DNA of 64,000 nt. Origin: Nitrosomonas communis. Lineage in GTDB: Bacteria > Pseudomonadota > Gammaproteobacteria > Burkholderiales > Nitrosomonadaceae. Shown here one piece after another: positions 1 through 64,000 of the stretch (positions within the stretch are counted from its first letter, which is position 1; each line of letters starts with the position of its first letter). Location: positions 1 through 64,000 of the forward strand of contig NZ_FOUB01000017.1 in the NCBI RefSeq assembly GCF_900114745.1, read 5' to 3'. The position numbers and the translations under genes were made by a program. The notes under the pieces are model-generated. The model worked only from the letters and a program-made list of their open reading frames with translations, did no database searches and was not told where the DNA came from.

Positions 1-205
1 AGATCAATCTTGCGTTGGCGAAACCCTTGAGGTTTACGATGGATGTTCTTAACCCAACGCGTCACGCTCGCCACGCCAACATCAAACCGGGCCGCAACCT
101 CGGCTATCGTAAGTCCTTTTTTCTCTCTGACAGACAGGACTTTACGGCGGAAATCCAGTGAATAGGCCATCTCTAAATTATAATCAAAATTATCTGGTTG
201 TGCTA
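1..205 (-). mobile_element. IS630-family element, 5' end, cut by window edge
   Basis: This is the right-hand end of an IS630-type insertion sequence on the minus strand. A transposase start (ATG at 170-168) is followed by 56 readable codons of an N-terminal helix-turn-helix domain (MAYSLDFRRKVLSVREKKG...) before the window ends. The outer end (tagcacaaccagata..., up to 205) resembles the end of the complete IS630 copy at 1957-2839, and a TA dinucleotide follows at 206-207, the target IS630 elements use. It sits inside another transposase gene (208-1210). Whether the rest is intact cannot be seen. Confidence 0.85.
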
Positions 206-207
206 TA

Positions 208-1210
208 CCGCAACAGGTGTTTCAATAGGCTAGGCGTGTTAGCTTCGAATGCGTCTTATTCCATTCCTAAATCAAAACTGATTTTGTCGACTTCACCTTG
301 CCGTATTATTTATACTGTCTGCCGTTCGCCTTCGCGTCATTTTTGATTTGGAAATGGGATTATCCGCAATGGTGGCATACATGATACGGCCAAGCCTACC
401 CTTGGTGGACGACGGCACGAAAATCTTTCGCGTGAAGAAAAAGTTGCTTTTCTGGCGCCCTTTATAGAAAAAGCACCGGCAGGAGGCATTTTGATTGTGA
501 GCGAAATCAAGCAAGCATTGGATGCCCGCTTAAAGCGCAAAACATCGCTCGCAGCCACCTACAACCTACTGCACCGTCATGGCTGGCGCAAGCTTGCTCC
601 TGACAAGCGTCACTCCAAAGCAGACGTACTCGCTCAGGATGAGTGGAAAAAAACTTCGCGATACTCTCATAGAAATTGACCGGGCGTGGCATGCAGAAGG
701 GATACTTCGTCTGATGTTTCAGGATGAAGCTCATTTTGGGCGTGTTTCCGATACACGCCAATGTGGGTGCCCTCAACCTATCCGACCATTATGCCAAGCC
801 ATAATCACCCAGGAATATGTCTATGCTTATGCTGCTGTCTCTGTCGCTGATGATGAACTGGATATACTTATCCTGCCTCAGGTTAATAGCCATTGCAGGC
901 AGCTATTTCTGGATGAAGTAGCGTCACGTCATCCCAATGACCGGAGTATCCTGGCGCTCGATGGGGCAGGATAGCATCGTAGTCACACTCTCAAGCTTCC
1001 ACATAATCTACGCTTACTGATGCTTCCACCCTACTCACCGGAACTCAGTCCTGTAGAGAATCTTTGGGATGAGCTACGAGAGAAATTATTCCACAACCGT
1101 GTATTCGACAGCCTGGACGCACTTGAAAATCACCTGGAAGCAGCAATGCGCGATATGGAAAAGATTGTGAATGTGTCCAGTCTATCGTTGCATGGCCCTG
1201 GATTATAAAT
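208..1210 (+). pseudogene. IS630-family transposase pseudogene (winged-helix type), broken by insertions
   Basis: This is a second, distinct IS630-type transposase on the plus strand. The DDE catalytic domain is recognisable: FQDEAHFGR around 720-745, LDGAG around 955-972, and PPYSPELSPVENLWDELRE from 1025. It is dead several times over. Its N-terminal part is cut by an IS630 end at 205 and by a family-1 miniature element at 259-359. A frame change in the A-run near 653 splits the frame, a TAG replaces the expected Trp codon at 972-974, and the frame shifts again near the C-terminus. A more decayed relative lies at 62690-63380, and comparing the two fixes the miniature-element junction exactly. 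Confidence 0.88.
259..359. repeat. Miniature element family 1, copy 1
   Basis: A 101-bp miniature inverted-repeat element begins TTCCATTCCTAAATC and ends GATTTGGAAATGGGA. It is flanked by TTA on both sides (256-258 and 360-362). It interrupts the IS630 transposase pseudogene. The relative at 62.9 kb reads continuously across this point (…gttttatccgc…), so the empty site and the 3-bp TTA duplication can be read directly. It has no coding capacity. Other copies are near 1232, 8395, 18253, 18662, 26535, 30866, 34065, 46778, 49719 and 54443. Confidence 0.93.
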
Positions 1211-1231
1211 TCACTTATGAAATAGAATTGG

Positions 1232-1283
1232 AATAATACGGCAAGGTGAAGCCGACAAAGTCATTTTTGATTTAGAAATGGAA
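1232..1283. repeat. Miniature element family 1, truncated copy 2
   Basis: This is the half-element aataatacggcaaggtg... ending TTTAGAAATGGAA, in reverse orientation to copy 1. The left half, including its inverted repeat, is missing. It lies between the transposase pseudogene and the P-type ATPase pseudogene, and probably marks a deletion or recombination junction that removed the first half of the ATPase gene. Confidence 0.85.
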
Positions 1284-1289
1284 TTATCC

Positions 1290-1956
1290 CTACACAGAAC
1301 AGCGGCGACGCGAAACCACAATCATCCGTATTAATGGGCGCATCATTGCGGTGAGCAAGGGATCACCTGAGATGCTTTTCGAAATGCCCAAACTCACTTT
1401 AAGTCAGCGATCTGTCTGGTTAGCTCAAGTTAACCAGCTTGCTGCAACAAATCACAAAGTGTTGGCCTACCTACGTTGGGATATAGGTGAATTCTGGGCA
1501 GGAGTAGAACCTGACCAGAATGGCCTATTCGCTGGCCTGCTAGCTTGTGAAGATCCGATTCGTCCAGGAGTAATCAATGCAACACATCAATGCTGTGAAG
1601 CAAGTATCCGGGTCATCTGGTGAGTGGAAATCACCCAATCACGGCAGTAAGCGTTGCACGCGAAATCGTTTTGATCGACCAGCCAAATGGAGTAGTATTG
1701 GGTGATGAGCTGGTTTTGCAACTCGCGCAGGGCAACACAGCTATTCTTAAATAATTATCCGTCGTGGCACGTGCTATGCCGATGCAAAAACTGTCACTGG
1801 TGCAGGCTCTCAAGGTAAAAGGAGAGATCGTTACAGTGACAGGAGACGGTATAAACGATGTTCCTGCGCTCCAATGTGCTGATATAGGCATCGCTATGGG
1901 AGAACGCGGTACGCGCAGTGCACGAGAAGTTGCCTCCATCGTTCTGCTTCAGGATA
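1290..1956 (+). pseudogene. P-type cation-transporting ATPase pseudogene, 5' fragment (N, P domains)
   Basis: This is the remnant of the cytoplasmic nucleotide-binding and phosphorylation domains of a P-type cation ATPase. It starts mid-protein (INGRIIAVSKGSPEML at 1336-1380) without the N-terminal membrane helices or the DKTGT phosphorylation motif. A frameshift near 1617 precedes a degraded GDHP-like motif (SGNHPIT). A TAA stop at about 1752 lies before the conserved hinge (TVTGDGINDVPAL, then ADIGIAMGERGTRSA). The reading stops at LLQD, where an IS630 copy entered at 1957. The rest resumes at 2842. It is probably a calcium- or magnesium-type pump, but the substrate is unknown. Confidence 0.85.
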
Positions 1957-2839
1957 TAGTTAATCCCATAAAAATGATTCAAATTTCATAAGCGGTAAAG
2001 AGCTGCTCGATGGAACAACCCTCCCTTTTTCTGATGGCTTTGGCCTGGGCTCGTTTTGGCTCAATGTCATTAAAGTCTGGGGAATAAGACGGTAGGTATT
2101 CAAGTGTATGCCCGACATGGGCAATGGCGGTTTGGATATCCTGCCGCTTATGAAAGGTTGCGTTGTCCATGACAATCGCGCAAGCGAGCAGAAGTTTAGG
2201 CAAAAGGTCCTGCGTCACTCACGCATAGACAATGTTGGCGGTGATATGGGCTATGAACAGGCCTACGGTCAAGAGTGCCTTTCCGATCAGGGCGCCGATC
2301 ACATGGGTTCGGCCTCTTGCATGCCAATCTTTTACGTCATGGCAACGCTCACCCATTGGCGCATAGCCATGCGTGCGCGGCATGTCGTGAGCAAAGCCGC
2401 TTTCATTAAGGTAGACGATGACGCGACCTTCGCGTTCATAGCCTTCAATTTTTTGCTGGAAGATACGCCACTCTTCTTCGCTGGCTTTGGGGTGACGCAG
2501 GCTTTTTTTTATAAGTCACGCCTAGACGCTTTAACGCGTGATTGATGCCCTGCGTACTAACTCCAAGCCGTTTGGCGCGCTCATACTGATACGCGTCCAG
2601 ATAATTCTTGACGTCTTGCGCCAACATTTCCCTGTCAATCTTAGTTGCAGGCTTGTTACGGGTTGTCTTGGGATCGGGAGTTTTGATCCAACGCATCACG
2701 CTGGCCATACCTACACCAAAATGCTTGTCTACTTGCGCGATTGAGAGGTTCTCCTTCTCTCGAACAGATAATACTTTACGGCGAAATGATATCGGATAGG
2801 TCATCGGTAAATTATAATCAATTTATAGGAGATATGCTA
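1957..2839 (-). mobile_element. IS630-family insertion sequence (883 bp) with TA duplication
   Basis: This is a complete but dead IS630 element. The ends are imperfect inverted repeats of about 30 bp (tagttaatcccataaaaatg at the left; the complement of the right end reads tagcatatctcctataaatt). A TA on each side (1955-1956, 2840-2841) is the target duplication. Removing the element restores the ATPase frame exactly (…LLQD-NFNTIVRAI…). The transposase lies on the minus strand, nearly filling the element. Confidence 0.92.
1979..2804 (-). pseudogene. IS630 transposase, frameshifted and with a mutated catalytic Asp
   Basis: The N-terminal helix-turn-helix part starts at ATG 2804 (MTYPISFRRKVLSVREKEN) and runs to an A8 tract near 2510. 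There the frame shifts by one base; with one A fewer it continues as KKSLRHPKASEEEW. The DDE domain follows: YLNESGFAHD, where the first catalytic Asp of the family (YLDESGF) is Asn; MDNATFHKR; and YLPSYSPDFNDIEP. An in-frame TGA before VTQDLLPKL, near 2219, breaks it again. Three independent lesions make this copy inactive. A programmed shift is unlikely because it would need +1 slippage and would not repair the other two lesions. Confidence 0.88.
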
Positions 2840-2841
2840 TA

Positions 2842-3484
2842 ACTTCAATACTATCGTGCGCGCGATCACCGAAGGCCGGCAGTTATTCTGCAATCTCCAG
2901 CTCGGTTTTCAGTACATCCTGCTCATGCACATCCCTCTGGTGGTTACAGTGATTTTTATTCCATTGATAGGCCATCCCATTCTGTATTTACCCATTCACA
3001 TCGTATGGTATGAAACTATCATTTATCCCACCGCACTGCTGGTATTTCAAGAATTGCCGACCCAGGGGCCATTAAAACCTGTTCGTAAACGGCAGGCGCC
3101 CGTTTTTTTTCGCATGCTGAATGGAGTTTGATTGCAATTATTGGTATTTTGCTCATACTCTTTACTCTATAGAGCTATCACCGTGGTTTGTTTCCTGGCC
3201 CAAATATCGAACATGTCCGGGCGATGACAATAGTCGTCCTCAGCCGCACCAACGTTTCGGTGATTGCCCTGTTAAGTAGGTTACGCACTTTCAGTGCCCG
3301 ACTGATTACATGCTTAGCGCTGATATGCTCAGTTTTGCTGGTACAGACCCCGTGGTTTGCATCTTATCTTTCGCTTCAGCCACTCCATCTGGATGATTGG
3401 CAAATTGCCGCAATTGGCGGATTCCTCTGCGTCACCCTGCCTATCATCCTCTTTTCCCTCGGAGGTAAGTTAAAATGGAATTAA
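2842..3484 (+). pseudogene. P-type cation-transporting ATPase pseudogene, 3' fragment (C-terminal membrane domain)
   Basis: This continues the ATPase interrupted by the IS630 copy. NFNTIVRAITEGRQLFCN is followed by membrane helices (YILLMHIPLVVTVIFIPLIG, then the conserved LPIHIVWYE loop). A frame break near 3131 (TGA after MLNGV) precedes the last helices (LITCLALICSVLLVQ; IAAIGGFLCVTLPIILFSLG). The gene's TAA stop at 3482-3484 is also the left target duplication of a family-2 miniature element. With the 5' fragment this gives at least three inactivating lesions. Confidence 0.85.
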
Positions 3485-3568
3485 GGGCGCCTCTAAAAAT
3501 TCATATTTCATCACAATACGTTGTTGTTCTCGCTTCGTTGTTTATAACTCTAATTTTTAGAGGTGCCC
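3485..3568. repeat. Miniature element family 2, short copy (84 bp)
   Basis: The terminal inverted repeats are GGGCGCCTCTAAAAATTC at the left and the complement of aatttttagaggtgccc at the right. TAA flanks both sides (3482-3484, 3569-3571). It is an internally deleted version of the copies at 28719 and 38687. The left TAA doubles as the ATPase stop codon. Confidence 0.85.
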
Positions 3569-3703
3569 TAAAGATAAAATCAAGTAGCGTAAATCTCTAT
3601 CAAATCAAAAGGCATAAGAGTTTTAATCGCCGTAACTTCATCAGAGTAGTATTAGGCGTCAATGTTCAAGACATAATGGTCCTATAAATAACTACACCTT
3701 TAT

Positions 3704-4252
3704 TCACTCCGGCAGATGATGTTTACCGACACTGACCCGCTTGGCTTGTGGAGTTTCGGCTCCCAACTCCTCTATGAACTTGACTTCATTACCCACCTGC
3801 AAAAGATCAAAGCTTGGATCGATAACATTATCGCGATGAAAATAACGTTCGACGTCGTCCTGTCCTCTAATGAAACCATAACCTTCTTCATAAAAGATAC
3901 GCGCAACGTGCCCAATCTGATCAACAGCATGTGCTTTAGTTTTAAGCTGCATGCGACGCACATGATCCTCAAGCTGACGCTTGGCAGCATCGAAAGCATC
4001 GCGCAAGGCTACATACGGATCTTGATGATGATCGCGGTTAACCACAATATCGCTGCCGGGCACACCGATATTGATGCGGACATTGAACTCTTTCCCTTGA
4101 TGATGATGCTTATGCGGCATTTCGACTACTACATGGCAGGAAACAACGCGATCAAAAAAGTTTTCGAGCTTTTCCACTTTGTCGCGAATATGCGCTTCTA
4201 GTGCATCGGAAGCAGGGATATCGCGTATGGTGATTTGTAGTGGGCTTTGCAT
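3704..4252 (-). CDS. Ribosome hibernation factor (HPF/RaiA family) fused to a cold-shock domain
   Basis: This 182-residue protein has two domains. Residues 1-105 match the S30AE/HPF-RaiA ribosome-associated fold (IRDIPASDALEAHIRDKVEKLE, with the His-rich HKHHHQG loop and a conserved region up to DAFDAAKRQLEDHVRR). Residues about 112-175 form a cold-shock-like nucleic-acid-binding domain (ARIFYEEGYGFIRGQDD, YFHRDNVI). HPF proteins bind the 30S decoding centre in stationary phase. The fused CSD replaces the dimerisation tail of long HPF and probably adds RNA contact. The next gene upstream on the same strand is the CBS-domain protein, 35 bp away, suggesting a shared stress transcript. An SD-like GGAGAA precedes the ATG. 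Confidence 0.88.
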   Translation of the reverse strand: MQSPLQITIRDIPASDALEAHIRDKVEKLENFFDRVVSCHVVVEMPHKHHHQGKEFNVRINIGVPGSDIVVNRDHHQDPYVALRDAFDAAKRQLEDHVRRMQLKTKAHAVDQIGHVARIFYEEGYGFIRGQDDVERYFHRDNVIDPSFDLLQVGNEVKFIEELGAETPQAKRVSVGKHHLPE

Positions 4253-4287
4253 AATATTGTTCTCCTTCCATAGTTCATCTTTAATTA

Positions 4288-4740
4288 CTAGCGGCGAATA
4301 CCCGCCTCCTTTTGCTGCTCGTGTGCCATGAGCTTAACGAGTGCATCTAGCTCCTCAGATAATAATCCTAACAAATCATCGAGCGTAACAATACCGATCA
4401 ACGTATTATTATCATCCACTACAGGCAAACGACGTACCCCCTTGACACGCATATATTGAATTGATTCAAATATACCCGTATTTTCCTTTACACTAGCAAA
4501 ATCAGAGACCATAATATCACCAACAGTGATAGCGTTAGTATCGAGTTCCGGTGCAATAACTTCCATGACCAAATCGCGGTCAGTCACAATACCGACCGGC
4601 ACTCGTTTCCCTTCTCTCCCATCATCGATTACCATTACATCTCCAACATGGTGCTGGCGCATCAGCTTAGCTGCCTGTAATACGGTATCATCACGTTGAG
4701 CAACGACGACTTCACGTTTACAAATTTCACCTATAGGCAT
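4288..4740 (-). CDS. CBS-domain pair protein
   Basis: This 150-residue protein consists of two CBS domains: about 5-65 (VGDVMVIDDG...VPVGIVTDRDLV) and about 75-130 (RLPVVDDNNTLIGIVTLDDLL). No enzyme or transporter domain is attached. Stand-alone CBS pairs bind adenosine nucleotides (AMP, ATP, NAD) and act as energy sensors. The partner here is unknown. It lies directly upstream of the hibernation-factor gene on the same strand, which fits an energy- or starvation-linked role. An AGGT sequence precedes the start. Confidence 0.85.
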   Translation of the reverse strand: MPIGEICKREVVVAQRDDTVLQAAKLMRQHHVGDVMVIDDGREGKRVPVGIVTDRDLVMEVIAPELDTNAITVGDIMVSDFASVKENTGIFESIQYMRVKGVRRLPVVDDNNTLIGIVTLDDLLGLLSEELDALVKLMAHEQQKEAGIRR

Positions 4741-4784
4741 GTTATTTACCTCTCATCTATGGTTAATTTTTCTAAATTAGAATA

Positions 4785-5031
4785 CTTTATTTAGTATGAG
4801 GAATTTTCGGATCCTCAGTGCCTGAAGGGCAAGACTCTTCCGCTAATTCTTTACACTTTTCAGCTTAAGTTTTTTTACATTAGGCGCACGTGGATCATCA
4901 GCAGGGTAAATCTTCTCTGCAGCTGCTTAACTTTCTTCAGCAGCACTAGACTCAGGCTTTAGTTCCATTGGTTCACCACAACCGGTAAGAGCCAACGATA
5001 GAAAGGCGATAATAACGACGAGATAGCTCAT
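4785..5031 (-). pseudogene. Small lipoprotein gene, prematurely stopped and frameshifted
   Basis: A strong ribosome binding site (AAAGGAGA) precedes ATG at 5031-5029. The product starts MSYLVVIIAFLSLALTGC, a signal peptide with an L-T-G-C lipobox, then an acidic tail. It meets TAA at 4929-4927 after 34 residues (…SSAAEES). Beyond the stop, readable sequence continues (AAAEKIYPADDPRAPNVKKL) and, after a one-base shift, KCKELAEESCPSGTEDPK to a TAA near 4785. The ancestral protein was probably about 80 residues. The 34-residue lipopeptide could still be made. The function is unknown. Confidence 0.6.
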
Positions 5032-5304
5032 CTCCAATCTCCTTTATTAAAAGTTGAAAACTCGAAAAAGTGATTTAGCTTTCATACATACAATCTGCAA
5101 TCAGGCTATACTTTTATCTTTATTAAGTTTATATTTGTGCCGTTAGAGATATGATTAATCTATCCAAAAAAGAGAAAGAATTAAATACGTGCAGACACGT
5201 ATAGGCATATCCTTATTCTGTATTGATTGATAGATGCAAGCTGTTTTTGTTTTTTGTCGTAGACTGTATTTATTCAGAACACGAATCTAATCATTAAACA
5301 TACT

Positions 5305-6801
5305 GTGATTGACTCATTTACAGGGCTAAGTTTTCAAACACTGCTCAATGCAGTATCAGATGCTATATTGTTAACCGATGATTCGGATCACATTGTGCTA
5401 ACAAATGTGGCCGCACAACAGCTATTCGGTTATGTAGATCATGAACTTTGTGGTCTAGCGATCGAAGAACTCATCCCCCCTCACTATCGGGATCTTTATC
5501 AGTACTACCGTGAAGTTTATTTAGGCAAGCCATGGAAACGCGACATAGGGAATGACAGGACGCTGGTTGTCTTAACTCGAGACAAACAGGAGCTGAAGGT
5601 AAATATTGGTCTGAATCCCCTGACAGCCCACGATCGATTTTATATTTTAATCACACTGAATATTAGTGATCGACGTCGTCAGGCAGAAGTCGCGCTGAAA
5701 GTTAGTGAAGAACGGTTGTGGCTAGCCAAACAAGCAGCAGCATTGGGCGTTCTTGATTTCGACTTAGAAAACAACGTCATACACATTGATAAACGGATGC
5801 GCGAGCTCTGGGGTTGCGGAACTGAGAAAATCATGACTTATGAGAAATTTATCCGCGCGATTCATCCCAAAGATTATGCCACTCACCAAGCCGCTTTTGA
5901 GAAAGCCATGGATCCTGCTGGAGATGGTCACTATCTTGCAGAATTTCGTGTTATTAATGCTGCTGATGGATTTGAGCGTTGGATTACCATAACCGGGCAA
6001 GTCCACTTTGAAATAAGGCGCGCAAATCGCCTTGTCGGCATGGCGCGCGATATCACTAAACGCAAAACACTCGAGAAAGAACTTCAAATGCAGCGCGCTG
6101 AATCAGAAGTGCTTTTTAAGCAGCAAGTAGCGATTCATACGGCTTCTGCCATTGCCCATGAGCTAAATCAACCGCTTACTGCAATTTCTGCATATAGTGA
6201 AGTCACATTGCGCGCAATGGAAAGTGAGGCTTTCAATATTGACGAAGTAAGACAGATGCTTGAAAACTGTGTCAAACAATCTCAACATGCTGGTCGCAGG
6301 CTGCACGAACTGGTTGCCTTTCTGCAAAAAGGAGAAATGGTTACTGAAAAACTCAGTCTGAATGAAATGGTAATGGATGCTTTAAAAATTGCCCACAGCG
6401 AAGGCTATAACGATTTCCATCACGTGTTACATTTGGAACCCAATCTTCCTGCAGTGCTTGCCAATCGTCTTCATATACAAAAAACCCTGGTAAATCTATT
6501 GATAAATGCTGTGGAATCAATGCGCGCAGCGAATGTCTCATCCCCTGCAATTACGATTGCCATCAGCACATTAAACGAAAAAAACTTAGCCACGGTCTCA
6601 GTACGTGATACTGGCCCTGGAATTGATCAAGAAATAGTCCGGTATATTTTTGATCCCTTCTTCACAACAAAACCAACAGGGATCGGCATGGGATTGTCGA
6701 TCAGTCGCGCCCTCATTGAGGCTAATGGCGGTCAGCTCTGGCTTGATCCGGATACCACGGAGGGTGCTAAATTTAACTTCACGCTACCTTTTGCATCATG
6801 A
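5305..6801 (+). CDS. PAS-PAS sensor histidine kinase (FixL/NtrY-like)
   Basis: This is a 498-residue cytoplasmic kinase with GTG start and no membrane segment. There are two PAS domains (about 8-125 and 135-255, the second ending in ARDITKRK), a short coiled coil, then HisKA with the phospho-acceptor His285 in AHELNQPLTAISAYSEV. The ATPase domain has the N box (NLLINAVESM), G1 (DTGPGID), F (DPFFTTKPTG) and G2 (GMGLSISRA). Its stop overlaps the start of the FixJ-type regulator by 4 bp, so the two are co-translated. The architecture resembles FixL, but no heme-ligating His can be assigned in either PAS, so the signal is unknown. Confidence 0.9.
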   Translation: MIDSFTGLSFQTLLNAVSDAILLTDDSDHIVLTNVAAQQLFGYVDHELCGLAIEELIPPHYRDLYQYYREVYLGKPWKRDIGNDRTLVVLTRDKQELKVNIGLNPLTAHDRFYILITLNISDRRRQAEVALKVSEERLWLAKQAAALGVLDFDLENNVIHIDKRMRELWGCGTEKIMTYEKFIRAIHPKDYATHQAAFEKAMDPAGDGHYLAEFRVINAADGFERWITITGQVHFEIRRANRLVGMARDITKRKTLEKELQMQRAESEVLFKQQVAIHTASAIAHELNQPLTAISAYSEVTLRAMESEAFNIDEVRQMLENCVKQSQHAGRRLHELVAFLQKGEMVTEKLSLNEMVMDALKIAHSEGYNDFHHVLHLEPNLPAVLANRLHIQKTLVNLLINAVESMRAANVSSPAITIAISTLNEKNLATVSVRDTGPGIDQEIVRYIFDPFFTTKPTGIGMGLSISRALIEANGGQLWLDPDTTEGAKFNFTLPFAS

Positions 6802-7421
6802 CTTCTCAACACTTCATTGTTTTCATCGTGGATGATGAGCCAGCAGTAAGAGATTCCTTGGCCCTTCTGCTCAAACAGGAAGGAATCTGTGTACAGACTT
6901 TTGAAAATGCAGAAAGCTTTCTAAGTGCTTATCAACCTGATTACAAAGGTTGCATTATTCTTGATGTACGCATGCCCGGAATAGATGGCATGCAGCTTCA
7001 GGAAAAACTCTTAAATTGTAAAAATATAATGCCCATTATATTTCTTACTGGGCATGGTGATATCCCTATGAGTGTCAGAGCAATCAAAGCGGGTGCAATT
7101 GATTTTCTAACCAAACCCATTACCCGCGTAAAACTTCTTGCCTCCATTCAATCAGCTTTTCTTGAAAGTGAAAAACTAATAGAAGCGAATAAACATAATC
7201 AGGATGCGCTATCACGCTTATCAAGCCTCACGAAACGTGAGTATGAAGTTATGATGATTGCTATTCAGGGATATCACAACAAGGAAATTGCATCTCGTCT
7301 CGGTATCAGCTTTCGCACGGTAGAAATTCACAGATCCAATATCATGCACAAGACAGGCGCAATCAATCTGCTTGATCTTGCACGTATTGCCTATGAAAGT
7401 GGATTAAACACCTCAACATAA
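6798..7421 (+). CDS. FixJ-family response regulator (receiver + LuxR HTH)
   Basis: This 207-residue regulator has a receiver domain at 1-120 with acidic pair D12-D13, phospho-acceptor D56 (ILDVRMPG), Thr in FLTGHGD and Lys in FLTKPI. A LuxR/NarL-type helix-turn-helix follows at about 140-200 (LTKREYEVMMIAIQGYHNKE, SFRTVEIHRSNIM). It is the cognate output of the upstream kinase (ATGA overlap). FixJ-type regulators activate transcription when phosphorylated. Likely targets cannot be named, though the nitroreductase gene begins 140 bp downstream on the same strand. Confidence 0.92.
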   Translation: MTSQHFIVFIVDDEPAVRDSLALLLKQEGICVQTFENAESFLSAYQPDYKGCIILDVRMPGIDGMQLQEKLLNCKNIMPIIFLTGHGDIPMSVRAIKAGAIDFLTKPITRVKLLASIQSAFLESEKLIEANKHNQDALSRLSSLTKREYEVMMIAIQGYHNKEIASRLGISFRTVEIHRSNIMHKTGAINLLDLARIAYESGLNTST

Positions 7422-7561
7422 CGCTGTGCTTTGCCAGCACTAGCTCAACGTCACCTCTACAGTAAGCAGCCAAGGATATATATACGTATTTATACGGATA
7501 GCCTCTCGCAGCGATTCTTGATACGGTAACCCAAACAAGATTTGCAATAGAGGAGTGAGCT

Positions 7562-8137
7562 ATGCAAGAAACACAGGTTGAAATGACTGTTTTTGAGGCA
7601 ATTCTAGCTAGGCGCTGTGTTCGTAGTTATACTGAGCAAGTAGTTGACTTGGACGCTATACACATACTGCTAGAAGCCGCTATACATGGTCCTACAGCAC
7701 TACATGAGGAACCATGGACATTTGCCATCATTCGCGATAAGCAGCTATTAAAATATATTTCAGATTATGCCAAACCTCTGTTTGTTGAAGAACTTCGAAG
7801 AACAGGACGCGCCCCCGGTTCCTTTACTGAACCTGATTTCAATATTTTCTACGAAGCGAATACGCTGATTCTGATTTGTTCGAAACAAACCGGGTTTTTT
7901 GTAGCTGCGGATTGCTGGCTGGCAGCCGAGAATCTGATGCTGGCAGCATGTGCCATGAAATTGGGGAGCTGTGTGATCGATGCTGCATTGACCGCTTTAA
8001 ATGCGCCAGATATCAAGGTTAAATTAAATATTCCGGAAGAATTTTCCATTATTGTCCCGATTATTCTTGGTTACCCAAATGGGGAGACGCCACCTACTCG
8101 CAGAAGGAAACCTATTATTATAACGCTAACCAGTTAA
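7562..8137 (+). CDS. Nitroreductase-family flavoprotein
   Basis: This is a 191-residue member of the FMN-dependent nitroreductase superfamily. The N-terminal ILARRCVRSYTEQ is the FMN-phosphate-binding RRSVR-type motif. The central part (AAIHGPTALHEEPWTFAIIRD) and the C-terminal LGYPNGETPP also match. Members reduce nitro groups, quinones or flavins with NAD(P)H, but the substrate here is unknown. A GAGGAG ribosome binding site precedes the ATG. The upstream gap (7422-7561) could carry a promoter controlled by the adjacent two-component system, but no operator was identified. Confidence 0.85.
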   Translation: MQETQVEMTVFEAILARRCVRSYTEQVVDLDAIHILLEAAIHGPTALHEEPWTFAIIRDKQLLKYISDYAKPLFVEELRRTGRAPGSFTEPDFNIFYEANTLILICSKQTGFFVAADCWLAAENLMLAACAMKLGSCVIDAALTALNAPDIKVKLNIPEEFSIIVPIILGYPNGETPPTRRRKPIIITLTS

Positions 8138-8394
8138 CTGTTTGGTTTCATGTAAACCAAACAAGTTATCTCTGCTCTTTCAGGAATTCGGAAATTCAAA
8201 AAGCTATCCCATTTGAATGGTCATACCATGTGAATAGTACGAACATATACTCACGATTTTTGTAGAATATACTCCAAGCAATCGAAGAAGTATGAGCCTG
8301 AACTCTACTCCCATTTGTGCAATAGTCGAGATCAGAAAAGCTATGCAACAGTTTGTCAGGAGTTATTGCTAGACGAGTGTTCGATAAGATTTAA
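8138..8394. other. Intergenic stretch before miniature element
   Basis: There is no convincing reading frame, RNA gene or terminator between the nitroreductase stop and the family-1 element at 8395. After that element, only about 75 bp separate it from the next gene. Confidence 0.5.
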
Positions 8395-8495
8395 TTCCAT
8401 TTCCAAATCAAAACTGACTTTGTCGGTTTCACCTTGCCGTATTATTTATACTGTCTGCGGCTCGCTTTCGCGTCAATTTTGATTTGGAAATGGAA
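8395..8495. repeat. Miniature element family 1, copy 3
   Basis: This is a 101-bp full-length copy, TTCCATTTCCAAATCAAAA to TTTTGATTTGGAAATGGAA. TAA flanks both sides (8392-8394, 8496-8498). It sits 76 bp upstream of the glycosyltransferase start and could influence its expression. Confidence 0.95.
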
Positions 8496-8571
8496 TAAGA
8501 CCGTATTCACAATACCAGAGGTAAGCTGCATATAAATCCTATCCACGAAACGTAAACTGATCGAATTCTAA

Positions 8572-10536
8572 ATGGTATCTTTAACAAAATTTCTCAGGTG
8601 GCCTCATTTACAACGTTTAACAATGCATCTTAACAATGTACTTCCCAGCAACATAATCTGGCGGCTTTGGTTTATCGGATTACTTGCTGCGGCAGTGGAT
8701 GCAGGTTCTTTCCTATTGCTGATGCATAGTGAGGCTGGTCTTTTATTGGCGCATATCACAAGCTTTCTCATAGCTGCTGCGATAAATTACTCATTCTTTT
8801 CGAAATGCTTGCCTCAACCGGTTCACCCAAACTCCTTGCGATGGCAGCTATTCAGTCGCTACTGGATAGTCAGTATCTTGGTTTTGTTAATGCGCGGTGG
8901 CCTGCTAGCCTTGCTCCTTAACGTCTGGCATATATCACTCACACTGGCTATTTTTCCGGTTATCGTTATAACCGCTGCGATGAGTTATATGGGGCTCGTA
9001 TTTTATGTATTTCCACTTCTGCAGAAGCTGCCTTCTCCAGCTATAGGCTGGCGTGAAGCCACGATTGGGATTATCGTATTTACTATCCTGCTGCGCTTGA
9101 TCTATTTAGTTCAAGCCCAGCTAATTCCAGATGAAGCATACTACTGGGTATATGCTCAGCATATGGATCTGAGTTTTTTCGATCACCCCCCCATGGTTGC
9201 ATGGCTGATCTGGCTTGGTACCGCACTCTTTGGTGATAATGAGTTAGGGGTCCGCATCAGTGCATTTATTTGCAGTTTGATAACGATGGGTTATCTATAT
9301 GCATTAGCATGCAACCTTTACGATAAATCGACGGGGTTGCGCACACTGTTGTTACTGGCCATCTTACCCTTTAGCTTTGCAACCGGCATGCTGATGACAG
9401 CAGATGCACCCTTGATCGCAGCCTGGGCTGCTACACTCTATTACATGGAACGTGCACTGATAGCTGGTCACAGTTCTGCCTGGCTGGGTATGGGGATCTC
9501 ATTCGGCCTGGGTCTCCTCTCAAAATATACAATTGGCTTATTGAGTATTGCAGCTTTATTATTTGTTATCCTGGACCCCATAGCGCGTCACTGGATGCGA
9601 CGCCCTCATCCCTATCTTGCTGCCATGCTTGCCTTATTATTATTTACCCCGGTCATTATCTGGAATGCCGAACATAACTGGGCTTCATTCTTATTTCAAG
9701 GACGACGGCTAGAAGGAGCGGGTGATGATCAATTCTCAGTACATCTTCTATTTCTTAACATTTTAGTGCTGCTCACACCGGCTGGATTCCTTGCTGCCGC
9801 CTGGGCGCTAATAACAGGTGGCAATCACGATAGCGATCAATCTGCACAAAGGCGTCGCTTGTTTATGCGGGTTTTCACTGGAACGCCATTTGCAGTGTTT
9901 TTTGTTCTTAGCGTGTTCGATTCAATGCGTTTTCACTGGACTGCACCGCTATGGTTAGCGGTATTGCCGACAATCGCGTGGATGATGGGGCAGACCCATC
10001 GTTTAAGCAGTATCACAAGCCGCCTGCAAGCAGCATGGAACCCGACTATCGCAACTTCCATGATTGCTTATGCATTTATACTGCATTATGTCGTACTGGG
10101 ATTTCCAGGTATTCCCTATCCGGACTTCATGAAACGGTATTTCTGGCGCGAAACCACTATTGAAATTGAAAAAATTGTCCAGAATACACAGCAACAAACT
10201 GGACAAAAACCACTTGTCGTAGGTATGAGCAAATGGCCGATTGCGAGTTCGCTGTCTTTCTACAATCGAAAAGAACCCATGGATATTCGCTCACGTAACA
10301 TGTTTGGTGATAGTGGCGCTATGTATCAATTCTGGTACCCATCGGAACCGCCAACCACTCGGCCGATTATATTGGTTGGTATAGAGAAAGACCATCTTGA
10401 GCAGGGCCGCTGGGGTAACGATATTACTCACATGCTTGACCGACCTGCCCCTATACAGAGCCACTTAATCATGCGTGAGGATAAACCGTTGCGGTGGGTA
10501 TATTATAGAGTTGCCCAGGGATATCGGGGTAATTGA
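8572..10536 (+). CDS. GtrA-like domain fused to GT39/ArnT-type glycosyltransferase
   Basis: This is a 654-residue polytopic membrane protein. Residues about 20-155 form a four-helix GtrA-like domain (thought to flip or present polyprenyl-phosphate sugars). Residues 165-654 are a dolichyl-phosphate-mannose/ArnT-type glycosyltransferase with the catalytic loop DEAYYWVYAQHMDLSFFD followed by HPPMVAW, many hydrophobic helices, and a soluble C-terminal part (about 540-654). Such enzymes move a sugar from undecaprenyl phosphate to a periplasmic acceptor such as lipid A, LPS or a protein. Fusing carrier and transferase is economical but not unique. It is convergent with the O-antigen ligase gene 15 bp away, and both belong to the surface-polysaccharide region. 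Confidence 0.88.
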   Translation: MVSLTKFLRWPHLQRLTMHLNNVLPSNIIWRLWFIGLLAAAVDAGSFLLLMHSEAGLLLAHITSFLIAAAINYSFFSKCLPQPVHPNSLRWQLFSRYWIVSILVLLMRGGLLALLLNVWHISLTLAIFPVIVITAAMSYMGLVFYVFPLLQKLPSPAIGWREATIGIIVFTILLRLIYLVQAQLIPDEAYYWVYAQHMDLSFFDHPPMVAWLIWLGTALFGDNELGVRISAFICSLITMGYLYALACNLYDKSTGLRTLLLLAILPFSFATGMLMTADAPLIAAWAATLYYMERALIAGHSSAWLGMGISFGLGLLSKYTIGLLSIAALLFVILDPIARHWMRRPHPYLAAMLALLLFTPVIIWNAEHNWASFLFQGRRLEGAGDDQFSVHLLFLNILVLLTPAGFLAAAWALITGGNHDSDQSAQRRRLFMRVFTGTPFAVFFVLSVFDSMRFHWTAPLWLAVLPTIAWMMGQTHRLSSITSRLQAAWNPTIATSMIAYAFILHYVVLGFPGIPYPDFMKRYFWRETTIEIEKIVQNTQQQTGQKPLVVGMSKWPIASSLSFYNRKEPMDIRSRNMFGDSGAMYQFWYPSEPPTTRPIILVGIEKDHLEQGRWGNDITHMLDRPAPIQSHLIMREDKPLRWVYYRVAQGYRGN

Positions 10537-10551
10537 GCATGGTGGATTATT

Positions 10552-11793
10552 CTAGAGGCGGTTCTCAAGTTCAATTATTCCCGTTTCTTTTTGCCAGCTG
10601 ATGGCAATAGCGGTGATGACAAGTAGCAAAGTAGGAATTTTGCTATAAAGAATAAAGGTATCCGTTAGGCCTGATAAGAAAACAAAATTTACCAGCGTGG
10701 CTCCCAAGACGGGAAGTTGGCAAGCTCGTAGCGTTTGAAACCAGCCTCTTAGGAGGAAGACTAATGCAAAAATACCAAGCACTCCGACATGCATGCCAAT
10801 TTCAATCCAATCATTGTGATAGTTAGTTGTTTTATGATATTCAGGTAAATTCTTATAACGACCACCCTTATAGGTTATTATCGTGTCTTCGAAATAACTT
10901 CCTGCTTTTCCTGTACCATATCCAATTAAAGGTTGTTGCATAATACCGTGCAAGCCAACGTCCCAGATGGCAAGACGATATCCAAGGCTAGTGCCATACT
11001 TTCCTTGCTGGTATAACTCTACACCGTCAAGGATTTGAATAAGCCTTCCTTGAAAGCTGGTGCTATTGAATGCAAATATAAGGATCACAGCAATTAATGA
11101 CGACGCAATGCCAGCCAATATTCTGATGTTTGTTTTATAGAGCAGAAGAATTAATAAGCCCGTCGACATCAGGGTTGCCAGGAGAGGCCCACGTGCATCC
11201 TGATTGAATTGAAGAAACAACAAGAAGGCTCCAAAAAACCAAAGTGCTGACTTTAATTTTTTATCGCTATTTATGCTTGCCAGGTAGATCGTCAGCATGA
11301 CCCCAATCCCGAGCATTAATGAAAAATTTAAATAGCTAATATTGAGAGGAGGGATTCCTTGTACTCCAACAATCGCCCATTGATAAAACCCCATCAGTAA
11401 AACACCGAAATAACCTATGAGCAATCCCGAGATTGCCCAAGGCAAGCGCTCTTTATTCAACAAAGATAAAAAAGGAATAAAGACTAAGAATGCAAAATAT
11501 CTTCTCCACTTTATATATTCAAACTCAGGGTAATCGCCCCAGAGTGTTCCGAGTGCAACCACACCAGATAAAATGAGTATTGCCATTACGAAGGGATCTT
11601 TGATCATTCCCCTCAGCCGGCTAAACCCCCCTTCCAAAATCCAGAGTACAGTCAAAATGATACCGGCAGGCAGGCTCAACCACTTGCTCCACAAAGCAAT
11701 ACCAAAAAAAAGGAACATGGCTTTTGTCAATATGTTGTGCCATGCATAAGAAGTCTGTATCAGATTGGCTGAACTGACTAGTTTCTCTTGCAT
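10552..11793 (-). CDS. O-antigen ligase family membrane protein (WaaL/Wzy-C type)
   Basis: This 413-residue inner-membrane protein has about ten hydrophobic helices. It carries a large periplasmic loop typical of the Wzy_C/WaaL family: an Arg-Gly-Pro motif (DARGPLLATL) and the conserved loop motif YHNDWIEIGMHVGVLG. Family members ligate undecaprenyl-linked O-polysaccharide to lipid A-core, or polymerise repeat units. It is the last gene of a minus-strand run that starts at 17749, with the sialic-acid genes immediately upstream (gap 57 bp), so its donor glycan may carry that nonulosonic acid. Ligase versus polymerase cannot be told from the sequence. Confidence 0.85.
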   Translation of the reverse strand: MQEKLVSSANLIQTSYAWHNILTKAMFLFFGIALWSKWLSLPAGIILTVLWILEGGFSRLRGMIKDPFVMAILILSGVVALGTLWGDYPEFEYIKWRRYFAFLVFIPFLSLLNKERLPWAISGLLIGYFGVLLMGFYQWAIVGVQGIPPLNISYLNFSLMLGIGVMLTIYLASINSDKKLKSALWFFGAFLLFLQFNQDARGPLLATLMSTGLLILLLYKTNIRILAGIASSLIAVILIFAFNSTSFQGRLIQILDGVELYQQGKYGTSLGYRLAIWDVGLHGIMQQPLIGYGTGKAGSYFEDTIITYKGGRYKNLPEYHKTTNYHNDWIEIGMHVGVLGIFALVFLLRGWFQTLRACQLPVLGATLVNFVFLSGLTDTFILYSKIPTLLLVITAIAISWQKETGIIELENRL

Positions 11794-11850
11794 CAGTAAT
11801 TTTTATACTTAATCTTGAGATAATCTGTGAAACAAACCCAATAATCGCTT

Positions 11851-13029
11851 TTAAGAATTATTTTTTAGAGAAGTAATGGTCATCCCTAGATTTTTTCCAA
11901 GAATCAGGTCACATGCTTCACGCACAGCACCATGTCCAGCCGCGCGGGTGCAAACGTAATGAGCTCGCTGCATAATTTCTGGAACGGCGTCTGCTGGACA
12001 GATAGCCGCTCCTACCCTGCTTATGCACTCTAAATCACAAAGATCGTCCCCCATATAGGCAACATCGAGTAAAGACATACGCCAAAGCTTAGCCTTGCTC
12101 TGGAGCACTTCAAATTTATTTTTTATTCCTGGATAGTAATCATCAATATTCAATTTCTTCATTCTGGCGGCAACAGCAGGGCTATCTTCGGAGCTCATGA
12201 CACAGACCTTGATGCCGTTTTCACGCAGCAATTGCAAACCGTGTGCATCGCGAGTATTAAACTTCTTTAATGCTTCACCATCCGATCCATAATACATACC
12301 GCCATCAGTCAGTGTGCCGTCCACATCAAGGATGAACGCTTTAATCTGCGAAGTACCTCGGTTTGATTTTAATTTTTGCCTTAGCAGAAGTTGCTCCACC
12401 ACAATCCAGTCGACTTCATCATCAATCTCAATTGCAGTTTCAGCAGTCATCTCATGAATACCGATACGTCCCCCCAAACGGCTAGCCGTTTCTCTCAGCA
12501 ATTTCGCTCGTGTTAGGTAAAAGGCCCCATTTTCCATTAGACATCCTTCAAAATCTTGCCGTCTTGGACGATTAGCCGGATCATAATTAATAGGTATTGC
12601 TGATTTGGTCCAGAAAAAACGTTTCGATGACACGGCAGTTAGCAGAGAATCCAGATTGTCAGTAACAAATCTATGCTTAGCCATACGAAAATCATCTGCA
12701 CGGGTAAGCGGTGAAGTAGCCTGGATCAGACTAACTACATCAAATGATATTTGCTGGTGAAACTCGAGCATAGCGCTTTCGGTACTCGCTGTGTCTGTGC
12801 ACGTTTCAGCCGAACGATCCAGCACTTTAACAGCAGAAGGAAATTCTTCCAGTACTATCTTTCGGATTTTCGGTGAATCGGTGGCAACGTAAATCTCATC
12901 GAAACACTGTGATGTAATTGCTTGTTCCAGACTCCAGGCAAATAGAGGCCGACCTGCGATGGAGCGGATATTCTTATCAGGAATCGATTTCGAATTTGCA
13001 CGCAGAGGCATAAAAGCAACCCAGCGCAT
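11851..13029 (-). CDS. neuA: CMP-nonulosonate cytidylyltransferase fused to KdsC-like HAD phosphatase
   Basis: This 392-residue bifunctional protein has two parts. Residues 1-225 are a CMP-sialic-acid synthetase (PLRANSKSIPDKNIRSIAGR nucleotide-binding loop, then IYVATDSPKI and SLIQATSPLT). Residues about 230-385 are a HAD phosphatase of the KdsC type (DVDGTLTDGGMYYG with nucleophile Asp, CVMSSED, GDDLCDLECI). It starts inside the stop codon of neuB (TGATG), so the two are translationally coupled. The fused phosphatase suggests the pathway runs through a 9-phosphate intermediate: NeuB makes the acid-9-phosphate, the HAD removes phosphate, and the transferase makes the CMP sugar. The exact nonulosonic acid is unknown. 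Confidence 0.88.
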   Translation of the reverse strand: MRWVAFMPLRANSKSIPDKNIRSIAGRPLFAWSLEQAITSQCFDEIYVATDSPKIRKIVLEEFPSAVKVLDRSAETCTDTASTESAMLEFHQQISFDVVSLIQATSPLTRADDFRMAKHRFVTDNLDSLLTAVSSKRFFWTKSAIPINYDPANRPRRQDFEGCLMENGAFYLTRAKLLRETASRLGGRIGIHEMTAETAIEIDDEVDWIVVEQLLLRQKLKSNRGTSQIKAFILDVDGTLTDGGMYYGSDGEALKKFNTRDAHGLQLLRENGIKVCVMSSEDSPAVAARMKKLNIDDYYPGIKNKFEVLQSKAKLWRMSLLDVAYMGDDLCDLECISRVGAAICPADAVPEIMQRAHYVCTRAAGHGAVREACDLILGKNLGMTITSLKNNS

Positions 13030-13916
13030 CAGTTGAAATGAACTCCTTGCAAACGTTTGAGCTTATTACGCTGCGGTAACTCAATTTCCAGTATAGGTAT
13101 CTCCTTAAATGTCAGTGCATTGGAGACGGCGTGCACATCTCGTACCAGCTTGCGTAACCCATCCGGTTCCAATGAGGCGGCATGATCAGTTCCCTTCCAA
13201 GTTCGATCCAGAGTAAAATGCCGCTCAATCCAGGATGCCCCCAATGCCACGGCTGCAGAATCAATGGCTATCCCGAGATGATGTCCAGAAAATCCAATTT
13301 CCTTAACGCGAGAGCCAAATCGTTCCTCTATAGCTCGTAACTCCAGCAAGCAGACTTGCTCAAAAGGAACGGGATAGCCTGAGGTACAAGCATATAACAC
13401 GATCCGATGAGCAGCATCATGTGCTTCCATCAAACTCACAATCTGTTCTAGCTCCAGAGGTGTAGTCATCCCCGCGGAGATATGAATATCACCGCTATAG
13501 TTACGGGCAAGGAATTCCAGCATAGTGAAATTGAGGTTGCACGCAGAGGGTATCTTAATGAATTCTGGATTGAGATCTGCAATTTCCTTTGCAGAGGTAA
13601 GATCCCAGACTGAAGTTGAATAACCAATACCATGCCCTTCGCACCACTCTTTTAACTGTTGATGTTGCTCAACATTAAATTCTAGAAATTCACGATGTGC
13701 ACCATAAGTTTCCCCATAACTATTCTGTGGACTGGGATGAGGTGCATGGTACTCCTCAGGAGTAAGCAGCTCCTTATTCGATCGTTTCTGGAACTTGACG
13801 AAATTGCATCTAGCAAAGCTCGCGGCGACTTTTATCATCTCACGTGCAATCTCAATGTCACCTTTATGATTACAGCCTATTTCAGCAACAACTCTGGGTG
13901 TTTTCATAGATATCAA
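13029..13916 (-). CDS. neuB: Sialic-acid synthase family protein (NeuB), lacking the SAF domain
   Basis: This 295-residue TIM-barrel enzyme condenses PEP with an N-acylmannosamine(-6-phosphate)-type sugar. Visible family motifs are VAEIGCNHKGDIEIAREM, the NFVKFQKRSN strand, FIKIPSACNLN, HISAGMTT and SGHHLGIAIDSAAVALGA followed by WIERHFTLDRTWKGTDH. Most NeuB proteins continue for about 50 residues into an antifreeze-like SAF domain. Here the protein ends soon after the barrel (…LKRLQGVHFN), with the next gene starting inside its stop codon, so the short form looks genuine rather than a sequencing error. It is part of the minus-strand surface operon. Confidence 0.88.
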   Translation of the reverse strand: MISMKTPRVVAEIGCNHKGDIEIAREMIKVAASFARCNFVKFQKRSNKELLTPEEYHAPHPSPQNSYGETYGAHREFLEFNVEQHQQLKEWCEGHGIGYSTSVWDLTSAKEIADLNPEFIKIPSACNLNFTMLEFLARNYSGDIHISAGMTTPLELEQIVSLMEAHDAAHRIVLYACTSGYPVPFEQVCLLELRAIEERFGSRVKEIGFSGHHLGIAIDSAAVALGASWIERHFTLDRTWKGTDHAASLEPDGLRKLVRDVHAVSNALTFKEIPILEIELPQRNKLKRLQGVHFN

Positions 13917-13933
13917 TCAGTAAAGTAAGAAAC

Positions 13934-15346
13934 TTAAGTGCTGATCCTGAATACATGCTTAGCATATGGCGCAACTTTAATCTTGTCAAAGCGCTTTAAT
14001 AGCTCACCAAAACGCGCAATTTTTTGTTCAATTTCTTCTACTGAAATTCCAGGAAAACGGTGATTATGATAGGCCAGCCGATTAGGACCTGGTCGACGCA
14101 TATAGAGATTCGTTAAACCAGCTTTTAGCTTGGTAAATAGCCATCCTTGAAGATAGGTGCCGATTGGTTTAGCCGGTGGTTGTTCTTTACTGTAACCACT
14201 GGCTTCCAAAATATCTACAATCCGCTCACAAGCTAATGAGCCCTCTTTTGCCGCCAGGAAGTAATCGATGAGATCTTGGCGTTCCTGACCATCCGCTGCC
14301 CCTATTTCACCCTTAAGAATCTGAGACAAAGTCTCTGCCATTTCCTCAAAATTGAAACATTGATAACTCAGTTTAGTAGGCAGACCTTGAAAGTCATAGT
14401 CGTAATATTTGTTAAGCGTTGCCAGATAAGAGATCGCAGGGACACCAAGCACATAAGCCTCCAGCCCGGTCGTGCAGCCATTGTGTACCATCGCTTTTGC
14501 AGCGAGTAACCAAGGAATGACATTGCCTTGATTAGTTATGACTACTCGCGGGCATTTCGCAGCAATTTGATGATAGATTTGATAACTTTCACTGGGATGA
14601 GGACGAATAATAATAGTTAGCTCAGGAAATGCCTGCTCGAGCATTGGAATAAGTTGCTTGAAATCCTCCAGAACTGACAGTTTATGCTCTCGCAGACCTT
14701 CAGCAAACTGCCTGCTCATGCCAATACCAGACTGACCCAAACGTGCTGACTGCGAAGGAGCTTTTGTTGGCAGAAATAAGCCCACACTGGGAATATAGGG
14801 GTTTACATCACTAAAATTGGTGTTAATAAGAATGAAATCTCCATAAAGACTCCTCAATTTTTCAACGTCAGAGGCAAAGTAAGGACGAATTTCTGGCCGC
14901 AGCATATCACCACGCGGATTTCCAGTAATATGGATGGGCATATTCTCAGGTAGCGAAGGATATTGTCGAAGCAGATCAACATTTTCCTGACCCCAGGCAA
15001 ATACATGCGATACATTTTTGATTGTCATAGGAGACAAGCGAAGGGAAAAATACGTCTCTGGAGGTGGATGAACCAGCGCCTCTTCTTCCCATGCAACAAT
15101 CTCATGACCCAGTTGGCGCAATATCTTAAACATTGAACTACTCAGGCTACGCATACTTTTCGCTAAATAGATGCCCCGAGGAACGGAGGCTACCTGGAAA
15201 TGAGCGTAGGCTCTAGAACCCATGATGACTGGAAAACCACGCTCGGCTGCAATACAGGATAAAAGAATTTTCGCATCCAACTCACGAACTTGGCTTTCGA
15301 CAGGAATAATAAGCGTTGAAGCTCGATTTTTCATATGATATAGCAC
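13934..15346 (-). CDS. Surface carbohydrate biosynthesis protein (CDP-glycerol-transferase-like GT-B fold)
   Basis: This 470-residue soluble protein has the GT-B-like layout of the surface-polysaccharide/CDP-glycerol glycerophosphotransferase group. The N-terminal half has AWEEEALVHPPPETY and HVFAWGQENVDLL, followed by HITGNPRGDMLRP. The C-terminal half has IIIRPHPSESYQIYHQIA and KAMVHNGCTTGLEAYVLG followed by VPAISY, the usual nucleotide-binding and catalytic region. It lies 17 bp upstream of neuB and 13 bp downstream of the phospholipase-D-like gene, all on one strand. It probably adds a nonulosonic acid or polyol phosphate to a surface glycan. That is inferred from neighbours. Confidence 0.75.
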   Translation of the reverse strand: MLYHMKNRASTLIIPVESQVRELDAKILLSCIAAERGFPVIMGSRAYAHFQVASVPRGIYLAKSMRSLSSSMFKILRQLGHEIVAWEEEALVHPPPETYFSLRLSPMTIKNVSHVFAWGQENVDLLRQYPSLPENMPIHITGNPRGDMLRPEIRPYFASDVEKLRSLYGDFILINTNFSDVNPYIPSVGLFLPTKAPSQSARLGQSGIGMSRQFAEGLREHKLSVLEDFKQLIPMLEQAFPELTIIIRPHPSESYQIYHQIAAKCPRVVITNQGNVIPWLLAAKAMVHNGCTTGLEAYVLGVPAISYLATLNKYYDYDFQGLPTKLSYQCFNFEEMAETLSQILKGEIGAADGQERQDLIDYFLAAKEGSLACERIVDILEASGYSKEQPPAKPIGTYLQGWLFTKLKAGLTNLYMRRPGPNRLAYHNHRFPGISVEEIEQKIARFGELLKRFDKIKVAPYAKHVFRIST

Positions 15347-15359
15347 TAACTTAAAACCA

Positions 15360-16451
15360 TTAAACAGGAATTAAACTAAACCGCTCGGGTGTGATAGGTG
15401 TTATGGCTTTTTCATTTGCTAATATCCTCCAACGATCGGAAAAAGCATTAAAAATATGAGAATTGCTGGAAATAGCAATAATTTCGTGATTCAACCAGAA
15501 TGAAGGCTTCGTCCAATTAAAACTACCAAAAATGGACCACTTCTGATCACCGGCTTCAACTAGTATGAACTTAAGATGCATGGGCAAATTATCACAATTT
15601 CGCTTGAACCGAATCCCCGCTGAGAGCAATCGCTGTTCTACGCTCGAAGTAACCCGCCTAAGTGTTTGTTCTGCAATGACTTCCACCATTGCCCCCCGCT
15701 TAGCAAGCCCCACGATCACCTCAACAGCCCGCTTTGTTCTGATATGTGATGCTGCAATACGAATACGCGCATCTTTGCCTATTTCGGTCAAGAATTGTAT
15801 GACGGGATGGGGGCGCATGCTGGGTAAAAAATAAATGGTAGTATCGGTACCTTTGATGGTGCGATTTGCACGCTCAGAAAATCGATAAAATAATCCTGGT
15901 GATTTTTGGTGTAACTGTCGGGCATGCTTTACCAGTTGCTCAATGAGCAGCGGATCATAGCACCCAATCAGCATATTATGACCCTGATCCTGGTCACCAA
16001 TCTCTCGAATAATACCCAATCTATCTTCCAATCGGTTTCCTGATGGATTAAAAGAACCGATGAAGGCGACGGGTTTCGGATGCGAAAAACAATACAGCTT
16101 TTCATGTAACTGAGGCCTCCATGCTCTTCTTGGTGGGGAAGGTATTCCGGTAAGCGTGACAGTACGAAGCTTATCACCTAAACCTTCTGGTGCTGAAAGC
16201 ATGGCAATCACGTCATCATTGGCATCGGAAACACGTGGCTTGCCGGCTAGACAAATGGTCACTTTGACGCCTCGTTTTTGCGCTTGGATGAGTGCTCTGG
16301 CAAGATCTAAATCACGAAAATAATAAGTAACCCAATCGATAGAACCCCCTGCTGGAACAGCAGCGATCTGCTGTGCCAGCAGATCGCGCAGATAACCTGA
16401 TGATCGGTCAGGCCCACCAAAATAAACCTCGTAAGCTGATTTCATTTGCAT
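15360..16451 (-). CDS. Phospholipase-D-fold (HKD) protein of surface-polysaccharide operon
   Basis: This 363-residue protein has two PLD-type half-domains. The first has LHEKLYCFSHPKPVAFIGSF followed by NPSGN near residues 115-140. The second has MHLKFILVEAG and IFGSFNWTKPS near 300-330. Each keeps the His-x-Lys and the GSxN element, but the Asp of the HxKxxxxD motif is replaced (Ser, Glu), so activity may be altered. PLD-fold enzymes act on phosphodiesters in lipids, nucleic acids or teichoic-type polymers. There is no signal peptide. Its start overlaps the ATP-grasp gene by 10 bp. A role in making or trimming a phosphodiester-linked glycan fits the operon but is unproven. Confidence 0.78.
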   Translation of the reverse strand: MQMKSAYEVYFGGPDRSSGYLRDLLAQQIAAVPAGGSIDWVTYYFRDLDLARALIQAQKRGVKVTICLAGKPRVSDANDDVIAMLSAPEGLGDKLRTVTLTGIPSPPRRAWRPQLHEKLYCFSHPKPVAFIGSFNPSGNRLEDRLGIIREIGDQDQGHNMLIGCYDPLLIEQLVKHARQLHQKSPGLFYRFSERANRTIKGTDTTIYFLPSMRPHPVIQFLTEIGKDARIRIAASHIRTKRAVEVIVGLAKRGAMVEVIAEQTLRRVTSSVEQRLLSAGIRFKRNCDNLPMHLKFILVEAGDQKWSIFGSFNWTKPSFWLNHEIIAISSNSHIFNAFSDRWRILANEKAITPITPERFSLIPV

Positions 16452-17749
16452 AATGAATTTACCTCCAAGGGAGCATATTTAGCTTCGATTGTTTGTCTCA
16501 AATTAAATGCCAACAACTTGCCAAGCCGCTCATTGCCAACAGGCCCATCCCTTGTACGTTGGATGATATCTAAATCAGGCGCTTTATTAGCCTCGATTAA
16601 GCAAAGACCCGTGTCGAGTATAGCAACATCCCAGCCGATTACCACCTGATCAGAGAAAAGACGGCCATGAGCATCCTGAACAAAGCGGATCAATTCAGGC
16701 CAGCACGGAAGCTTGCGATCCTGGAGGGGCACATTGATTTGCGGATGCCGGTCGTACCATCCATCAACAACTATTCCCCAGGCTCCGCGAGTGCCTCTGC
16801 CTAGTTCATCCGTCTGAATATCGACATTCACTGCAATGCCGCCGGCATGATAGTTGTCGACGACAGTTTTGCTGCTTCGGGCGATACGAAAGACCGCATC
16901 CTTCACCTCGTAGTTATCTGACTCATTACGACAGCTCATAACACGAATAGTGGCCAGCGTGCCATTGGCAAGATCAGTGATTTCTCTGTGGTTTATGGGC
17001 CTTGGCTGCACAAGATAAGCCTTATGTTCTGAGGCTTTTCGCAAGTATTCAATTAATTGATCTCCCGTTGCAACCTTCCCATCACTACATCGAAATTGCC
17101 CCGAACTGAGATAATCCCAACGCGAAGCACCTCCTCCACCCTGTCCAGATAACGGTTTTACGAAAAGATCAATTTCGGGCAATTTTTCATCCTGCCAATC
17201 AAGTTTCCTGATTTGTCCTTTCTCAAAAATCCAAAAGATAGGTGTGGTTGCAATACCCTTATCATTACAGCGAGCCTTAAGGTATGCTTTATCCTTGATG
17301 CACGCTGTAGAACGCTCAACGGGAATGGGGAGACCACCAGTGTATTTTCGTAATAACTTATAGAGACCCGCTTTTATTTCAAAGCGATTAAGATATTCAC
17401 CTGCGTGTTCTCTCTTATTCTCATCGTGCCATTCAAAAATGTAGTACCAGGGAGATAGGATTGCATATCGGGTAGTGAGCCTGATTTGCTCGTAAATTTG
17501 CTTGATTATTTCCTTATCTGTTCGCTTTTTGATAAAGCGTCCACTAAGTGTGCCGAAGACTATTGTCAGCAAAATGATCACGAATGGCACCAATGGAAGC
17601 GCTGCATACATTATCAGGCGATCAACCATCTTGATTTCATCCCAGACTTCACGCTGGAAATATCGATGAATTAATGTAGCCGCCGTATCATCATCGGATA
17701 GTCTGGGCAAGATCAAAAATGCATCAATCAAATCACGTGTAATCATCAC
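16442..17749 (-). CDS. Sugar-transfer-associated ATP-grasp protein
   Basis: This 435-residue protein has one N-terminal membrane segment (about 48-70, LPLVPFVIILLTIVFGTLSG) and a C-terminal ATP-grasp domain of the type found in exopolysaccharide clusters. Visible elements are DLFVKPLSGQGGGGASRWD (ATP-binding loop), AYLVQPRPINH, NGTLATIRVMS, GGIAVNVDIQTD, and the metal-binding end IGWDVAILDTGLCLIEAN. ATP-grasp enzymes ligate a carboxylate to an amine or thiol, and a natural target here would be the carboxylate or amino group of the cluster's acidic sugar. It is the first gene of the run down to the O-antigen ligase and overlaps the PLD-like gene. Confidence 0.8.
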   Translation of the reverse strand: MMITRDLIDAFLILPRLSDDDTAATLIHRYFQREVWDEIKMVDRLIMYAALPLVPFVIILLTIVFGTLSGRFIKKRTDKEIIKQIYEQIRLTTRYAILSPWYYIFEWHDENKREHAGEYLNRFEIKAGLYKLLRKYTGGLPIPVERSTACIKDKAYLKARCNDKGIATTPIFWIFEKGQIRKLDWQDEKLPEIDLFVKPLSGQGGGGASRWDYLSSGQFRCSDGKVATGDQLIEYLRKASEHKAYLVQPRPINHREITDLANGTLATIRVMSCRNESDNYEVKDAVFRIARSSKTVVDNYHAGGIAVNVDIQTDELGRGTRGAWGIVVDGWYDRHPQINVPLQDRKLPCWPELIRFVQDAHGRLFSDQVVIGWDVAILDTGLCLIEANKAPDLDIIQRTRDGPVGNERLGKLLAFNLRQTIEAKYAPLEVNSLCK

Positions 17750-18252
17750 ACGTGATCCTGTCTATGCCTAAATCCAATTTTTCCATTGCAGTCATCTCTC
17801 CATTTCGCATCAAACAGATGTATGATGATTTGAGCTAATTTGCTACACTTCTTTGCTCCTGATCTAGAGAACACAATTTCCTTCTTTAATTCATCCTGTT
17901 TCTTGAATCGCAAATTATGCAAAATGGTTATTCTATGTACTTGTCTTATAAATAGATAGAACTTTCCTTCAATGCCATAAAAATAATGAATGTTTGTTTA
18001 TAAAATATCGATTAGTTATTTTATAAAGATAAGCGATAAGCGCTTAAATACGCAAAACGTTCTCTATGCCAATCTGTTTGATTAAAAAAATGTAATTCTT
18101 GAATTGTGAAAATCTCGTGAGGACTTCTCGTCATCCCTTCAAGATGCTGACTTGCTGATACTTTCCTGAGCGCAGCATGAAATTCGCTCATGATTAAGCT
18201 GTATAGTTGCATAATAGAGTGTATTTACTTTCTTATCTTATCCCTCATCTAA

Positions 18253-18352
18253 TTCCATTTCCAAATCAAAAATGACACGAAGGCGAGCCGCAGACAGTAA
18301 AAATAATATGGCAAGGTGAAGCTGAAAACTCAGTTTTCATTTAGAAATGGAA
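18253..18352. repeat. Miniature element family 1, copy 4
   Basis: This is a 100-bp copy in reverse orientation, TTCCATTTCCAAATCAAAA to TTTAGAAATGGAA, flanked by TAA at 18250-18252 and 18353-18355. The middle is slightly diverged (aatatggcaaggtgaagctg). Confidence 0.93.
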
Positions 18353-18661
18353 TAAGAAGGCACACTTTTTTTCTCGTTTTCACTCTATAAATGAATTACA
18401 AATTAACTTAAAACCATTCATAAGTGAATACGTATAAATACGTAGAAAAAGCTTTATGTTATTCCATTTTTAACGGTCATTGTCAGTTTGCTGCCGACCC
18501 CATATAATGAAACACATTTTTAGGAATGCTTGCTCGTTATCCAATACTAGAAATGCCAGGGGTGGTGCTTGGCAGAGATAACTGAATAAGCATTCAATTG
18601 GCCAATATTCCGCATCACAGCATTCGACCGCGAGATTTTTCTGCGCCCAAATTTTGTGTTA

Positions 18662-18755
18662 TTTCACGCTAAACTAGCTTTGTTGGCTTCACCTTGCCGT
18701 ATTATTTATCCTGTCTGCGGCTCGCCTTTGCGTCATTTTTAGTTTGGAAATGGAA
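18662..18755. repeat. Miniature element family 1, degenerate copy 5
   Basis: The core (ggcttcaccttgccgtattatt and ctgtctgcggctcgcc) is intact. The left inverted repeat is degraded (tttcacgctaaactagc) and the flanking trinucleotides no longer match (TTA versus TTC). This is an old insertion. Confidence 0.8.
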
Positions 18756-18934
18756 TTCGTAGCTGAAATAGATTTATTTATGGAAATTAACAATTTTTAT
18801 TGCCATTAATTCATTTTATAGCGTGAATAGGAATTGGCTATAATAGGGTGATATCAGGAGTATCAATGATCAACAAGAAACCCTGATAAATGGATTGATT
18901 ATCTACCTTTTCTTTTGGTCATAATATGGATAAA

Positions 18935-20008
18935 TTATTTGGAAAGTAATCTAACTGAACAGTCTTGTATCGTCTTTTCTTTAAACGATAGTTCTTTTAT
19001 TTCCAGTCCAAATGCACGGCCCCAAAATACCAGTGAGATGCGCAACAAAAGAGGAATGCCGGGCATCATCCAGATTCCTGTAATGCGCTTGTCTACCCGC
19101 CGCCAACCACGAAGAACAACACTGATTAACGCACTTAAGCATAAGGGTTGGCTATACATCTGCAAACACAGCAATGTAGGAGATATAGCCGGTATAAGCC
19201 AATGTACATAACCCCCTTCATGGAACACATTCTCTATTGCATCGAGGGCCGACGGAGGAAAGTCTTCTAATGAACAATCTCCTGAGAGCAGAAGTATATT
19301 CTGTCGCGCTTTGGGGTAGCGTGAAAGGTATAGAGTGCGATTACGCTTGATTAGTTTCTGGAAGGCTCGTCCACGGCCGAAAGAGCCGCCCACTTTATGG
19401 TAAATATGTGCGCGGGGATGTACGCCAAAGCGCCAGCCACGAAGATCAAGTCGGCGGCCAAGATCAATATCTTCATAATAACCTCGCCCAAATACAGGAT
19501 CGAAGCCACCCATTTCCTGAAAAATATCACGACGAATCATAATGGCATGCCCTCTCAGGTAATAAGTCGGTATATAGCCGCCTTCTCGCAGCAAATATTG
19601 ATCCAGGTTATATTTGGCATAACTGTTACCCGCTGGAATGATGGCCGCTAACTTAGCATCAGCAGCTAATGCTGCACATAGCAATGGCAGGAAATCATGG
19701 CTTATTTCAGTATCTGAATTAAGAATTAATACATAGAAAGCATCAGATCGATTAACTGCTTCATTCACTGATCGACCAAAGCCCTGATTCTTTTTTGCAT
19801 GGTAGACATCCACGCAATCGTACGGCAGGTTATCTAACATCTGCCGTGTCTCACTGGCGGAAGCATCATCCTGAATAAAAATACGCCTGATGGAATTGCC
19901 AAGATAGGCCACGACAGAATCGACGCAGCGCCGCGTCAAATCAGGTGCATTGTAAACAGGAATCACGACATCAATTGATTGGTCGGAAGACGCCATCGAT
20001 TTACTCAT
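18935..20008 (-). CDS. Family 2 glycosyltransferase (rhamnosyltransferase-like)
   Basis: This 357-residue protein has a GT-A domain: IDVVIPVYNAPDLTRRCVDS at the nucleotide-sugar site, FIQDDAS, the DxD-type LILNSDTE near residue 95, and the acceptor-side motif GGFDPVFGRGYYEDIDLGRR. The C-terminal third has hydrophobic stretches (ALISVVLRGWRR, IPLLLRISLVFWGRA) that may hold it to the inner membrane. It probably transfers a sugar such as rhamnose onto a lipid-linked surface glycan. It is separated from the next minus-strand gene by 111 bp. Confidence 0.85.
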   Translation of the reverse strand: MSKSMASSDQSIDVVIPVYNAPDLTRRCVDSVVAYLGNSIRRIFIQDDASASETRQMLDNLPYDCVDVYHAKKNQGFGRSVNEAVNRSDAFYVLILNSDTEISHDFLPLLCAALAADAKLAAIIPAGNSYAKYNLDQYLLREGGYIPTYYLRGHAIMIRRDIFQEMGGFDPVFGRGYYEDIDLGRRLDLRGWRFGVHPRAHIYHKVGGSFGRGRAFQKLIKRNRTLYLSRYPKARQNILLLSGDCSLEDFPPSALDAIENVFHEGGYVHWLIPAISPTLLCLQMYSQPLCLSALISVVLRGWRRVDKRITGIWMMPGIPLLLRISLVFWGRAFGLEIKELSFKEKTIQDCSVRLLSK

Positions 20009-20119
20009 GATAACTTACTCAAATTGCAAGAAACCAGACAATGCATACCTACTCCATTTTGTGCTCGGGCTATCCATTCACTCTGAAAGACCGCGCCGGG
20101 GATCGCTAGTTCTTCCAAT

Positions 20120-21451
20120 TTAGCTAATTCTAAGATCAGATTGAGATCGCTTCAAATTATTATTACTCTTTATCTTTCCCTCCGAACGTATTTGTGCTTG
20201 CGTCTCCAGCAAACTTACATAACGCGGCAATACATCGACATCATAATTATCGATCATTTCTTTGATAAAGCGCTGTCGATGCTTCTCGATATAGAAGGAG
20301 TTGCAACCATTAGAAAGAAATTCTTCTATTTTTTGAGAGACGTCATCACGACATCGTAGTTCTGTTTCCGGTATAAACTCAGCGACTGCAGAACGGCCCG
20401 CATGCAGGTAATCCGCTGCCAATACCGGTTTTTTTGCCTTGACCGCTTCAAACACTACCGAAGTTGCAAGATCGATAATGACATCCGCCCAGTTCATCAA
20501 ATGGATCGAGTGAATGTAGTCGTCAGCGATGCTCACATTTGGTAAGCGGCGCAGGGAAGCATCTTTGGTCAAAGATTGTTTCCAGCCGCCACGAGTATGG
20601 GGCTTGATCACCAATACAATTTCTGGGAAAGTAGCAATCATTCGAATAACTTCGCCCACTTCCTCCCAGAAAATGGTGAAATCATCCTTTCTCAAAAACA
20701 TCGCTATTTTGAGTCGATTGCTGGAGCTTGCCAGCGGTGCAGGAGGTAACAATTCCTTCAATTTAGCGAGCCATTCATCGCAATAGCGCGGCGAACCTAG
20801 TATTGCTAATGAATGATCAGTCATAAAGGGATAAAAGCGTTTGGCACATAATTCATTCGGCACGACTAGCTTGTCAAATATTCGCCCAGCGGAATATAGC
20901 GTGTTCGGCTGAAGACTCCATTCGCCATGCCGTATCAATTGATTAGCATGCGGACTATCTCCGTGAGGGAGCGATACTGCCCCTAAGCCCATGGTGTGAG
21001 CCATGGAGACTACTGTTTCAACCCACTCCAGACATACTGGCGAATTTTTTGTAATCCAGTCAAATACCACAACCCCCTTATCCAGATTTACAAAACTATA
21101 TCTTAGCAGCTGATGAGCAGTAATTCTCCAAGTGCGTTCTCGTTGCTCATTATCAAAAATTCTACACAAGGCAACAGCAAAGGGTCCTATAAGCGAGCGT
21201 CTTAAACTATGGCTCAATAACAGCGTTTGAATTCGCCATGCGGCATATACAAGTGCTGGCAATAACTCTCGTATATGAGCAACGCGCACAGCCGCCAGAG
21301 TGGCCAAATACTGAATGCGGTAATCATCCCGAAATTTTGGATTGCCTATCAGAATGACGTCACAAGTATGACCAGATTCAATCCATTTGGAAATGACCGG
21401 GGTAATATGATCAATATCATTATAATGGCGAAGAAAGAAAAGTGCTTTCAT
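20120..21451 (-). CDS. Surface-polysaccharide glycosyl/glycerophosphotransferase-like protein
   Basis: This 443-residue protein is weakly related to the GT-B-fold surface carbohydrate proteins such as the one at 13934-15346. Supporting segments are HTCDVILIGNPKF (N-terminal Rossmann strand), SLPHGDSPHANQL, LAILGSPRYCDEWL, IVLVIKPHTRGGW (same place as the RPHPSE motif), and HLMNWADVIIDLATSVVFEA followed by AKKPVLAAD. No membrane segment is seen. It probably belongs to the CDP-glycerol/capsule transferase superfamily, but donor and acceptor are unknown. Confidence 0.65.
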   Translation of the reverse strand: MKALFFLRHYNDIDHITPVISKWIESGHTCDVILIGNPKFRDDYRIQYLATLAAVRVAHIRELLPALVYAAWRIQTLLLSHSLRRSLIGPFAVALCRIFDNEQRERTWRITAHQLLRYSFVNLDKGVVVFDWITKNSPVCLEWVETVVSMAHTMGLGAVSLPHGDSPHANQLIRHGEWSLQPNTLYSAGRIFDKLVVPNELCAKRFYPFMTDHSLAILGSPRYCDEWLAKLKELLPPAPLASSSNRLKIAMFLRKDDFTIFWEEVGEVIRMIATFPEIVLVIKPHTRGGWKQSLTKDASLRRLPNVSIADDYIHSIHLMNWADVIIDLATSVVFEAVKAKKPVLAADYLHAGRSAVAEFIPETELRCRDDVSQKIEEFLSNGCNSFYIEKHRQRFIKEMIDNYDVDVLPRYVSLLETQAQIRSEGKIKSNNNLKRSQSDLRIS

Positions 21452-21730
21452 TCAATATTTTCTAAAATATTCATTCAAAATGGTGAAATTAGATTAACCC
21501 TGGCAAAGCTGAGCGAAGACCTTAATTTTTCTATCCTGCCCAACTAAGGAATCTAGGTTTAATGAATCATGGTAGCAAATGGCTTCTTCAACAAACGCGA
21601 CGCTAACATGTTACTACATGGTACTGGAAATGAAGTCAAAACTAATTTCATCCAGACAAAAAGTCGGCAATGTGGTGATATTACTTGGCTTGCAGCTTGT
21701 TTACACTTCTAGATAAATCAAGGAATTGTT

Positions 21731-22678
21731 ATGGTAAGTAATAAACATATTCTCCTATACGAAGAAACTGAAATCGTAAGAATGCTGGCGATTGGGTCGG
21801 GAGCCGATTTATCGGTGCCGAAAGTACGGTACAAAGCCATCGAAATATTGGAAGGGGGGGAGTCATCTATTTGCCCCGAAGTGGATTCGAGTTATCTGAG
21901 CGAGAGCGAGAATTGATCTCGAACACATCGAATATATTGACACGAGTGCCCGATGTCGAGGACGACCGACGATCATTTTCGATCCAGCGCATGGTCGCAT
22001 CAAGAAATATCATTACGTACACGTAAAAGAGAAAATGATGCGAGCCCAAGTCAAAGATACAGCACGCCCTGACCTTGAGGTAATCATGTCGCGTTATAGC
22101 AAATAGGGTGATAATGTGATCACGCAATTGTTTCCTAGCTACAAGCTAGCGCTCGACCGTAAACGAACCACTTATCGGTCGATATCTCGCAACAGCAGCC
22201 AATCATTACACATCGACTCCGAGCTACAGATGCCCCACTCAAGGACGCAGTATGCTGCGCATCTTCACTAACATCAATCCTGCCAATGGACCACGTATCT
22301 GGCAGCTCGGTGAACCATTCGAACCCTTCATGCGCCGTTTCCTGCCTGCTGTACGCCTTAGTAACCAAGTTGGGTTTTCTCTATTCTTGCTCACCTCGGC
22401 ATTATTGACGGAACAAAAACCAAATACGACTAGTACATAGCCACGTTGCGCTCTCTTGGTATCCGTGACGAAGAGTATCAGCGAACATTATCGCGCAAAA
22501 TCATGGAATTTCCGGCTGGATCAAGCTGGATCGCGCTCACCGATTTGGTACTACATGGTGCGATGGGGGGCAGCACAGTCTCGACCAAATATTCTACCTG
22601 CCGGCAGATGCGATGAATGACCCGTCATGCTCTCCATTACACATCTTAGAAAGATTAACCAGCGAAGCCTTGGCTTAA
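21731..22678 (+). pseudogene. kdoO: Kdo hydroxylase (kdoO) pseudogene
   Basis: This is a decayed gene on the plus strand. Piecing frames together gives GVIYLPRSGFELSERERELI from 21859, then TIIFDPAHGRIKKYHYVHVKE, then LRIFTNINPANGPRIWQLGE and PFEPFMRRFLP from 22252, and finally a C-terminal part (…LEQTFYLPADAMND equivalent) ending near 22678. This order matches the 3-deoxy-D-manno-octulosonic-acid 3-hydroxylase family, which oxidises Kdo in the LPS inner core to Ko. Frame changes at the G7 run (21854-21860), near 21950, around 22100-22240 and near 22430 make it non-functional. Loss would change inner-core chemistry from Ko back to Kdo. Confidence 0.7.
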
Positions 22679-22966
22679 GGATAAGCCGACCCCGTTAGAT
22701 ATACCGAAATCATTTTGATGATCGGCAAATAAAGGTGCCTTATCGCAAGGGTGATTCTGAATTCCAAGATCGAATTTAACTGGTTAAAATATAAAGACGA
22801 AGTTTAATTTGATGCGTCCATTAAACTATGGAATTCAGTAGGCACGATATACTCCGCTAGCATATCGATAGTCTAATTTGAACCACTTCTCGCAAGTATC
22901 TATGAAACTTGTTCGATACTTATTCCCCTTTTTATTAACAGTTTTTTGAGAAAAGGAATGTAAAAT
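22679..22966. other. Intergenic stretch without recognisable content
   Basis: This AT-rich spacer lies between the kdoO pseudogene and the rgpF-like pseudogene. No frame, hairpin or repeat stood out. Confidence 0.5.
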
Positions 22967-23702
22967 TCAATAAGGAAGGGCTTCCATAAGCAGGTAGTCG
23001 CATCTATCCAATTCTTTGTCATCATAATGGATTTGATTTAAGATATTTTCCAAGCTATAAACAGCTGATAGTTTAAAACGGTGACCAAACGATTGAGAAA
23101 AGCCAACTTCATATTTTCTTATTATCGCCATCTTAAATTCTAACACTTCAACTTTGCTAAAAAATTGGATGAATTCCTGTGAATTTATTACAGCCTTTTT
23201 GCAATAAAGGAAATATGATTGTAGATGGAGAGAAAAATGTAGAGAATCTGTCATTCCTATAATATCAGCATTATTATTTTCCAATCTTGCAATTATATTT
23301 TTAATACTGAAAAATGACCCTAGAACGCTATCATTTGCTAAAAGTAATGCATTGTGTAAATGATATTGAGGGTATTTCCTGCAATCCTATATTCCAACCA
23401 TAGAAATCATAGCCCCTGTTCTCCCGTACAATTATTCTTATACAAAGTTTCGAGAATTCCTTTCGATCTGTATCTAAGATCATATCGCTTGAGCTGATGG
23501 AAATGATATCGAACCCTGCTAGCTTAAGCTCGCTAAGATAATAATATACATTCTTCCTAATGACGCTCTTTTCGTCAAAACTGTAGAATAAACATATTGG
23601 TCTAGCATATTTGGATGACAAATACCCTGGTTTTGAGTATCGCACTTTTGGCTTTTCATATCTTCTGCTGTTTATGAGTACGCTAGCCAGCATCTTACGC
23701 AA
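22967..23702 (-). pseudogene. Rhamnan-synthesis F (RgpF)-like protein, frameshifted
   Basis: Two adjoining minus-strand frames join into one protein. The first (23702-23331) has YARPICLFYSFDEKSVIRKN, then IIVRENRGYDFYGWNIGLQE, the family's diagnostic RxNxGYDxxxW motif. The second (23284 down to 22967) continues ENNNADIIGMTDSLHFSLHL then SYFLYCKKA, and between them a shifted frame reads LHNALLLANDSVLGSFFSI. A single-base change near 23365 separates them. The RgpF domain is found in polysaccharide polymer assembly enzymes. The fragment may also lack its original N-terminus. It is likely inactive. Confidence 0.72.
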
Positions 23703-23840
23703 AAGCTTTAAGTCTTCAACTATTTTTTAGTTTGCCAAAATATTGATGTTTTCATAAATCTTTGCTGAAGCCGCATAAACCTCAAAAATTTTAGCAGGGG
23801 CAAGCGATTTTGCACCGACACATGTGTTGCTCTGCATGAT

Positions 23841-26399
23841 TCAAACAATAAATCGATCCCAAGTTCCGTAGCGGTTGTGTACCGGACCACGTGGCAAACT
23901 GAATATGATCAAAAGTAATCCGCAAACTATGCTGGAAATGAGTGACTCAATACTTGTGTCATAAAAGAAAGGCGTAACTAGTAAAGCTAAACCAAGTGGT
24001 ATGAGAAAAAATCGACTGGCGCGACCCGATTCAGCCAGAGCAGTAATGGCTACGGTCAACACAAGCGAGCCAATTAAATGATCTGCATTGGCCATGCTTG
24101 TTCCAGCATCCAGCGTAATACGCGTAAACATCAGCCAAATTCCAATCGGTAGACACATTACTAAATTCCAGGGCAAAGTCACGCCGCCCCCTAATATTTC
24201 CTTGAAAATTTTTGAGGGTCTTTGTGCAAAATTTTCTTCAATTACTTCCTGTTTTCCTTCATCTGTATCTCCCTGAAAGAAAACGTGTAGGAGGGAACGT
24301 CCCTGTTTTTTTCTACGATATAGAAATTGGCACGTTGCGATCAGTTCATCAATAGAATAGGGAATTTGTATTAGCATGGCCACTGCAGCAATCAAGCATA
24401 ACGTGCACCATGTTCCGATCAAGATCGGTTGAATAATAATAAAGAAAATGGAAACAATGCCCAATGGCACAATCATAATACCAAATAATATCACCAGCCA
24501 TGGCATAGTCCGCCAGCGCCTTGCTGAGCCTATCATGCCGGTCAGAATTTCTAATGCATAAGTCAGTGCTCCCAATCCAGCATCGGGTACCGGCCAAGCT
24601 TTCGAAATGGATGAAGTGATTATTTTTTCGGTTCCATTGCGCGGATCTTGTGGTGAACCTGCAAAAAATGGTTCCCATACGCCATCGATATGGCCAAGCT
24701 GATAAGCACACAAATAGCGGGAGATAAAGAAACCAATAAACGCCAGTATGATAATGGGCAAACGCTGAAACCAGCTAGAAGGGGAGTACGACCAACCTGG
24801 GGGTATCGTCGGTCCGGTTTGAGCAGCAACTGCTGAAACACCGGGTACTGGGCGAGTTAAAATTGCAAAACCCATAACCAGCATCCCGACAATTGTGTCG
24901 TTGAGATAGGCAGCCGCGGTTGGTGCCCAGAAGATCAATGGCGCACTCAATAACCAGAAGCCTACTGCGCCACAAAGCCAGCGAGCAAAACCAAAGCGCC
25001 ACGACAAGGACATGAACGATAAAATAAGCAGCACCACACCGGAAATAACATCGCTCCAGACCATAGCTTGCGATTCATATGCCAGGATAAAAGGAGCTGT
25101 CATGAGCCAGAAAGCCAGGCCTAGATTGAGGAAATGCGCCCAAAGGTTTTCGTTATGTTGCCGAAAGTACTCTGTTTCATGTTTGTGTCTGATCTGGTCC
25201 GCGTTGAGATGTTTTTCTTGCGCTGCTCGTACCCAGTCTGGTAATAAAACACCGTTTCTTTTGTACCAGGCAACAGGATCTTTCTTCAGGCTAGCAATGA
25301 GATTTTTTAATCCTTCATAGATCCTATGCTTCGGTTGCCAATCCAGTAATTTTTGTGCACGACTAATATCGAGATCGTAATGATCAGAAGCCAGGTCGAT
25401 CATAAATGGTTTGATAAAAGGTTTTTTGCCCTGATCAATGGTATCAGGAACAACTGGCTCAGCCTGTTCCTCCAGCCATGCACCGGACTTGGCAATAAAT
25501 TCCGGAATATCTACCGTTTGCCATTCCTTCTTGCCAAAAATCAGATAACCAATCCGATTCTGCAATTCCTGATAACTCATCACCTCATCCTCGCCAGCCA
25601 GCATGATGTTGGTGTGCGGTAATTTCTTGCGGCGGTCTACTACACGTTTGAATAGATCTACCATGTCTTCTTTATGGAGAAGAGCCTGACCGGCCATCAG
25701 ATCGCCCGCATAAAGATGGCTTCTAAAGTCGCGTTCATAAATTCTGGCTATTTGATGAGACAATGTCGGTACCGCCTTATCGTTATCATATACACCAGCT
25801 AACCGCAAAATGGTGTAAGGAATCTTGTTATGTTGCTGCTTGATAACTTTTTCTGCTTCGACCTTGGATAGTGGATAAGCCCACCGGGGCTTAAGCGGCA
25901 TACCTTCATTGATTTTTTGACCTGGTACAGTTGGTTCGTGAACCAACATTGTGCTAGAAAAAATAAACCGGTCAACTTCAAAGTCTTGCAGGATGTTAAG
26001 CAAACGCTGGGTACCTTCAATTGTGACACTCTGATAAAGGGGATTAGGTTGCCCGGTAAAATCGAAATAGGCGGTTAAATGGATAACAGCAGCAATTTTT
26101 TGTCCACATTGGGCGCGTATTTCATTAAATGCTGATTTGACAGAATTTTCAGAGGTTAGATTGCAATCAATACTGATATCTGCTTTATCACACGGATTGA
26201 TATCAAGCCCAACCACGTGGTAACCTTTTCTCAAGGCGTCACAGAGTGAACCTCCTATATTTCCGGAAGCCCCAGTTATAATGACAAGCGGTTTTTGTAG
26301 ATTAGTCATATTTTTCTGATGATTCATCTTAAATGAATTTGCTCCAGAATTATTTTGTATACTATCAGCAAACAGAACATCTTTATGACAAAAAGGCAA
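23841..26399 (-). CDS. SDR epimerase / SPW-repeat / VKOR membrane fusion protein
   Basis: This 852-residue three-part protein has residues about 35-330 as an NAD-dependent epimerase/dehydratase (IITGASGNIGGSLCDALRKG Rossmann loop; active-site-type YPLSKVEAEKV). About 415-515 has two SPW-type membrane hairpins (FWLMTAPFILAY, FWLLSAPLIFW). About 545-720 is a vitamin-K-epoxide-reductase-like domain with the periplasmic redox motif GTWCTLCLIAAVAM (CxxC). More hydrophobic helices follow to the end. VKOR homologues reoxidise periplasmic disulfide carriers using quinone. The start is uncertain: Met25 or Met31 (MTNLQKPLVIITGASG) is closer to the Rossmann fold than the first Met. Function of the fusion is unknown. 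Confidence 0.85.
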   Translation of the reverse strand: MPFCHKDVLFADSIQNNSGANSFKMNHQKNMTNLQKPLVIITGASGNIGGSLCDALRKGYHVVGLDINPCDKADISIDCNLTSENSVKSAFNEIRAQCGQKIAAVIHLTAYFDFTGQPNPLYQSVTIEGTQRLLNILQDFEVDRFIFSSTMLVHEPTVPGQKINEGMPLKPRWAYPLSKVEAEKVIKQQHNKIPYTILRLAGVYDNDKAVPTLSHQIARIYERDFRSHLYAGDLMAGQALLHKEDMVDLFKRVVDRRKKLPHTNIMLAGEDEVMSYQELQNRIGYLIFGKKEWQTVDIPEFIAKSGAWLEEQAEPVVPDTIDQGKKPFIKPFMIDLASDHYDLDISRAQKLLDWQPKHRIYEGLKNLIASLKKDPVAWYKRNGVLLPDWVRAAQEKHLNADQIRHKHETEYFRQHNENLWAHFLNLGLAFWLMTAPFILAYESQAMVWSDVISGVVLLILSFMSLSWRFGFARWLCGAVGFWLLSAPLIFWAPTAAAYLNDTIVGMLVMGFAILTRPVPGVSAVAAQTGPTIPPGWSYSPSSWFQRLPIIILAFIGFFISRYLCAYQLGHIDGVWEPFFAGSPQDPRNGTEKIITSSISKAWPVPDAGLGALTYALEILTGMIGSARRWRTMPWLVILFGIMIVPLGIVSIFFIIIQPILIGTWCTLCLIAAVAMLIQIPYSIDELIATCQFLYRRKKQGRSLLHVFFQGDTDEGKQEVIEENFAQRPSKIFKEILGGGVTLPWNLVMCLPIGIWLMFTRITLDAGTSMANADHLIGSLVLTVAITALAESGRASRFFLIPLGLALLVTPFFYDTSIESLISSIVCGLLLIIFSLPRGPVHNRYGTWDRFIV

Positions 26400-26534
26400 A
26401 CACTAAAATATAAAAAGCTGTCTCTTGGCATCATAGATCTTTACTGCATTGCTTTATGGCCACACAAGACTTTAAGTATAGACAAAATTATTAGAATATA
26501 GACTCTTGAATCAGTTTCACCTTATTACGAATAA

Positions 26535-26635
26535 TTCCATTTCCAAATCAAAACTAACTTTGTCGGCTTCACCTTGCCGTATTATTTATACTGTCTGCGG
26601 CTCGCCTTTGCGTCATTTTTGATTTGGAAATGGAA
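26535..26635. repeat. Miniature element family 1, copy 6
   Basis: This is a 101-bp full-length copy. The flanks are TAA (26532-26534) and TTA (26636-26638), so the duplication is imperfect here. Its right end lies 4 bp from the stop codon of the downstream minus-strand gene (26640), so it may act as that gene's 3' end. Confidence 0.93.
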
Positions 26636-26639
26636 TTAG

Positions 26640-28214
26640 TTAATTATGTGATGTGACAGCAATCTTCAGCTTTGCCGCCACAGATTCAACAGTTGTGGCC
26701 TCTATTACCATATGTGCTTCAGCATGAGTCAGTGCTTCCTGAGTTCTCAATTGAAGCTCCAGAACAGAAATATCGGCCTCGGAAGCATCCTTACCTGTTA
26801 CGCTACGAGCTTGAATGCGCTGCCTGAGCAATGCTTCCGGCACCAGAAAATCCAGGATGCAAAAAATTACTCCGCAACGCATCGCAATCTGCTGAAATAA
26901 CTCACGTTGCCAACGCGCAATGAAGGTAGCATCGACCAGTACAGGCCAGCCCGCCTCAAGCAGTGTTTCGGCAAGTTCTGCCAAAAAATCATAAGTGCGC
27001 CGGGAAAATTCCCGGCTATAAATACCACTTTCAGCAGATGAACCGCTTTTAGTCAGCGCCTCCAGTCCAGCCAAACGTTTGCGTTCAATATCCGAACGCA
27101 GGCTGATCATTTCAAACTTCATAATGAGACTCTGACTAAACACGGTCTTTCCCGAACCAGATAAGCCATGTGTAATCATCAGAACAGGTTTTACCGCCCG
27201 GGTGAGCCTTTCAGCTAATCGGAGATGATACAGCCCCTGCTGTCTTTCGTATTCCACCATTTCTGAAGGCAATCCTGACTGAGCTGCACGAATAAAGGCT
27301 ACTTTAGCGCGCACCATAGCACGATAAACCGCGTAGTAGCGCAAAAGCTTCATGCCGGCATAATCGCCTGTACGTTCCAGGTAGCGATTGAGAAAACGTG
27401 AAGCAAAATCATGATGATTTCGAAACAGCAAGTCCATATAGCAAAAGGCGACTTCTGACATCACATCAATCCAGCGCAAAGCTGGATTAAACTCAATGCA
27501 ATCAAAAATCAATAACTTGCCTTCTTCCCAGGCCATGTTGCCAAGATGTAGATCACCATGGCATTCCCGCACATAACCTTGTACACGGCGCAGCTCAAGA
27601 TCAGGCACGAGTCTATTATGCTCAGCAGCACTCCATTGATGAATAGTTTCTAGCCATTGAAGCCCTTTCGACCTCTCTCCAGCTTGTTCGCTAATCTGTT
27701 CGAAGTTTTGGGCAACCGACTCCCAGATAGTTTCTGCCGTACCCCATGACGAATCCATCAGGACACAAGGGATATTCAAATGAAAATCTGCTACGGTACT
27801 GGCAATGGTATCGACATGCTGCACTGATAGTTGCGCCAGATGATCGAGCCGATCCAAAGTTGCTTCCGGATCGAACTGATCCATTTTGATAGCGTAATCC
27901 AGCACAGGACCTGGGCCATTGAGACAAGGAGCTGCGACATCCCCGTTAAAAGTAACAACTTCAAGATAAATATCCGGCGCCAACCGGCGATTGAGTCGCA
28001 ACTCTTCTTCACAATAGAAGCGACGCTTGTCCAGCGTGCTGAAATCAAGGAAGCCGAGATTCAGCGGTTTCTTTAGCTTGTAAACAAAATTACCCGTTAG
28101 CAGCACATGGGAAATATGCGTCTCTACATGCTGAATGCGCCCGACGGGATGAGGATAACACGCCGGATCAAGCAGCGCTTCAATTATCTGCTTTTGTGCA
28201 GCCTCTTCTTTCAT
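26640..28214 (-). CDS. Aminoglycoside-phosphotransferase-like kinase fused to P-loop ATPase
   Basis: This 524-residue protein has residues about 1-330 with a protein-kinase-like APH fold (ATP-binding GNFVYKLKKPLNLGFLDFST, catalytic HGDLHLGNMAW, metal-binding LLIFDCIEFNPALRWIDV). Residues about 340-520 are a P-loop kinase domain (MITHGLSGSGKTVFSQSL; LRSDIERKRL). Both domains face the cytosol. This two-domain family is widespread in proteobacteria and annotated as a bifunctional phosphotransferase/ATP-binding protein, with no settled substrate. Resistance to aminoglycosides should not be assumed. The DksA-like gene follows 29 bp away (28243-28641, same strand, upstream). Confidence 0.85.
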   Translation of the reverse strand: MKEEAAQKQIIEALLDPACYPHPVGRIQHVETHISHVLLTGNFVYKLKKPLNLGFLDFSTLDKRRFYCEEELRLNRRLAPDIYLEVVTFNGDVAAPCLNGPGPVLDYAIKMDQFDPEATLDRLDHLAQLSVQHVDTIASTVADFHLNIPCVLMDSSWGTAETIWESVAQNFEQISEQAGERSKGLQWLETIHQWSAAEHNRLVPDLELRRVQGYVRECHGDLHLGNMAWEEGKLLIFDCIEFNPALRWIDVMSEVAFCYMDLLFRNHHDFASRFLNRYLERTGDYAGMKLLRYYAVYRAMVRAKVAFIRAAQSGLPSEMVEYERQQGLYHLRLAERLTRAVKPVLMITHGLSGSGKTVFSQSLIMKFEMISLRSDIERKRLAGLEALTKSGSSAESGIYSREFSRRTYDFLAELAETLLEAGWPVLVDATFIARWQRELFQQIAMRCGVIFCILDFLVPEALLRQRIQARSVTGKDASEADISVLELQLRTQEALTHAEAHMVIEATTVESVAAKLKIAVTSHN

Positions 28215-28242
28215 GACCCGTTGCTATTTATTCATACCTTGT

Positions 28243-28641
28243 TTAGAGACTGGGATGCCCTTCATGCGCATACATCTGTTCGCGCCTTTCCTGGCAGCTC
28301 ACACACCGCATGGCTATCGGATAAGCCAGCAAACGTTGCAACCCAATTTCTTTGCCGCAATCACTACATTCATTCGCACTGCCTTTTTTGATCTGCGCTA
28401 ATTTTCTTTCGATTTCGCGTAGTTCATTGATTTGGCGATCTACACGTACAATGTTCAGATCAGCCAGCACGTCAGCGAGCGAGAAGTCACCGTTATCACC
28501 AGGATCATTCCCCATCACAGCAGCAAAGGATTGATTTTCGCGCTCGTCCAATTCATCACGAACTTCTTCGAGCAAACCCTGCTGGCGCTGGCGTAATTTA
28601 TTCTCAATCGATTCGATTTCTTTTCTGGTCAATTGCGTCAT
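28243..28641 (-). CDS. DksA/TraR-family C4 zinc-finger protein
   Basis: This 132-residue protein has an N-terminal coiled coil (about 5-90, KEIESIENKLRQRQQGLLEE, an acidic tip around NDPGDNG) and a C4 zinc finger (CSDCGKEIGLQRLLAYP...CVSC). It has the layout of short DksA paralogues, which bind the RNA polymerase secondary channel and modify initiation with ppGpp. The tip has DPGDNGDFSLAD rather than the DxxDxA motif of DksA proper, so potency may differ. A clear ribosome binding site (GGAAGGTGA) precedes the ATG. Confidence 0.85.
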   Translation of the reverse strand: MTQLTRKEIESIENKLRQRQQGLLEEVRDELDERENQSFAAVMGNDPGDNGDFSLADVLADLNIVRVDRQINELREIERKLAQIKKGSANECSDCGKEIGLQRLLAYPIAMRCVSCQERREQMYAHEGHPSL

Positions 28642-28718
28642 GATTCACCTTCCTGCTTCCTTGTTTAAAAAATAATTATCTACTCTTAACAACGAATGCC
28701 CACAGAAAAATCACTTAT

Positions 28719-28858
28719 GGGTACCTCTAAAAATTAGAGTTCTAAACAAGACAAGGCGAGAACAAAAAATGTTGACGCAGCCTATAACTGATAGGTAAGG
28801 AAACATTTTTTGTGAACAACGAAGTATTGTGACGAAATATGAATTTTTAAAGGTGCCC
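28719..28858. repeat. Miniature element family 2, 140-bp copy
   Basis: The ends are GGGTACCTCTAAAAATTAG and the complement of gaatttttaaaggtgccc. The interior (caaggcgagaacaaaaaatg, aacattttttgtgaacaac) forms a second inverted repeat and is shared with the copy at 38687. The flanks are TTA-like, but a clean duplication is not seen. Confidence 0.85.
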
Positions 28859-29525
28859 TTATTGTACTTTTGGAGCCAGGCTTTAGTTTGATGTTCTCAC
28901 TTTTTCCATTTGTTTCACTGCCTGGTTCCAGATCTGACCCATCGGTATTTGATCTCTCGCACACAACCTGCTGAAATTAAAGCAGTATGATGTCCTACAT
29001 TCTATCCTTCCAAATATCATCATGGTCTGCTATAAGCTCTTTGCTGACACAGATATTCAAATAGAGCGTACGGAATGCAATATGATTCAAGTTTTTAAGT
29101 GGTCGCTCTAAAAAATTCACTTAAGTGAGTTGTCACAAAATACTAGACCAGATCAGGCATTCTGCAGGACTAATCCATACGTGTTCACACGTATTTAATC
29201 ATTACTTCTTTCCTGGTAGATTATGATGACTAGGCCAGTGAAGAAGTGATATTAAGTAGCTTTATTCAGCCCTTCATGTAATTTGCATGAGTAAATTTTT
29301 AGAAATACTCAATAGGAAGTGCTCAATATTCATTGAAAATGCCAGTTAAGATTGGAATGATTTCCCAACTTCATTTCTAATTTGTATCACAAATATGTCA
29401 TTACAAAGGGTTAAGATATAACATTGGACGCCCTTCCCTAGTCTGATCTGTAATTAAATATGGCATCTGTTGTTGCTCTTCTGTTTTTATAGTTTGTTTA
29501 TGCTTAAATTAACAAGGAAAACATC
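28859..29525. other. Intergenic stretch without recognisable gene
   Basis: A 60-codon minus-strand frame at 28782-28964 overlaps the miniature element and is not a gene. Nothing else was recognised. The promoter of the small gene at 29526 must lie near 29450-29510. Confidence 0.5.
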
Positions 29526-29762
29526 ATGATCATCGACAATAACAAATATTTTAAATCGAACTTAGTAGTTGAGTTAATTAATCTCAGACAAGAGAACCCT
29601 CAGCCCGATGTTACGACATACGCGTTTTCATCGGATGATCAATTATTATCAATTGTAGTCATTAGTACCGATCAAAGAGAAAAGCAACGCGACACGACAA
29701 TTATTCCCCTTCACCTATATAACGTGAAACGTTCCTTGAACGACCAATGGGGCGGACAATAA
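29526..29762 (+). CDS. Small protein of unknown function (78 aa)
   Basis: A plausible ribosome binding site (AAGGAAA, 6 bp before ATG) leads a 78-residue frame: IIDNNKYFKSNLVVELINLR, then LLSIVVISTDQREKQRD. There is no signal peptide, membrane segment or known motif. It is isolated, with more than 400 bp of empty sequence on either side. I do not recognise it. It could be a chance frame, though the SD and the AT-rich upstream region favour expression. Confidence 0.5.
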   Translation: MIIDNNKYFKSNLVVELINLRQENPQPDVTTYAFSSDDQLLSIVVISTDQREKQRDTTIIPLHLYNVKRSLNDQWGGQ

Positions 29763-30210
29763 ACTGAGCAACGATGCACAGGCGGTGCTCACCTTTCTGC
29801 TTACAGCAGCCATAATCATTAATAAGCCACCATAAATTCAGATCTCATCAGAAGTACAGTGCATGGCAAGACAAATTCTTAAAGAATCAACGCAATAGTT
29901 TTACGATTTCGGCTGTTAGCACGAATGAGCAAGATTGGCACAGCCTTAGAATTCTGTCCCCTTTAAATTCTCAACAATATTGACAACCTTGATTATCCCA
30001 TCTAAAGTAACGCAGCGTTACTAGACACAAAGAATGTAAGTCCTCAGGAAAGCATAAACAAAATTCAATGCTAATTACGAGTAATCGCCTTGGATGATCT
30101 GCGCATATCCGAGAGCATTTGTTCTGCTGGCTAAGATGCAAGCAGTTAAAATACTTACCGAAAAGGTGAGTGCAATTTCACTAAAATCTTAATTCTTATG
30201 GAGGGAAGTA
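29763..30210. other. Intergenic stretch upstream of nitrosocyanin
   Basis: No gene was seen. The nitrosocyanin promoter is expected at its right end. The ribosome binding site GGAGGGA ends 5 bp before the ATG at 30211. Confidence 0.5.
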
Positions 30211-30660
30211 ATGATAAAAACAACCAAAGCATTGTGTGCGAGTTTTGTACTTGGGTTGCTGTTGACAGGCCCTGCCCAAGCAGAAGATAAAAAAGCAGAA
30301 CATCACCATAAAGACAAAGCAGAGCAGCACTTCAAAGTGATTGTGAATGCTTATGACACCACTATTCCTGAGCTCAATGTCGAGGGTGTAACCGTTAAGA
30401 ACATTCGTGCTTTTAATGTTCTCAATGAACCTGAAACGCTGGCTGTCCATAAAGGAACCAAAGTAAAGATTACCATAGAAAACAAATCTCCTATCAGTGA
30501 AGGATTTTCCATTGACGCCTATGACATTAAGGAAGTGATCAAAGCAGGAGAAAGCAAAACAATCTCTTTCGTAGCAGATAAAGCCGGCGCCTTCACCATT
30601 TGGTGTCAGCTCCATCCAAGAAACATCCATTTGCCAGGCACATTGAACGTCCTGGAATAA
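30211..30660 (+). CDS. ncyA: Nitrosocyanin (red copper protein)
   Basis: This 149-residue periplasmic cupredoxin has a Sec signal (cleavage expected after Ala24, GPAQA) and a His/Lys-rich linker, then the nitrosocyanin fold. Motifs are [44 protein letters not shown] and [19 protein letters not shown]. The copper ligands Glu97, Cys132, His135 and His140 correspond to Glu60, Cys95, His98 and His103 of the Nitrosomonas europaea protein with a constant offset of 37. Nitrosocyanin is abundant in ammonia oxidisers and thought to act in electron transfer or N-oxide chemistry during ammonia oxidation. The gene stands alone. A strong SD (GGAGGG) suggests high expression. Confidence 0.96.
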
Positions 30661-30865
30661 TGAGTTAGTTGGAATCTGCAAAAAATCATTAGCAGACTCT
30701 AACCAGCCATTTCTCGTGATCGTATGGCCGGATTTAATCTGGCCATACTTTGTTACAAGGTTTGTTAAACCCCTCTTTTCGCTCGTCGCAATATTTTCTG
30801 GTATCTGTTTACCAGAAATCAATTCTTGATCGGTTATTGTGACGGTTTATCGTTCAGCCTGTTTA

Positions 30866-30966
30866 TTCCATTTCTAAATCAAAACTGACTTTATCGGCTT
30901 CACCTTGCCGTATTATTTATCCTGTCTGCGGCTCGCCTTCGCGTCATGTTTGATTTAGAAATGGAA
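30866..30966. repeat. Miniature element family 1, copy 7
   Basis: This is a 101-bp copy, TTCCATTTCTAAATCAAAA to TTTGATTTAGAAATGGAA, with perfect TTA duplications at 30863-30865 and 30967-30969. It lies 206 bp beyond the nitrosocyanin stop. Confidence 0.95.
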
Positions 30967-31404
30967 TTACTATCAATCCGTTGAGTTTTTGCATAACTTT
31001 TGTCAGTGTCACCATAAAAACAATCTTTCTCTTATCCACCTGAAAATTATTTACGTGATCCCCTGTCTGAAAATTTAATCTTCAAGAATGTGAACATAAA
31101 ACCAAGTTGATAGGACTTGGATAAAGTATAAAGGGAAGATTTGCTTCTCGCTGGCTTGATAGCACGGCAATCAAATTGCATAAACTGTTCTTTGCGGTGC
31201 ACCTCTTAGTGAGAAAAAAAATGTATACGTTTGCATTATTGTCGCCCTATTTTATTTTTCTTAATATTGAATATGTCATAAAGTTTAGTTAATTTGAATT
31301 ATTGCTTTCTATATCTCTTAATTAAATAGTTTAAGTAGCACTTCAGAGAATAGATTCCGATTCAAATACTTTATTGTTTATTAATTCTGCATCTATTTTA
31401 AATT
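30967..31404. other. Upstream region of GH114 copy A, duplicated at 39.37-39.57 kb
   Basis: From about 31200 the sequence parallels that upstream of the second GH114 gene (…attgtcgcc/tcc…, ttagtattaatt-like, tttattgtttatt), so the duplication included promoter sequence. No gene lies here. Confidence 0.6.
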
Positions 31405-32562
31405 ATGCGCATAAATAATAATGTCATACGACTCATACTAGCACTTTTTCTTCTATTGACTAATAGTCTTGCTTTAGCAGATCCACCAAAGCCACCTCTT
31501 ATCATAATAACGCAAGATCGCACCAAGATATCCATTTCTTGGTCTCCAGTTGCAAATGCCCATGGTTATCAGTTATTTTATGCGCCTTTTCCTTTTACCG
31601 GCCCAGAAAGTATTAAAAATGTTGACATGGGTAACGCCACCTCTGGCTCAATTGAATTATGGGATGCTGCTGCTTTCATCGTTGCGGTAAAAGCGCATAA
31701 TGATGCAGGCAGCAGCGATTACTCCAATATTGAATTATTTATTCTCTCTAAAGCACCGTTGCTTGATCCTGATGCTTCACCGGTTACCGGTAATTGGTAC
31801 AAACCGCCTGTAGCAATAACCTGGCAATGGCAGCTTATAAAAGGTGCCATGAAAGATGCAATGAAAGATACCACCAATGAAACCAGTGAAATCGATACAA
31901 ATCATCCAGTTCAACTTTATGATATTGATCTGTTTAATTCTTCCCCATCCTTGATTAACACACTCAAAGCTTCTGGCAAGAAGGTTATCTGTTATTTCTC
32001 GGCAGGGAGTTATGAAGATTTTAGAGAAGATAAAGATAAATTCAAGCCTGAGGAATTGGGGAATCCTTTGATCGATTGGCCAGATGAGCGGTGGCTTGAT
32101 ATTCGTTCACACAATGTAGCGGAGATCATGATCTCACGGCTTAATCTGGCTTTGCTAAAAGGCTGTGATGGCGTGGAACCGGATAATATGGATGCCTATG
32201 CCAATAACTCCGGCTTTGATTTAAGCGCCAGGGATCAGCTAGCATATAATAAATTTATTGCCAACGAAGCACATAAAAGGGGGTTGTCGGTTGGACTCAA
32301 AAATGATATGGAACAAATTCCTGATTTAATTAATTATTTTGACTTTAGTATTAATGAGCAATGTCATGAGTTCAATGAGTGTGATTCGCTGACCCATTTT
32401 ATTATAAACGGCAAGCCCGTGTTAAATGCAGAATATCAGCAGAGTTATATCGACAATCCAGTTGCGCGCCAGGCGGTTTGTGATGCTTCTAAGGGTGCAC
32501 AATTCAGTACCTTGATTCTGGCAAAAGATTTAGATGATAGTCGGCGATTTAGCTGTTTTTAA
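31405..32562 (+). CDS. GH114 (endo-alpha-1,4-polygalactosaminidase-like) secreted protein, copy A
   Basis: This 385-residue exported protein has a Sec signal (cleaved after ALA, about residue 25), a fibronectin-III-like domain (about 30-110, ISISWSPVANAHGYQLFYAP), then a GH114 TIM barrel (about 150-380) with YDIDLFNSS, ICYFSAGSYED, GCDGVEPDNMDAY, SVGLKNDMEQIPDL and SINEQCHEF. The family hydrolyses galactosaminogalactan-type polymers and is also reported in biofilm contexts. The acidic residues in EPDNMD and NEQC regions are candidate catalysts. A near-identical paralogue lies at 39574-40686. Copy A has about 15 extra residues (KGAMKDAMKDTTNETSEID) in the linker. Confidence 0.88.
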   Translation: MRINNNVIRLILALFLLLTNSLALADPPKPPLIIITQDRTKISISWSPVANAHGYQLFYAPFPFTGPESIKNVDMGNATSGSIELWDAAAFIVAVKAHNDAGSSDYSNIELFILSKAPLLDPDASPVTGNWYKPPVAITWQWQLIKGAMKDAMKDTTNETSEIDTNHPVQLYDIDLFNSSPSLINTLKASGKKVICYFSAGSYEDFREDKDKFKPEELGNPLIDWPDERWLDIRSHNVAEIMISRLNLALLKGCDGVEPDNMDAYANNSGFDLSARDQLAYNKFIANEAHKRGLSVGLKNDMEQIPDLINYFDFSINEQCHEFNECDSLTHFIINGKPVLNAEYQQSYIDNPVARQAVCDASKGAQFSTLILAKDLDDSRRFSCF

Positions 32563-32639
32563 AAATGGATGATCTGTGCTACCTTACATATGAGGCAAAG
32601 TACAATCAAATTAGATCCGCTGAAGTTGTATAGATATAC

Positions 32640-32890
32640 TGCAAAATATAAAACACACCCTAAGCTGTGAGATTGGATTTCAGTTATAGGGCTATATTTT
32701 GTACTCGTATAATTTCCCGTTGAGAGGATATTACATGGGTACCGCTTCAGCTCTTTAACGGCCTTATCTCTTCGTCAGGGTTAAAGCAGTCAACGTAGGG
32801 AATAAATATCGGAATATGATCGATATCATTTTGACGGAATAGATCATATTATTTAACGTGAATTCAGCATAAGGGCCACACTATCGCAAT
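32640..32890 (-). pseudogene. Remnant of the zinc-ribbon PIN-like gene (3' part)
   Basis: Beyond GH114 copy A lies about 250 bp resembling the 3' end of the intact gene at 40810-42030 (for example aatatgatcgatatc, catgggtaccgcttcag versus catgggaattgcttcag). Frames are broken and everything upstream of it is missing. This shows the duplicated unit carried both genes, and that one PIN-like copy was destroyed. Confidence 0.7.
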
Positions 32891-33097
32891 TGGAAGAGCT
32901 TGAGGGACTCTTGATATTAAGAGAAGGTTGCTTCTTGTGGTATGTATAAGTCACCAAGTCAGCTATCAGACTAAAAAAAGAAATTAAATGGGCTGCGATG
33001 GCAGGCATGTTTTATCTACGAAATATTTTCAATTAATTGTTCACTATTTCTATTGTCGAGTATTTACGCAATAAACATTGCTAAATAACAGCAAAAC

Positions 33098-34500
33098 TGA
33101 ACCGCCGCGGATTTACCGAGGACTCTATTTCTTGAGAGGATAGAGTAATGAAAGAGCAAATTAGATATTCACCGCAGATACGGGAACGGGCTGCCCGTCT
33201 GATGCATGGACACCAAGGGGAGTATGAGTCGCAGGGGATGGCGATGGTATCGATAACAGCAAAGAACGGTTGCACGCCGGAGACTCTGCGTACATTGGTG
33301 CCTCAGTCAAAAACAGCTCAGGGTATTTGAGTACGCTTGTCAACTTCGGAGCGGGAAAGACTCAAGGAATTGGAACGCGAGAATAGGTAATTATATCGTA
33401 CCAACGATATATTACGAAAAGCATCAGCTTATTTTGCCCAGGCAAAGCTCGACCGCCGACCGAAGTGATGGCGATATTTGTCGCTCGACATAAGGAGCAG
33501 TACGAGGTCGAGCTGATCTGCAGGCAAATTCAGATTATCCCGTCGAGTTACTATAAGTATAAAGCACGAGAACGAGATCCTTCTCGGTTACCTGATCGTA
33601 CTAAACGAGATAAAGCGCTTGAGCGAGGTAGATAATGTATAGAGGAAAAGTAATTTCAAAGTTTATGGTGCCAATAAAGTATGGTGGCAATTAACACGTG
33701 AAGGTACCCGGGTTGTCCGTTGTACCGTTGAACGGCTGATGAAGAAGCTTGAAATACAAAGCATCAGGCGCGGTAAAAATGTTAGACAACGATGGCAGAT
33801 AACTTGCTTGACTGACCAACAAATAGGATTAACCGGCACCACACTCGATCAAATCAGTTGTAGGTGGCGGATATTACCTTTGTCGCAACATGGACGGGAC
33901 TGATGTATGTGCCTTTTATCAAGGTTGTTTTTGCTCGGTCTACTATCGGTTAGCGGGCCAGCCGCTCATTGCATACCAGGCTGGTGCTGGATAACATTGG
34001 AACAGGCATTGTGGACACAGCGGGAAACCAGTGGGTTAATCCATCATAGCGATCATGACACTTATTCCACTTCCAAATCAAAAATAACGCGAAGGCGAGC
34101 CGCAGACAGTATAAATAATACGGCAAGGTGAAGCCGACAAAGTCAGTTTTGATTTGGAAATGAAATTATATCTGTCGATTCGCACTACCGAACGTTTAGC
34201 AGAAACCAATATTGATGCTTCTGTTAGCAGCTTTGTCGATAATTATGTCAATGCGCTGTGAGAAACGACAAATGGATTATACAAAATAGAAGTCATCTAG
34301 CATGACGGCTCCTCGCCCAATATTAATGAAGTAAAATTTGCCACTTTGAAATGGGTCGGCTGGTTCAATAATCGCAGATTATTGGAGTCGATTGAAAGTA
34401 TTCCTCCGACTGAATTTGAAATGGCATATCATCGCCAATTGAAGAAGCCAACTAATAAAGCCTGACTCAGACTAAAAAATTACGGAAAAACAGTGACCTT
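33098..34500 (+). mobile_element. IS3-family element remnant, interrupted by miniature element
   Basis: The left end reads tgaaccgccgcggatttacc, typical of IS3-group ends, then an OrfA start at 33148 (EQIRYSPQIRERAARLM). OrfB fragments follow in several frames (NFKVYGANKVWWQLTREG, CTVERLMKKLEIQSIRRGK, GLIHHSDHDT, YLSIRTTERLAETNID, EVKFATLKWVGWFNNRRLLE). Many stops and frame changes make it inactive. A family-1 miniature element sits between HHSDHDT and YLSIRT at 34065. The right end near 34500 is degraded. Confidence 0.82.
34065..34165. repeat. Miniature element family 1, copy 8
   Basis: This is a 101-bp copy in reverse orientation with perfect TTA duplications (34062-34064, 34166-34168), inserted in the IS3 OrfB remnant. 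Removing it rejoins the OrfB reading (HHSDHDT-YLSIRT), a second place where the empty site can be inferred. Confidence 0.95.
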
Positions 34501-34975
34501 TGATTATCCCTCTCTGCCATCATTGTTCCTTTTTCATTATGGTTAACGATGAACCAAAACTATCTCCTCTCTCTTAGTCAAGCAAGTTAGTTGTTTAAAA
34601 TGAGCCGATAAAATATAGCCATAATTTCATAAATGGTATGTCATAAATGTATGCACTTGCATTATTGATATGGCATGTTTTTTCTCATAGCATAATCACA
34701 AATAAAGCTGGATTATTAATTAATCAGGTTGGTGTATGCCTTTGTTTTATAGTAAGTTTCAGTCCGCTTTATTTTAATTGATCTATCCGACAAGCAAGGT
34801 TTAAAGAGACCAACTAGTGATTAAGGTTGCCTCTATTTCTAAGACTTCACTATAAATCTAGCTGGGTTATTAGAACGCTGTTTTGCTGGATGGGCATTGT
34901 TGAGAAACAGGATGTAATTTTTCTTTTTATCGATTCTTTGGTTTTATGAATTCCACTCATTAAAAGGAGACAATC
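34501..34975. other. Upstream region of repeat protein A (left arm of inverted duplication)
   Basis: From about 34620 this matches, in inverted orientation, the region upstream of repeat protein B (38150-38640), including ctttattttaa, gagaccaact and ttgttgagaaacaggatgta. No gene lies here. An SD (AAAAGGAGA) precedes the ATG at 34976. Confidence 0.7.
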
Positions 34976-35920
34976 ATGAGTGCTAGTAATGAACAACAAA
35001 AAGAATATGATGCACAAGGGTATGATCAAAAAGGATATGATCGTCCAGGGTATGATCAAAAAGGATATGATCGTCCAGGATATGACCGGCCAGGGTATGA
35101 CCGAGAAGGATATGATCGCCCAGGATATGATCGTCCAGGGTATGATCGAGAAGGATATGATCGTGAGGGATATGATCGTAAAGGATACGATCGAGAAGGG
35201 TATGATCGACAAGGAAAAGATCGTCAAGGAGATGACCGACCAGAAAATGATGGCCATAAACATGGTGATAAGAACCATGGTAGTAAAGGCTATGATGGTA
35301 AAGAGCAAGGCGGTAACGACGTAAACGGTAATGACCAGAGCGGTAAAGACTATGCTGGTAAAGACGAAGGCAGTAAGGACCACGGTAGTAATAAAAAAGA
35401 CGGTAAAGACTGCGGTGGTAAAGATCGAGACGATAAGGACTACGCTGATAAAGATCATGGTGGTAACGACCACGGCGGTAAAGACTATGCTGGTAAAGAC
35501 CAAAGTGGTAATGACCAAAGCGCTAATGGCCATGGTGGCAATAACCAAAATGATAATAACCAAAATGGTAATGACCAAAATGGTAAAGATTATGGTGGTA
35601 AAGACCATGGTAGTAAAGACCATGGCGGTAAACATAAACATGTCGATGCACGTCCCGGTGAGGCTTGCCGTGGTGAAGATGGTGCCGAAAATTTTGTCTT
35701 CCATGACAAGGGGCACTGGAAAATTGACAACTATAATGGGCAGGAAGGAGATATGCTCGATTTCACTGAGTATGGTGTAACTCGTGAAGAAATAGCTAGT
35801 CATATCACGAATATTACAATTGAGGCTAATAACTTCATTGTCAACTTTGGCGACAATGTATCGATTACGCTGGTAGGCCAACCGCCCACCTGGGATAACG
35901 TTATTACTGCAGAAGCTTAA
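34976..35920 (+). CDS. Pentapeptide (G-Y/K/N-D-x-x) repeat secreted protein A
   Basis: This 314-residue hydrophilic protein has no Sec signal. Residues 15-85 are about 14 tandem five-residue units of the form GYDRP/GYDRE. Residues about 100-218 are looser units of GKDxx/GNDxx. The last 95 residues are a conserved globular domain (DARPGEACRGEDGAENFVFH, NYNGQEGDMLDFTEYG, NFGDNVSITLVGQPP) resembling the C-terminal end of RTX/type-I-secreted proteins. Asp at every fifth position suggests metal (Ca2+) or surface binding. The DNA repeat period is 15 bp. The paralogue at 37197-38081 lies tail-to-tail with it. Export by a type I system is inferred; no transporter is in the window. Confidence 0.75.
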   Translation: MSASNEQQKEYDAQGYDQKGYDRPGYDQKGYDRPGYDRPGYDREGYDRPGYDRPGYDREGYDREGYDRKGYDREGYDRQGKDRQGDDRPENDGHKHGDKNHGSKGYDGKEQGGNDVNGNDQSGKDYAGKDEGSKDHGSNKKDGKDCGGKDRDDKDYADKDHGGNDHGGKDYAGKDQSGNDQSANGHGGNNQNDNNQNGNDQNGKDYGGKDHGSKDHGGKHKHVDARPGEACRGEDGAENFVFHDKGHWKIDNYNGQEGDMLDFTEYGVTREEIASHITNITIEANNFIVNFGDNVSITLVGQPPTWDNVITAEA

Positions 35921-35925
35921 TAGCG

Positions 35926-35961
35926 TATTAGAGAGGAAAAGTCTTTCCCTCTCTTGCTAAT
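35926..35961 (+). terminator. Hairpin after repeat protein A
   Basis: TTAGAGAGGAAAA pairs with TTTCCCTCTCTTGCTAA just after the stop codon. No clear U-run follows, so it may be a weak or bidirectional terminator. The same structure follows the paralogue (37156-37191). Confidence 0.5.
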
Positions 35962-36093
35962 GTAGAAAATTTGGGGCCGGAGTAAATAAATAAAAGTTAC
36001 TTTGGCCCTAATTTTATCCGCCAATTCTTAAAGAAAATTTTGAAATAATTAGATTATTTATCAGGGTATTGTTTTATATTTTGCAACTACTTT

Positions 36094-36815
36094 ATGAAGC
36101 TAGTGAATCAAAGCGATTTATTAGACAAAGAATGGGTCCTAGTTTCCCACCATTCTGAGCAAAAAGATGCTTGTGGGAAAAAGCCGATTCACAGCAAATG
36201 CGTTATCGTCAATGTGGTCTGGTATGTAATGATGTATGCTGCCAAAGGATTACCCGTCGTGGAAAACTATTTACTACCATTATTGGCGCTGCAACCAACG
36301 AGAGGCTTGAGAAGTTGCCCTGGACGAGATCGATGAAATCCAACAAAAAGTTTGGGAACATAGACTCATAAAATGTTAAGACTTTGTCATGCAGTAATTT
36401 CCATGGCTTTGATGAGGGCGAGAAAATCACGGATAGGACGCGCATATTGTGGTTATACGTTAGGCCATCTGATCCAAGTCGTCGTTCATGCTGGAAATAT
36501 TTATGTCACCAAGGCTGCTCATTCTGTGCTGCACGCAGCAGTTGAAAAATCTTCACGCATTAGCGCCTTCTCTGATGACGTAGACTATTGCGGTACCGCT
36601 GTTGGCTTTCGCAAGCAGACGCCTGATTAAAAATATATATCTCTGAACGCATCAAGGATGTCTTTGCGGTTTTATCCGTTCGTTGGATTGTAGAGCAAAC
36701 TTTTGCTTAGCTAGGAAATTTCAGGCAATGTCTAAGGATTATGAAATTCGAACCCATAGTACTGAAAATATGGTACGTATCGCAAGGCTAAGGCTAATTG
36801 TAAGAGCTAAATGCA
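36094..36815 (+). pseudogene. IS5-family transposase remnant
   Basis: Frames piece together as an IS5-type transposase. LLDKEWVLVSHHSEQKD is followed, after a shift, by WKTIYYHYWRCNQREA near 36260-36310, LDEIDEIQQKVWE, and then the DDE-domain part GYTLGHLIQVVVHAGNIYVT from about 36450. The end reads FAVLSVRWIVEQTFA (the E of the DDE triad) and LGNFRQCL near 36720. Numerous stops and frameshifts make it inactive. It sits exactly between the two arms of the inverted duplication and may have helped create it. Confidence 0.8.
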
Positions 36816-37000
36816 TATAATTTTTTCAAGACAGCTGTTTAAACGCGACTCGTTTTGCCGTCAATGTTGTTTCTGTGATAGCTTCAACAAATACTGCTCC
36901 TACTATAGTTCAAAACACTTTACAAAGCCACTAATCGTCCAAAAGATCGCTATAGTATTCATCCGAACCTAGCTCCTCTCATGATGAAACACTTTCTAAA
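36816..37000. other. Spacer between IS5 remnant and hairpin
   Basis: There is no gene or repeat recognised. The fragment leads into the long hairpin at 37001. Confidence 0.4.
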
Positions 37001-37044
37001 AAATCCTTTCAAAGGAATTCAGATTCCTTTGAAAGGATTTTTAT
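37001..37044 (+). terminator. Perfect 18-bp stem hairpin with T-tail
   Basis: AAATCCTTTCAAAGGAAT at 37001-37018, loop TCAG, then the exact complement at 37023-37040 and TTAT. It looks like a strong rho-independent terminator on the plus strand, yet no intact plus-strand gene lies upstream; the nearest is the dead IS5 transposase. Confidence 0.7.
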
Positions 37045-37196
37045 ATTGAGCACACCTGAATTAGGTAATCTGGCTATCTCGCTATTAAGAATTGGCCTTT
37101 AAAAGCCTTAGGCTAGAGTAACCTTATATTTATTTTACTCCGGCCCCAAATTTCCAACATTAACAAGAGGAGAAAGACTTCCTCTCTAATACGTTA

Positions 37197-38081
37197 TTAA
37201 CCTTCTGCAGTAATAACGTTATCCCAGGTGGGCGGTTGGCCTACCAGCGTAATCGATACATTGTCGCCAAAGTTGACAATGAAGTTATTAGCCTCAATTG
37301 TAATATTCGTGATATGACTAGCTATCTCTCCACGAGTTAAACCATACTCAGTGAAATCGAGCATATCTCCTTCCTGCCCATTATAGTTGTCAATTGTCCA
37401 GTGCCCCTTGTCATGGAAGACAAAATTTTCGGCACCTTCTTCACCACGGCAAGCATCACCCGGACGTGCGTCGACATGTTTATGTTTACCACCATGATCT
37501 TTTTCACCGTGGTCTTTACCACCGTGGCCTTTATCGCCTTGATCTTTATCGCCTTGATTTTTACCGTATTGGTCTTTACCGCCTTGGTCTTTACCGCCAT
37601 GGTCTTTACCATATTGGTCTTTACCGCCTTGGTCTTTACCATATTGGTCTTTACCATATTGGTCTTTACCATATTGGTCTTTACCATATTGGTCTTTACC
37701 GCCTTGGTCATTACCGTTTTGGTCTTTACCGTATTGGTCTTTACCGCCTTGGTCTTTACCGCCATGGTCTTTACCATATTGGTCTTTACCGCCATGGTCT
37801 TTACCATATTGGTCCTTATCGCCTTGGTCATTACCGTTTTGGTCTTTACCGTATTGGTCATCACCACCTACGTCGTTACCGTCCTGGTCTTTATCATGAT
37901 AGCCTTTAGCGCCATGGTCTTTATCATCATGTTTATGGCCTTCATGTTTATGGTCATCATGTTTATGGTCATCATGTTTATGGTCATCATGTTTATGACC
38001 TTCATGTTTATGGTCATCATTTCCTTTCCAATCGAATCCTTTCCAATCGAATCCTTTGTGCTGGTCATTGTTAGTACTCAT
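37197..38081 (-). CDS. Pentapeptide-repeat secreted protein B (His-rich N-terminus)
   Basis: This 294-residue paralogue of the protein at 34976 lies in inverted orientation. The N-terminus has FDWKG repeats and a His-rich stretch (HKHDDHKHDDHKH, about residues 20-55) that could bind copper, nickel or zinc. Residues about 60-200 are GKDQY/GNDQG/GKDHG five-residue units. The final 95 residues are almost identical to protein A (DARPGDACRGEEGAENFVFH; GLTRGEIASHITNITIEAN). The two repeat tracts differ in composition while the C-terminal domain is conserved, so the C-domain is likely functional (secretion or anchoring) and the repeats fast-evolving. An SD (AAAGGAGAA) precedes the ATG. Confidence 0.75.
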   Translation of the reverse strand: MSTNNDQHKGFDWKGFDWKGNDDHKHEGHKHDDHKHDDHKHDDHKHEGHKHDDKDHGAKGYHDKDQDGNDVGGDDQYGKDQNGNDQGDKDQYGKDHGGKDQYGKDHGGKDQGGKDQYGKDQNGNDQGGKDQYGKDQYGKDQYGKDQYGKDQGGKDQYGKDHGGKDQGGKDQYGKNQGDKDQGDKGHGGKDHGEKDHGGKHKHVDARPGDACRGEEGAENFVFHDKGHWTIDNYNGQEGDMLDFTEYGLTRGEIASHITNITIEANNFIVNFGDNVSITLVGQPPTWDNVITAEG

Positions 38082-38686
38082 TATTATTCTCCTTTAATGA
38101 ATGGATCCATAAAAAGTAAAATTACATCCTGTTTCTCAACAATTTCTATCTAGCAAAACAGTGTTTTAACAACCCAACTAAATTTATAGTGAAGCCTTAG
38201 AAATAGAGGCAATCCTAATATGAATAGTTGGTCTCTTTAAACCGTGCTTGCCGAATAGATCAGTTAAAATAAAGTGGACTGAAATTTGCCATAAAGCAAA
38301 GGCAAACATCGATCTAATTAGTGCTTACCCGAAAACTTTCAAACCAAATAAAAAATAAAAGGTTGCGCCTAATTTAAAAGTGCAGGCTTATAGGAATTTG
38401 AGAAAAATGAAGATTTTTAGGAATGTCAGTTAAACTAGTACAATTCAATTAATTAACGCCACTCTATCCCAGGCTTTTAGAAATCTCCATTTCATAAACT
38501 ATGGTTAAACTTATCGTTTACTACGGAATAATAGTTTTCGGGTAGACACTAATTAATAATCCAGCTTTATTTGTGGCCATGCTAGGAGATATAAAGTATC
38601 ATGTCAATAATGCAAAAGCATACATTTACACTGTAAATCATTAAGTTACGTGCATCCCAGCAGCCAAGATTAGATAAATAACTTGA
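38082..38686. other. Upstream region of repeat protein B (right arm of inverted duplication)
   Basis: This mirrors 34620-34975 up to about 38640, then runs into the family-2 element. No gene lies here. Confidence 0.65.
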
Positions 38687-38866
38687 GGGCGCCTCTAAAA
38701 ATTCAGAGCTCTAAACAAGACAAGGCGAGAACAAAAAATGTTAACGCAGCATATAACTGATATGTAAGGAAACATTTTTTGTGAACAACGAAGTATTGTG
38801 ACGAGACGGGGTAAGCAGGCAATCCGCGAAGCGGATGCTCGCAAATATGAATTTTTAGAGGTGCCC
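38687..38866. repeat. Miniature element family 2, 180-bp copy
   Basis: GGGCGCCTCTAAAAATTCAG starts it and gaatttttagaggtgccc ends it, flanked by TTGA on both sides (38683-38686, 38867-38870). It has the same interior as the 28719 copy plus about 40 extra bp (gacggggtaagcaggc, then aatccgcgaagcggat, a small hairpin). Confidence 0.88.
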
Positions 38867-39573
38867 TTGATTGACTAATAGATAGAAAACAGTCTTGTTC
38901 ATCGTTAACCATAATAAAACGTAATGGTGATGGTAGAGAAGGATAATCAAAACCATAGTGTAGAGAAACTGTACGAGATATTCACACCCTGCAATGCACC
39001 AAAGTTCTTCGGCAAAAGAAATGTTACGTATAACGCTGGAAAGTCTGCTTGATGAAGACAGTATGAGCATTGTTTTGCCGACGGGAAGGTATCAACCTAT
39101 TTTCCTCATCTGACGAAATCAGAAACTCTGCATATTATTATCACTATTTTTGTGCCCGAAGCTTTTGTGTGATGCCTATGCTTCTAGTCATATTTAGCCT
39201 TAATCAATAATTGACAGGAATTCATTCCTGTATGTTGATATAACTGCACAGTTATTGTTGGGAAAATTCAAGGTTGCGCATAATTCAAATAAATATGTTT
39301 TTTAAAATTCTAACGCAGTTACTAAGCTTTTCAACGGCTTGTTAAAATGTTTAGTCCCACAGTGTGCTGAAGTCATATATAGCGAGTTATCGCCCAATAA
39401 AATTGTATGCAATTGTATTATTGTCTCCCTGTTTTTTATCTCTTAGTATTAATTACGTAATAAAGTTAGGCTAGTTTGATTTATTGCTGCTGGTTTCCCT
39501 TAAGTGACATTTATGAGATTGAATCCCGATTCAATCATTTTATTGTTTATTTACTTTTGCATCTAATTAAACT
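38867..39573. other. Intergenic region upstream of GH114 copy B
   Basis: There is no convincing gene. The last 200 bp match the upstream region of GH114 copy A. A 71-codon minus frame (38855-39070) spans the miniature-element end and was not accepted. Confidence 0.5.
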
Positions 39574-40686
39574 ATGCGCACAAATAATAATGTCATGCAA
39601 ATCATATTGATGATTTTTTTTCTATTGATTAATAGCCTTGCTTTAGCGGATGAACTAAAGTCACCTACTATTTTAGTGACGCAAGATGGCACCAAGGTAT
39701 CCGTTACATGGTCTCCAGTTGCAAATGCCAGTGGCTATCAGTTATTTTATGCACCTTTTCCTTTTACCGGACCAGAAAGTATTAAAAGTGTTGATATGGG
39801 TAACACCACATCTGGTTCAATCGAATTATGGGATGGAGCTGCGTTCATTGTTGCGGCAAAAGCACATAATGATGCGAGTAGCAGCGATTTTTCCAATATT
39901 GAATTATTTATTCTCTCTAAAGCGCCGTTACTTGATCCTGATGCACCACCGATTACCGGTGATTGGTACAAACCACCTGTAGCAACAACCTGGCAATGGC
40001 AACTGAAAGGCGAAGTCAATACAAATTATCCGGTTAAACTTTATGATATTGATCTGTTTAATTCTTCCCCATCCTTGATTAACACACTCAAAGATTCTGG
40101 TAAGAAGGTCATCTGTTATTTCTCGGCAGGTAGTTATGAAGATTCTAGAGAAGATAAAGACAAATTCAAGGCTGCTGAATTGGGTAATACTTTAGTCGAT
40201 AAACCGGATGAGCGATGGCTTGATATTCGTTCACACAATGTAGCGGAGATCATGATCTCACGGTTAAATTTGGCTCTGCTAAAAGGCTGTGATGGCGTGG
40301 AACCGGATAATATGGATGCCTATGCCAATAATTCCGGCTTTGATATAAGCGCCAGGGATCAGCTAGCATTTAATAAATTTATTGCCAATGAAGCACATAA
40401 AAGGGGGTTGGCGGTTGGGCTTAAGAATGATATGGAACAAATTCCTGATTTAATCGATTATTTTGACTTTAGTGTTAATGAGCAATGTCATGAGTTCCAT
40501 GAATGTAACATACTGACCGGCTTTATTATAAACGGCAAACCTGTGTTAAATGCAGAATATCAGCAAAGTTATGTTGATAATCCTGCTGAGCGGCAGACGC
40601 TTTGTGATATTTCGAATGGCACACAATTCAGCACGCTGATTCTGCCTAAAGATTTAGATGATAGTCGGCGATTTAGCTGTTTTTGA
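39574..40686 (+). CDS. GH114 (endo-alpha-1,4-polygalactosaminidase-like) secreted protein, copy B
   Basis: This 370-residue paralogue of 31405-32562 has the same signal peptide (NSLALADE boundary), the same fibronectin-like domain (VSVTWSPVANASGYQLFYAP) and the same GH114 motifs (YDIDLFNSS, ICYFSAGSYED, GCDGVEPDNMDAY, VGLKNDMEQIPDLIDY). The inter-domain linker is shorter than in copy A. It is convergent with the zinc-ribbon PIN-like gene, the arrangement whose remnant also survives after copy A. It probably cleaves an extracellular amino-sugar polymer or remodels the cell's own biofilm matrix. Confidence 0.88.
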   Translation: MRTNNNVMQIILMIFFLLINSLALADELKSPTILVTQDGTKVSVTWSPVANASGYQLFYAPFPFTGPESIKSVDMGNTTSGSIELWDGAAFIVAAKAHNDASSSDFSNIELFILSKAPLLDPDAPPITGDWYKPPVATTWQWQLKGEVNTNYPVKLYDIDLFNSSPSLINTLKDSGKKVICYFSAGSYEDSREDKDKFKAAELGNTLVDKPDERWLDIRSHNVAEIMISRLNLALLKGCDGVEPDNMDAYANNSGFDISARDQLAFNKFIANEAHKRGLAVGLKNDMEQIPDLIDYFDFSVNEQCHEFHECNILTGFIINGKPVLNAEYQQSYVDNPAERQTLCDISNGTQFSTLILPKDLDDSRRFSCF

Positions 40687-40809
40687 AGATGATACTTAAT
40701 ACTGCCTAGCACACTCGTGATACAAGGCACCAACAATTAGATTCTCACAAGCTTGGAGAGGTGGATAGATAATGAAAAAACTAGTCACGCTCTAAGCTTG
40801 TCAGATTAC

Positions 40810-42030
40810 TTAGCAATTATCAAGCCATGTATCGAATTCGCTGTAATTTTCCATGGAAAAGATCTTGCATGGGAATTGCTTCAGTTCATCAGCGACGACC
40901 TCAAGTTTACACAGATTATGCGTATCTTCGTCGGTAATTAACGCATCCACGTAGGGGACAAATGTTGAAATATGATCGATATCGTTTTGACGAGAAAGAC
41001 CATATTTAGTATGGAATTTACTTGGTTTATTGATGATCACTCCGCTTTCGCGGCATTTCCAGAGCAATGCGGCTTCAAGAGCGCTCCTAATCCTGATATA
41101 GGCGCATAAGTTATTGGCTGAATGGTTTTCTAATATTTCCAACCATCGCTTAAGTGTCAATTCCTCATCCAGTCCCTGCACTACTTCTTTAACGATTCGA
41201 TAAAATGGCGCAAGTTCTTTCTGTGCAGGGATCGCTGGAATTCGCCCTGCTTCTAGCTCATTGACAATATGCTCCATCAGAAGATACAGGTCGCGCTGCT
41301 GCCGCCAAGAAGCAATTCCTTGTCGAATATCCTTGCTCCAAAGGGCGCGAACATAACTCAAGCATTCGAAAACATCTCTACAATTGAACGTATTTTCCAA
41401 TTGTCTTTCCAAGACTTCTCGAATCTTTTGATTAACTCCCATCTTTTGATTAACTCCCTCAGGTAGACGTGCTTTATGCTGATGTAAAGATAATTTTAAT
41501 TGCCAGTTGTTTGTAGGCTGAATCCTCACGCCTATCTCAAATTGATGAGGATTCACAAGCCCGATGTCGGCAGTAGGAAAAGAATCGTGGCTCTCCTGAC
41601 TGGTAAGTATTCTTCTCCACTGAGCGATAAATACTTCTTCTGAATTAGGCGAAATGAATCCATTAGCCAGATCATTCTGGAATTGCCAGAGTTTTTCTCT
41701 ATTTTCAACATATTCCTCAGGAATAGCAGCTGTTTCGCGACTATGAATCTCTGAAGTGACTACAAAAATCTTCTGTTGTTGTTTTAATTTTTGCAGCTTA
41801 GAGAAAAGATGCAGTGCATGTTGAGATGCGAGTTTATCAGCTTCAATACAAACAGCCGAAAAAAACCATTGATCCAGATAAATCAATTTTTTGCGAATTG
41901 ATGGGAGCAAAATAGGAAACCATTTTTTACAATGTGAACAAAAACCACGAGTCTTACCGGATTTTTGATCCTGTTTGATATTTTCAATAGGTATAGCATA
42001 ACCGCAGCAAGAACACTCAATTGGAAACAT
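40810..42030 (-). CDS. Zinc-ribbon plus PIN-like domain protein
   Basis: This 406-residue protein begins with a four-cysteine zinc ribbon (CSCCGYAIPIEN, then CSHCKKW, residues about 6-40). A domain follows with PIN-nuclease-like features: a conserved Asp after a hydrophobic strand (KKLIYLDQWFFS), VTSEIHSRE, and, far downstream, VDALITDEDTHNLC with a final strand KIFSMENYSEF. The centre is helical and charged. The PIN assignment rests on the pattern of acidic residues at strand ends and is tentative. There is no antitoxin-like neighbour. A 3' remnant of a second copy lies at 32640-32890. Confidence 0.6.
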   Translation of the reverse strand: MFPIECSCCGYAIPIENIKQDQKSGKTRGFCSHCKKWFPILLPSIRKKLIYLDQWFFSAVCIEADKLASQHALHLFSKLQKLKQQQKIFVVTSEIHSRETAAIPEEYVENREKLWQFQNDLANGFISPNSEEVFIAQWRRILTSQESHDSFPTADIGLVNPHQFEIGVRIQPTNNWQLKLSLHQHKARLPEGVNQKMGVNQKIREVLERQLENTFNCRDVFECLSYVRALWSKDIRQGIASWRQQRDLYLLMEHIVNELEAGRIPAIPAQKELAPFYRIVKEVVQGLDEELTLKRWLEILENHSANNLCAYIRIRSALEAALLWKCRESGVIINKPSKFHTKYGLSRQNDIDHISTFVPYVDALITDEDTHNLCKLEVVADELKQFPCKIFSMENYSEFDTWLDNC

Positions 42031-42116
42031 AGAAATTCTGTATATTGAGAGCCTGAAAGGTATCAGAAACTAAACATTTCAATTAAATAAAGCAATCGAA
42101 ATCATGTTGATTTTTT

Positions 42117-44522
42117 CTAATTTTTACCCTGCTGCTGCAACTGCACATACGACTTACTGATCGCAGTAAGCTCTGCCAGTCGTGCTGCCACCTGGTGATT
42201 GATACTGCCTTCAGGATAGGCTCCGTTAGCATCAGCTTCGCCTGCTGGCACACCAGTCAGCAGGGTAATAGCTTGATCGATATTTTCTACGGCATAGATA
42301 TGAAACTTGCCCGCGGTTGCGGCCTCGACCACATTCTGACGCAACATCAAGTGTTGGACATTGGTACCAGGAATTAATACACCTTGTTTGCCAGTTAAGC
42401 CACGTGCAGCACAGATATCAAAAAATCCTTCAATTTTTTCGTTGACAGCACCAATGGCTTGTGCCTGACCGAGTTGATTAACGGAACCGGTTATCGCCAA
42501 TGACTGGTTAATCGGGACATTCGCCAGATTGGAAAGCAATGCGCACAATTCGGCTAATGACGCGCTATCCCCTTCGACCATGCCATAAGATTGTTCAAAC
42601 GCGAGACTGGCGGACAGTGCCAGCGGCTGATTTTTTGCATAACGTGCAGCAAGAAAAGACGAGAGGATCAACACACCTTTAGAGTGAATCGCTCCTGAAA
42701 GCTTAACTTCACGCTCGATATTGATCAAATCCCCTTTGCCAAACCGGGTCGTGGCGGTGATTCTGGTCGGCTGTGCAAAGGCGAATCCGCCTAGTTCGAT
42801 CACTGAAAGACCATTGACCTGTCCTGTCACCGCACCTTGTGTATCGATCATCAAAGTACCACGCAGAATTGCCTCGTATAATCGGTCTCTCACCCTATCT
42901 TTGCGGTGAATTTGTGAATCGATTGCCTGCTGGACATCACTTGCCTGCACCACCTCATGACCTGCTTCACGCGCCCAATAATCTGCCTCATGCAATAAAT
43001 CGACAATGCTGCGCATATGTATGGAAAGTTTCTTCGAATCGCCCACCAGGCGAGCACTATGTTCGATCACTCTGGCGACTGCATAGCGGTCATACGGTAA
43101 TAACTTCTCTTTACGTGTCAGCGTAGAAATCAATTGTGCGTAAAGCATATGGGATTGTGCATTACGTTCGATCGTCTCTTCGAAATCTGCTGCGACATTG
43201 AACAATTCCTGGAACTCTGGATCATATCTCTGCAACAAGTAATAGAATAAACGATCGCCGAACAGCACAACTTTCACGTCAAGTGAAACCGGCTCTGGCT
43301 CGAGCGATACGGTACTGACGAGGCTGTATAACTGTCCCAGCGATTCGATATGAATTTTGTGCGACTGCAACGCCCGTTTTAATCCTTCCCAGGCAAACGG
43401 CTGCATCAGCACCTTGCGTACATCGAGCAACAAGTATCCTCCATTGGCACGATGCAATGCTCCCGGTTTAATCAGCGTAAAATTGGTAACCAGCGCACCA
43501 AACTGGGCGACATGCTCCACTCGTCCAACCAAATTGCTATAGGTCGGGTTATCCTCACTGATGATCGGCGCACCAGGTTTTTTATGGTTTGAGGCTAGCA
43601 CATTGACCTGGTAATTATTAAATGTCTGGTGAGTGATAACCGTCATGCCAGAAATGTTGACGGATTCATCGGGCTTGCGGAAATCATCCACATGCATGAC
43701 CATGTCCTGTTGCACTGCATCGAGAAAGTCGAGCACGTCAGGTAAATCAGTATAGATTGCGCGCAACTCGTTAATCATGTGCTCGACGATAGAGAGCATG
43801 ATATCGCGATTTAGCTGCTTGATCCGCTCACTACGCTCGCGACGACGCTGGGGCAGATGACTTAGAATTTTTTCTAGATGTGCTTGCAATTCAATAATGG
43901 CGGCTTTTATTCGATCTTTCTCCTCCTGAGGCAATTTTTCATATTCATCTGGAGGTATCACTTCCCGATTATGGCTCGGCGCCAGCGCGAACCCTTCGGG
44001 TGTGCGCAGCAAAACAATCTCTTTTTTCTCAGCTTCTTCTCCTAATTGCTTTATCTCCCGTTCCTGCAGTTCATTAAATTCTTGCTGAATCGCGCTCACC
44101 CTGTTTCGGTATTCTTCGCTCTCAAACTGCGCTGGAATGGCGCTGCGCAAATAATCCACCAGTCGTTCCATGTGCTGCCGCAACTCCTCTCCCCTCCCGG
44201 ATGGGAGCTTGAGCACTTTCGGCTTGTGTGGCTGGGCAAAGTTATTGAGATAGCACCAATCCGACGGTTCAGGCTCCTTGCTTGCTTTTGATTCAAGTAA
44301 TTCCTGGACTAAGCTGCGCTTGCCCATCCCGGACGGACCCAGCACAAAAAGATTATATCCCTCGTGGCGAATACCAGAGCCAAAGCGCACTGCATCCATT
44401 GCACGAGCCTGACCAATGATCTCCGTCAAATCGGTTACTTCTGCCGTAGTCTGAAATGTGAACTGATCGAGGTCACAGGATGAATATAACCGTTGCGGTT
44501 CCAGAGGAAGAATAGTTGTCAT
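42117..44522 (-). CDS. Lon-family ATP-dependent protease (LonB-like, AAA_32 type)
   Basis: This is an 801-residue cytoplasmic protease. An AAA+ module carries Walker A GPSGMGKRS near residue 62, interrupted by a long coiled-coil insertion (about 125-260, EFNELQEREIKQLGEEAEKK). The Lon protease domain at about 560-770 has the catalytic Ser in VEGDSASLAELCALL and Lys in VNEKIEGFFDICAARG. It lacks the Lon N-terminal substrate domain. The family is common in proteobacteria beside LonA and degrades damaged or regulatory proteins. A DnaK homologue follows on the same strand, 142 bp upstream, consistent with protein quality control. Confidence 0.9.
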   Translation of the reverse strand: MTTILPLEPQRLYSSCDLDQFTFQTTAEVTDLTEIIGQARAMDAVRFGSGIRHEGYNLFVLGPSGMGKRSLVQELLESKASKEPEPSDWCYLNNFAQPHKPKVLKLPSGRGEELRQHMERLVDYLRSAIPAQFESEEYRNRVSAIQQEFNELQEREIKQLGEEAEKKEIVLLRTPEGFALAPSHNREVIPPDEYEKLPQEEKDRIKAAIIELQAHLEKILSHLPQRRRERSERIKQLNRDIMLSIVEHMINELRAIYTDLPDVLDFLDAVQQDMVMHVDDFRKPDESVNISGMTVITHQTFNNYQVNVLASNHKKPGAPIISEDNPTYSNLVGRVEHVAQFGALVTNFTLIKPGALHRANGGYLLLDVRKVLMQPFAWEGLKRALQSHKIHIESLGQLYSLVSTVSLEPEPVSLDVKVVLFGDRLFYYLLQRYDPEFQELFNVAADFEETIERNAQSHMLYAQLISTLTRKEKLLPYDRYAVARVIEHSARLVGDSKKLSIHMRSIVDLLHEADYWAREAGHEVVQASDVQQAIDSQIHRKDRVRDRLYEAILRGTLMIDTQGAVTGQVNGLSVIELGGFAFAQPTRITATTRFGKGDLINIEREVKLSGAIHSKGVLILSSFLAARYAKNQPLALSASLAFEQSYGMVEGDSASLAELCALLSNLANVPINQSLAITGSVNQLGQAQAIGAVNEKIEGFFDICAARGLTGKQGVLIPGTNVQHLMLRQNVVEAATAGKFHIYAVENIDQAITLLTGVPAGEADANGAYPEGSINHQVAARLAELTAISKSYVQLQQQGKN

Positions 44523-44663
44523 TGTTCTATAAAGAGATCATATTAAAATAATGCCACCCTGATTAACCAGCCTGAATAGGATGACAACAAATTATCAACA
44601 AAATAGCATATTATTTCACTGCGCGAATGCTCCCCGCCGATAGGCATATCGATCATTTAAAAT

Positions 44664-46559
44664 TTACTTGTTTTCCTGATATTCGGCATCCACTACTTTA
44701 CCTCGAGGGCCCGATCCACTGGGACGTGATTCACCAGGTGAGGTGCCAACATTATGAGGTGGCTCGGATCCTTCCCAGCGTGTTTCTGCATAAGGGCCTC
44801 CTTTGGACGCCTGGCCTGATTGCGCGTAAAGCGTTGCACCCGCTTCCTTAAGCAACTTCTTGAGAGCTTCTGCCCGTTCAGTAGCCAGCGCAACATCCTT
44901 CTTGATGAACGCTTCCTTGGTTTCACGCAAGGATATTTCCAAGCGCTTCTTCAGATCATCAGTCAATTTATCGGCAAAGTTGGCAAGCATCTTCTCTGCC
45001 TCATAGCAGGTTGCATCTGCTGTATTAAGCTTTTCCGCATCTTCACGCCGTTTTTTATCGGCCTCGGCATAATGTGCAGCATCATCCACCATACGTTTCT
45101 TGTCTTCTTCCGACAACCGTGTTGAACCAGTAATACTTATGGATTGAGATTTACCCGTCGCCAGATCTTTCGCTGCAACACTTAGAATACCATTTGAATC
45201 AATATCAAAAGTTACTTCGATCTTCGGTATTCCTCGAGGCGCTGGTGGCAATCCTTCCAGGTTGAATTCGCCCAGGCTCACATTATCCGGTGCCATGGGA
45301 CGCTCTCCCTGAAAGACGTGGATAGTAACACTGGTCTGCATATCAGCCGCCGTGGTAAACGTTTCCGTTTTTTTCACCGGTATGGGGGTATTACGTGCGA
45401 TTAAGGGTGTGGCAATTCCACCTAATGTCTCTACGCCTAATGTGAGAGGTATCACATCTACCAGCACAATGCCGCTCACTTCTCCTGCCAGTACACCGGC
45501 CTGAATCGCTGCACCTGCTGCCACACACTCCATTGGATCAACGCCCAGCTCCGCCTTATGTCCAAAAAGATCCTCAAAATAGGAACGCACTGCCGGCATA
45601 CGCGTTGGCCCTCCCACGAATACGATGCGATCCACCTCGCGCGGACTAATGCCTGCATCATGCATGGCCTGTTCGACCGGGCGACGACAACGCTCAATGA
45701 CCGGTCTTACCAAACGCTCAAGTTCCGTCCGGTTCAAATCCATTTCGAGATGGTGAGGCTCCCCAGCTACTGAGGTCAAATAGGGTAAACTGATATGCGT
45801 GGTCACACTGCTGGTCAATTCGATCTTAGCCGTTTCTGCCGCATCTAGCAAGCGTGCTGCTGCTTTACGGTCAACCCGAATATCCACACCAGTTGCCATT
45901 TGAAAACGCTCTGCCAAGTGCTCGAAAATACATTGATTCATATCCGTGCCACCGAGCTGCGTATCGCCACTGGTTGCTTTCACTTCAAACACGCCCTTGC
46001 CAAATTCCATGATAGTGACATCAAGCGTACCACCACCCAAATCGATCACAACAATGCGCAATTCCTGACCCAGCCGATCCAAGCCATAAGCCAATGAAGC
46101 AGCAGTCGGCTCATTGACTAGACGCACTACCTCGAGGCCAGCAATGCGGCAGGCATCCTTGGTTGCAGCCCGCTGATTGTCGTCAAAATAAGCTGGCACC
46201 GTTACGACCGCTTTTTCTACTGGCTCACCCAGAAAAGCTTCGGCATCACGCTTGATTTTTTGTAATAAAAATGCAGAAAGCTGCTCGGGCGTATATTCAC
46301 GATCTCTGAGACGAATCACCTCACGTTTGCCCATTTTGCGCTTAAAAGCAGTTACCGTCCCTTCAACATTCGCTGCCATCTGCCGCCGCGCAGGCTCACC
46401 CACCAGAATTTGTCCGTCGGTGGTCAACGCTACATAGCTTGGAAATGCTTTGCCGCCGAGACTGACACCTTCAGCGCTGGGAATGATAACGGGACGCCCT
46501 CCGCGCAAGACTGCCGCCGCCGAATTGGAAGTACCCAGATCAATACCGATGATTGCCAT
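44664..46559 (-). CDS. dnaK: Hsp70 chaperone (DnaK paralogue)
   Basis: This 631-residue Hsp70 has a complete ATPase domain ([74 protein letters not shown]), a substrate-binding domain ([27 protein letters not shown]) and a C-terminal tail ending [10 protein letters not shown], like the EEVD-type end of DnaK. There is no grpE or dnaJ alongside, so this is probably a secondary DnaK. An imperfect inverted repeat in the upstream gap was considered and not accepted as a heat-shock operator. An AAGGAGGT ribosome binding site lies upstream. Confidence 0.92.
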
Positions 46560-46777
46560 ATGACCTCCTTCGTATCTAATTCAATTCAGTAATAAAAGAT
46601 AGATGCGCTATAACCTCATGATACTTCATCCAACCACATTGTTAAGTGTTGACAGCACTAATAACACAATACCTCTCAACGACCACAACGCACACTGCTG
46701 ACAATTTGGATTGTCAGATCGGAGGATAAAATCTATCGATTTATTTAAGCGATGCAGTTACCAACATAACTACATAA
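46560..46777. other. Upstream region of the dnaK paralogue
   Basis: There is no gene. It contains the dnaK promoter region. No convincing heat-shock (-35 CTTGAA type) promoter was identified. Confidence 0.4.
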
Positions 46778-46876
46778 TTCCACTCCAAATCAAAAATGAC
46801 GCGAAGGCAAGCCGCAGACAGTATACATAACACGGCAAGGTGAACCCGACAAAGTCAGTTTTGATTTAGAATGGAA
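46778..46876. repeat. Miniature element family 1, copy 9
   Basis: This is a 99-bp copy in reverse orientation (TTCCACTCCAAATCAAAAA to TTTGATTTAGAATGGAA), flanked by TAA at 46775-46777 and 46877-46879. It ends 9 bp from the stop codon of the DUF488 gene. Confidence 0.93.
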
Positions 46877-46885
46877 TAAAACCTG

Positions 46886-47236
46886 TTATTTTATCTTTTC
46901 TTCAAGATACTCCTTCAATGCAACGGCATTATTGTAATCGGGTTCTCGCGAACTGTAGATCAAGGTGACCGTTCCATGATGGGCAGCGGTAAGAAGGGGT
47001 TTCCATATTTCTGGCCTGGAATCTAATTCAGCGAAATATCGTTTACGAAAATCATCCCATTTCTTCGGGTCGTGAGCAAACCATCGGCGTAGATCATGGC
47101 TGGGTCCAATATCCTTCAGCCATTCATCTATTTTCAAGTCGGTCTTTCTGATACCACGTGGCCACAGGCGCTCCACCAGAAAGCGAAGACCATCAGTGGT
47201 TTCTGCTGCCTCATACACACGCTTCACCTTGATCAT
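46886..47236 (-). CDS. DUF488 family protein (YeaO-like)
   Basis: This 116-residue protein matches the DUF488/YeaO group: RFLVERLWPRGIRKTDLKID then WLKDIGPS, LRRWFAHDPKKWDDFRKRYF, VTLIYSSREPDYNNAVALKE. The strict RLWPRG and HDP motifs are present. Biochemical function is not settled. It stands alone between the dnaK paralogue and transketolase, with a miniature element immediately after its stop. An SD (GGAGATTGAG) precedes the ATG. Confidence 0.88.
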   Translation of the reverse strand: MIKVKRVYEAAETTDGLRFLVERLWPRGIRKTDLKIDEWLKDIGPSHDLRRWFAHDPKKWDDFRKRYFAELDSRPEIWKPLLTAAHHGTVTLIYSSREPDYNNAVALKEYLEEKIK

Positions 47237-47487
47237 TTCTCAATCTCCTGATGATGGGCGCAAAGAAGAGCGATCGGTCATCAACCGTTTCTTCAGAAAG
47301 CAGGTTAATTTTTTCAAAACTTCATAGAACGCCTCTACATCATTATTGTGCAATTCACAGAATACCTTAACGTAATCATCCTATAGAACGTTATCATCAT
47401 ACACTGGAGGCTCTGCACACGCGGCACAACGACATGATCTTGCAAATTCACGGCAACAAAATGAATATGAAGGAGCCATTTCGAAGT
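47237..47487. other. Spacer between DUF488 and transketolase
   Basis: No gene was recognised. Short stem-loops are possible but none is convincing as a terminator. Confidence 0.4.
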
Positions 47488-49479
47488 TCACGATAACAAC
47501 GTCAGCGCGCGTGCAGTCACGTTTTCTACGTTGAATCCGAACTCTCGCATGACGATTTCGCCTGGAGCTGATGCACCAAACCTGTTCACGCTGAGGATAT
47601 CTCCAGAATCGCCGACGTATTTGCGCCAGCCAAGAGGTGCAGCCGCTTCCACTGCAAGCTTAGGTATTCCGAGCATCAGGATACTTTCTCGATACTCACG
47701 CTGTTGTGCATCAAACAATTCCCAAGATGGCATCGAAACTACACGCGATTGCACATTCTTCGCAATCAACATTTCGCGAGCTTGCAAGAGGAGAGAAACT
47801 TCAGAGCCTGTTCCAATCAGGATCAAATCCGGCCGCGCCGCCTGCGCTTCCGCAAGAATGTAGGCGCCACGTTGCACACCGGATATAATGGGATAGCGGC
47901 TTGGATCGAGAACAGGCAGCTTTTGACGGCTCAGTACCAGCGCTACGGGGCCGCGATGAGATACGGCAACTTGCCAGCATACACGCGTCTCGTTAGCATC
48001 AGCCGGACGCATAACGATGAGGCCTGGAATAGCACGAAGGCTGGCTAACTGCTCGACAGGCTGATGCGTAGGACCATCCTCCCCAAGACCAATACTGTCA
48101 TGCGTAAAAATGAATATGGAATGAGTCTGCATCAGCGCAGCCAAGCGTATAGGCGGACGCATGTAATCAGAAAAAATCAAAAACGTCGCACCGTATGGCA
48201 GGATTGCGCCATGAAGCGCCATGCCATTGACGATCGCACCCATTGCATGCTCGCGAACACCGAAGTGGATATTACGACCGCAAAACTGATCGAAGCCAAA
48301 GTCGCTATAACCCATTAGCGTGGTCTTCGTGGAGGGACTGAGATCCGCCGCCCCCCCGATCAATACCGGTAACTTTTCCGCAAGGACATTCATAACCTTA
48401 CCGGAAGCGTCTCGCGTAGCAATTTGGCCCTCTTTAGTCGAAAAAAAAGGAAGATCCTCATCCCAACCACTGGGAAGTTCCTGATGCAACAAGCGACGCA
48501 AGGTAGCCGCCAGATCCGGATGTTCTCTTTGATAAGCGTCGAGCATCTCGTTCCATTCCTTCTCCCAGTGAGCACCATTTGTTAGTGCTGCCTGAAAATG
48601 CACTTGTGTTTCTTCAGGAATATAGAATTCCGGCTCCAAGGGCCATCCAAGATTTTTCTTTGTTGCCTTCAATGCTTCTTCACCAAGCGGCTCGCCGTGA
48701 GCACTGGCGGTATCTTGCTTTGGGCTTCCACAACCGATATGTGTTCGAATCAAAAGCAGGGAGGGTCGAGATAATTCGCTGCGAGCAATTTTGATAGCGT
48801 GTTCGATGGCATCAATATCGTTGCCATTAGCAACCGGCAGCACATGCCATCCATATCCCTCGAAGCGGCGCTGAACACTCTCGGTAAATGCCAGATCTGT
48901 GTCACCCTCAATAGAAATATGGTTGTTGTCGTACAGATAAATTAGTTTGCCGAGACCTAAGGTTCCTGCCAGCGAAGCCGCTTCGGAGGAAATACCTTCC
49001 ATCAGGTCTCCATCCGATACGATGGCATAAGTGTAGTGATCAACAAGTGGAAAACCTGGACGATTGAAACAACTGCTCAAATGTCGTTCTGCGAAAGCCA
49101 TTCCTATTCCCATGGCGAATCCTTGCCCTAGCGGACCTGTTGTCGCTTCTACTCCTGGGGTCTTGCCATATTCCGGATGTCCCGGCGTCTTCGATCCCCA
49201 CTGCCTAAAACGCTTCAGGTCATCGAGCGAGAGGTCGTATCCTGTCATGTGCAAGAGCGCATAAAGTAAGGCGCAGCCGTGCCCGGCCGACAACAAGAAG
49301 CGATCACGGTTTAACCATGAAGGATTTCTTGGGTTATGCCTCAGAAAACGTGTCCACAGAACGTAAGCCATGGGCGCTGCACCTAACGGAAGCCCGGGGT
49401 GACCAGAATGCGCGCGCTCAACGGCATCGACAGCGAGAAAACGCAGCGTATTGATGCAAAGTTCATCTAGAGAATTCAC
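47488..49479 (-). CDS. tkt: Transketolase
   Basis: A GTG start at 49479 with AGGGAGG five bases upstream gives 663 residues, the usual transketolase length; the longer reading from 49530 adds 17 atypical residues and was not chosen. Visible signatures are [39 protein letters not shown], ThDP/Mg site [19 protein letters not shown] with [30 protein letters not shown], and the pyrimidine-domain Glu in [11 protein letters not shown]. It transfers two-carbon ketol units in the pentose phosphate and Calvin cycles, essential for a CO2-fixing nitrifier. No other Calvin genes are adjacent. Confidence 0.95.
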
Positions 49480-49718
49480 ACAACCTCCCTCGTGGAAATT
49501 TTGTGACAATTCGGGCGAGCATAGCCACACAGATGATGCTCACGTCAACACCTACTCCAGTTTTGACATTCTGATGCCAAGCGGCAACAACTTAAGGCAT
49601 GCGCTAGATGTCCGACCTTATCATGCCCACTGATTAAGGTAAGCCTTCAATCACATCCCACCGAGAATAACGACGCACGGCTTTAAAATATTGCCAAAAC
49701 TGATGACTACAAATCTCA

Positions 49719-49819
49719 TTCCGATTCCAAATCAAAAATGACGCGAAGGCAAGCCGCAGACAGTATACATAACACGGCAAGGTGAAGCCGACAAAGTCAG
49801 TTTTGATTTAGAAATGAAA
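49719..49819. repeat. Miniature element family 1, copy 10
   Basis: This is a 101-bp copy, TTCCGATTCCAAATC to GATTTAGAAATGAAA, flanked by TCA on both sides (49716-49718, 49820-49822). It is the copy that proves the duplication consensus is TNA rather than TTA/TAA. Confidence 0.94.
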
Positions 49820-50119
49820 TCAGGCATGAGTGGTTCGCAATGTATAGCTAAACCAGTTAGAAATGATTCAAAGAGTATTCTCATTGTCTTATCGAACACA
49901 AATGGGAGCAGGCCAAAGCACTGCTTAAACAACAAAACTAAACCATCGATATGTTTTTCAAATCCTAAACATTCTGAATCATTCTTAACTGGTTAGACTA
50001 TACAAGAAAAATTAGCGTCTTTTTATTGAGCCCTATTACTTCAATAGATTATCGAGATAAACGGGTTAAGAAAATACGTGCGAATACGTAGGAATAAAAA
50101 AGAGCTGCTTTTGGCGCGC
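49820..50119. other. Spacer between miniature element and M18 peptidase
   Basis: A 60-codon plus-strand frame (49814-49996) has no motif or ribosome binding site. Nothing else was recognised. Confidence 0.45.
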
Positions 50120-51424
50120 TCAATCAATAAAAAACCGTTTCAGCACCCTGATCATATACTCATGATCCTGCACACCGGCGCTTTCGCGGATGCTATGCAT
50201 CGCCCACATTGGACAACCTACATCAACACTGCGTATGCCGAGCTTTGCCGAGGTAATGGGCCCGATCGTGCTGCCACAGGGTAGATCTGAACGGTGCGAG
50301 TAGCGTTGATAAGGAATACCCGCTTCCTCGCACCACTGGATGAAGCGTGCAATGGAGATACTTTCAGAGCTGTAGCGGCGGTTCGCATTGGATTTGATCA
50401 CCGGACCTTTGTTGACGAACACTTTATGGTCCGCATCGTAGGCCGCGGGGAAGTTGGGGTGATAGGCGTGTGCCATGTCCGCACTGATCAAAAAGCTCTG
50501 AGCCAGCGCACGTGCAGTGTCCTCACGATCCGGAGATGTGGCGATGCTAATCCGCTGCAATACATCAGCTAAAAAGCTGCCAGCAGCACCCACATGGCTT
50601 TCACTGCCGATTTCTTCATGATCGAAAAATGCGCAGACCAGCGTACTCTCGGCATGATTCAGCACACTATCATCAAGCAAAGCTTGCAGACCGGCATGGC
50701 AGGAAGCCAGATTATCGATCTGACTGTTGGCGTAAAATTCGTGATTTGCACCCCAGAACGTGCCTTTTTGGGTATCGTACACCGCCAGATCCCACGACAA
50801 TATTTGGGAAGCGCTGATGTCTGCCGCCTGTGCCAGTAACGTTAGGAAATAAGTCTGCGGCAACTGGTCACTGGCCAATTGCGCGAACAACAGCGGCAAT
50901 TCATTCTGTTTATGGAGCTTTAAACCATCTTCATTGACGCCCCGGTTCATGTGTATCGCCAAATTCGGCAAACGCAACAGCGGTTGTTCGAAGCGCACCA
51001 GCTTATGCGCGAGGCGCCCTTGCTCATCGGCATAGCTGATCCGCCCAGCCAAACTCAAATCCCGATCGGTAAAGGTCGCGAGGATGGGTCCGCCATAAGT
51101 TTCGACACCGAGCCGCGCGATGCCATCACTCGCCGTGGCAACATTCGGTCTAATCCGTAACCCCGGCGAGTCGGTATGTGCTCCGATAATCTTGAAACCC
51201 GCGTCGGCAGGGGTTTTGCGTCCCAGCACGAACAGGACAATCGAGGAATCGTCGCGCACTACATAATAGCACCCACCCGCTTGCAATGCCCATTTGGCAG
51301 TTTCATCGAGTCGGACAAACTGAAATGCCTTGATCGCCGTTTCGATCGAGGCAACCCCATGCCAGGGACTCGGGCTGTTGTCGATGAAATCCAGTAAATG
51401 CTGCGCGCGCTGCTTAACTGCCAT
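50120..51424 (-). CDS. apeB: M18-family aminopeptidase (aspartyl aminopeptidase type)
   Basis: This 434-residue cytoplasmic zinc peptidase has the motifs of the M18 family in order: metal-ligand HTDSPGLRIRPN (about residue 80), GVNEDGLKLHKQNELPLLFA, NSQIDNLASCHAGLQALLDD (bridging Asp), FFDHEEIGSESHVGAAGS (catalytic Glu pair), ISADMAHAYHPNFP (metal Asp) and TIGPITSAKLGIRSVDVGCP then AMHSIRE (final His). It removes N-terminal acidic or neutral residues from peptides. It is a single-gene unit, with RelA 450 bp upstream. Confidence 0.93.
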   Translation of the reverse strand: MAVKQRAQHLLDFIDNSPSPWHGVASIETAIKAFQFVRLDETAKWALQAGGCYYVVRDDSSIVLFVLGRKTPADAGFKIIGAHTDSPGLRIRPNVATASDGIARLGVETYGGPILATFTDRDLSLAGRISYADEQGRLAHKLVRFEQPLLRLPNLAIHMNRGVNEDGLKLHKQNELPLLFAQLASDQLPQTYFLTLLAQAADISASQILSWDLAVYDTQKGTFWGANHEFYANSQIDNLASCHAGLQALLDDSVLNHAESTLVCAFFDHEEIGSESHVGAAGSFLADVLQRISIATSPDREDTARALAQSFLISADMAHAYHPNFPAAYDADHKVFVNKGPVIKSNANRRYSSESISIARFIQWCEEAGIPYQRYSHRSDLPCGSTIGPITSAKLGIRSVDVGCPMWAMHSIRESAGVQDHEYMIRVLKRFFID

Positions 51425-51874
51425 AATTTATATTTATATTCAGATATTTATAGTAAAGACAATACCTTTTAACTATACGTAAAGCCAGATATTTAGTCAA
51501 ACACGCTGCTGAGCAATCAAAGAATTTGTTTTATGGGGTATTAAAAATGCTAACAACGAGAGGTATTTTTGCCTTTCAGACACAGAATACGCAATAAGGA
51601 AGCTCTGAAATGGAAAGAGCAAGGAACAAGGGAAATGATTTAAAAATACGACGAGTTTAAAAATTTGCAGACTTTTCCAGACATGCAGCGCGTTAAAGAA
51701 TGCGCCTTATTCCAAATCCTAATAGAAAAGTAAATAATTTATATATTAATATAATTTATTTACAGATAGTTACATTATCTTTAATTGCTGTTTATATTAA
51801 AAATTGGAATTACGCGCTATTATTCGGACTGCACCAGGCGGGCTACATTGTAAATGCGCTGAAGAATATATCCC
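51425..51874. other. Spacer between M18 peptidase and relA
   Basis: This is AT-rich with no gene. A plus-strand frame starting at 51700 runs antisense into relA and was discounted. Confidence 0.5.
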
Positions 51875-54106
51875 CTACTCCCGCCGCCGCGCTATTATTA
51901 CGTCAGGCAGTTGCTGAATCAGCGCGAGCAGGCGTTGCAGCTGCTGCAAATTAATGATCTCAAGTGAAAATTGCATCTTTGCAATATTGCTACGGCTTAG
52001 GGTGTTAGCTTTAGTGGCATTAACCTTGGTAGCGTTCACTTTTTCACGTACGAATAGATCGCTGATATCGCGCAGCAAGCCTTGGCGGTCATGGGCTTCT
52101 ACTTCGATATCGACGCTGGTAGCAAAATTTGCGTCAGTACCCCAGTGGGCGTGCAATAGGCGGACATGCCGATCTTCTGGCAAACGAGTAATAAAAGCGC
52201 AGCTTTGACGATGAATGGTCATTCCACGATCGCGCGTCATATAGCCGATGATACCATCCGGCGGCACCGGTGTGCAGCACTTGGCCAGGTTGATGAGCAG
52301 ATTGCCGACGCCCTCGACCACAATGCCTGGCGGCACCTTAGGCGAAGACATGCGCTTGGCAGCCAAGACGGGGAGTGATTCCGCGGACTTGGGCAATGTA
52401 GCTTCTTGAACGGCAAGGGCAATCTGGTGCTCGCTCACATCGCCACGGCCAATAGCGGCAAGCAAATCCTCAAGATGGTTGTAGCGCAGCTTCTGTGCCA
52501 GCTTTTCCTGGTTCATACTGCCGACACCAGCCCTATGCAGTTCACGTTCCAGTTTGGCGCGGCCAACCGCCACATTCTCCTCGAAGTTTTGATGCTTGAA
52601 CCAATAGCGCACTTTGGCACGGGCGCGCGGGCTTTGCAGATAGCCAAGTGCCGGGTTAAGCCAGTCGCGGCTGGGTGTACCCTGCTTGGAAGTGAGAATC
52701 TCCACACGCTGCCCATTGTGTAGACGGGTGTTGAGCGGCACGATTCTGCCGTCCACTTTGGCACCGCGCGTACGGTGACCAAGATCAGTATGCAGCGTGT
52801 AGGCAAAATCGACCGTCGTCGAACCCTTGGGAAGGTCGATCACCTTTCCTTGCGGTGTGAGCACGAATACCTTATCCTGAAAAAGCTCGCTCTTGAATTG
52901 CTCAAGCAGCTCGTCCCCATCGCTCACTTCGTCTTTCCACGCGAGGATCTGACGTAGCCAAGCGATTTTGTCGTCAAATTTGCTATCCGGCTTGCCACCC
53001 TCTTTATAGCGCCAGTGCGCGGCTACGCCCAGCTCAGAGTTGTAATGCATGTCATGAGTACGAATCTGCACCTCGAGCGCCAGGCCGCGTGGGCCGATCA
53101 CCGCAGTGTGCAGTGAGCGGTAGCCGTTGCTCTTGGGGCGCGCGATGTAGTCGTCAAACTCGCCGGGAATCGGTTGCCACAGGTGATGCACCAGCCCCAG
53201 CGCAGCGTAACAGTCCTTAATGTCGTCAACCAGGATACGCACTGCGCGTATGTCATAGAGCTCGCTAAACTTCAGATTTTTTCGCCGCATCTTGTTGATA
53301 ATACTATGGATGTGTTTGGGCCGTCCGTTGACTTCACCTTTGATACTGGCCTGTAGTAGCTCCTGCCTGAGCTGGATAAGTACTTCGTCGATGTACTGCT
53401 CGCGATCCACGCGCCGCTCGTCGAGTAGACGGGCAATTTCCTTATAAAGTTGTGGTTCTAAATAGCGCAGGGCAAGATCTTCCAACTCCCATTTTATTTG
53501 CCATATCCCCAGCCGGTTGGCAAGCGGCGCGAAAATACCGCGCGTCTCATAAGCGATTCGCTGCTGCAACTCGCTGCTGGCACCAGCAAGATAACGCATG
53601 GTCTGCATGCGTTCAGCCAGCTTGATCAGCACTACCCGGATATCTTGCACCATAGCTAGCAGCATTTGGCGCAGGCTCTCGATCTGCTTCGCCTGGTCGA
53701 CTCTGCTGTCTGATGTGTCAAGTTGCTCAATTTCGCTGAATTGGCGGATCTGCTCCATCCGCGAGATACCTTCCACCAGCTTGGCGATATGAGTGCCGAA
53801 TGGGTTTTCTATTTGCGGATACCAATCATCCATATAATCAGGCACCGCGTGCAACAGCGTAGCCGCGGCAGTTTCGGCATCCATGCGCATACCAATAAGA
53901 ATAGAGGCTGCACCTATCGCATGCTTCAACAATGGCGTACCGTTCAGCGTGACTTGTCCCTCATACAACGGAGTAGCCATCGCGCAAGCCCGGCGCAGCA
54001 GCGCAATTTCATCTGGCACAAATTGCGTGGCCAGCTTATTCAGCCAGGCTTCGGTGTCAGTATAATCTGCAGCTGAAGGAAGAGATAGGCTATGTGTTAA
54101 AACCAT
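51875..54106 (-). CDS. relA: RelA (p)ppGpp synthetase
   Basis: This 743-residue long RSH protein has the pseudo-hydrolase region LLHAVPDY at about residue 85, which replaces the HD-x-x-ED of SpoT, so hydrolase activity should be absent. The synthetase domain follows (PKHIHSIINKMRRKNLKFSE, YDIRAVRILVDDIKDCYAAL, IARPKSNGYRSLHTAV, VQIRTHDMHY). Then TGS (VFVLTPQGKVIDLPKGSTTV), helical and zinc-finger regions (INLAKCCTPVPPDGIIGYMT), and a C-terminal ACT domain with a small in-frame KVNATKVNATKANT repeat near 700. It makes (p)ppGpp on uncharged-tRNA ribosomes. Confidence 0.95.
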   Translation of the reverse strand: MVLTHSLSLPSAADYTDTEAWLNKLATQFVPDEIALLRRACAMATPLYEGQVTLNGTPLLKHAIGAASILIGMRMDAETAAATLLHAVPDYMDDWYPQIENPFGTHIAKLVEGISRMEQIRQFSEIEQLDTSDSRVDQAKQIESLRQMLLAMVQDIRVVLIKLAERMQTMRYLAGASSELQQRIAYETRGIFAPLANRLGIWQIKWELEDLALRYLEPQLYKEIARLLDERRVDREQYIDEVLIQLRQELLQASIKGEVNGRPKHIHSIINKMRRKNLKFSELYDIRAVRILVDDIKDCYAALGLVHHLWQPIPGEFDDYIARPKSNGYRSLHTAVIGPRGLALEVQIRTHDMHYNSELGVAAHWRYKEGGKPDSKFDDKIAWLRQILAWKDEVSDGDELLEQFKSELFQDKVFVLTPQGKVIDLPKGSTTVDFAYTLHTDLGHRTRGAKVDGRIVPLNTRLHNGQRVEILTSKQGTPSRDWLNPALGYLQSPRARAKVRYWFKHQNFEENVAVGRAKLERELHRAGVGSMNQEKLAQKLRYNHLEDLLAAIGRGDVSEHQIALAVQEATLPKSAESLPVLAAKRMSSPKVPPGIVVEGVGNLLINLAKCCTPVPPDGIIGYMTRDRGMTIHRQSCAFITRLPEDRHVRLLHAHWGTDANFATSVDIEVEAHDRQGLLRDISDLFVREKVNATKVNATKANTLSRSNIAKMQFSLEIINLQQLQRLLALIQQLPDVIIARRRE

Positions 54107-54158
54107 AAAACGCTTACTGATCCTCCGATCCGGGGGTTACCTTGAGTGCTTCCTGAAA

Positions 54159-54311
54159 ATGCGCAATCATGCTGCCCGCGATTTGGCCATGCGGCAGGAC
54201 GGCCTTAAAACATATTGGAAAAATAAATTCCCCTTATTATCAGAAATGAGTGCGATAAATGACGAATGGATTGTCGGACATATTAAAGAAGTAATCAAGA
54301 AAAGCACTTAA
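54159..54311 (+). other. Short plus-strand open frame upstream of relA (50 aa)
   Basis: A 50-codon frame starts MRNHAARDLAMRQDGLKTYW and ends IKEVIKKST. There is no clear ribosome binding site and I recognise no family. It could be the C-terminal remnant of a longer gene truncated at its left, or a chance frame. Confidence 0.3.
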
Positions 54312-54442
54312 TTCCAGCACGATCAGCACAAAAAATTACAGAATTAGAAACATTTTTTTCTTTTAGGTTCAAGATGTCCGGAAGAAAGAGTCAACCTTAA
54401 GAAAACAGATAAAAATATCATTTTATGCTTCAATTCTTCTAA

Positions 54443-54542
54443 TTCCATTTCCAAATCAAAACGACGCGAAGGCGAGCCGCAGACAGTATCAGTAATACGG
54501 CAAGGTAAAGCCGACAAAGTCAGCTTTGATTTAGCAATGGAA
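54443..54542. repeat. Miniature element family 1, copy 11
   Basis: This is a 100-bp copy in reverse orientation (TTCCATTTCCAAATCAAAA to TTTGATTTAGCAATGGAA) flanked by TAA at 54440-54442 and 54543-54545. It lies 25 bp beyond the stop of the N-formylglutamate amidohydrolase gene. Confidence 0.94.
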
Positions 54543-54567
54543 TAAGAGACAGTAAGTAATCAATGTT

Positions 54568-55275
54568 TCATCCCACCACATCATGGAGAGTTTCCAGCAC
54601 TAAATGACGCAGCGCCTGCCAGTGCTGTCTACCGTTGGCAGCATGTTTCTGGTTGATTTCCAACTCGATCCCTACATACACTTCCGCTGGAAATTGACGA
54701 CGCAAGTAAGCAGTCAAGCCATCCGCTTTACCAGCATAAGGATAATTGCGTCGAATGATTAAATCGGGTGCCTTTGCTTTGAGACGTGCCTGCCAACGAT
54801 AGCATAAATCACGTTCTCCCAGTCTCGATGGATCATAAAGAAGGCCGATATCGGCATGACGCACCACTTCATCAAGCATAGGCGTGAAACTATGTGAAGA
54901 AATATGAATGACTTGGCCGTCTTTTCTATTTATTACTTCAGCGATAGTTTGCTCGACCTGATTACGATAAGGCAGATAATAACGCGTCAGAATCTCTTGC
55001 CGAATACTAGCCGATATAGATTTGGTCGCAGCGGAAAATAATTGCGGATGGCCAATAGAGCGATTAAGATCTATCAACAAACGACTAGTAGTCGATACAA
55101 ACAAGGAAGCGTTCAATAACTGAGCCAGATCCTTCGCCATGCGCAATGCCCCACGATCATAGCCCCCATGACTATGCAATAAAACCTCAAACCCATGAAA
55201 TAGATGCCGGTACTGAGTTGGGATACGATTACCACCATGTTCACAGCTAATGACAAAATGAGTTGTTGAAGCCAA
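54568..55275 (-). CDS. N-formylglutamate amidohydrolase family protein
   Basis: This 235-residue protein shows the zinc-hydrolase motifs of the FGase family: VISCEHGGNRIPTQYRHLF at the start, SHGGYDRGALRMAKDLA, FVSTTSRLLIDLNRSIGH, IHISSHSFTPMLDEVVRHAD, and VYVGIELEINQKHAANG at the C-terminus. Classical members release formate from N-formyl-glutamate in histidine breakdown, but no hut genes are near. Related proteins occur with surface or modification genes, so the true substrate is open. The coding region begins within a normal spacing of upstream empty sequence. Confidence 0.85.
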   Translation of the reverse strand: MASTTHFVISCEHGGNRIPTQYRHLFHGFEVLLHSHGGYDRGALRMAKDLAQLLNASLFVSTTSRLLIDLNRSIGHPQLFSAATKSISASIRQEILTRYYLPYRNQVEQTIAEVINRKDGQVIHISSHSFTPMLDEVVRHADIGLLYDPSRLGERDLCYRWQARLKAKAPDLIIRRNYPYAGKADGLTAYLRRQFPAEVYVGIELEINQKHAANGRQHWQALRHLVLETLHDVVG

Positions 55276-56223
55276 TTTTACTCCCCAGTCTTGCCTTTAA
55301 CAGATTCCCTGAAATAGTCATTCTTCATCCAAGTAATTACTGAGTTTCGAGTAAAATGGCTGTAATCGTGTTCGGCTAAAATCCTGATTGACTGCTTACA
55401 AAATATGACGTGCCAGGGGGCATTATTCCAAGCTTGTGGTTAATGCCTCTTGCTAGAATTTTATCCTTTGATTTCATATCATTGTTGTTATAAGGTGCTG
55501 CCACATTTCATGTGCGCTGCAGTGTTGTTTGGGGTAAACCCATAAGTCGCAATTATTCCGGCTCGATAATCTTGGGTTGTTCGACATACGAATATAGTTA
55601 TGCAGGATCGTGCCCAGAGGATCCATGCAATTACTTGCTGATCTGTGAGCGATACAGTTAGCTGGCCAAAAAAAGCATGCTCGATATTGTGTATCATGAA
55701 AGCAATAGCCAGATTGGCTTACAGGCACTCCCGCACTTCCAGGGTTGTAATCAATTCGCCAACGAATCAATCGTAGTTATAGAAAATTTCATTAATTTAT
55801 GGTTGATCTTACTGTGTACAGGATTGATGATATTTTTTACAACCTTAGTATGGCAATTCGGGCCAACCTAACCTATATGTGTGGAGATCAGGCAATTACA
55901 CTATGTTATTGCTTGTGCCGTTCGTGACCGCTATAACATCTTTTTTAAGGGTATTGAAGTAAATATATTTTTATAATTAGTCAGTGATCGATAATTATTC
56001 CAGTAACTCTGTTCTCTGCAAAAATGAATCAAAATTAACGAAGCACTAAAAATCTTCCCGAGACTGATTGTGCCAAAAATCAATACTGGACATGCTGGCA
56101 CGCTTGTGAGCGGTTTCCTATTTACTTATGTTGACTTTTGCTGCCTGCATGTCAGATATAAGACACTGATCATGACACATCTGGGGATTTTTTCGTCTCT
56201 GGTTTAAAGGAGGCATACTAACT
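55276..56223. other. 0.95-kb intergenic region, no gene accepted
   Basis: Overlapping short frames on both strands (for example 55474-55770 minus, 55677-55871 plus) have no motif, ribosome binding site or coding character. No repeat or hairpin stood out, so the stretch holds nothing I can support. Confidence 0.5.
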
Positions 56224-57231
56224 TTATCCAATAATGTGCAGATTCGTATAAGCATAAGTTATGCTGGGTTCTCCAATAAATTGGAAATTCTCAACTTCAC
56301 TGATAAATAGATCGGTACCGTTATCAGTATTTGTGATATGAACGCCAAATTTAAGATCTGTGCTATAGAACTTATAATCAACGAAATGGCCTTCCAGGAC
56401 CAGCAGATCTTCACCTTTACCACCTAAAATATTGCCAATTCCGTTTTGCAGGTTAAAGGTGTCATTACCTTGATCACCATAGATCAAGACATCTTGAATA
56501 CCAATGTTAACGCCGCCACCAGTGGCAACCACATTTACAGAATCATCCCCTTTTCCACCGTAGACCACAGCATCTCGAATACCTATATTGACGCCATCAC
56601 CTGTGGCAATGGCATTGACTATGTCATCACCAGATCCTAGACTGAATTCTCCATCTCTTATTCCGATGGTTGTAGCAGTTGCTTGAGCTGTAGCAGCGGC
56701 TACTGCATTTGCCAACGCAGTAGCCTCGCCATTGTTATTTGTTGATGCGAAGGCTAACGCTAAGGATTGTGTAAACGTTTCAGCAACTGCAAAGGCACTA
56801 GCTTCACCAGTTATAATATCCTTTCCTTCGCCAGTGTCAATTTTGCCCAGATTGTTTATTCCCACAACAGTGATATCAGCTATAGCTTGAGCAACGGCCG
56901 TTGCACTACTTATGGCAGTAGCGCTAGCTGTATCATTGGCAATGGCGATCGCTGTAGCCGTGGCAGATGCTACAGCCATAGCACTCGCCCCGCCCGATGC
57001 TATGCCTTTGAGGGCATCCTTCTGCTGGCCAGTTTCAATTATTCCCTGATTCTCATAACCAATGAGTGTAAGTGAACCAGTGCTAAATGACGAAGCAAAG
57101 CCTATAGAGATTGCAGTCCCTTTAGAATCACCTGAGATATTTAAAATTGTTTCAGCAACGGCCTGAGAAGTAGCCTGAACTTTCAGAATCCCTTTTGTTT
57201 CTCCAATAATTACATCTTTTTTAGGTTGCAT
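56224..57231 (-). CDS. RTX-type (GGxGxD) Ala/Thr-rich secreted protein
   Basis: This 335-residue protein has no Sec signal. Residues about 1-200 are built from Ala/Thr/Ile-rich stretches (SATATAIAIANDTASATAIS, ATALANAVAAATAQATATT) separated by short linkers of the form NxGxIDTGxGKDxITGxAxA. Residues about 205-300 contain RTX-like calcium motifs (FSLGSGDDIVN, YGGKGDDSVNV, YGDQGNDTFNL, LGGKGEDLLVL). The C-terminal 50 residues match the end of hemolysin-type repeat proteins (FVDYKFYSTDLKFGV, TDLFISEVENFQFIG), the usual type I secretion region. It may be a calcium-folded adhesin or matrix protein. No ABC transporter is in view. Confidence 0.8.
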   Translation of the reverse strand: MQPKKDVIIGETKGILKVQATSQAVAETILNISGDSKGTAISIGFASSFSTGSLTLIGYENQGIIETGQQKDALKGIASGGASAMAVASATATAIAIANDTASATAISSATAVAQAIADITVVGINNLGKIDTGEGKDIITGEASAFAVAETFTQSLALAFASTNNNGEATALANAVAAATAQATATTIGIRDGEFSLGSGDDIVNAIATGDGVNIGIRDAVVYGGKGDDSVNVVATGGGVNIGIQDVLIYGDQGNDTFNLQNGIGNILGGKGEDLLVLEGHFVDYKFYSTDLKFGVHITNTDNGTDLFISEVENFQFIGEPSITYAYTNLHIIG

Positions 57232-57895
57232 GATTGACCCTTAAAATTAAGATGCTCGGTTTGGGTTTGGTTGTTAAAATAACGTGAGTTCGACATAAAT
57301 CTATATGGCGAAAATCCTTCGCTATAGCTATAGAAACATCCAGAGTTCATCAATATATTTTTAACCTAACCCTTTATTAGATTAAATAAATGTATTTTAT
57401 TATGGTAAATAATAATAGAAAATCAGCAAAAAACTTAATTTTATATAAAGAAAATCTTTAAAATAAAGAAAATCATTAAAACAAACTACCATTTACTAAA
57501 AGTGGGTAAGTTAGAGCAACTTGTGTGCAGACGACTAAAGTCGTCTATCCACCTCAAGCTAAACATGCATGAGTCAACATATTTAAAGTCAAAGTCACCG
57601 TTTGAAGACGGTGGTTTTTACCAAATTTATGAAAATAAAATAAATATCGTTAAGCCACTGCAATTTGGAGTCAAGCATTTGTGGACTAAAAGATACCTGG
57701 TTTTTACGGAGAGTTAGAACAGCCTTTGATGATTTGCTTTACTGCAAATGAATACTCGACATTCAGTAAACAACTGAATATGATATAAAAGATTTACAAA
57801 ATCTATTAAGCTTCCTCATCTTGTTTAGCTAGTCATAATAAATACTGAATGACCTATTGTTTTTTTAGTTTAGCAAAAAAATAGAGGATAATAAT
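57232..57895. other. Intergenic region with IS200/IS605-like palindromes
   Basis: There is no convincing gene; a 71-codon plus-strand frame at 57502-57717 spans the palindromes. AGACGACTAAAGTCGTCT (57529-57546) is a perfect palindrome, and CACCGT-TTGAAG-ACGGTG-GTTTTT (57596-57618) is a terminator-like hairpin. With the text between them (tatccacctcaagc) this resembles an IS200/IS605-type end, without any transposase. Confidence 0.35.
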
Positions 57896-58717
57896 ATGAT
57901 TAAGGCATTAAAAATTCTGTTTTTAGATGACGATGCCAACAATGTAAAACCCGTTACTGAATTTTTTCAACCCTTTAGTGGCGAGATTTTTTTCACTTTA
58001 AGTATAGATGAAGCTTTAGATATTATACAAATTAACAATCCCCATCTTACGTTAATTTCTCTCAAATTGGCTCATGCTAACAATTGGTATTTTCTAAAAG
58101 AAATAAAAGAGTACTTAATGCCAATTATTGGATTAGTGGAGACAAAACAATGTCATTTAATGAAGAAGGGACAAGCTTTTGGAATTAATGCTTATCTGGT
58201 AAAACCATTTGATTTATTACATTTGCAAGTACATTTTCGATCAACGCTCGCCCAGATTGGGATTTGCAAAAAAATAATGAATTCAGCAAAAGAACGGCGA
58301 AACTGTCACGATAGGCGAGCATTACAAGGAGGCAGACGGTGGTATGATAGATTTAATCACTTAGAAGCTGCTGAAAATGAAAAGGAAATAGAAGACATTG
58401 GAAGCAAGAAGGAAGAATATATACATATCGGCCCGTTTATTGTCAATTATCAAGAAAAACGTGTTTACCGCAATGAAAACAATTTAAAACTTACTCCAAA
58501 GGAATATAAACTATTTTTATTACTCATTCAAAACAGAAATCAGATTGTTTCTGCAAATTATATTCTCTCACATATTTGGACGTCACAAGAGCGAGCATCT
58601 AAAGAAGATGTAAAACAATATATTTATATGCTCAGAAAAAAAATTGAAAAGGATCCTTCCAATCCATCTCTCATTCTTAATCAGAAAGGGTTTGGCTATC
58701 TCTTTTCCTTCTCGTAG
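57896..58717 (+). CDS. OmpR-type response regulator lacking the phospho-acceptor Asp
   Basis: This 273-residue protein has a receiver-like domain (1-120) with the acidic cluster D11-D12-D13 and the C-terminal Lys (VKPF), but the position of the phospho-acceptor Asp is Ser55 (LTLISLKL). A charged linker (AKERRNCHDRRALQGGRRW) connects to a PhoB/OmpR winged helix at about 180-270 (LKLTPKEYKLFLLLIQNRNQ, DVKQYIYMLRKKIEKDPSNP, ILNQKGFGYLFSFS). No kinase is adjacent. Atypical receivers work without phosphorylation, often by dimerisation or ligand binding. It is convergent with the peptidase/barrel cassette at 58847-62501 and may control it. The codon usage is AT-rich. Confidence 0.85.
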   Translation: MIKALKILFLDDDANNVKPVTEFFQPFSGEIFFTLSIDEALDIIQINNPHLTLISLKLAHANNWYFLKEIKEYLMPIIGLVETKQCHLMKKGQAFGINAYLVKPFDLLHLQVHFRSTLAQIGICKKIMNSAKERRNCHDRRALQGGRRWYDRFNHLEAAENEKEIEDIGSKKEEYIHIGPFIVNYQEKRVYRNENNLKLTPKEYKLFLLLIQNRNQIVSANYILSHIWTSQERASKEDVKQYIYMLRKKIEKDPSNPSLILNQKGFGYLFSFS

Positions 58718-58846
58718 GAAGTTGGCATAAATAAAGTATTCGCGCATTAAATTTCGGTACTGAAACGCCGCCTTCTTTTAGAAAACAGCAGAGTTGAGGA
58801 GAAGTCAACACTGAATTCGATGCACAATTACTAGCATTGGAATAAT

Positions 58847-60118
58847 TTAACGCGCAATCCTGTAAGGAAGCGATATATTCACAAAATAATCTGGCGAAAC
58901 ATTCGTCAAGCCTATTCCCCCGGTGACAGTCAAGAAGAGTTTGCGGGTCACCATCGACGTTATCCCAAAGGTTGCAATACTTATAACATCATCAGACCCT
59001 GGCACATCGGTATTAGAGGTTTTTGTCTTTTGCCTCCAGATCTGCTGCAAACCCATGGTTAAGGAGGTATATGGACTGGCAGCTAATGAAGCGCCTAATG
59101 AAAGAATATATTGATCTCCTGGATCGATGCCATTTTTTCTCAGTGTTGTTTGATAATCAAAGCTGGTAGTAAAAGCCAAAGGGTCTTGACGTTTAAGCGC
59201 TACCAGAGAAGCCCGAAAGTCGTCGAATCCTGTCCCCATAGGAACATCATTGCTAGTGAGCTTACCACTAGCCGAATCCCAGGTAAAACGGCCAATAAGA
59301 TCAGGTATCCAATCACTTTCACGGAATAGCGTCTTGGCAATTCCAACACTGATATCACCAAGTGCTGCGCCTGTACGAGTAATATCATTTACGTTAGTTA
59401 CACCTTCAGGAATGTTTGTGGTTTGGTTGACAACTCTAGCAGGTAAACGTAATTCCAATTGCGACTCAAAGGGCAAACCGGCGCGAAATATAAAGCCAGT
59501 ATCAAACTCATTGCGCTTAACATCCGCAGTCCTGACCCCTATGAGTTGACCGAGATCATTAGTGACCAGCAACGGAAAACTATCGTCTCTTCGAAAATAG
59601 TTAACAAAAGGCTGTAATTCCATCTGACGAAATGGCAGTAACAGCGCTCCGGCTTGAATCAAGCTACGATCCAATGCACGTTCAGCAGCCAGTGCATCTA
59701 CTTCAAACTCTCCTGCAGATTGTTTTTCTTTTTCCTGGCTCTGAGGTTTGGTATCAGCTTGCGTCTGCTGCACAGGTTTTTCCGCTGCGGGGGGGCTAGC
59801 GGGAGATTGTGTATGATTTGTGGATTCGGGAGATTGCGCCTGGCGTGCAGGTGCCACGGCAGTGGATGGAGATTGCTGCTGGAGCTTTGATGTTCCTTGC
59901 TGACTCTCTAGTAACTTCACCCGCCGATTCAAGTCTTCAATAACTTCATCCCGCTCTTTAATTTTTTGCAGCAATAATTGAATATCTGGATTCGTCGCTG
60001 CTGAATTCTGGGCGTGAACTGGCCGAACAATTGACAATAAAAAAATTAGACCCATTAGACATAAGTTAGATACTGCCAGCAACTTGGTGTTGCTAGAGCA
60101 ATTTGCTGCTTTATTCAA
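58847..60118 (-). CDS. Outer-membrane beta-barrel with N-terminal coiled coil (FapF-like)
   Basis: This 423-residue protein has an N-terminal signal (cleaved near HAQNSAAT, about residue 36) and a short heptad coiled coil (NPDIQLLLQKIKERDEVIED then LNRRVKLLES). A low-complexity linker of Pro/Gln/Ser/Ala follows (about 75-135), then about 280 residues of alternating hydrophobic beta-strands ending in the aromatic/Arg terminus (FVNISLPYRIAR) typical of outer-membrane barrels. This layout (coiled coil, linker, barrel) is that of the Pseudomonas FapF pore, and the C39 peptidase just upstream (248 bp) is the FapD position. It could export the small proteins of the cassette. Assignment is by architecture and order. 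Confidence 0.78.
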   Translation of the reverse strand: MNKAANCSSNTKLLAVSNLCLMGLIFLLSIVRPVHAQNSAATNPDIQLLLQKIKERDEVIEDLNRRVKLLESQQGTSKLQQQSPSTAVAPARQAQSPESTNHTQSPASPPAAEKPVQQTQADTKPQSQEKEKQSAGEFEVDALAAERALDRSLIQAGALLLPFRQMELQPFVNYFRRDDSFPLLVTNDLGQLIGVRTADVKRNEFDTGFIFRAGLPFESQLELRLPARVVNQTTNIPEGVTNVNDITRTGAALGDISVGIAKTLFRESDWIPDLIGRFTWDSASGKLTSNDVPMGTGFDDFRASLVALKRQDPLAFTTSFDYQTTLRKNGIDPGDQYILSLGASLAASPYTSLTMGLQQIWRQKTKTSNTDVPGSDDVISIATFGITSMVTRKLFLTVTGGIGLTNVSPDYFVNISLPYRIAR

Positions 60119-60365
60119 CTATTCTCCCCTTCTTTTATATTAGTTAACCGAAGTTTCACCGTTTTAAGTTCACCAGGGTAGGTAGTGACGGGATGGAAAT
60201 AACTTTAATGCGGTTTATGCTATCGATCGCATATACTCATAAAATTACTCCTGCTTGCAAGCATTTTCTTTATGAAAAAAGGATAAAATTTTTCAACGGT
60301 TTAAAGCCTGCGTGTAATATTAGCACAAAATCAAAAGCGCAAAACTTCAATAATTAAGGACAATT
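60119..60365. other. Spacer between barrel and C39 peptidase genes
   Basis: No gene was recognised. A promoter for the barrel gene may lie here. Confidence 0.4.
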
Positions 60366-61001
60366 TTATTGCAGCATGACGAATTCATCCAAATTAGGTG
60401 TTAAATTATGATTGGGACGGACAGCCCCGTCATGACTGTTGACAACAAAACCAACTCTACCCAGCTGTGGGGATTCAATCCAGCTCTCCACAAACGTTTT
60501 AATCAGCATAGTACGGTTGCCCCAGGCAGGGTCAGCCAGCAATACCCGGTTACCATACATTCCCCGGAAAATTACAAAATGGTTATAACCCTTTGTATTA
60601 ATGGGCACAATAATCGGCGCTTTTTCCACCAAATGCTCAAGTGAAAGTTTACCATAACCGATCCCTTGGTAACCTCTGGCATCTGCGAAACGTTTAAGGT
60701 CCAATAAAGAAAAGCCCTCCCGAATTCTCACTATTAATGGATTTTTTATATACTCAGCTCGATTCATGAGGCCTATCGCAATATCCCTTTCAGTGATGGG
60801 ATCATCATGATGGTAATTGAAAAGAGTTGCTAATACGGCCGCTCCACAGCTTAAGTCATACTTTTGCACCACAACATTTTTCTGCCGCATTTCTAACAGG
60901 GATTTTACTTGCCGAGCTTGAGTATCGTTAAGCCAGAAAAAAAGTATAAAAGCAAGCATAAAGGCAGAGAAAGCAGTTATTTTTTTTGTTATATTTGTCA
61001 T
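60366..61001 (-). CDS. C39-family cysteine peptidase (membrane-anchored, FapD-like)
   Basis: This 211-residue protein has an N-terminal hydrophobic segment (about 10-25, AFSAFMLAFILFFWLND) as anchor or signal. A papain-like C39 domain follows with catalytic Cys in QKYDLSCGAAVLATLFNYHH, His in INTKGYNHFVIFRG, and Asp in LLADPAWGNR. C39 peptidases cut leader peptides after Gly-Gly or Gly-Ala. Here it is not fused to an ABC transporter, so it would act in the periplasm. The three downstream-transcribed-first small proteins (61274-62501) carry a TAG motif near their mature start. It fits the FapD class. Confidence 0.88.
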   Translation of the reverse strand: MTNITKKITAFSAFMLAFILFFWLNDTQARQVKSLLEMRQKNVVVQKYDLSCGAAVLATLFNYHHDDPITERDIAIGLMNRAEYIKNPLIVRIREGFSLLDLKRFADARGYQGIGYGKLSLEHLVEKAPIIVPINTKGYNHFVIFRGMYGNRVLLADPAWGNRTMLIKTFVESWIESPQLGRVGFVVNSHDGAVRPNHNLTPNLDEFVMLQ

Positions 61002-61273
61002 TTTGTCAATGATGTAATTCTCTTATTAAATAAACTACTTGTTGAATTGCCAAATTCATTGCCCTAAAAACGGTAAAACCTTGCCCGATCGTTAAACAAA
61101 GCGTATGCATAAAAAAATACCCTAAAGTTGAGAGCCATGGGTTGTCTACTTTAAAGCTTTTTATAAGATTCCGGTCATAATTGATTAACGGTGGTGTTAT
61201 ATTTTCCGGTTGTCATGAAAGCAAATGATAAATCATGCCCCAACTTTTCAGTCGAGACATGATTTACACCTTT
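61002..61273. other. Spacer with an inverted repeat between C39 peptidase and small secreted protein 3
   Basis: AAATCATG near 61229 pairs with CATGATTT near 61257 across 20 bp; it may be a processing site or terminator between subunit and peptidase. There is no gene. Confidence 0.4.
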
Positions 61274-61603
61274 TTAAGGTGTTATTGTAACGGCAGAAGT
61301 TGCACCAGAAGCTGCGGCATTGCCTCCACCAAAGGTGGCTACGGCGGTTACATTTCCTGCGGTGGCGGTACCAGTAGATACAGGTCCTGCATCCAAAGTA
61401 TTAGCCGTTGCGCCACTAATTGATGAAGCAATCGTAGAAACGCCAGCTGATGCAAATAAACCCGCAGCAGCTGATCCAGCAGCAGCAGTTCCAGCTGTCA
61501 CCTGATCCATTTGTGCAGATGTCAGTTCATTCGTATCTTGAGCGTTGACTGCACCAGCCAATAATGCTATTGTAATTATTGCACCTATTTTTTTCATATT
61601 CAT
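61274..61603 (-). CDS. Small secreted Ala/Gly/Thr-rich protein 3 with TAG-leader motif
   Basis: The ATG at 61603 with GAGGTGAT just upstream gives 109 residues; a GTG nine bases earlier lacks an SD of its own. A Sec signal (MKKIGAIITIALLAGAVNA) is followed by NELTSAQMDQVTAG, then a low-complexity tail of Ala, Gly, Ser and Thr (TAAAGSAAAGLFASAGVST), with no Cys and few charges. It shares the leader motif with 61633-61935 and 62070-62501. The tail could form beta-rich fibrils or be a modified secreted peptide. Its gene precedes the C39 peptidase in transcription order. Confidence 0.8.
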   Translation of the reverse strand: MNMKKIGAIITIALLAGAVNAQDTNELTSAQMDQVTAGTAAAGSAAAGLFASAGVSTIASSISGATANTLDAGPVSTGTATAGNVTAVATFGGGNAAASGATSAVTITP

Positions 61604-61632
61604 TTTTATCACCTCATTTTTTATAACAGTTA

Positions 61633-61935
61633 TTAATTCGCAGAAAGAGAGGTAGCCGTAGCAGCTGAGCCACCACCCGCGACGTGGGTGAATAGACCAG
61701 TATCAACTGCTGTCGCTGTAGCGCCAGTTCCAGTCGTAGCTGCCGATACTGCCAATGGGCCAACTGAAGCAGCACTAGCTTGTGCGGTTCCACCTACAAC
61801 TAATAATACTTGTGCGCCTGCAGTGAGGCCATCGAGTTGAGCATCGTTGAGCGCAATAGGTTCGGGTTCGGTTGCTAAAGCAGCACTTGATACTGCTATA
61901 AAGGCAGCAGCGATTAAAACGTGTAACATTTTCAT
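61633..61935 (-). CDS. Small secreted Ala/Gly/Thr-rich protein 2 with TAG-leader motif
   Basis: This is a 100-residue protein. The signal peptide is MLHVLIAAAFIAVSSAALA, then IALNDAQLDGLTAG, the most diverged version of the shared motif (L-N-D-A-Q-L-D). The tail is hydrophobic and Ala/Thr-rich (AQVLLVVGGTAQASAASVGP, TGTGATATAVDTGLF) and ends ATATSLSAN. TAAGGAGTA precedes the ATG. The gap to small protein 3 is 29 bp, so the two are very likely co-transcribed. Confidence 0.8.
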   Translation of the reverse strand: MKMLHVLIAAAFIAVSSAALATEPEPIALNDAQLDGLTAGAQVLLVVGGTAQASAASVGPLAVSAATTGTGATATAVDTGLFTHVAGGGSAATATSLSAN

Positions 61936-62069
61936 AATTAATTACTCCTTATGTCTTTTTTATTTAAATACAACGCCATCACCCTTTCATTTTCAATCTT
62001 CAAAAAAGGTAATAGCCCCTTTTGTATTTCATAAAACAAGGTTATGAAATAACAAAACTTTTTTATTAC

Positions 62070-62501
62070 TTAATTTGGGCCGAATGTCGGCAAAGTAGGA
62101 ATGACAGTTATTTCCACTGCCGCAGAATGGCTTGATATTGGACCATCGAAGTTATTGGACCCCCCGAAGGTCTGGGAAGGCAGTGTGCCATTTGCCGAGG
62201 TTTGTACACCCGCTCCAGTAGTAGCTGCATCAGTCCCCACCGATGTTCCGCTAGCTCCCGCAGCCGCAACACCGCCACTTTCAGAGGTTGCGCCAGCCAA
62301 TGTTAGTGTGCTAGCAAACGATGCTGCGATAATTCCCGCTGCTTGCGCAGCAGCTGCTGCATCAGCATTTACTTGTGTGCCCGCAGTAACGTAATCCATT
62401 TGCGCTGAAGTTAATTCAGTGATCGGTTGTTGATCATTTGCCATAATCAATGGTGAAGCCATATATAATGCAAAAATCGCAGGTAAACATTTTTTCTTCA
62501 T
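62070..62501 (-). CDS. Small secreted Ala-rich protein 1 with TAG-leader motif
   Basis: The best start is ATG 62501, seven bases after AGGAGG; ATGs at 62507 and 62552 are worse placed. This gives 143 residues. The signal peptide (MKKKCLPAIFALYMASPLIM) is followed by ITELTSAQMDYVTAG, then TQVNADAAAAAQAAGIIAAS and a Gly/Ser/Thr-rich middle. The C-terminal segment is different (PSQTFGGSNNFDGPISSHSA, PTLPTFGPN). It is the first gene of the cassette in transcription order, 134 bp before small protein 2, and the largest of the three, so it may be the chaperone- or nucleator-type member. Confidence 0.78.
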   Translation of the reverse strand: MKKKCLPAIFALYMASPLIMANDQQPITELTSAQMDYVTAGTQVNADAAAAAQAAGIIAASFASTLTLAGATSESGGVAAAGASGTSVGTDAATTGAGVQTSANGTLPSQTFGGSNNFDGPISSHSAAVEITVIPTLPTFGPN

Positions 62502-62689
62502 ATTCATTCCTCCTTTCTTATCTATTTGTTCGAAACGGTTCCATATTAACCATTTCATTTTTTTATTAAATAAAATAAAAGTTAAAAATCGGATAAATTA
62601 AAAAATAAAAGTAAAACTCAAGTAAATAAAAGTAAAAATAACTCCACTTCATTTCTACTTCATAAGTGAAAGTAAAGATGCAGCTTATA
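62502..62689. other. Upstream region of the small secreted protein cassette
   Basis: This is a very AT-rich stretch; the tandem aaaataaaagtaaaa motif between 62580 and 62645 is probably the cassette promoter region, with short direct repeats that could be regulator sites. No gene lies here. Confidence 0.45.
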
Positions 62690-63380
62690 AAAGGTAGTGT
62701 GGTGCTAACAGGTATAGCGAGCGGTAAAGAGCAGTTAGAACAAGCAAGGATTTATTGGTAAATTCAAGAGCAATAGAAGAATTACCACAGGCGCAGGGTG
62801 GGTTGCTGTCTTTGGGATTTGGCTTATCAAGAAGCTGACAGCTGCAACAATAGTTGTTTCAAGAGGCTAAGGGGCCAATTTAGAATACGTTTTATCCGCA
62901 GTGGCGGTATACTAGATACAGACAAGCTTAGCCGTAGTGGACGACGGCGCAAGAATCTTTTGCGTGAAGATGAAGTTTCTTATCTAACGCCCACTATAAA
63001 AAGGGCATCGGCGGGAGGTACCTTGATCGTGACCGAAACCAAGCACTTCATGCACGCTTAAGAGTCTAAAAAAAATAACTTGAACATCACGATGAATGAA
63101 ATTACAAAATTAAGCCTCGAGTATCCGTGAATATAACATGATGTGTTCAAGTTATTTTTTCTAGATCACTTAACAAAGCATAACATTGCTAGTAACCACC
63201 TAAAATCTACTGCACTGTCATGGCTAGCAAAAATTGGCTCCGAACAAACGACATCCCAAACCAGTTTGGTTTTCTCAGGTTGGTTGAAAAATATCTTCGA
63301 GACAGAAATTGACCAAGAGCGATAAGTGAAAGGGCAACCGCGCTTGATGTCTCAGGATGAAACTCCTTCTCCCTCTGCCT
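62690..63380 (+). pseudogene. IS630-family transposase remnant with a family-3 miniature element inside
   Basis: This is a decayed relative of the transposase at 208-1210. Readable pieces are FKRLRGQFRIRFIRSGGILD (which spans the site where copy 1 was hit by a miniature element) and GRRRKNLLREDEVSY with RASAGGTLIVTETK. After an insertion at 63062, tactgcactgtcatggctagc and gatgtctcaggatgaaact still align with 560-760 of the other copy. Almost all of the catalytic domain is missing. It serves here as the empty-site reference for two insertions. Confidence 0.75.
63062..63168. repeat. Miniature element family 3 (107 bp)
   Basis: There is a 25-bp terminal inverted repeat (TCTA-x-AAAAAATAACTTGAACA) at each end, flanked by CTTAA on both sides (63057-63061 and 63169-63173). 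It interrupts the IS630 remnant, and the intact gene at 500-560 gives the empty site. It is the only copy in the window. Confidence 0.8.
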
Positions 63381-63732
63381 TATCTTTAATAGATTTCCAA
63401 AATGGACCCTTACATCAAACAGATATTCTGCTCGCAATCATTGAGTGCAGGCAAAAGTAATGATCTTAAATATGACGAGGAACTACAGCATTTCGGTCGA
63501 ACATGCTCTCTAAAAAGACAAGTTAAAATGCTTTTAGAGGGCAACTTAATTAACTAGCTAAACGACGCACCAGCAGGGATTGATCTTTTTATTATCATCA
63601 TTACGTTTATTGCGTACTCCTCGATCGGAGAATAAAAGAGATAGCTGGCACCTGAGGGGCTTTCTAAATATAAACTCCTTATGGGCTATCTTGGCAACGC
63701 TTTTGCACACACATTGATCAGGCTTCACTTGC
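63381..63732. other. Intergenic stretch before cysI
   Basis: No gene was accepted. gctctctaaaa near 63508 and ttttagagggc near 63533 form a short inverted repeat resembling a family-2 element end, too decayed to call. Confidence 0.4.
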
Positions 63733-64000
63733 CTAGCCAAATAGTTGTCGCTGACAATAATCACCAAAGGTTTCGCCCTCCATGCGTTCGCGGGCATAAT
63801 CTGCCAATAAGCTGTCGAGTGCGCTCAAGATTTTGGATTCGTCCAGCCCTTCCTTGTAGAGAGTATTGAGGCGATAGCCCAGGCGATCGCCGCCCAGGCG
63901 CAAATCGTAATGCCCCACTGAGCGCCCCACCAGTCCAATCTCGGCTACATAGGGGCGACCACAACCATTCGGGCAACCTGTCATGCGAATACTAATCTCG
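63733..64000 (-). CDS. cysI: Sulfite reductase hemoprotein subunit (CysI), C-terminal part, cut by window edge
   Basis: About 88 residues are visible in this frame, entering from the right edge: [20 protein letters not shown], then [20 protein letters not shown], and [20 protein letters not shown] to the end …[18 protein letters not shown] holds two of the cysteines that bind the coupled 4Fe-4S/siroheme centre of assimilatory sulfite reductase. It would reduce sulfite to sulfide for cysteine synthesis. The N-terminal part lies outside the window. Confidence 0.88.

Follow-up and report, generated by a model that had tools for sequence, protein, structure and literature searches.

In the Fap system, the C38A exchange in the peptidase FapD abolished secretion of FapC (PMC5557850). 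In the available text of the same study FapA to FapD are reported as unprocessed, and a leader is therefore not required for passage through FapF; N-terminal processing is reported there for FapE alone among the Fap proteins (PMC5557850). This 2017 paper describes the target of FapD as unclear and canonical C39 sequences as absent from the Fap proteins, and notes GG/GA motifs in FapE. In Neisseria, the nap island encodes GG peptides, the C39 peptidase NapP and the FapF homologue NapF, and in the published model NapP cleaves in the periplasm and NapF secretes (PMC11798529). The mature Nap peptides are described as cationic (pI 9 to 10.1), 16 to 36 residues long and linked to autolysis (PMC11798529). 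Double-glycine leaders are characterized by L-12, E-8, L-7, G-2 and G-1, where -7 and -12 bind and -4 serves specificity (PMC6959990). A locus that combines peptides with a C39 peptidase and a homologue of FapF has already been published for Neisseria, and the cassette described here is a further variant.

The window, i.e. the whole analysed stretch of 64,000 nucleotides from Nitrosomonas communis, contains a cassette of five minus-strand genes (58847-62501) in this ammonia oxidiser, encoding three TAG-leader proteins (TAG1 to TAG3), a free-standing C39 peptidase and a beta-barrel with a coiled coil (Table 1). An earlier note on this DNA had listed five minus-strand ORFs in the order small-small-small, C39, barrel, and a Cys, a His and an Asp in a peptidase without an ABC transporter. 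All ORFs were present where it had placed them, the triad was intact as C52, H141 and D157, and no ABC transporter was fused to it. The cassette probably constitutes a self-contained two-step secretion system, in which Sec export would be followed by a periplasmic C39 cut after TAG and by exit via the FapF-like pore. Purine-rich ribosome-binding sequences were located upstream of all three TAG genes and of the barrel gene, which starts with TTG preceded by GGGGAG; upstream of the C39 gene no obvious ribosome-binding sequence was found. TAG3 comprises 109 aa when read from the ATG at 61603 and 107 aa from the ATG at 61597.

Table 1. Features of the cassette and of the adjoining regulator gene (positions in the window)
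Feature	Position	Strand	Description
TAG1	62070-62501	-	143 aa; signal peptide, 12-residue leader LTSAQMDYVTAG, 102-residue mature tail
TAG1 double-glycine-type leader	62379..62414	-	predicted cut at 62379
TAG2	61633-61935	-	100 aa; signal peptide, leader LNDAQLDGLTAG, 60-residue mature tail
TAG2 double-glycine-type leader	61816..61851	-	
TAG3	61274-61603	-	signal peptide, leader LTSAQMDQVTAG, 71-residue mature tail
TAG3 double-glycine-type leader	61490..61525	-	
Hairpin	61228..61267	-	separates the last substrate gene (TAG3) from the peptidase gene
C39 cysteine peptidase, free-standing	60366-61001	-	211 aa; C52, H141, D157; N-terminal signal peptide or anchor
FapF-like outer-membrane barrel with N-terminal coiled coil	58847-60118	-	423 aa
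Predicted periplasmic coiled coil of the barrel, LLLQKIKERDEVIEDLNRRVKLLES	59876..59965	-	by-eye reading; conserved among relatives
OmpR-type response regulator adjoining the cassette	57896..58717	+	candidate regulator

Each of the three TAG proteins consists of a signal-peptide-like N terminus, the motif L[TN]xAQ[ML]Dx[VL]TAG and a tail rich in Ala, Gly, Ser and Thr. The leader is placed directly after the Sec-type signal peptide, and its positions L-12, S/T-11, Q/E-8, M-7, V-4, A-2 and G-1 correspond to the double-glycine leader register. This register had been missed in the earlier note. Judged by sequence, the leaders appear to follow the consensus of C39 substrates (L-12, E/Q-8, L/M-7, hydrophobic -4, G/A-2, G-1), a comparison that is partly circular because positions were pre-set: the scripted searches fixed -12, -7, -6, -4, -2 and -1 and required a signal-peptide-like start. 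In the columns free of the search pattern, the 62 leaders collected from 20 of 22 loci carried S/T at -11 in 52, Q/E at -8 in 49 and T/S at -3 in 57 cases; the set excludes one spurious internal match in L004 and includes one truncated frame (L130) with a tail of four residues. A model covering signal peptide and leader, with TAG1-3 themselves among its 33 rows, detected only TAG1-3 in the 4.4 Mb genome (E-values of 7e-14 to 1.5e-11), and the next matches, at 0.195 to 0.693, covered the signal-peptide part only. Because the model picks out only these three proteins, the leader pattern exceeds chance. A database search with TAG1 yielded five relatives at E<=0.001, TAG1 itself counted. A leader-type cut in the barrel as well was considered and rejected: its linker contains SAGEF, but by eye the residues at -7 and -12 are not hydrophobic.

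The peptidase carries the catalytic Cys-His-Asp of the C39 double-glycine family and matched the Pfam C39 profile (PF03412) with an E-value of 3.2e-12. All three catalytic residues were invariant across 16 aligned peptidases, this one among them. The best NCBIfam match was FilB (1.7e-29, 103.1 bits versus a cut-off of 475), and the match to FapD (1.1e-23, 83.7 bits versus 330) also missed the equivalog level. Aeromonas FapD is likewise below this cut-off (248.9 bits versus 330), and of the 13 members of the FapD family found at E<=1e-60 across 369 genomes of the class, none scored above it. The best solved relative was the double-glycine protease domain 6mpz (profile E-value of 7.1e-10). In the phylogeny the peptidase falls into a clade of its own (98/99), apart from the Fap-like rows. 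By its profile matches, the peptidase is a distant relative of FapD and FilB. The genome has no C39 match besides this peptidase, which lacks an ABC fusion, and an ABC-linked bacteriocin exporter was rejected on these grounds. Nothing pointed to a phage or plasmid origin either: the matches of the peptidase to plasmid (76) and phage (2) records all showed <60% identity.

A profile built from 14 relatives of the barrel found FapF (5o65) in the PDB with an E-value of 3.9e-31 over the barrel, and no other structure had E < 0.7. The window barrel alone gave a weak match to FapF (3.8e-8, residues 330-419) and missed the equivalog cut-off (32.5 of 700 bits). Taken at the level of sequence profiles, the FapF-type coiled-coil barrel of Fap has a homologue in this barrel. 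The match of the barrel to FilC reached 10 bits versus a cut-off of 630, and other barrels of the family also gave weak FilC matches. The barrel of Fap is trimeric with a plug helix; here a helix-like stretch just ahead of the barrel domain appeared conserved by eye. The genome contains a single barrel of this family, inside the cassette. An unrelated porin was excluded as candidate, since the family profile finds FapF and the Pfam Phenol_MetA_deg match was at a sub-threshold 0.02. This match is nevertheless one of two points for a different role, in which the C39 peptidase matures TAG proteins that stay in the periplasm or outer membrane and the barrel is a neighbouring uptake channel for hydrophobic compounds; the other is that proposed uptake channels occur in the wider channel family of which FapF is a member (PMC6173800). 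We regard such a role as very improbable: barrel and peptidase share one locus in 13 of the 14 relatives, and according to the available text on that uptake family, C39 peptidases had not been reported in its operons (PMC6173800).

The linkage was examined further in 40 stretches. Of these, 39 loci were analysed, taken from 35 of the 60 genomes of the class that have a C39 match; the remaining stretch, L091, duplicates part of L077 and was left out of the analysis. L127 and L002 are the same contig by length and sequence. The remaining class genomes with a C39 match mostly had ABC-type matches only. At E<=0.01, barrel and free C39 peptidase occurred together in 36 of the 39 class loci, which are 5 to 18.5 kb long, and at 1e-6 in 34 of them; this also argues against a barrel with a separate function; in L078 and L084 the two are several kb apart within the locus. 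The leader profile was applied to the genomes as well. It had been built from leaders picked by the search pattern, so that only survey hits outside those rows are independent. Matches reaching the leader end were found in 4 of the 369 class genomes, where at most 20 first-look candidates per genome were scored, and these were the same four that have the close peptidase clade. Three more class matches at E<=1e-3 covered the signal-peptide part only. Among 120 genomes of the family, leader matches occurred in the same six that have this peptidase clade and in none of the other 114. With the own genome left out, the chance of a random match between leader and peptidase was 1.2e-7 (class) and 5.5e-9 (family), values that ignore relatedness. 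The earlier note had proposed a divergent secretion or amyloid system with FapD-like and FapF-like parts, and both the profiles and the shared loci support these parts: the peptidase is related to FapD and FilB, the barrel family finds FapF without an unrelated porin reaching the threshold, and in other genomes too the leader proteins lie in one locus with barrel and peptidase. The outcome that the note had named as refuting did not occur. Its expectation that the substrates would look unlike FapB and FapC, the amyloid subunits with Asn/Gln repeats, agrees with the lack of a FapC match in the genome at E<=1 and with tails of 4-9% Asn + Gln.

By membership the cassette is not a Fap system: the equivalog cut-offs were missed, and neither FapC nor FapE was matched in the genome. 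The FapE result, at E<=1, is weak, since control genomes gave no match either; the model used does match FapE-like proteins. FapE-like proteins, including one from Aeromonas, have their leader in the same register as the TAG proteins, and these leaders end in RG[RK] before Tyr or Phe. The protein from Acidithiobacillus (L150) agrees less closely: MIGK replaces RG[RK], and the residue at -8 is not Glu. A profile search for FapE relatives gave 54 mostly nameless matches, none of them named FapE or Pseudomonas, and the prediction for FapE therefore rests on the class loci and on Aeromonas. The cutting signal shared by the TAG proteins suggests what Pseudomonas FapD may cut, and with the common register the question of the FapD target becomes testable by a single-site mutation. 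Leader ends differ between clades: they read TAG in the present system, RGG for one sister group, RG[RK] in FapE-like and TGQ in Fil-like proteins. A general rule for Fap, Fil and this system has, in our estimate, an even chance of holding: wherever a periplasmic C39 peptidase has a FapF-like pore as its partner, it would cut a double-glycine leader directly behind a Sec signal, with clade-specific residues at -1 and -2, and FapD would cut FapE there. If this is true, the leader would give Gram-negative secretion a second address tag, one that acts in the periplasm. The common register, together with FapE being the one Fap protein reported as N-terminally processed, could also mean that the TAG proteins are FapE-like accessory factors, cut by the C39 peptidase to open or prime the barrel for bulk cargo encoded elsewhere. 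This is unlikely, as the genome yielded no FapC or FapE match (for FapE, control genomes were empty too) and the TAG genes, usually several per cassette and mostly first, ahead of a strong hairpin, are arranged as expected of abundant cargo.

In the two-step secretion that we favour, Sec would carry the three small precursors out and the signal peptides would come off. The second leader would then lie near the new N terminus, carrying the residues that cytosolic C39 domains bind, and the periplasmic C39 peptidase would dock on it and cleave after (V/L)-T-A-G. The freed chains of 60 to 102 residues would leave by the FapF-like coiled-coil barrel. Outside, in the weakest step, they would most likely form a surface or biofilm-matrix polymer; a putative amyloid is a tentative reading of the product, somewhat short of an even chance. 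Double-glycine leaders are typical of bacteriocins, and small multi-paralogue genes fit these as well, so that bacteriocin-like or lytic TAG proteins, processed by C39 and released by a FapF homologue like gonococcal Nap, have to be weighed. The nap island combines the same three kinds of component (PMC11798529), and among the 62 related tails a computed pI >= 8.0 occurs in 11, of which L008 contributes five. However, the mature TAG1-3 proteins contain zero Lys and zero Arg and have a computed pI of 4.1 to 5.1, and are thus not cationic like the Nap peptides, and no immunity-like gene is present among the five genes of the cassette. A toxin-like function is accordingly improbable. The TAG proteins are also candidates for matrix proteins of ammonia oxidisers; the matrix of their granular sludge has been called amyloid-like (PMC6291783). 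Because they lack Lys and Arg, mature TAG1-3 would be nearly invisible to trypsin-based proteomics.

The hairpin had a free energy of -24.2 kcal/mol (z -8.8). A strong stem was present at the same interval in the loci examined (n=12), and in 11 of them it beat all 30 shuffles. It is probably a partial terminator or mRNA-stability element. Apart from the hairpin, promoter and terminator scans of the region gave no signal above shuffle level. The OmpR-type response regulator beside the cassette is its possible regulator; the cassette in L127 is flanked by a gene with the same two domains.

Compared with the known systems, the cassette shares with Fap a C39 peptidase with a Sec-type signal and a coiled-coil barrel, the order of small exported proteins upstream of the peptidase with the barrel last, and the leader register of FapE-like proteins. 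It differs from Fap in that the leader is present on each of TAG1-3, FapA to FapD being reported as unprocessed, and in its Asn/Gln-poor tails, in which FapC is said to differ. As in the nap island, a single locus encodes GG-type peptides together with a C39 peptidase and a homologue of FapF, but compared with the published description of nap the TAG tails are longer, free of Lys and Arg and placed behind signal peptides. The putative pilus system Fil of Acinetobacter is linked by FilB as the best NCBIfam match of the peptidase and by the weak FilC matches of related barrels; FilF and FilC are each named in a paper on Acinetobacter baumannii biofilm. Both scores are under the cut-off (FilB 103.1/475 bits, FilC 10/630 bits), the leaders of the Fil-like locus L075 end in TGQ, and its peptidase belongs to another clade. 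The PCAT/AMS ABC transporters PCAT1 and LahT share C39 homology by profile and the same leader register; in contrast to these, the C39 peptidase described here has its own signal peptide or anchor in place of a fused ABC transporter, and the leader comes after a Sec-type signal.

The cassette comprises three small genes (TAG1 to TAG3), a gene for a free C39 peptidase and a beta-barrel gene. The small proteins share a layout in which a signal peptide is followed by a 12-residue leader ending in TAG and then by a low-complexity tail; the signal peptides were called by eye from a basic start, a hydrophobic core and an A-x-A-like end. Searches of the whole host genome (4.42 Mb in 195 contigs) gave three leader proteins, one C39 domain and one barrel of the cassette family, and all of these lie in the cassette. 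The coordinates of the features are collected in the table.

Coordinates of the cassette and of features in the window and in related loci (L-numbers)
Feature	Location	Strand	Remark
Cassette: three small genes, free C39 peptidase gene, beta-barrel gene	58847-62501	minus	
Hairpin between last TAG gene and C39	61228-61267	minus	-24.2 kcal/mol, z -8.8
Inverted repeat upstream of cassette	63065-63086 and 63144-63165		22 nt, 95% complementary, 57 nt apart
Partial frame upstream of cassette	63733-63999		Resembles C-terminal end of sulfite/nitrite reductase, by eye; fragment without Pfam match
Ala-rich protein, RTX-like by eye	56224-57231	minus	335 residues; no Pfam family over cut-off
Sulfite/nitrite reductase gene adjoining cassette	L128:5794-7518		
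Barrel with long N-terminal extension	L014:8637-10397		Extension without Pfam match
Repeated leader genes around cassette	L129:9568-13960; L130:2933-9136		Several tails with ACCG motif
Sister cassette beside TAG cassette of a Methylobacter	L004:9951-12455		
FapE-like protein	L149:5644-6288		Alignment A6

Aligned at TAG and numbered back from the predicted cut, the leader has the consensus L-12, T/S-11, Q/E-8, M/L-7, D-6, V-4, T/S-3, A-2 and G-1. The available passages of PMC6959990 give L-12, E-8, L-7, G-2 and G-1 for the leaders of PCAT substrates, with a binding knot at -12 and -7 and specificity from -4, and V-4 for the LahT substrate. Because the two registers are the same, the TAG leader, as judged from its residues, is consistent with a double-glycine leader that carries Ala at -2 and lies behind a Sec-type signal, whereas the PCAT leader has Gly at -2. 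The search pattern restricted positions -12, -7, -6, -4, -2 and -1, and independent evidence comes only from -11, -8 and -3 and from which of the permitted residues is used at the restricted positions. In the unrestricted columns (n = 62), S/T was found at -11 in 52, Q/E at -8 in 49 and T/S at -3 in 57. The median between-locus identity in 400 sampled pairs was 58% for the leader, a value raised by the pattern-fixed columns; the signal peptide reached 23% and the first 60 residues of the tail 24%. Leaders were present in 20 of the 22 loci examined. In L127 the contig ends inside the peptidase gene, and the L131 leader was missed by the pattern, although the profile did find a leader in that genome (G420).

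Leader and peptidase were found to occur together. Over 369 genomes of the class, the leader model gave matches in seven at E ≤ 1e-3. The 11 matches extending to the leader end all fell within four genomes. The close peptidase clade (E < 1e-60) occurs in exactly these four, and the leaders adjoin the peptidase; in the other three genomes, matches were confined to the signal-peptide part. At most 20 first-look candidates were scored per genome in this search, so a leader may have been missed. Over 120 genomes of the family, where all candidates shown were scored, matches occurred in the same six genomes that carry a close peptidase (E < 1e-90) and in none of the other 114, although 17 of these have a free C39 match of a more distant or fragmentary kind. 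G432, one of the six carriers, has its leader match on another contig than the peptidase, whose contig ends there. The chances computed for this co-occurrence are optimistic because the genomes are related.

An alignment of 16 peptidases is invariant at C52, H141, D157 and Q46 and at 24 other columns. The cassette peptidase matched the free-standing models FilB (1.7e-29) and FapD (1.1e-23), far under their equivalog cut-offs, and the ABC-fused C39 transporter models more weakly (8.8e-8). A maximum-likelihood tree of 43 rows placed 18 of the TAG-associated peptidases in one group (98/99), apart from groups that we labeled Fap-like (5 rows, 100/98), RGGF (8 rows, 99/99) and Fil-like (2 rows, 99/96). 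A 19th TAG-associated peptidase, from an Armatimonadota genome that also carries leaders and a barrel (L015), fell outside on a long branch, and all 19 were united in just 44% of bootstrap trees.

The window barrel alone remained under cut-off against the NCBI FapF model (3.8e-8) and the Pfam phenol-degradation barrel (0.02). In the PDB, a profile of 14 barrel relatives matched four FapF sequences from three entries through its positions 95-351, with E-values of 3.9e-31 to 3.3e-30, and nothing else scored under E 0.7; the L015 row, which matches FapF strongly alone (1.4e-28), may lift this profile. Single rows also matched FapF, namely L003 (1.9e-8), L009 (2.1e-11) and L014 (5.4e-12) from within the profile and L053 (7.8e-13) from outside it. 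As in FapF, a coiled coil precedes the window barrel. A lipobox-like Cys (SGC/SSC) was seen near the barrel N terminus in the methanotroph loci L004, L005 and L013, and not in the window barrel.

Among the 14 relatives, which were found by peptidase, the barrel lies within the peptidase locus in 13; in the 14th, only a short coiled-coil match precedes the contig end. Leader proteins are present in 13 of 14, the exception being the cut contig L002. The order of several TAG genes, C39 and barrel recurs in Thiotrichales, in Methylobacter and other Methylococcales and in an unclassified proteobacterium, whereas L008 has its barrel on the opposite strand, past the TAG genes. A barrel was matched in 36 of the 39 class loci at E ≤ 0.01 (34 of them at 1e-6), in a few cases several kb off. 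In all 12 loci examined, strong hairpins separate the last TAG gene from C39, and the best 60-base fold there beat all 30 shuffles in every locus except L054. Such a hairpin would fit abundant transcripts for the substrates and few for the machinery.

The host is likely an ammonia oxidizer, since it carries an ammonia/methane monooxygenase gene and shares its genus with G432. PF02461, the monooxygenase family, was present in 7/16 non-own cassette carriers (genomes of loci L003-L015, G136, G172 and G247) and in 9/274 class genomes, own included, a comparison confounded by genome relatedness and incomplete genomes. Among the best 120 C39 relatives in the database few have an organism name, and most of those are ammonia or methane oxidizers.

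Near more distant free C39 genes, a relaxed leader-register pattern matched 37 of 316 signal-peptide-like ORFs, compared with 16 of 829 ORFs farther from C39 or on the other strand (35 loci; Fisher 6.6e-11) and with a shuffle expectation of 5.9 (maximum 12 in 200 shuffles); the pattern was written after the loci had been viewed, and several of the 37 matches are plainly spurious. Clear cases are RGG-F proteins, TGQ proteins of Fil-like loci and FapE-like proteins. The latter have a double-glycine-register leader ending in RG[RK] before Tyr/Phe, with R and G invariant across 12 aligned rows, which were picked by a pattern that required G and not R. Three tested rows matched the NCBI FapE model under cut-off (1e-22 to 4e-29), as did a FapE-like protein (2.3e-12) of Aeromonas caviae, from a genus to which PMC3792158 assigns Fap systems; the site of this protein is LADGELAHLRGR-Y, with the predicted cut after residue 49. 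The FapE comparison covers these rows and A. caviae. In the available text of PMC5557850, FapE peptides are absent from the first ~70 residues and the FapD target is termed unclear; that of PMC12822426 presents the N terminus of FapE and the periplasmic region of FapF as the presumed targets of FapD processing. Neither portion states a FapD cut site. A sister cassette also occurs in other Nitrosomonadaceae (L132-L136, where it includes a barrel) and beside the TAG cassette in L004. It encodes Asn/Ser-repeat proteins, a small protein of RG type that has VIQNSGNNVIIQ-like repeats, C39 and an RGGF protein.

The tails of TAG1, TAG2 and TAG3 (102, 60 and 71 residues) are free of Lys, Arg, Cys, Trp and Tyr. 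TAG1-3 gave nothing over curated cut-offs in Pfam and NCBIfam, nor did six related leader proteins in Pfam at E ≤ 0.1. TAG1 has five database relatives, itself included, and 26-33% identity to nine TAG1-type precursors of other genomes; on this sequence comparison the tails are fast-evolving. Some relatives also look different: an L014 leader protein upstream of the barrel is Tyr/Asn/His-rich, L008 tails have short strands containing Gln/Asn, and a CCG motif occurs in tails of L128-L130 and L005-L007. That the TAG tails might form fibers is a guess by analogy, which draws on their company rather than on the tails, as these gave nothing over curated cut-offs in Pfam and NCBIfam, are fast-evolving and look different in some relatives.

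Among the matches listed in the C39/Fap/Fil literature, there was no published account of a TAG family or of a rule of Sec-plus-double-glycine leaders. GG peptides, a C39 peptidase and a FapF homologue had already been linked in the 2025 paper on gonococcal nap (PMC11798529), and PMC6173800 places fapD and fapF as neighbors in five further phyla. The TAG cassette thus adds a variant to a kind already published, that of nap with its GG peptides, C39 peptidase and FapF homologue.
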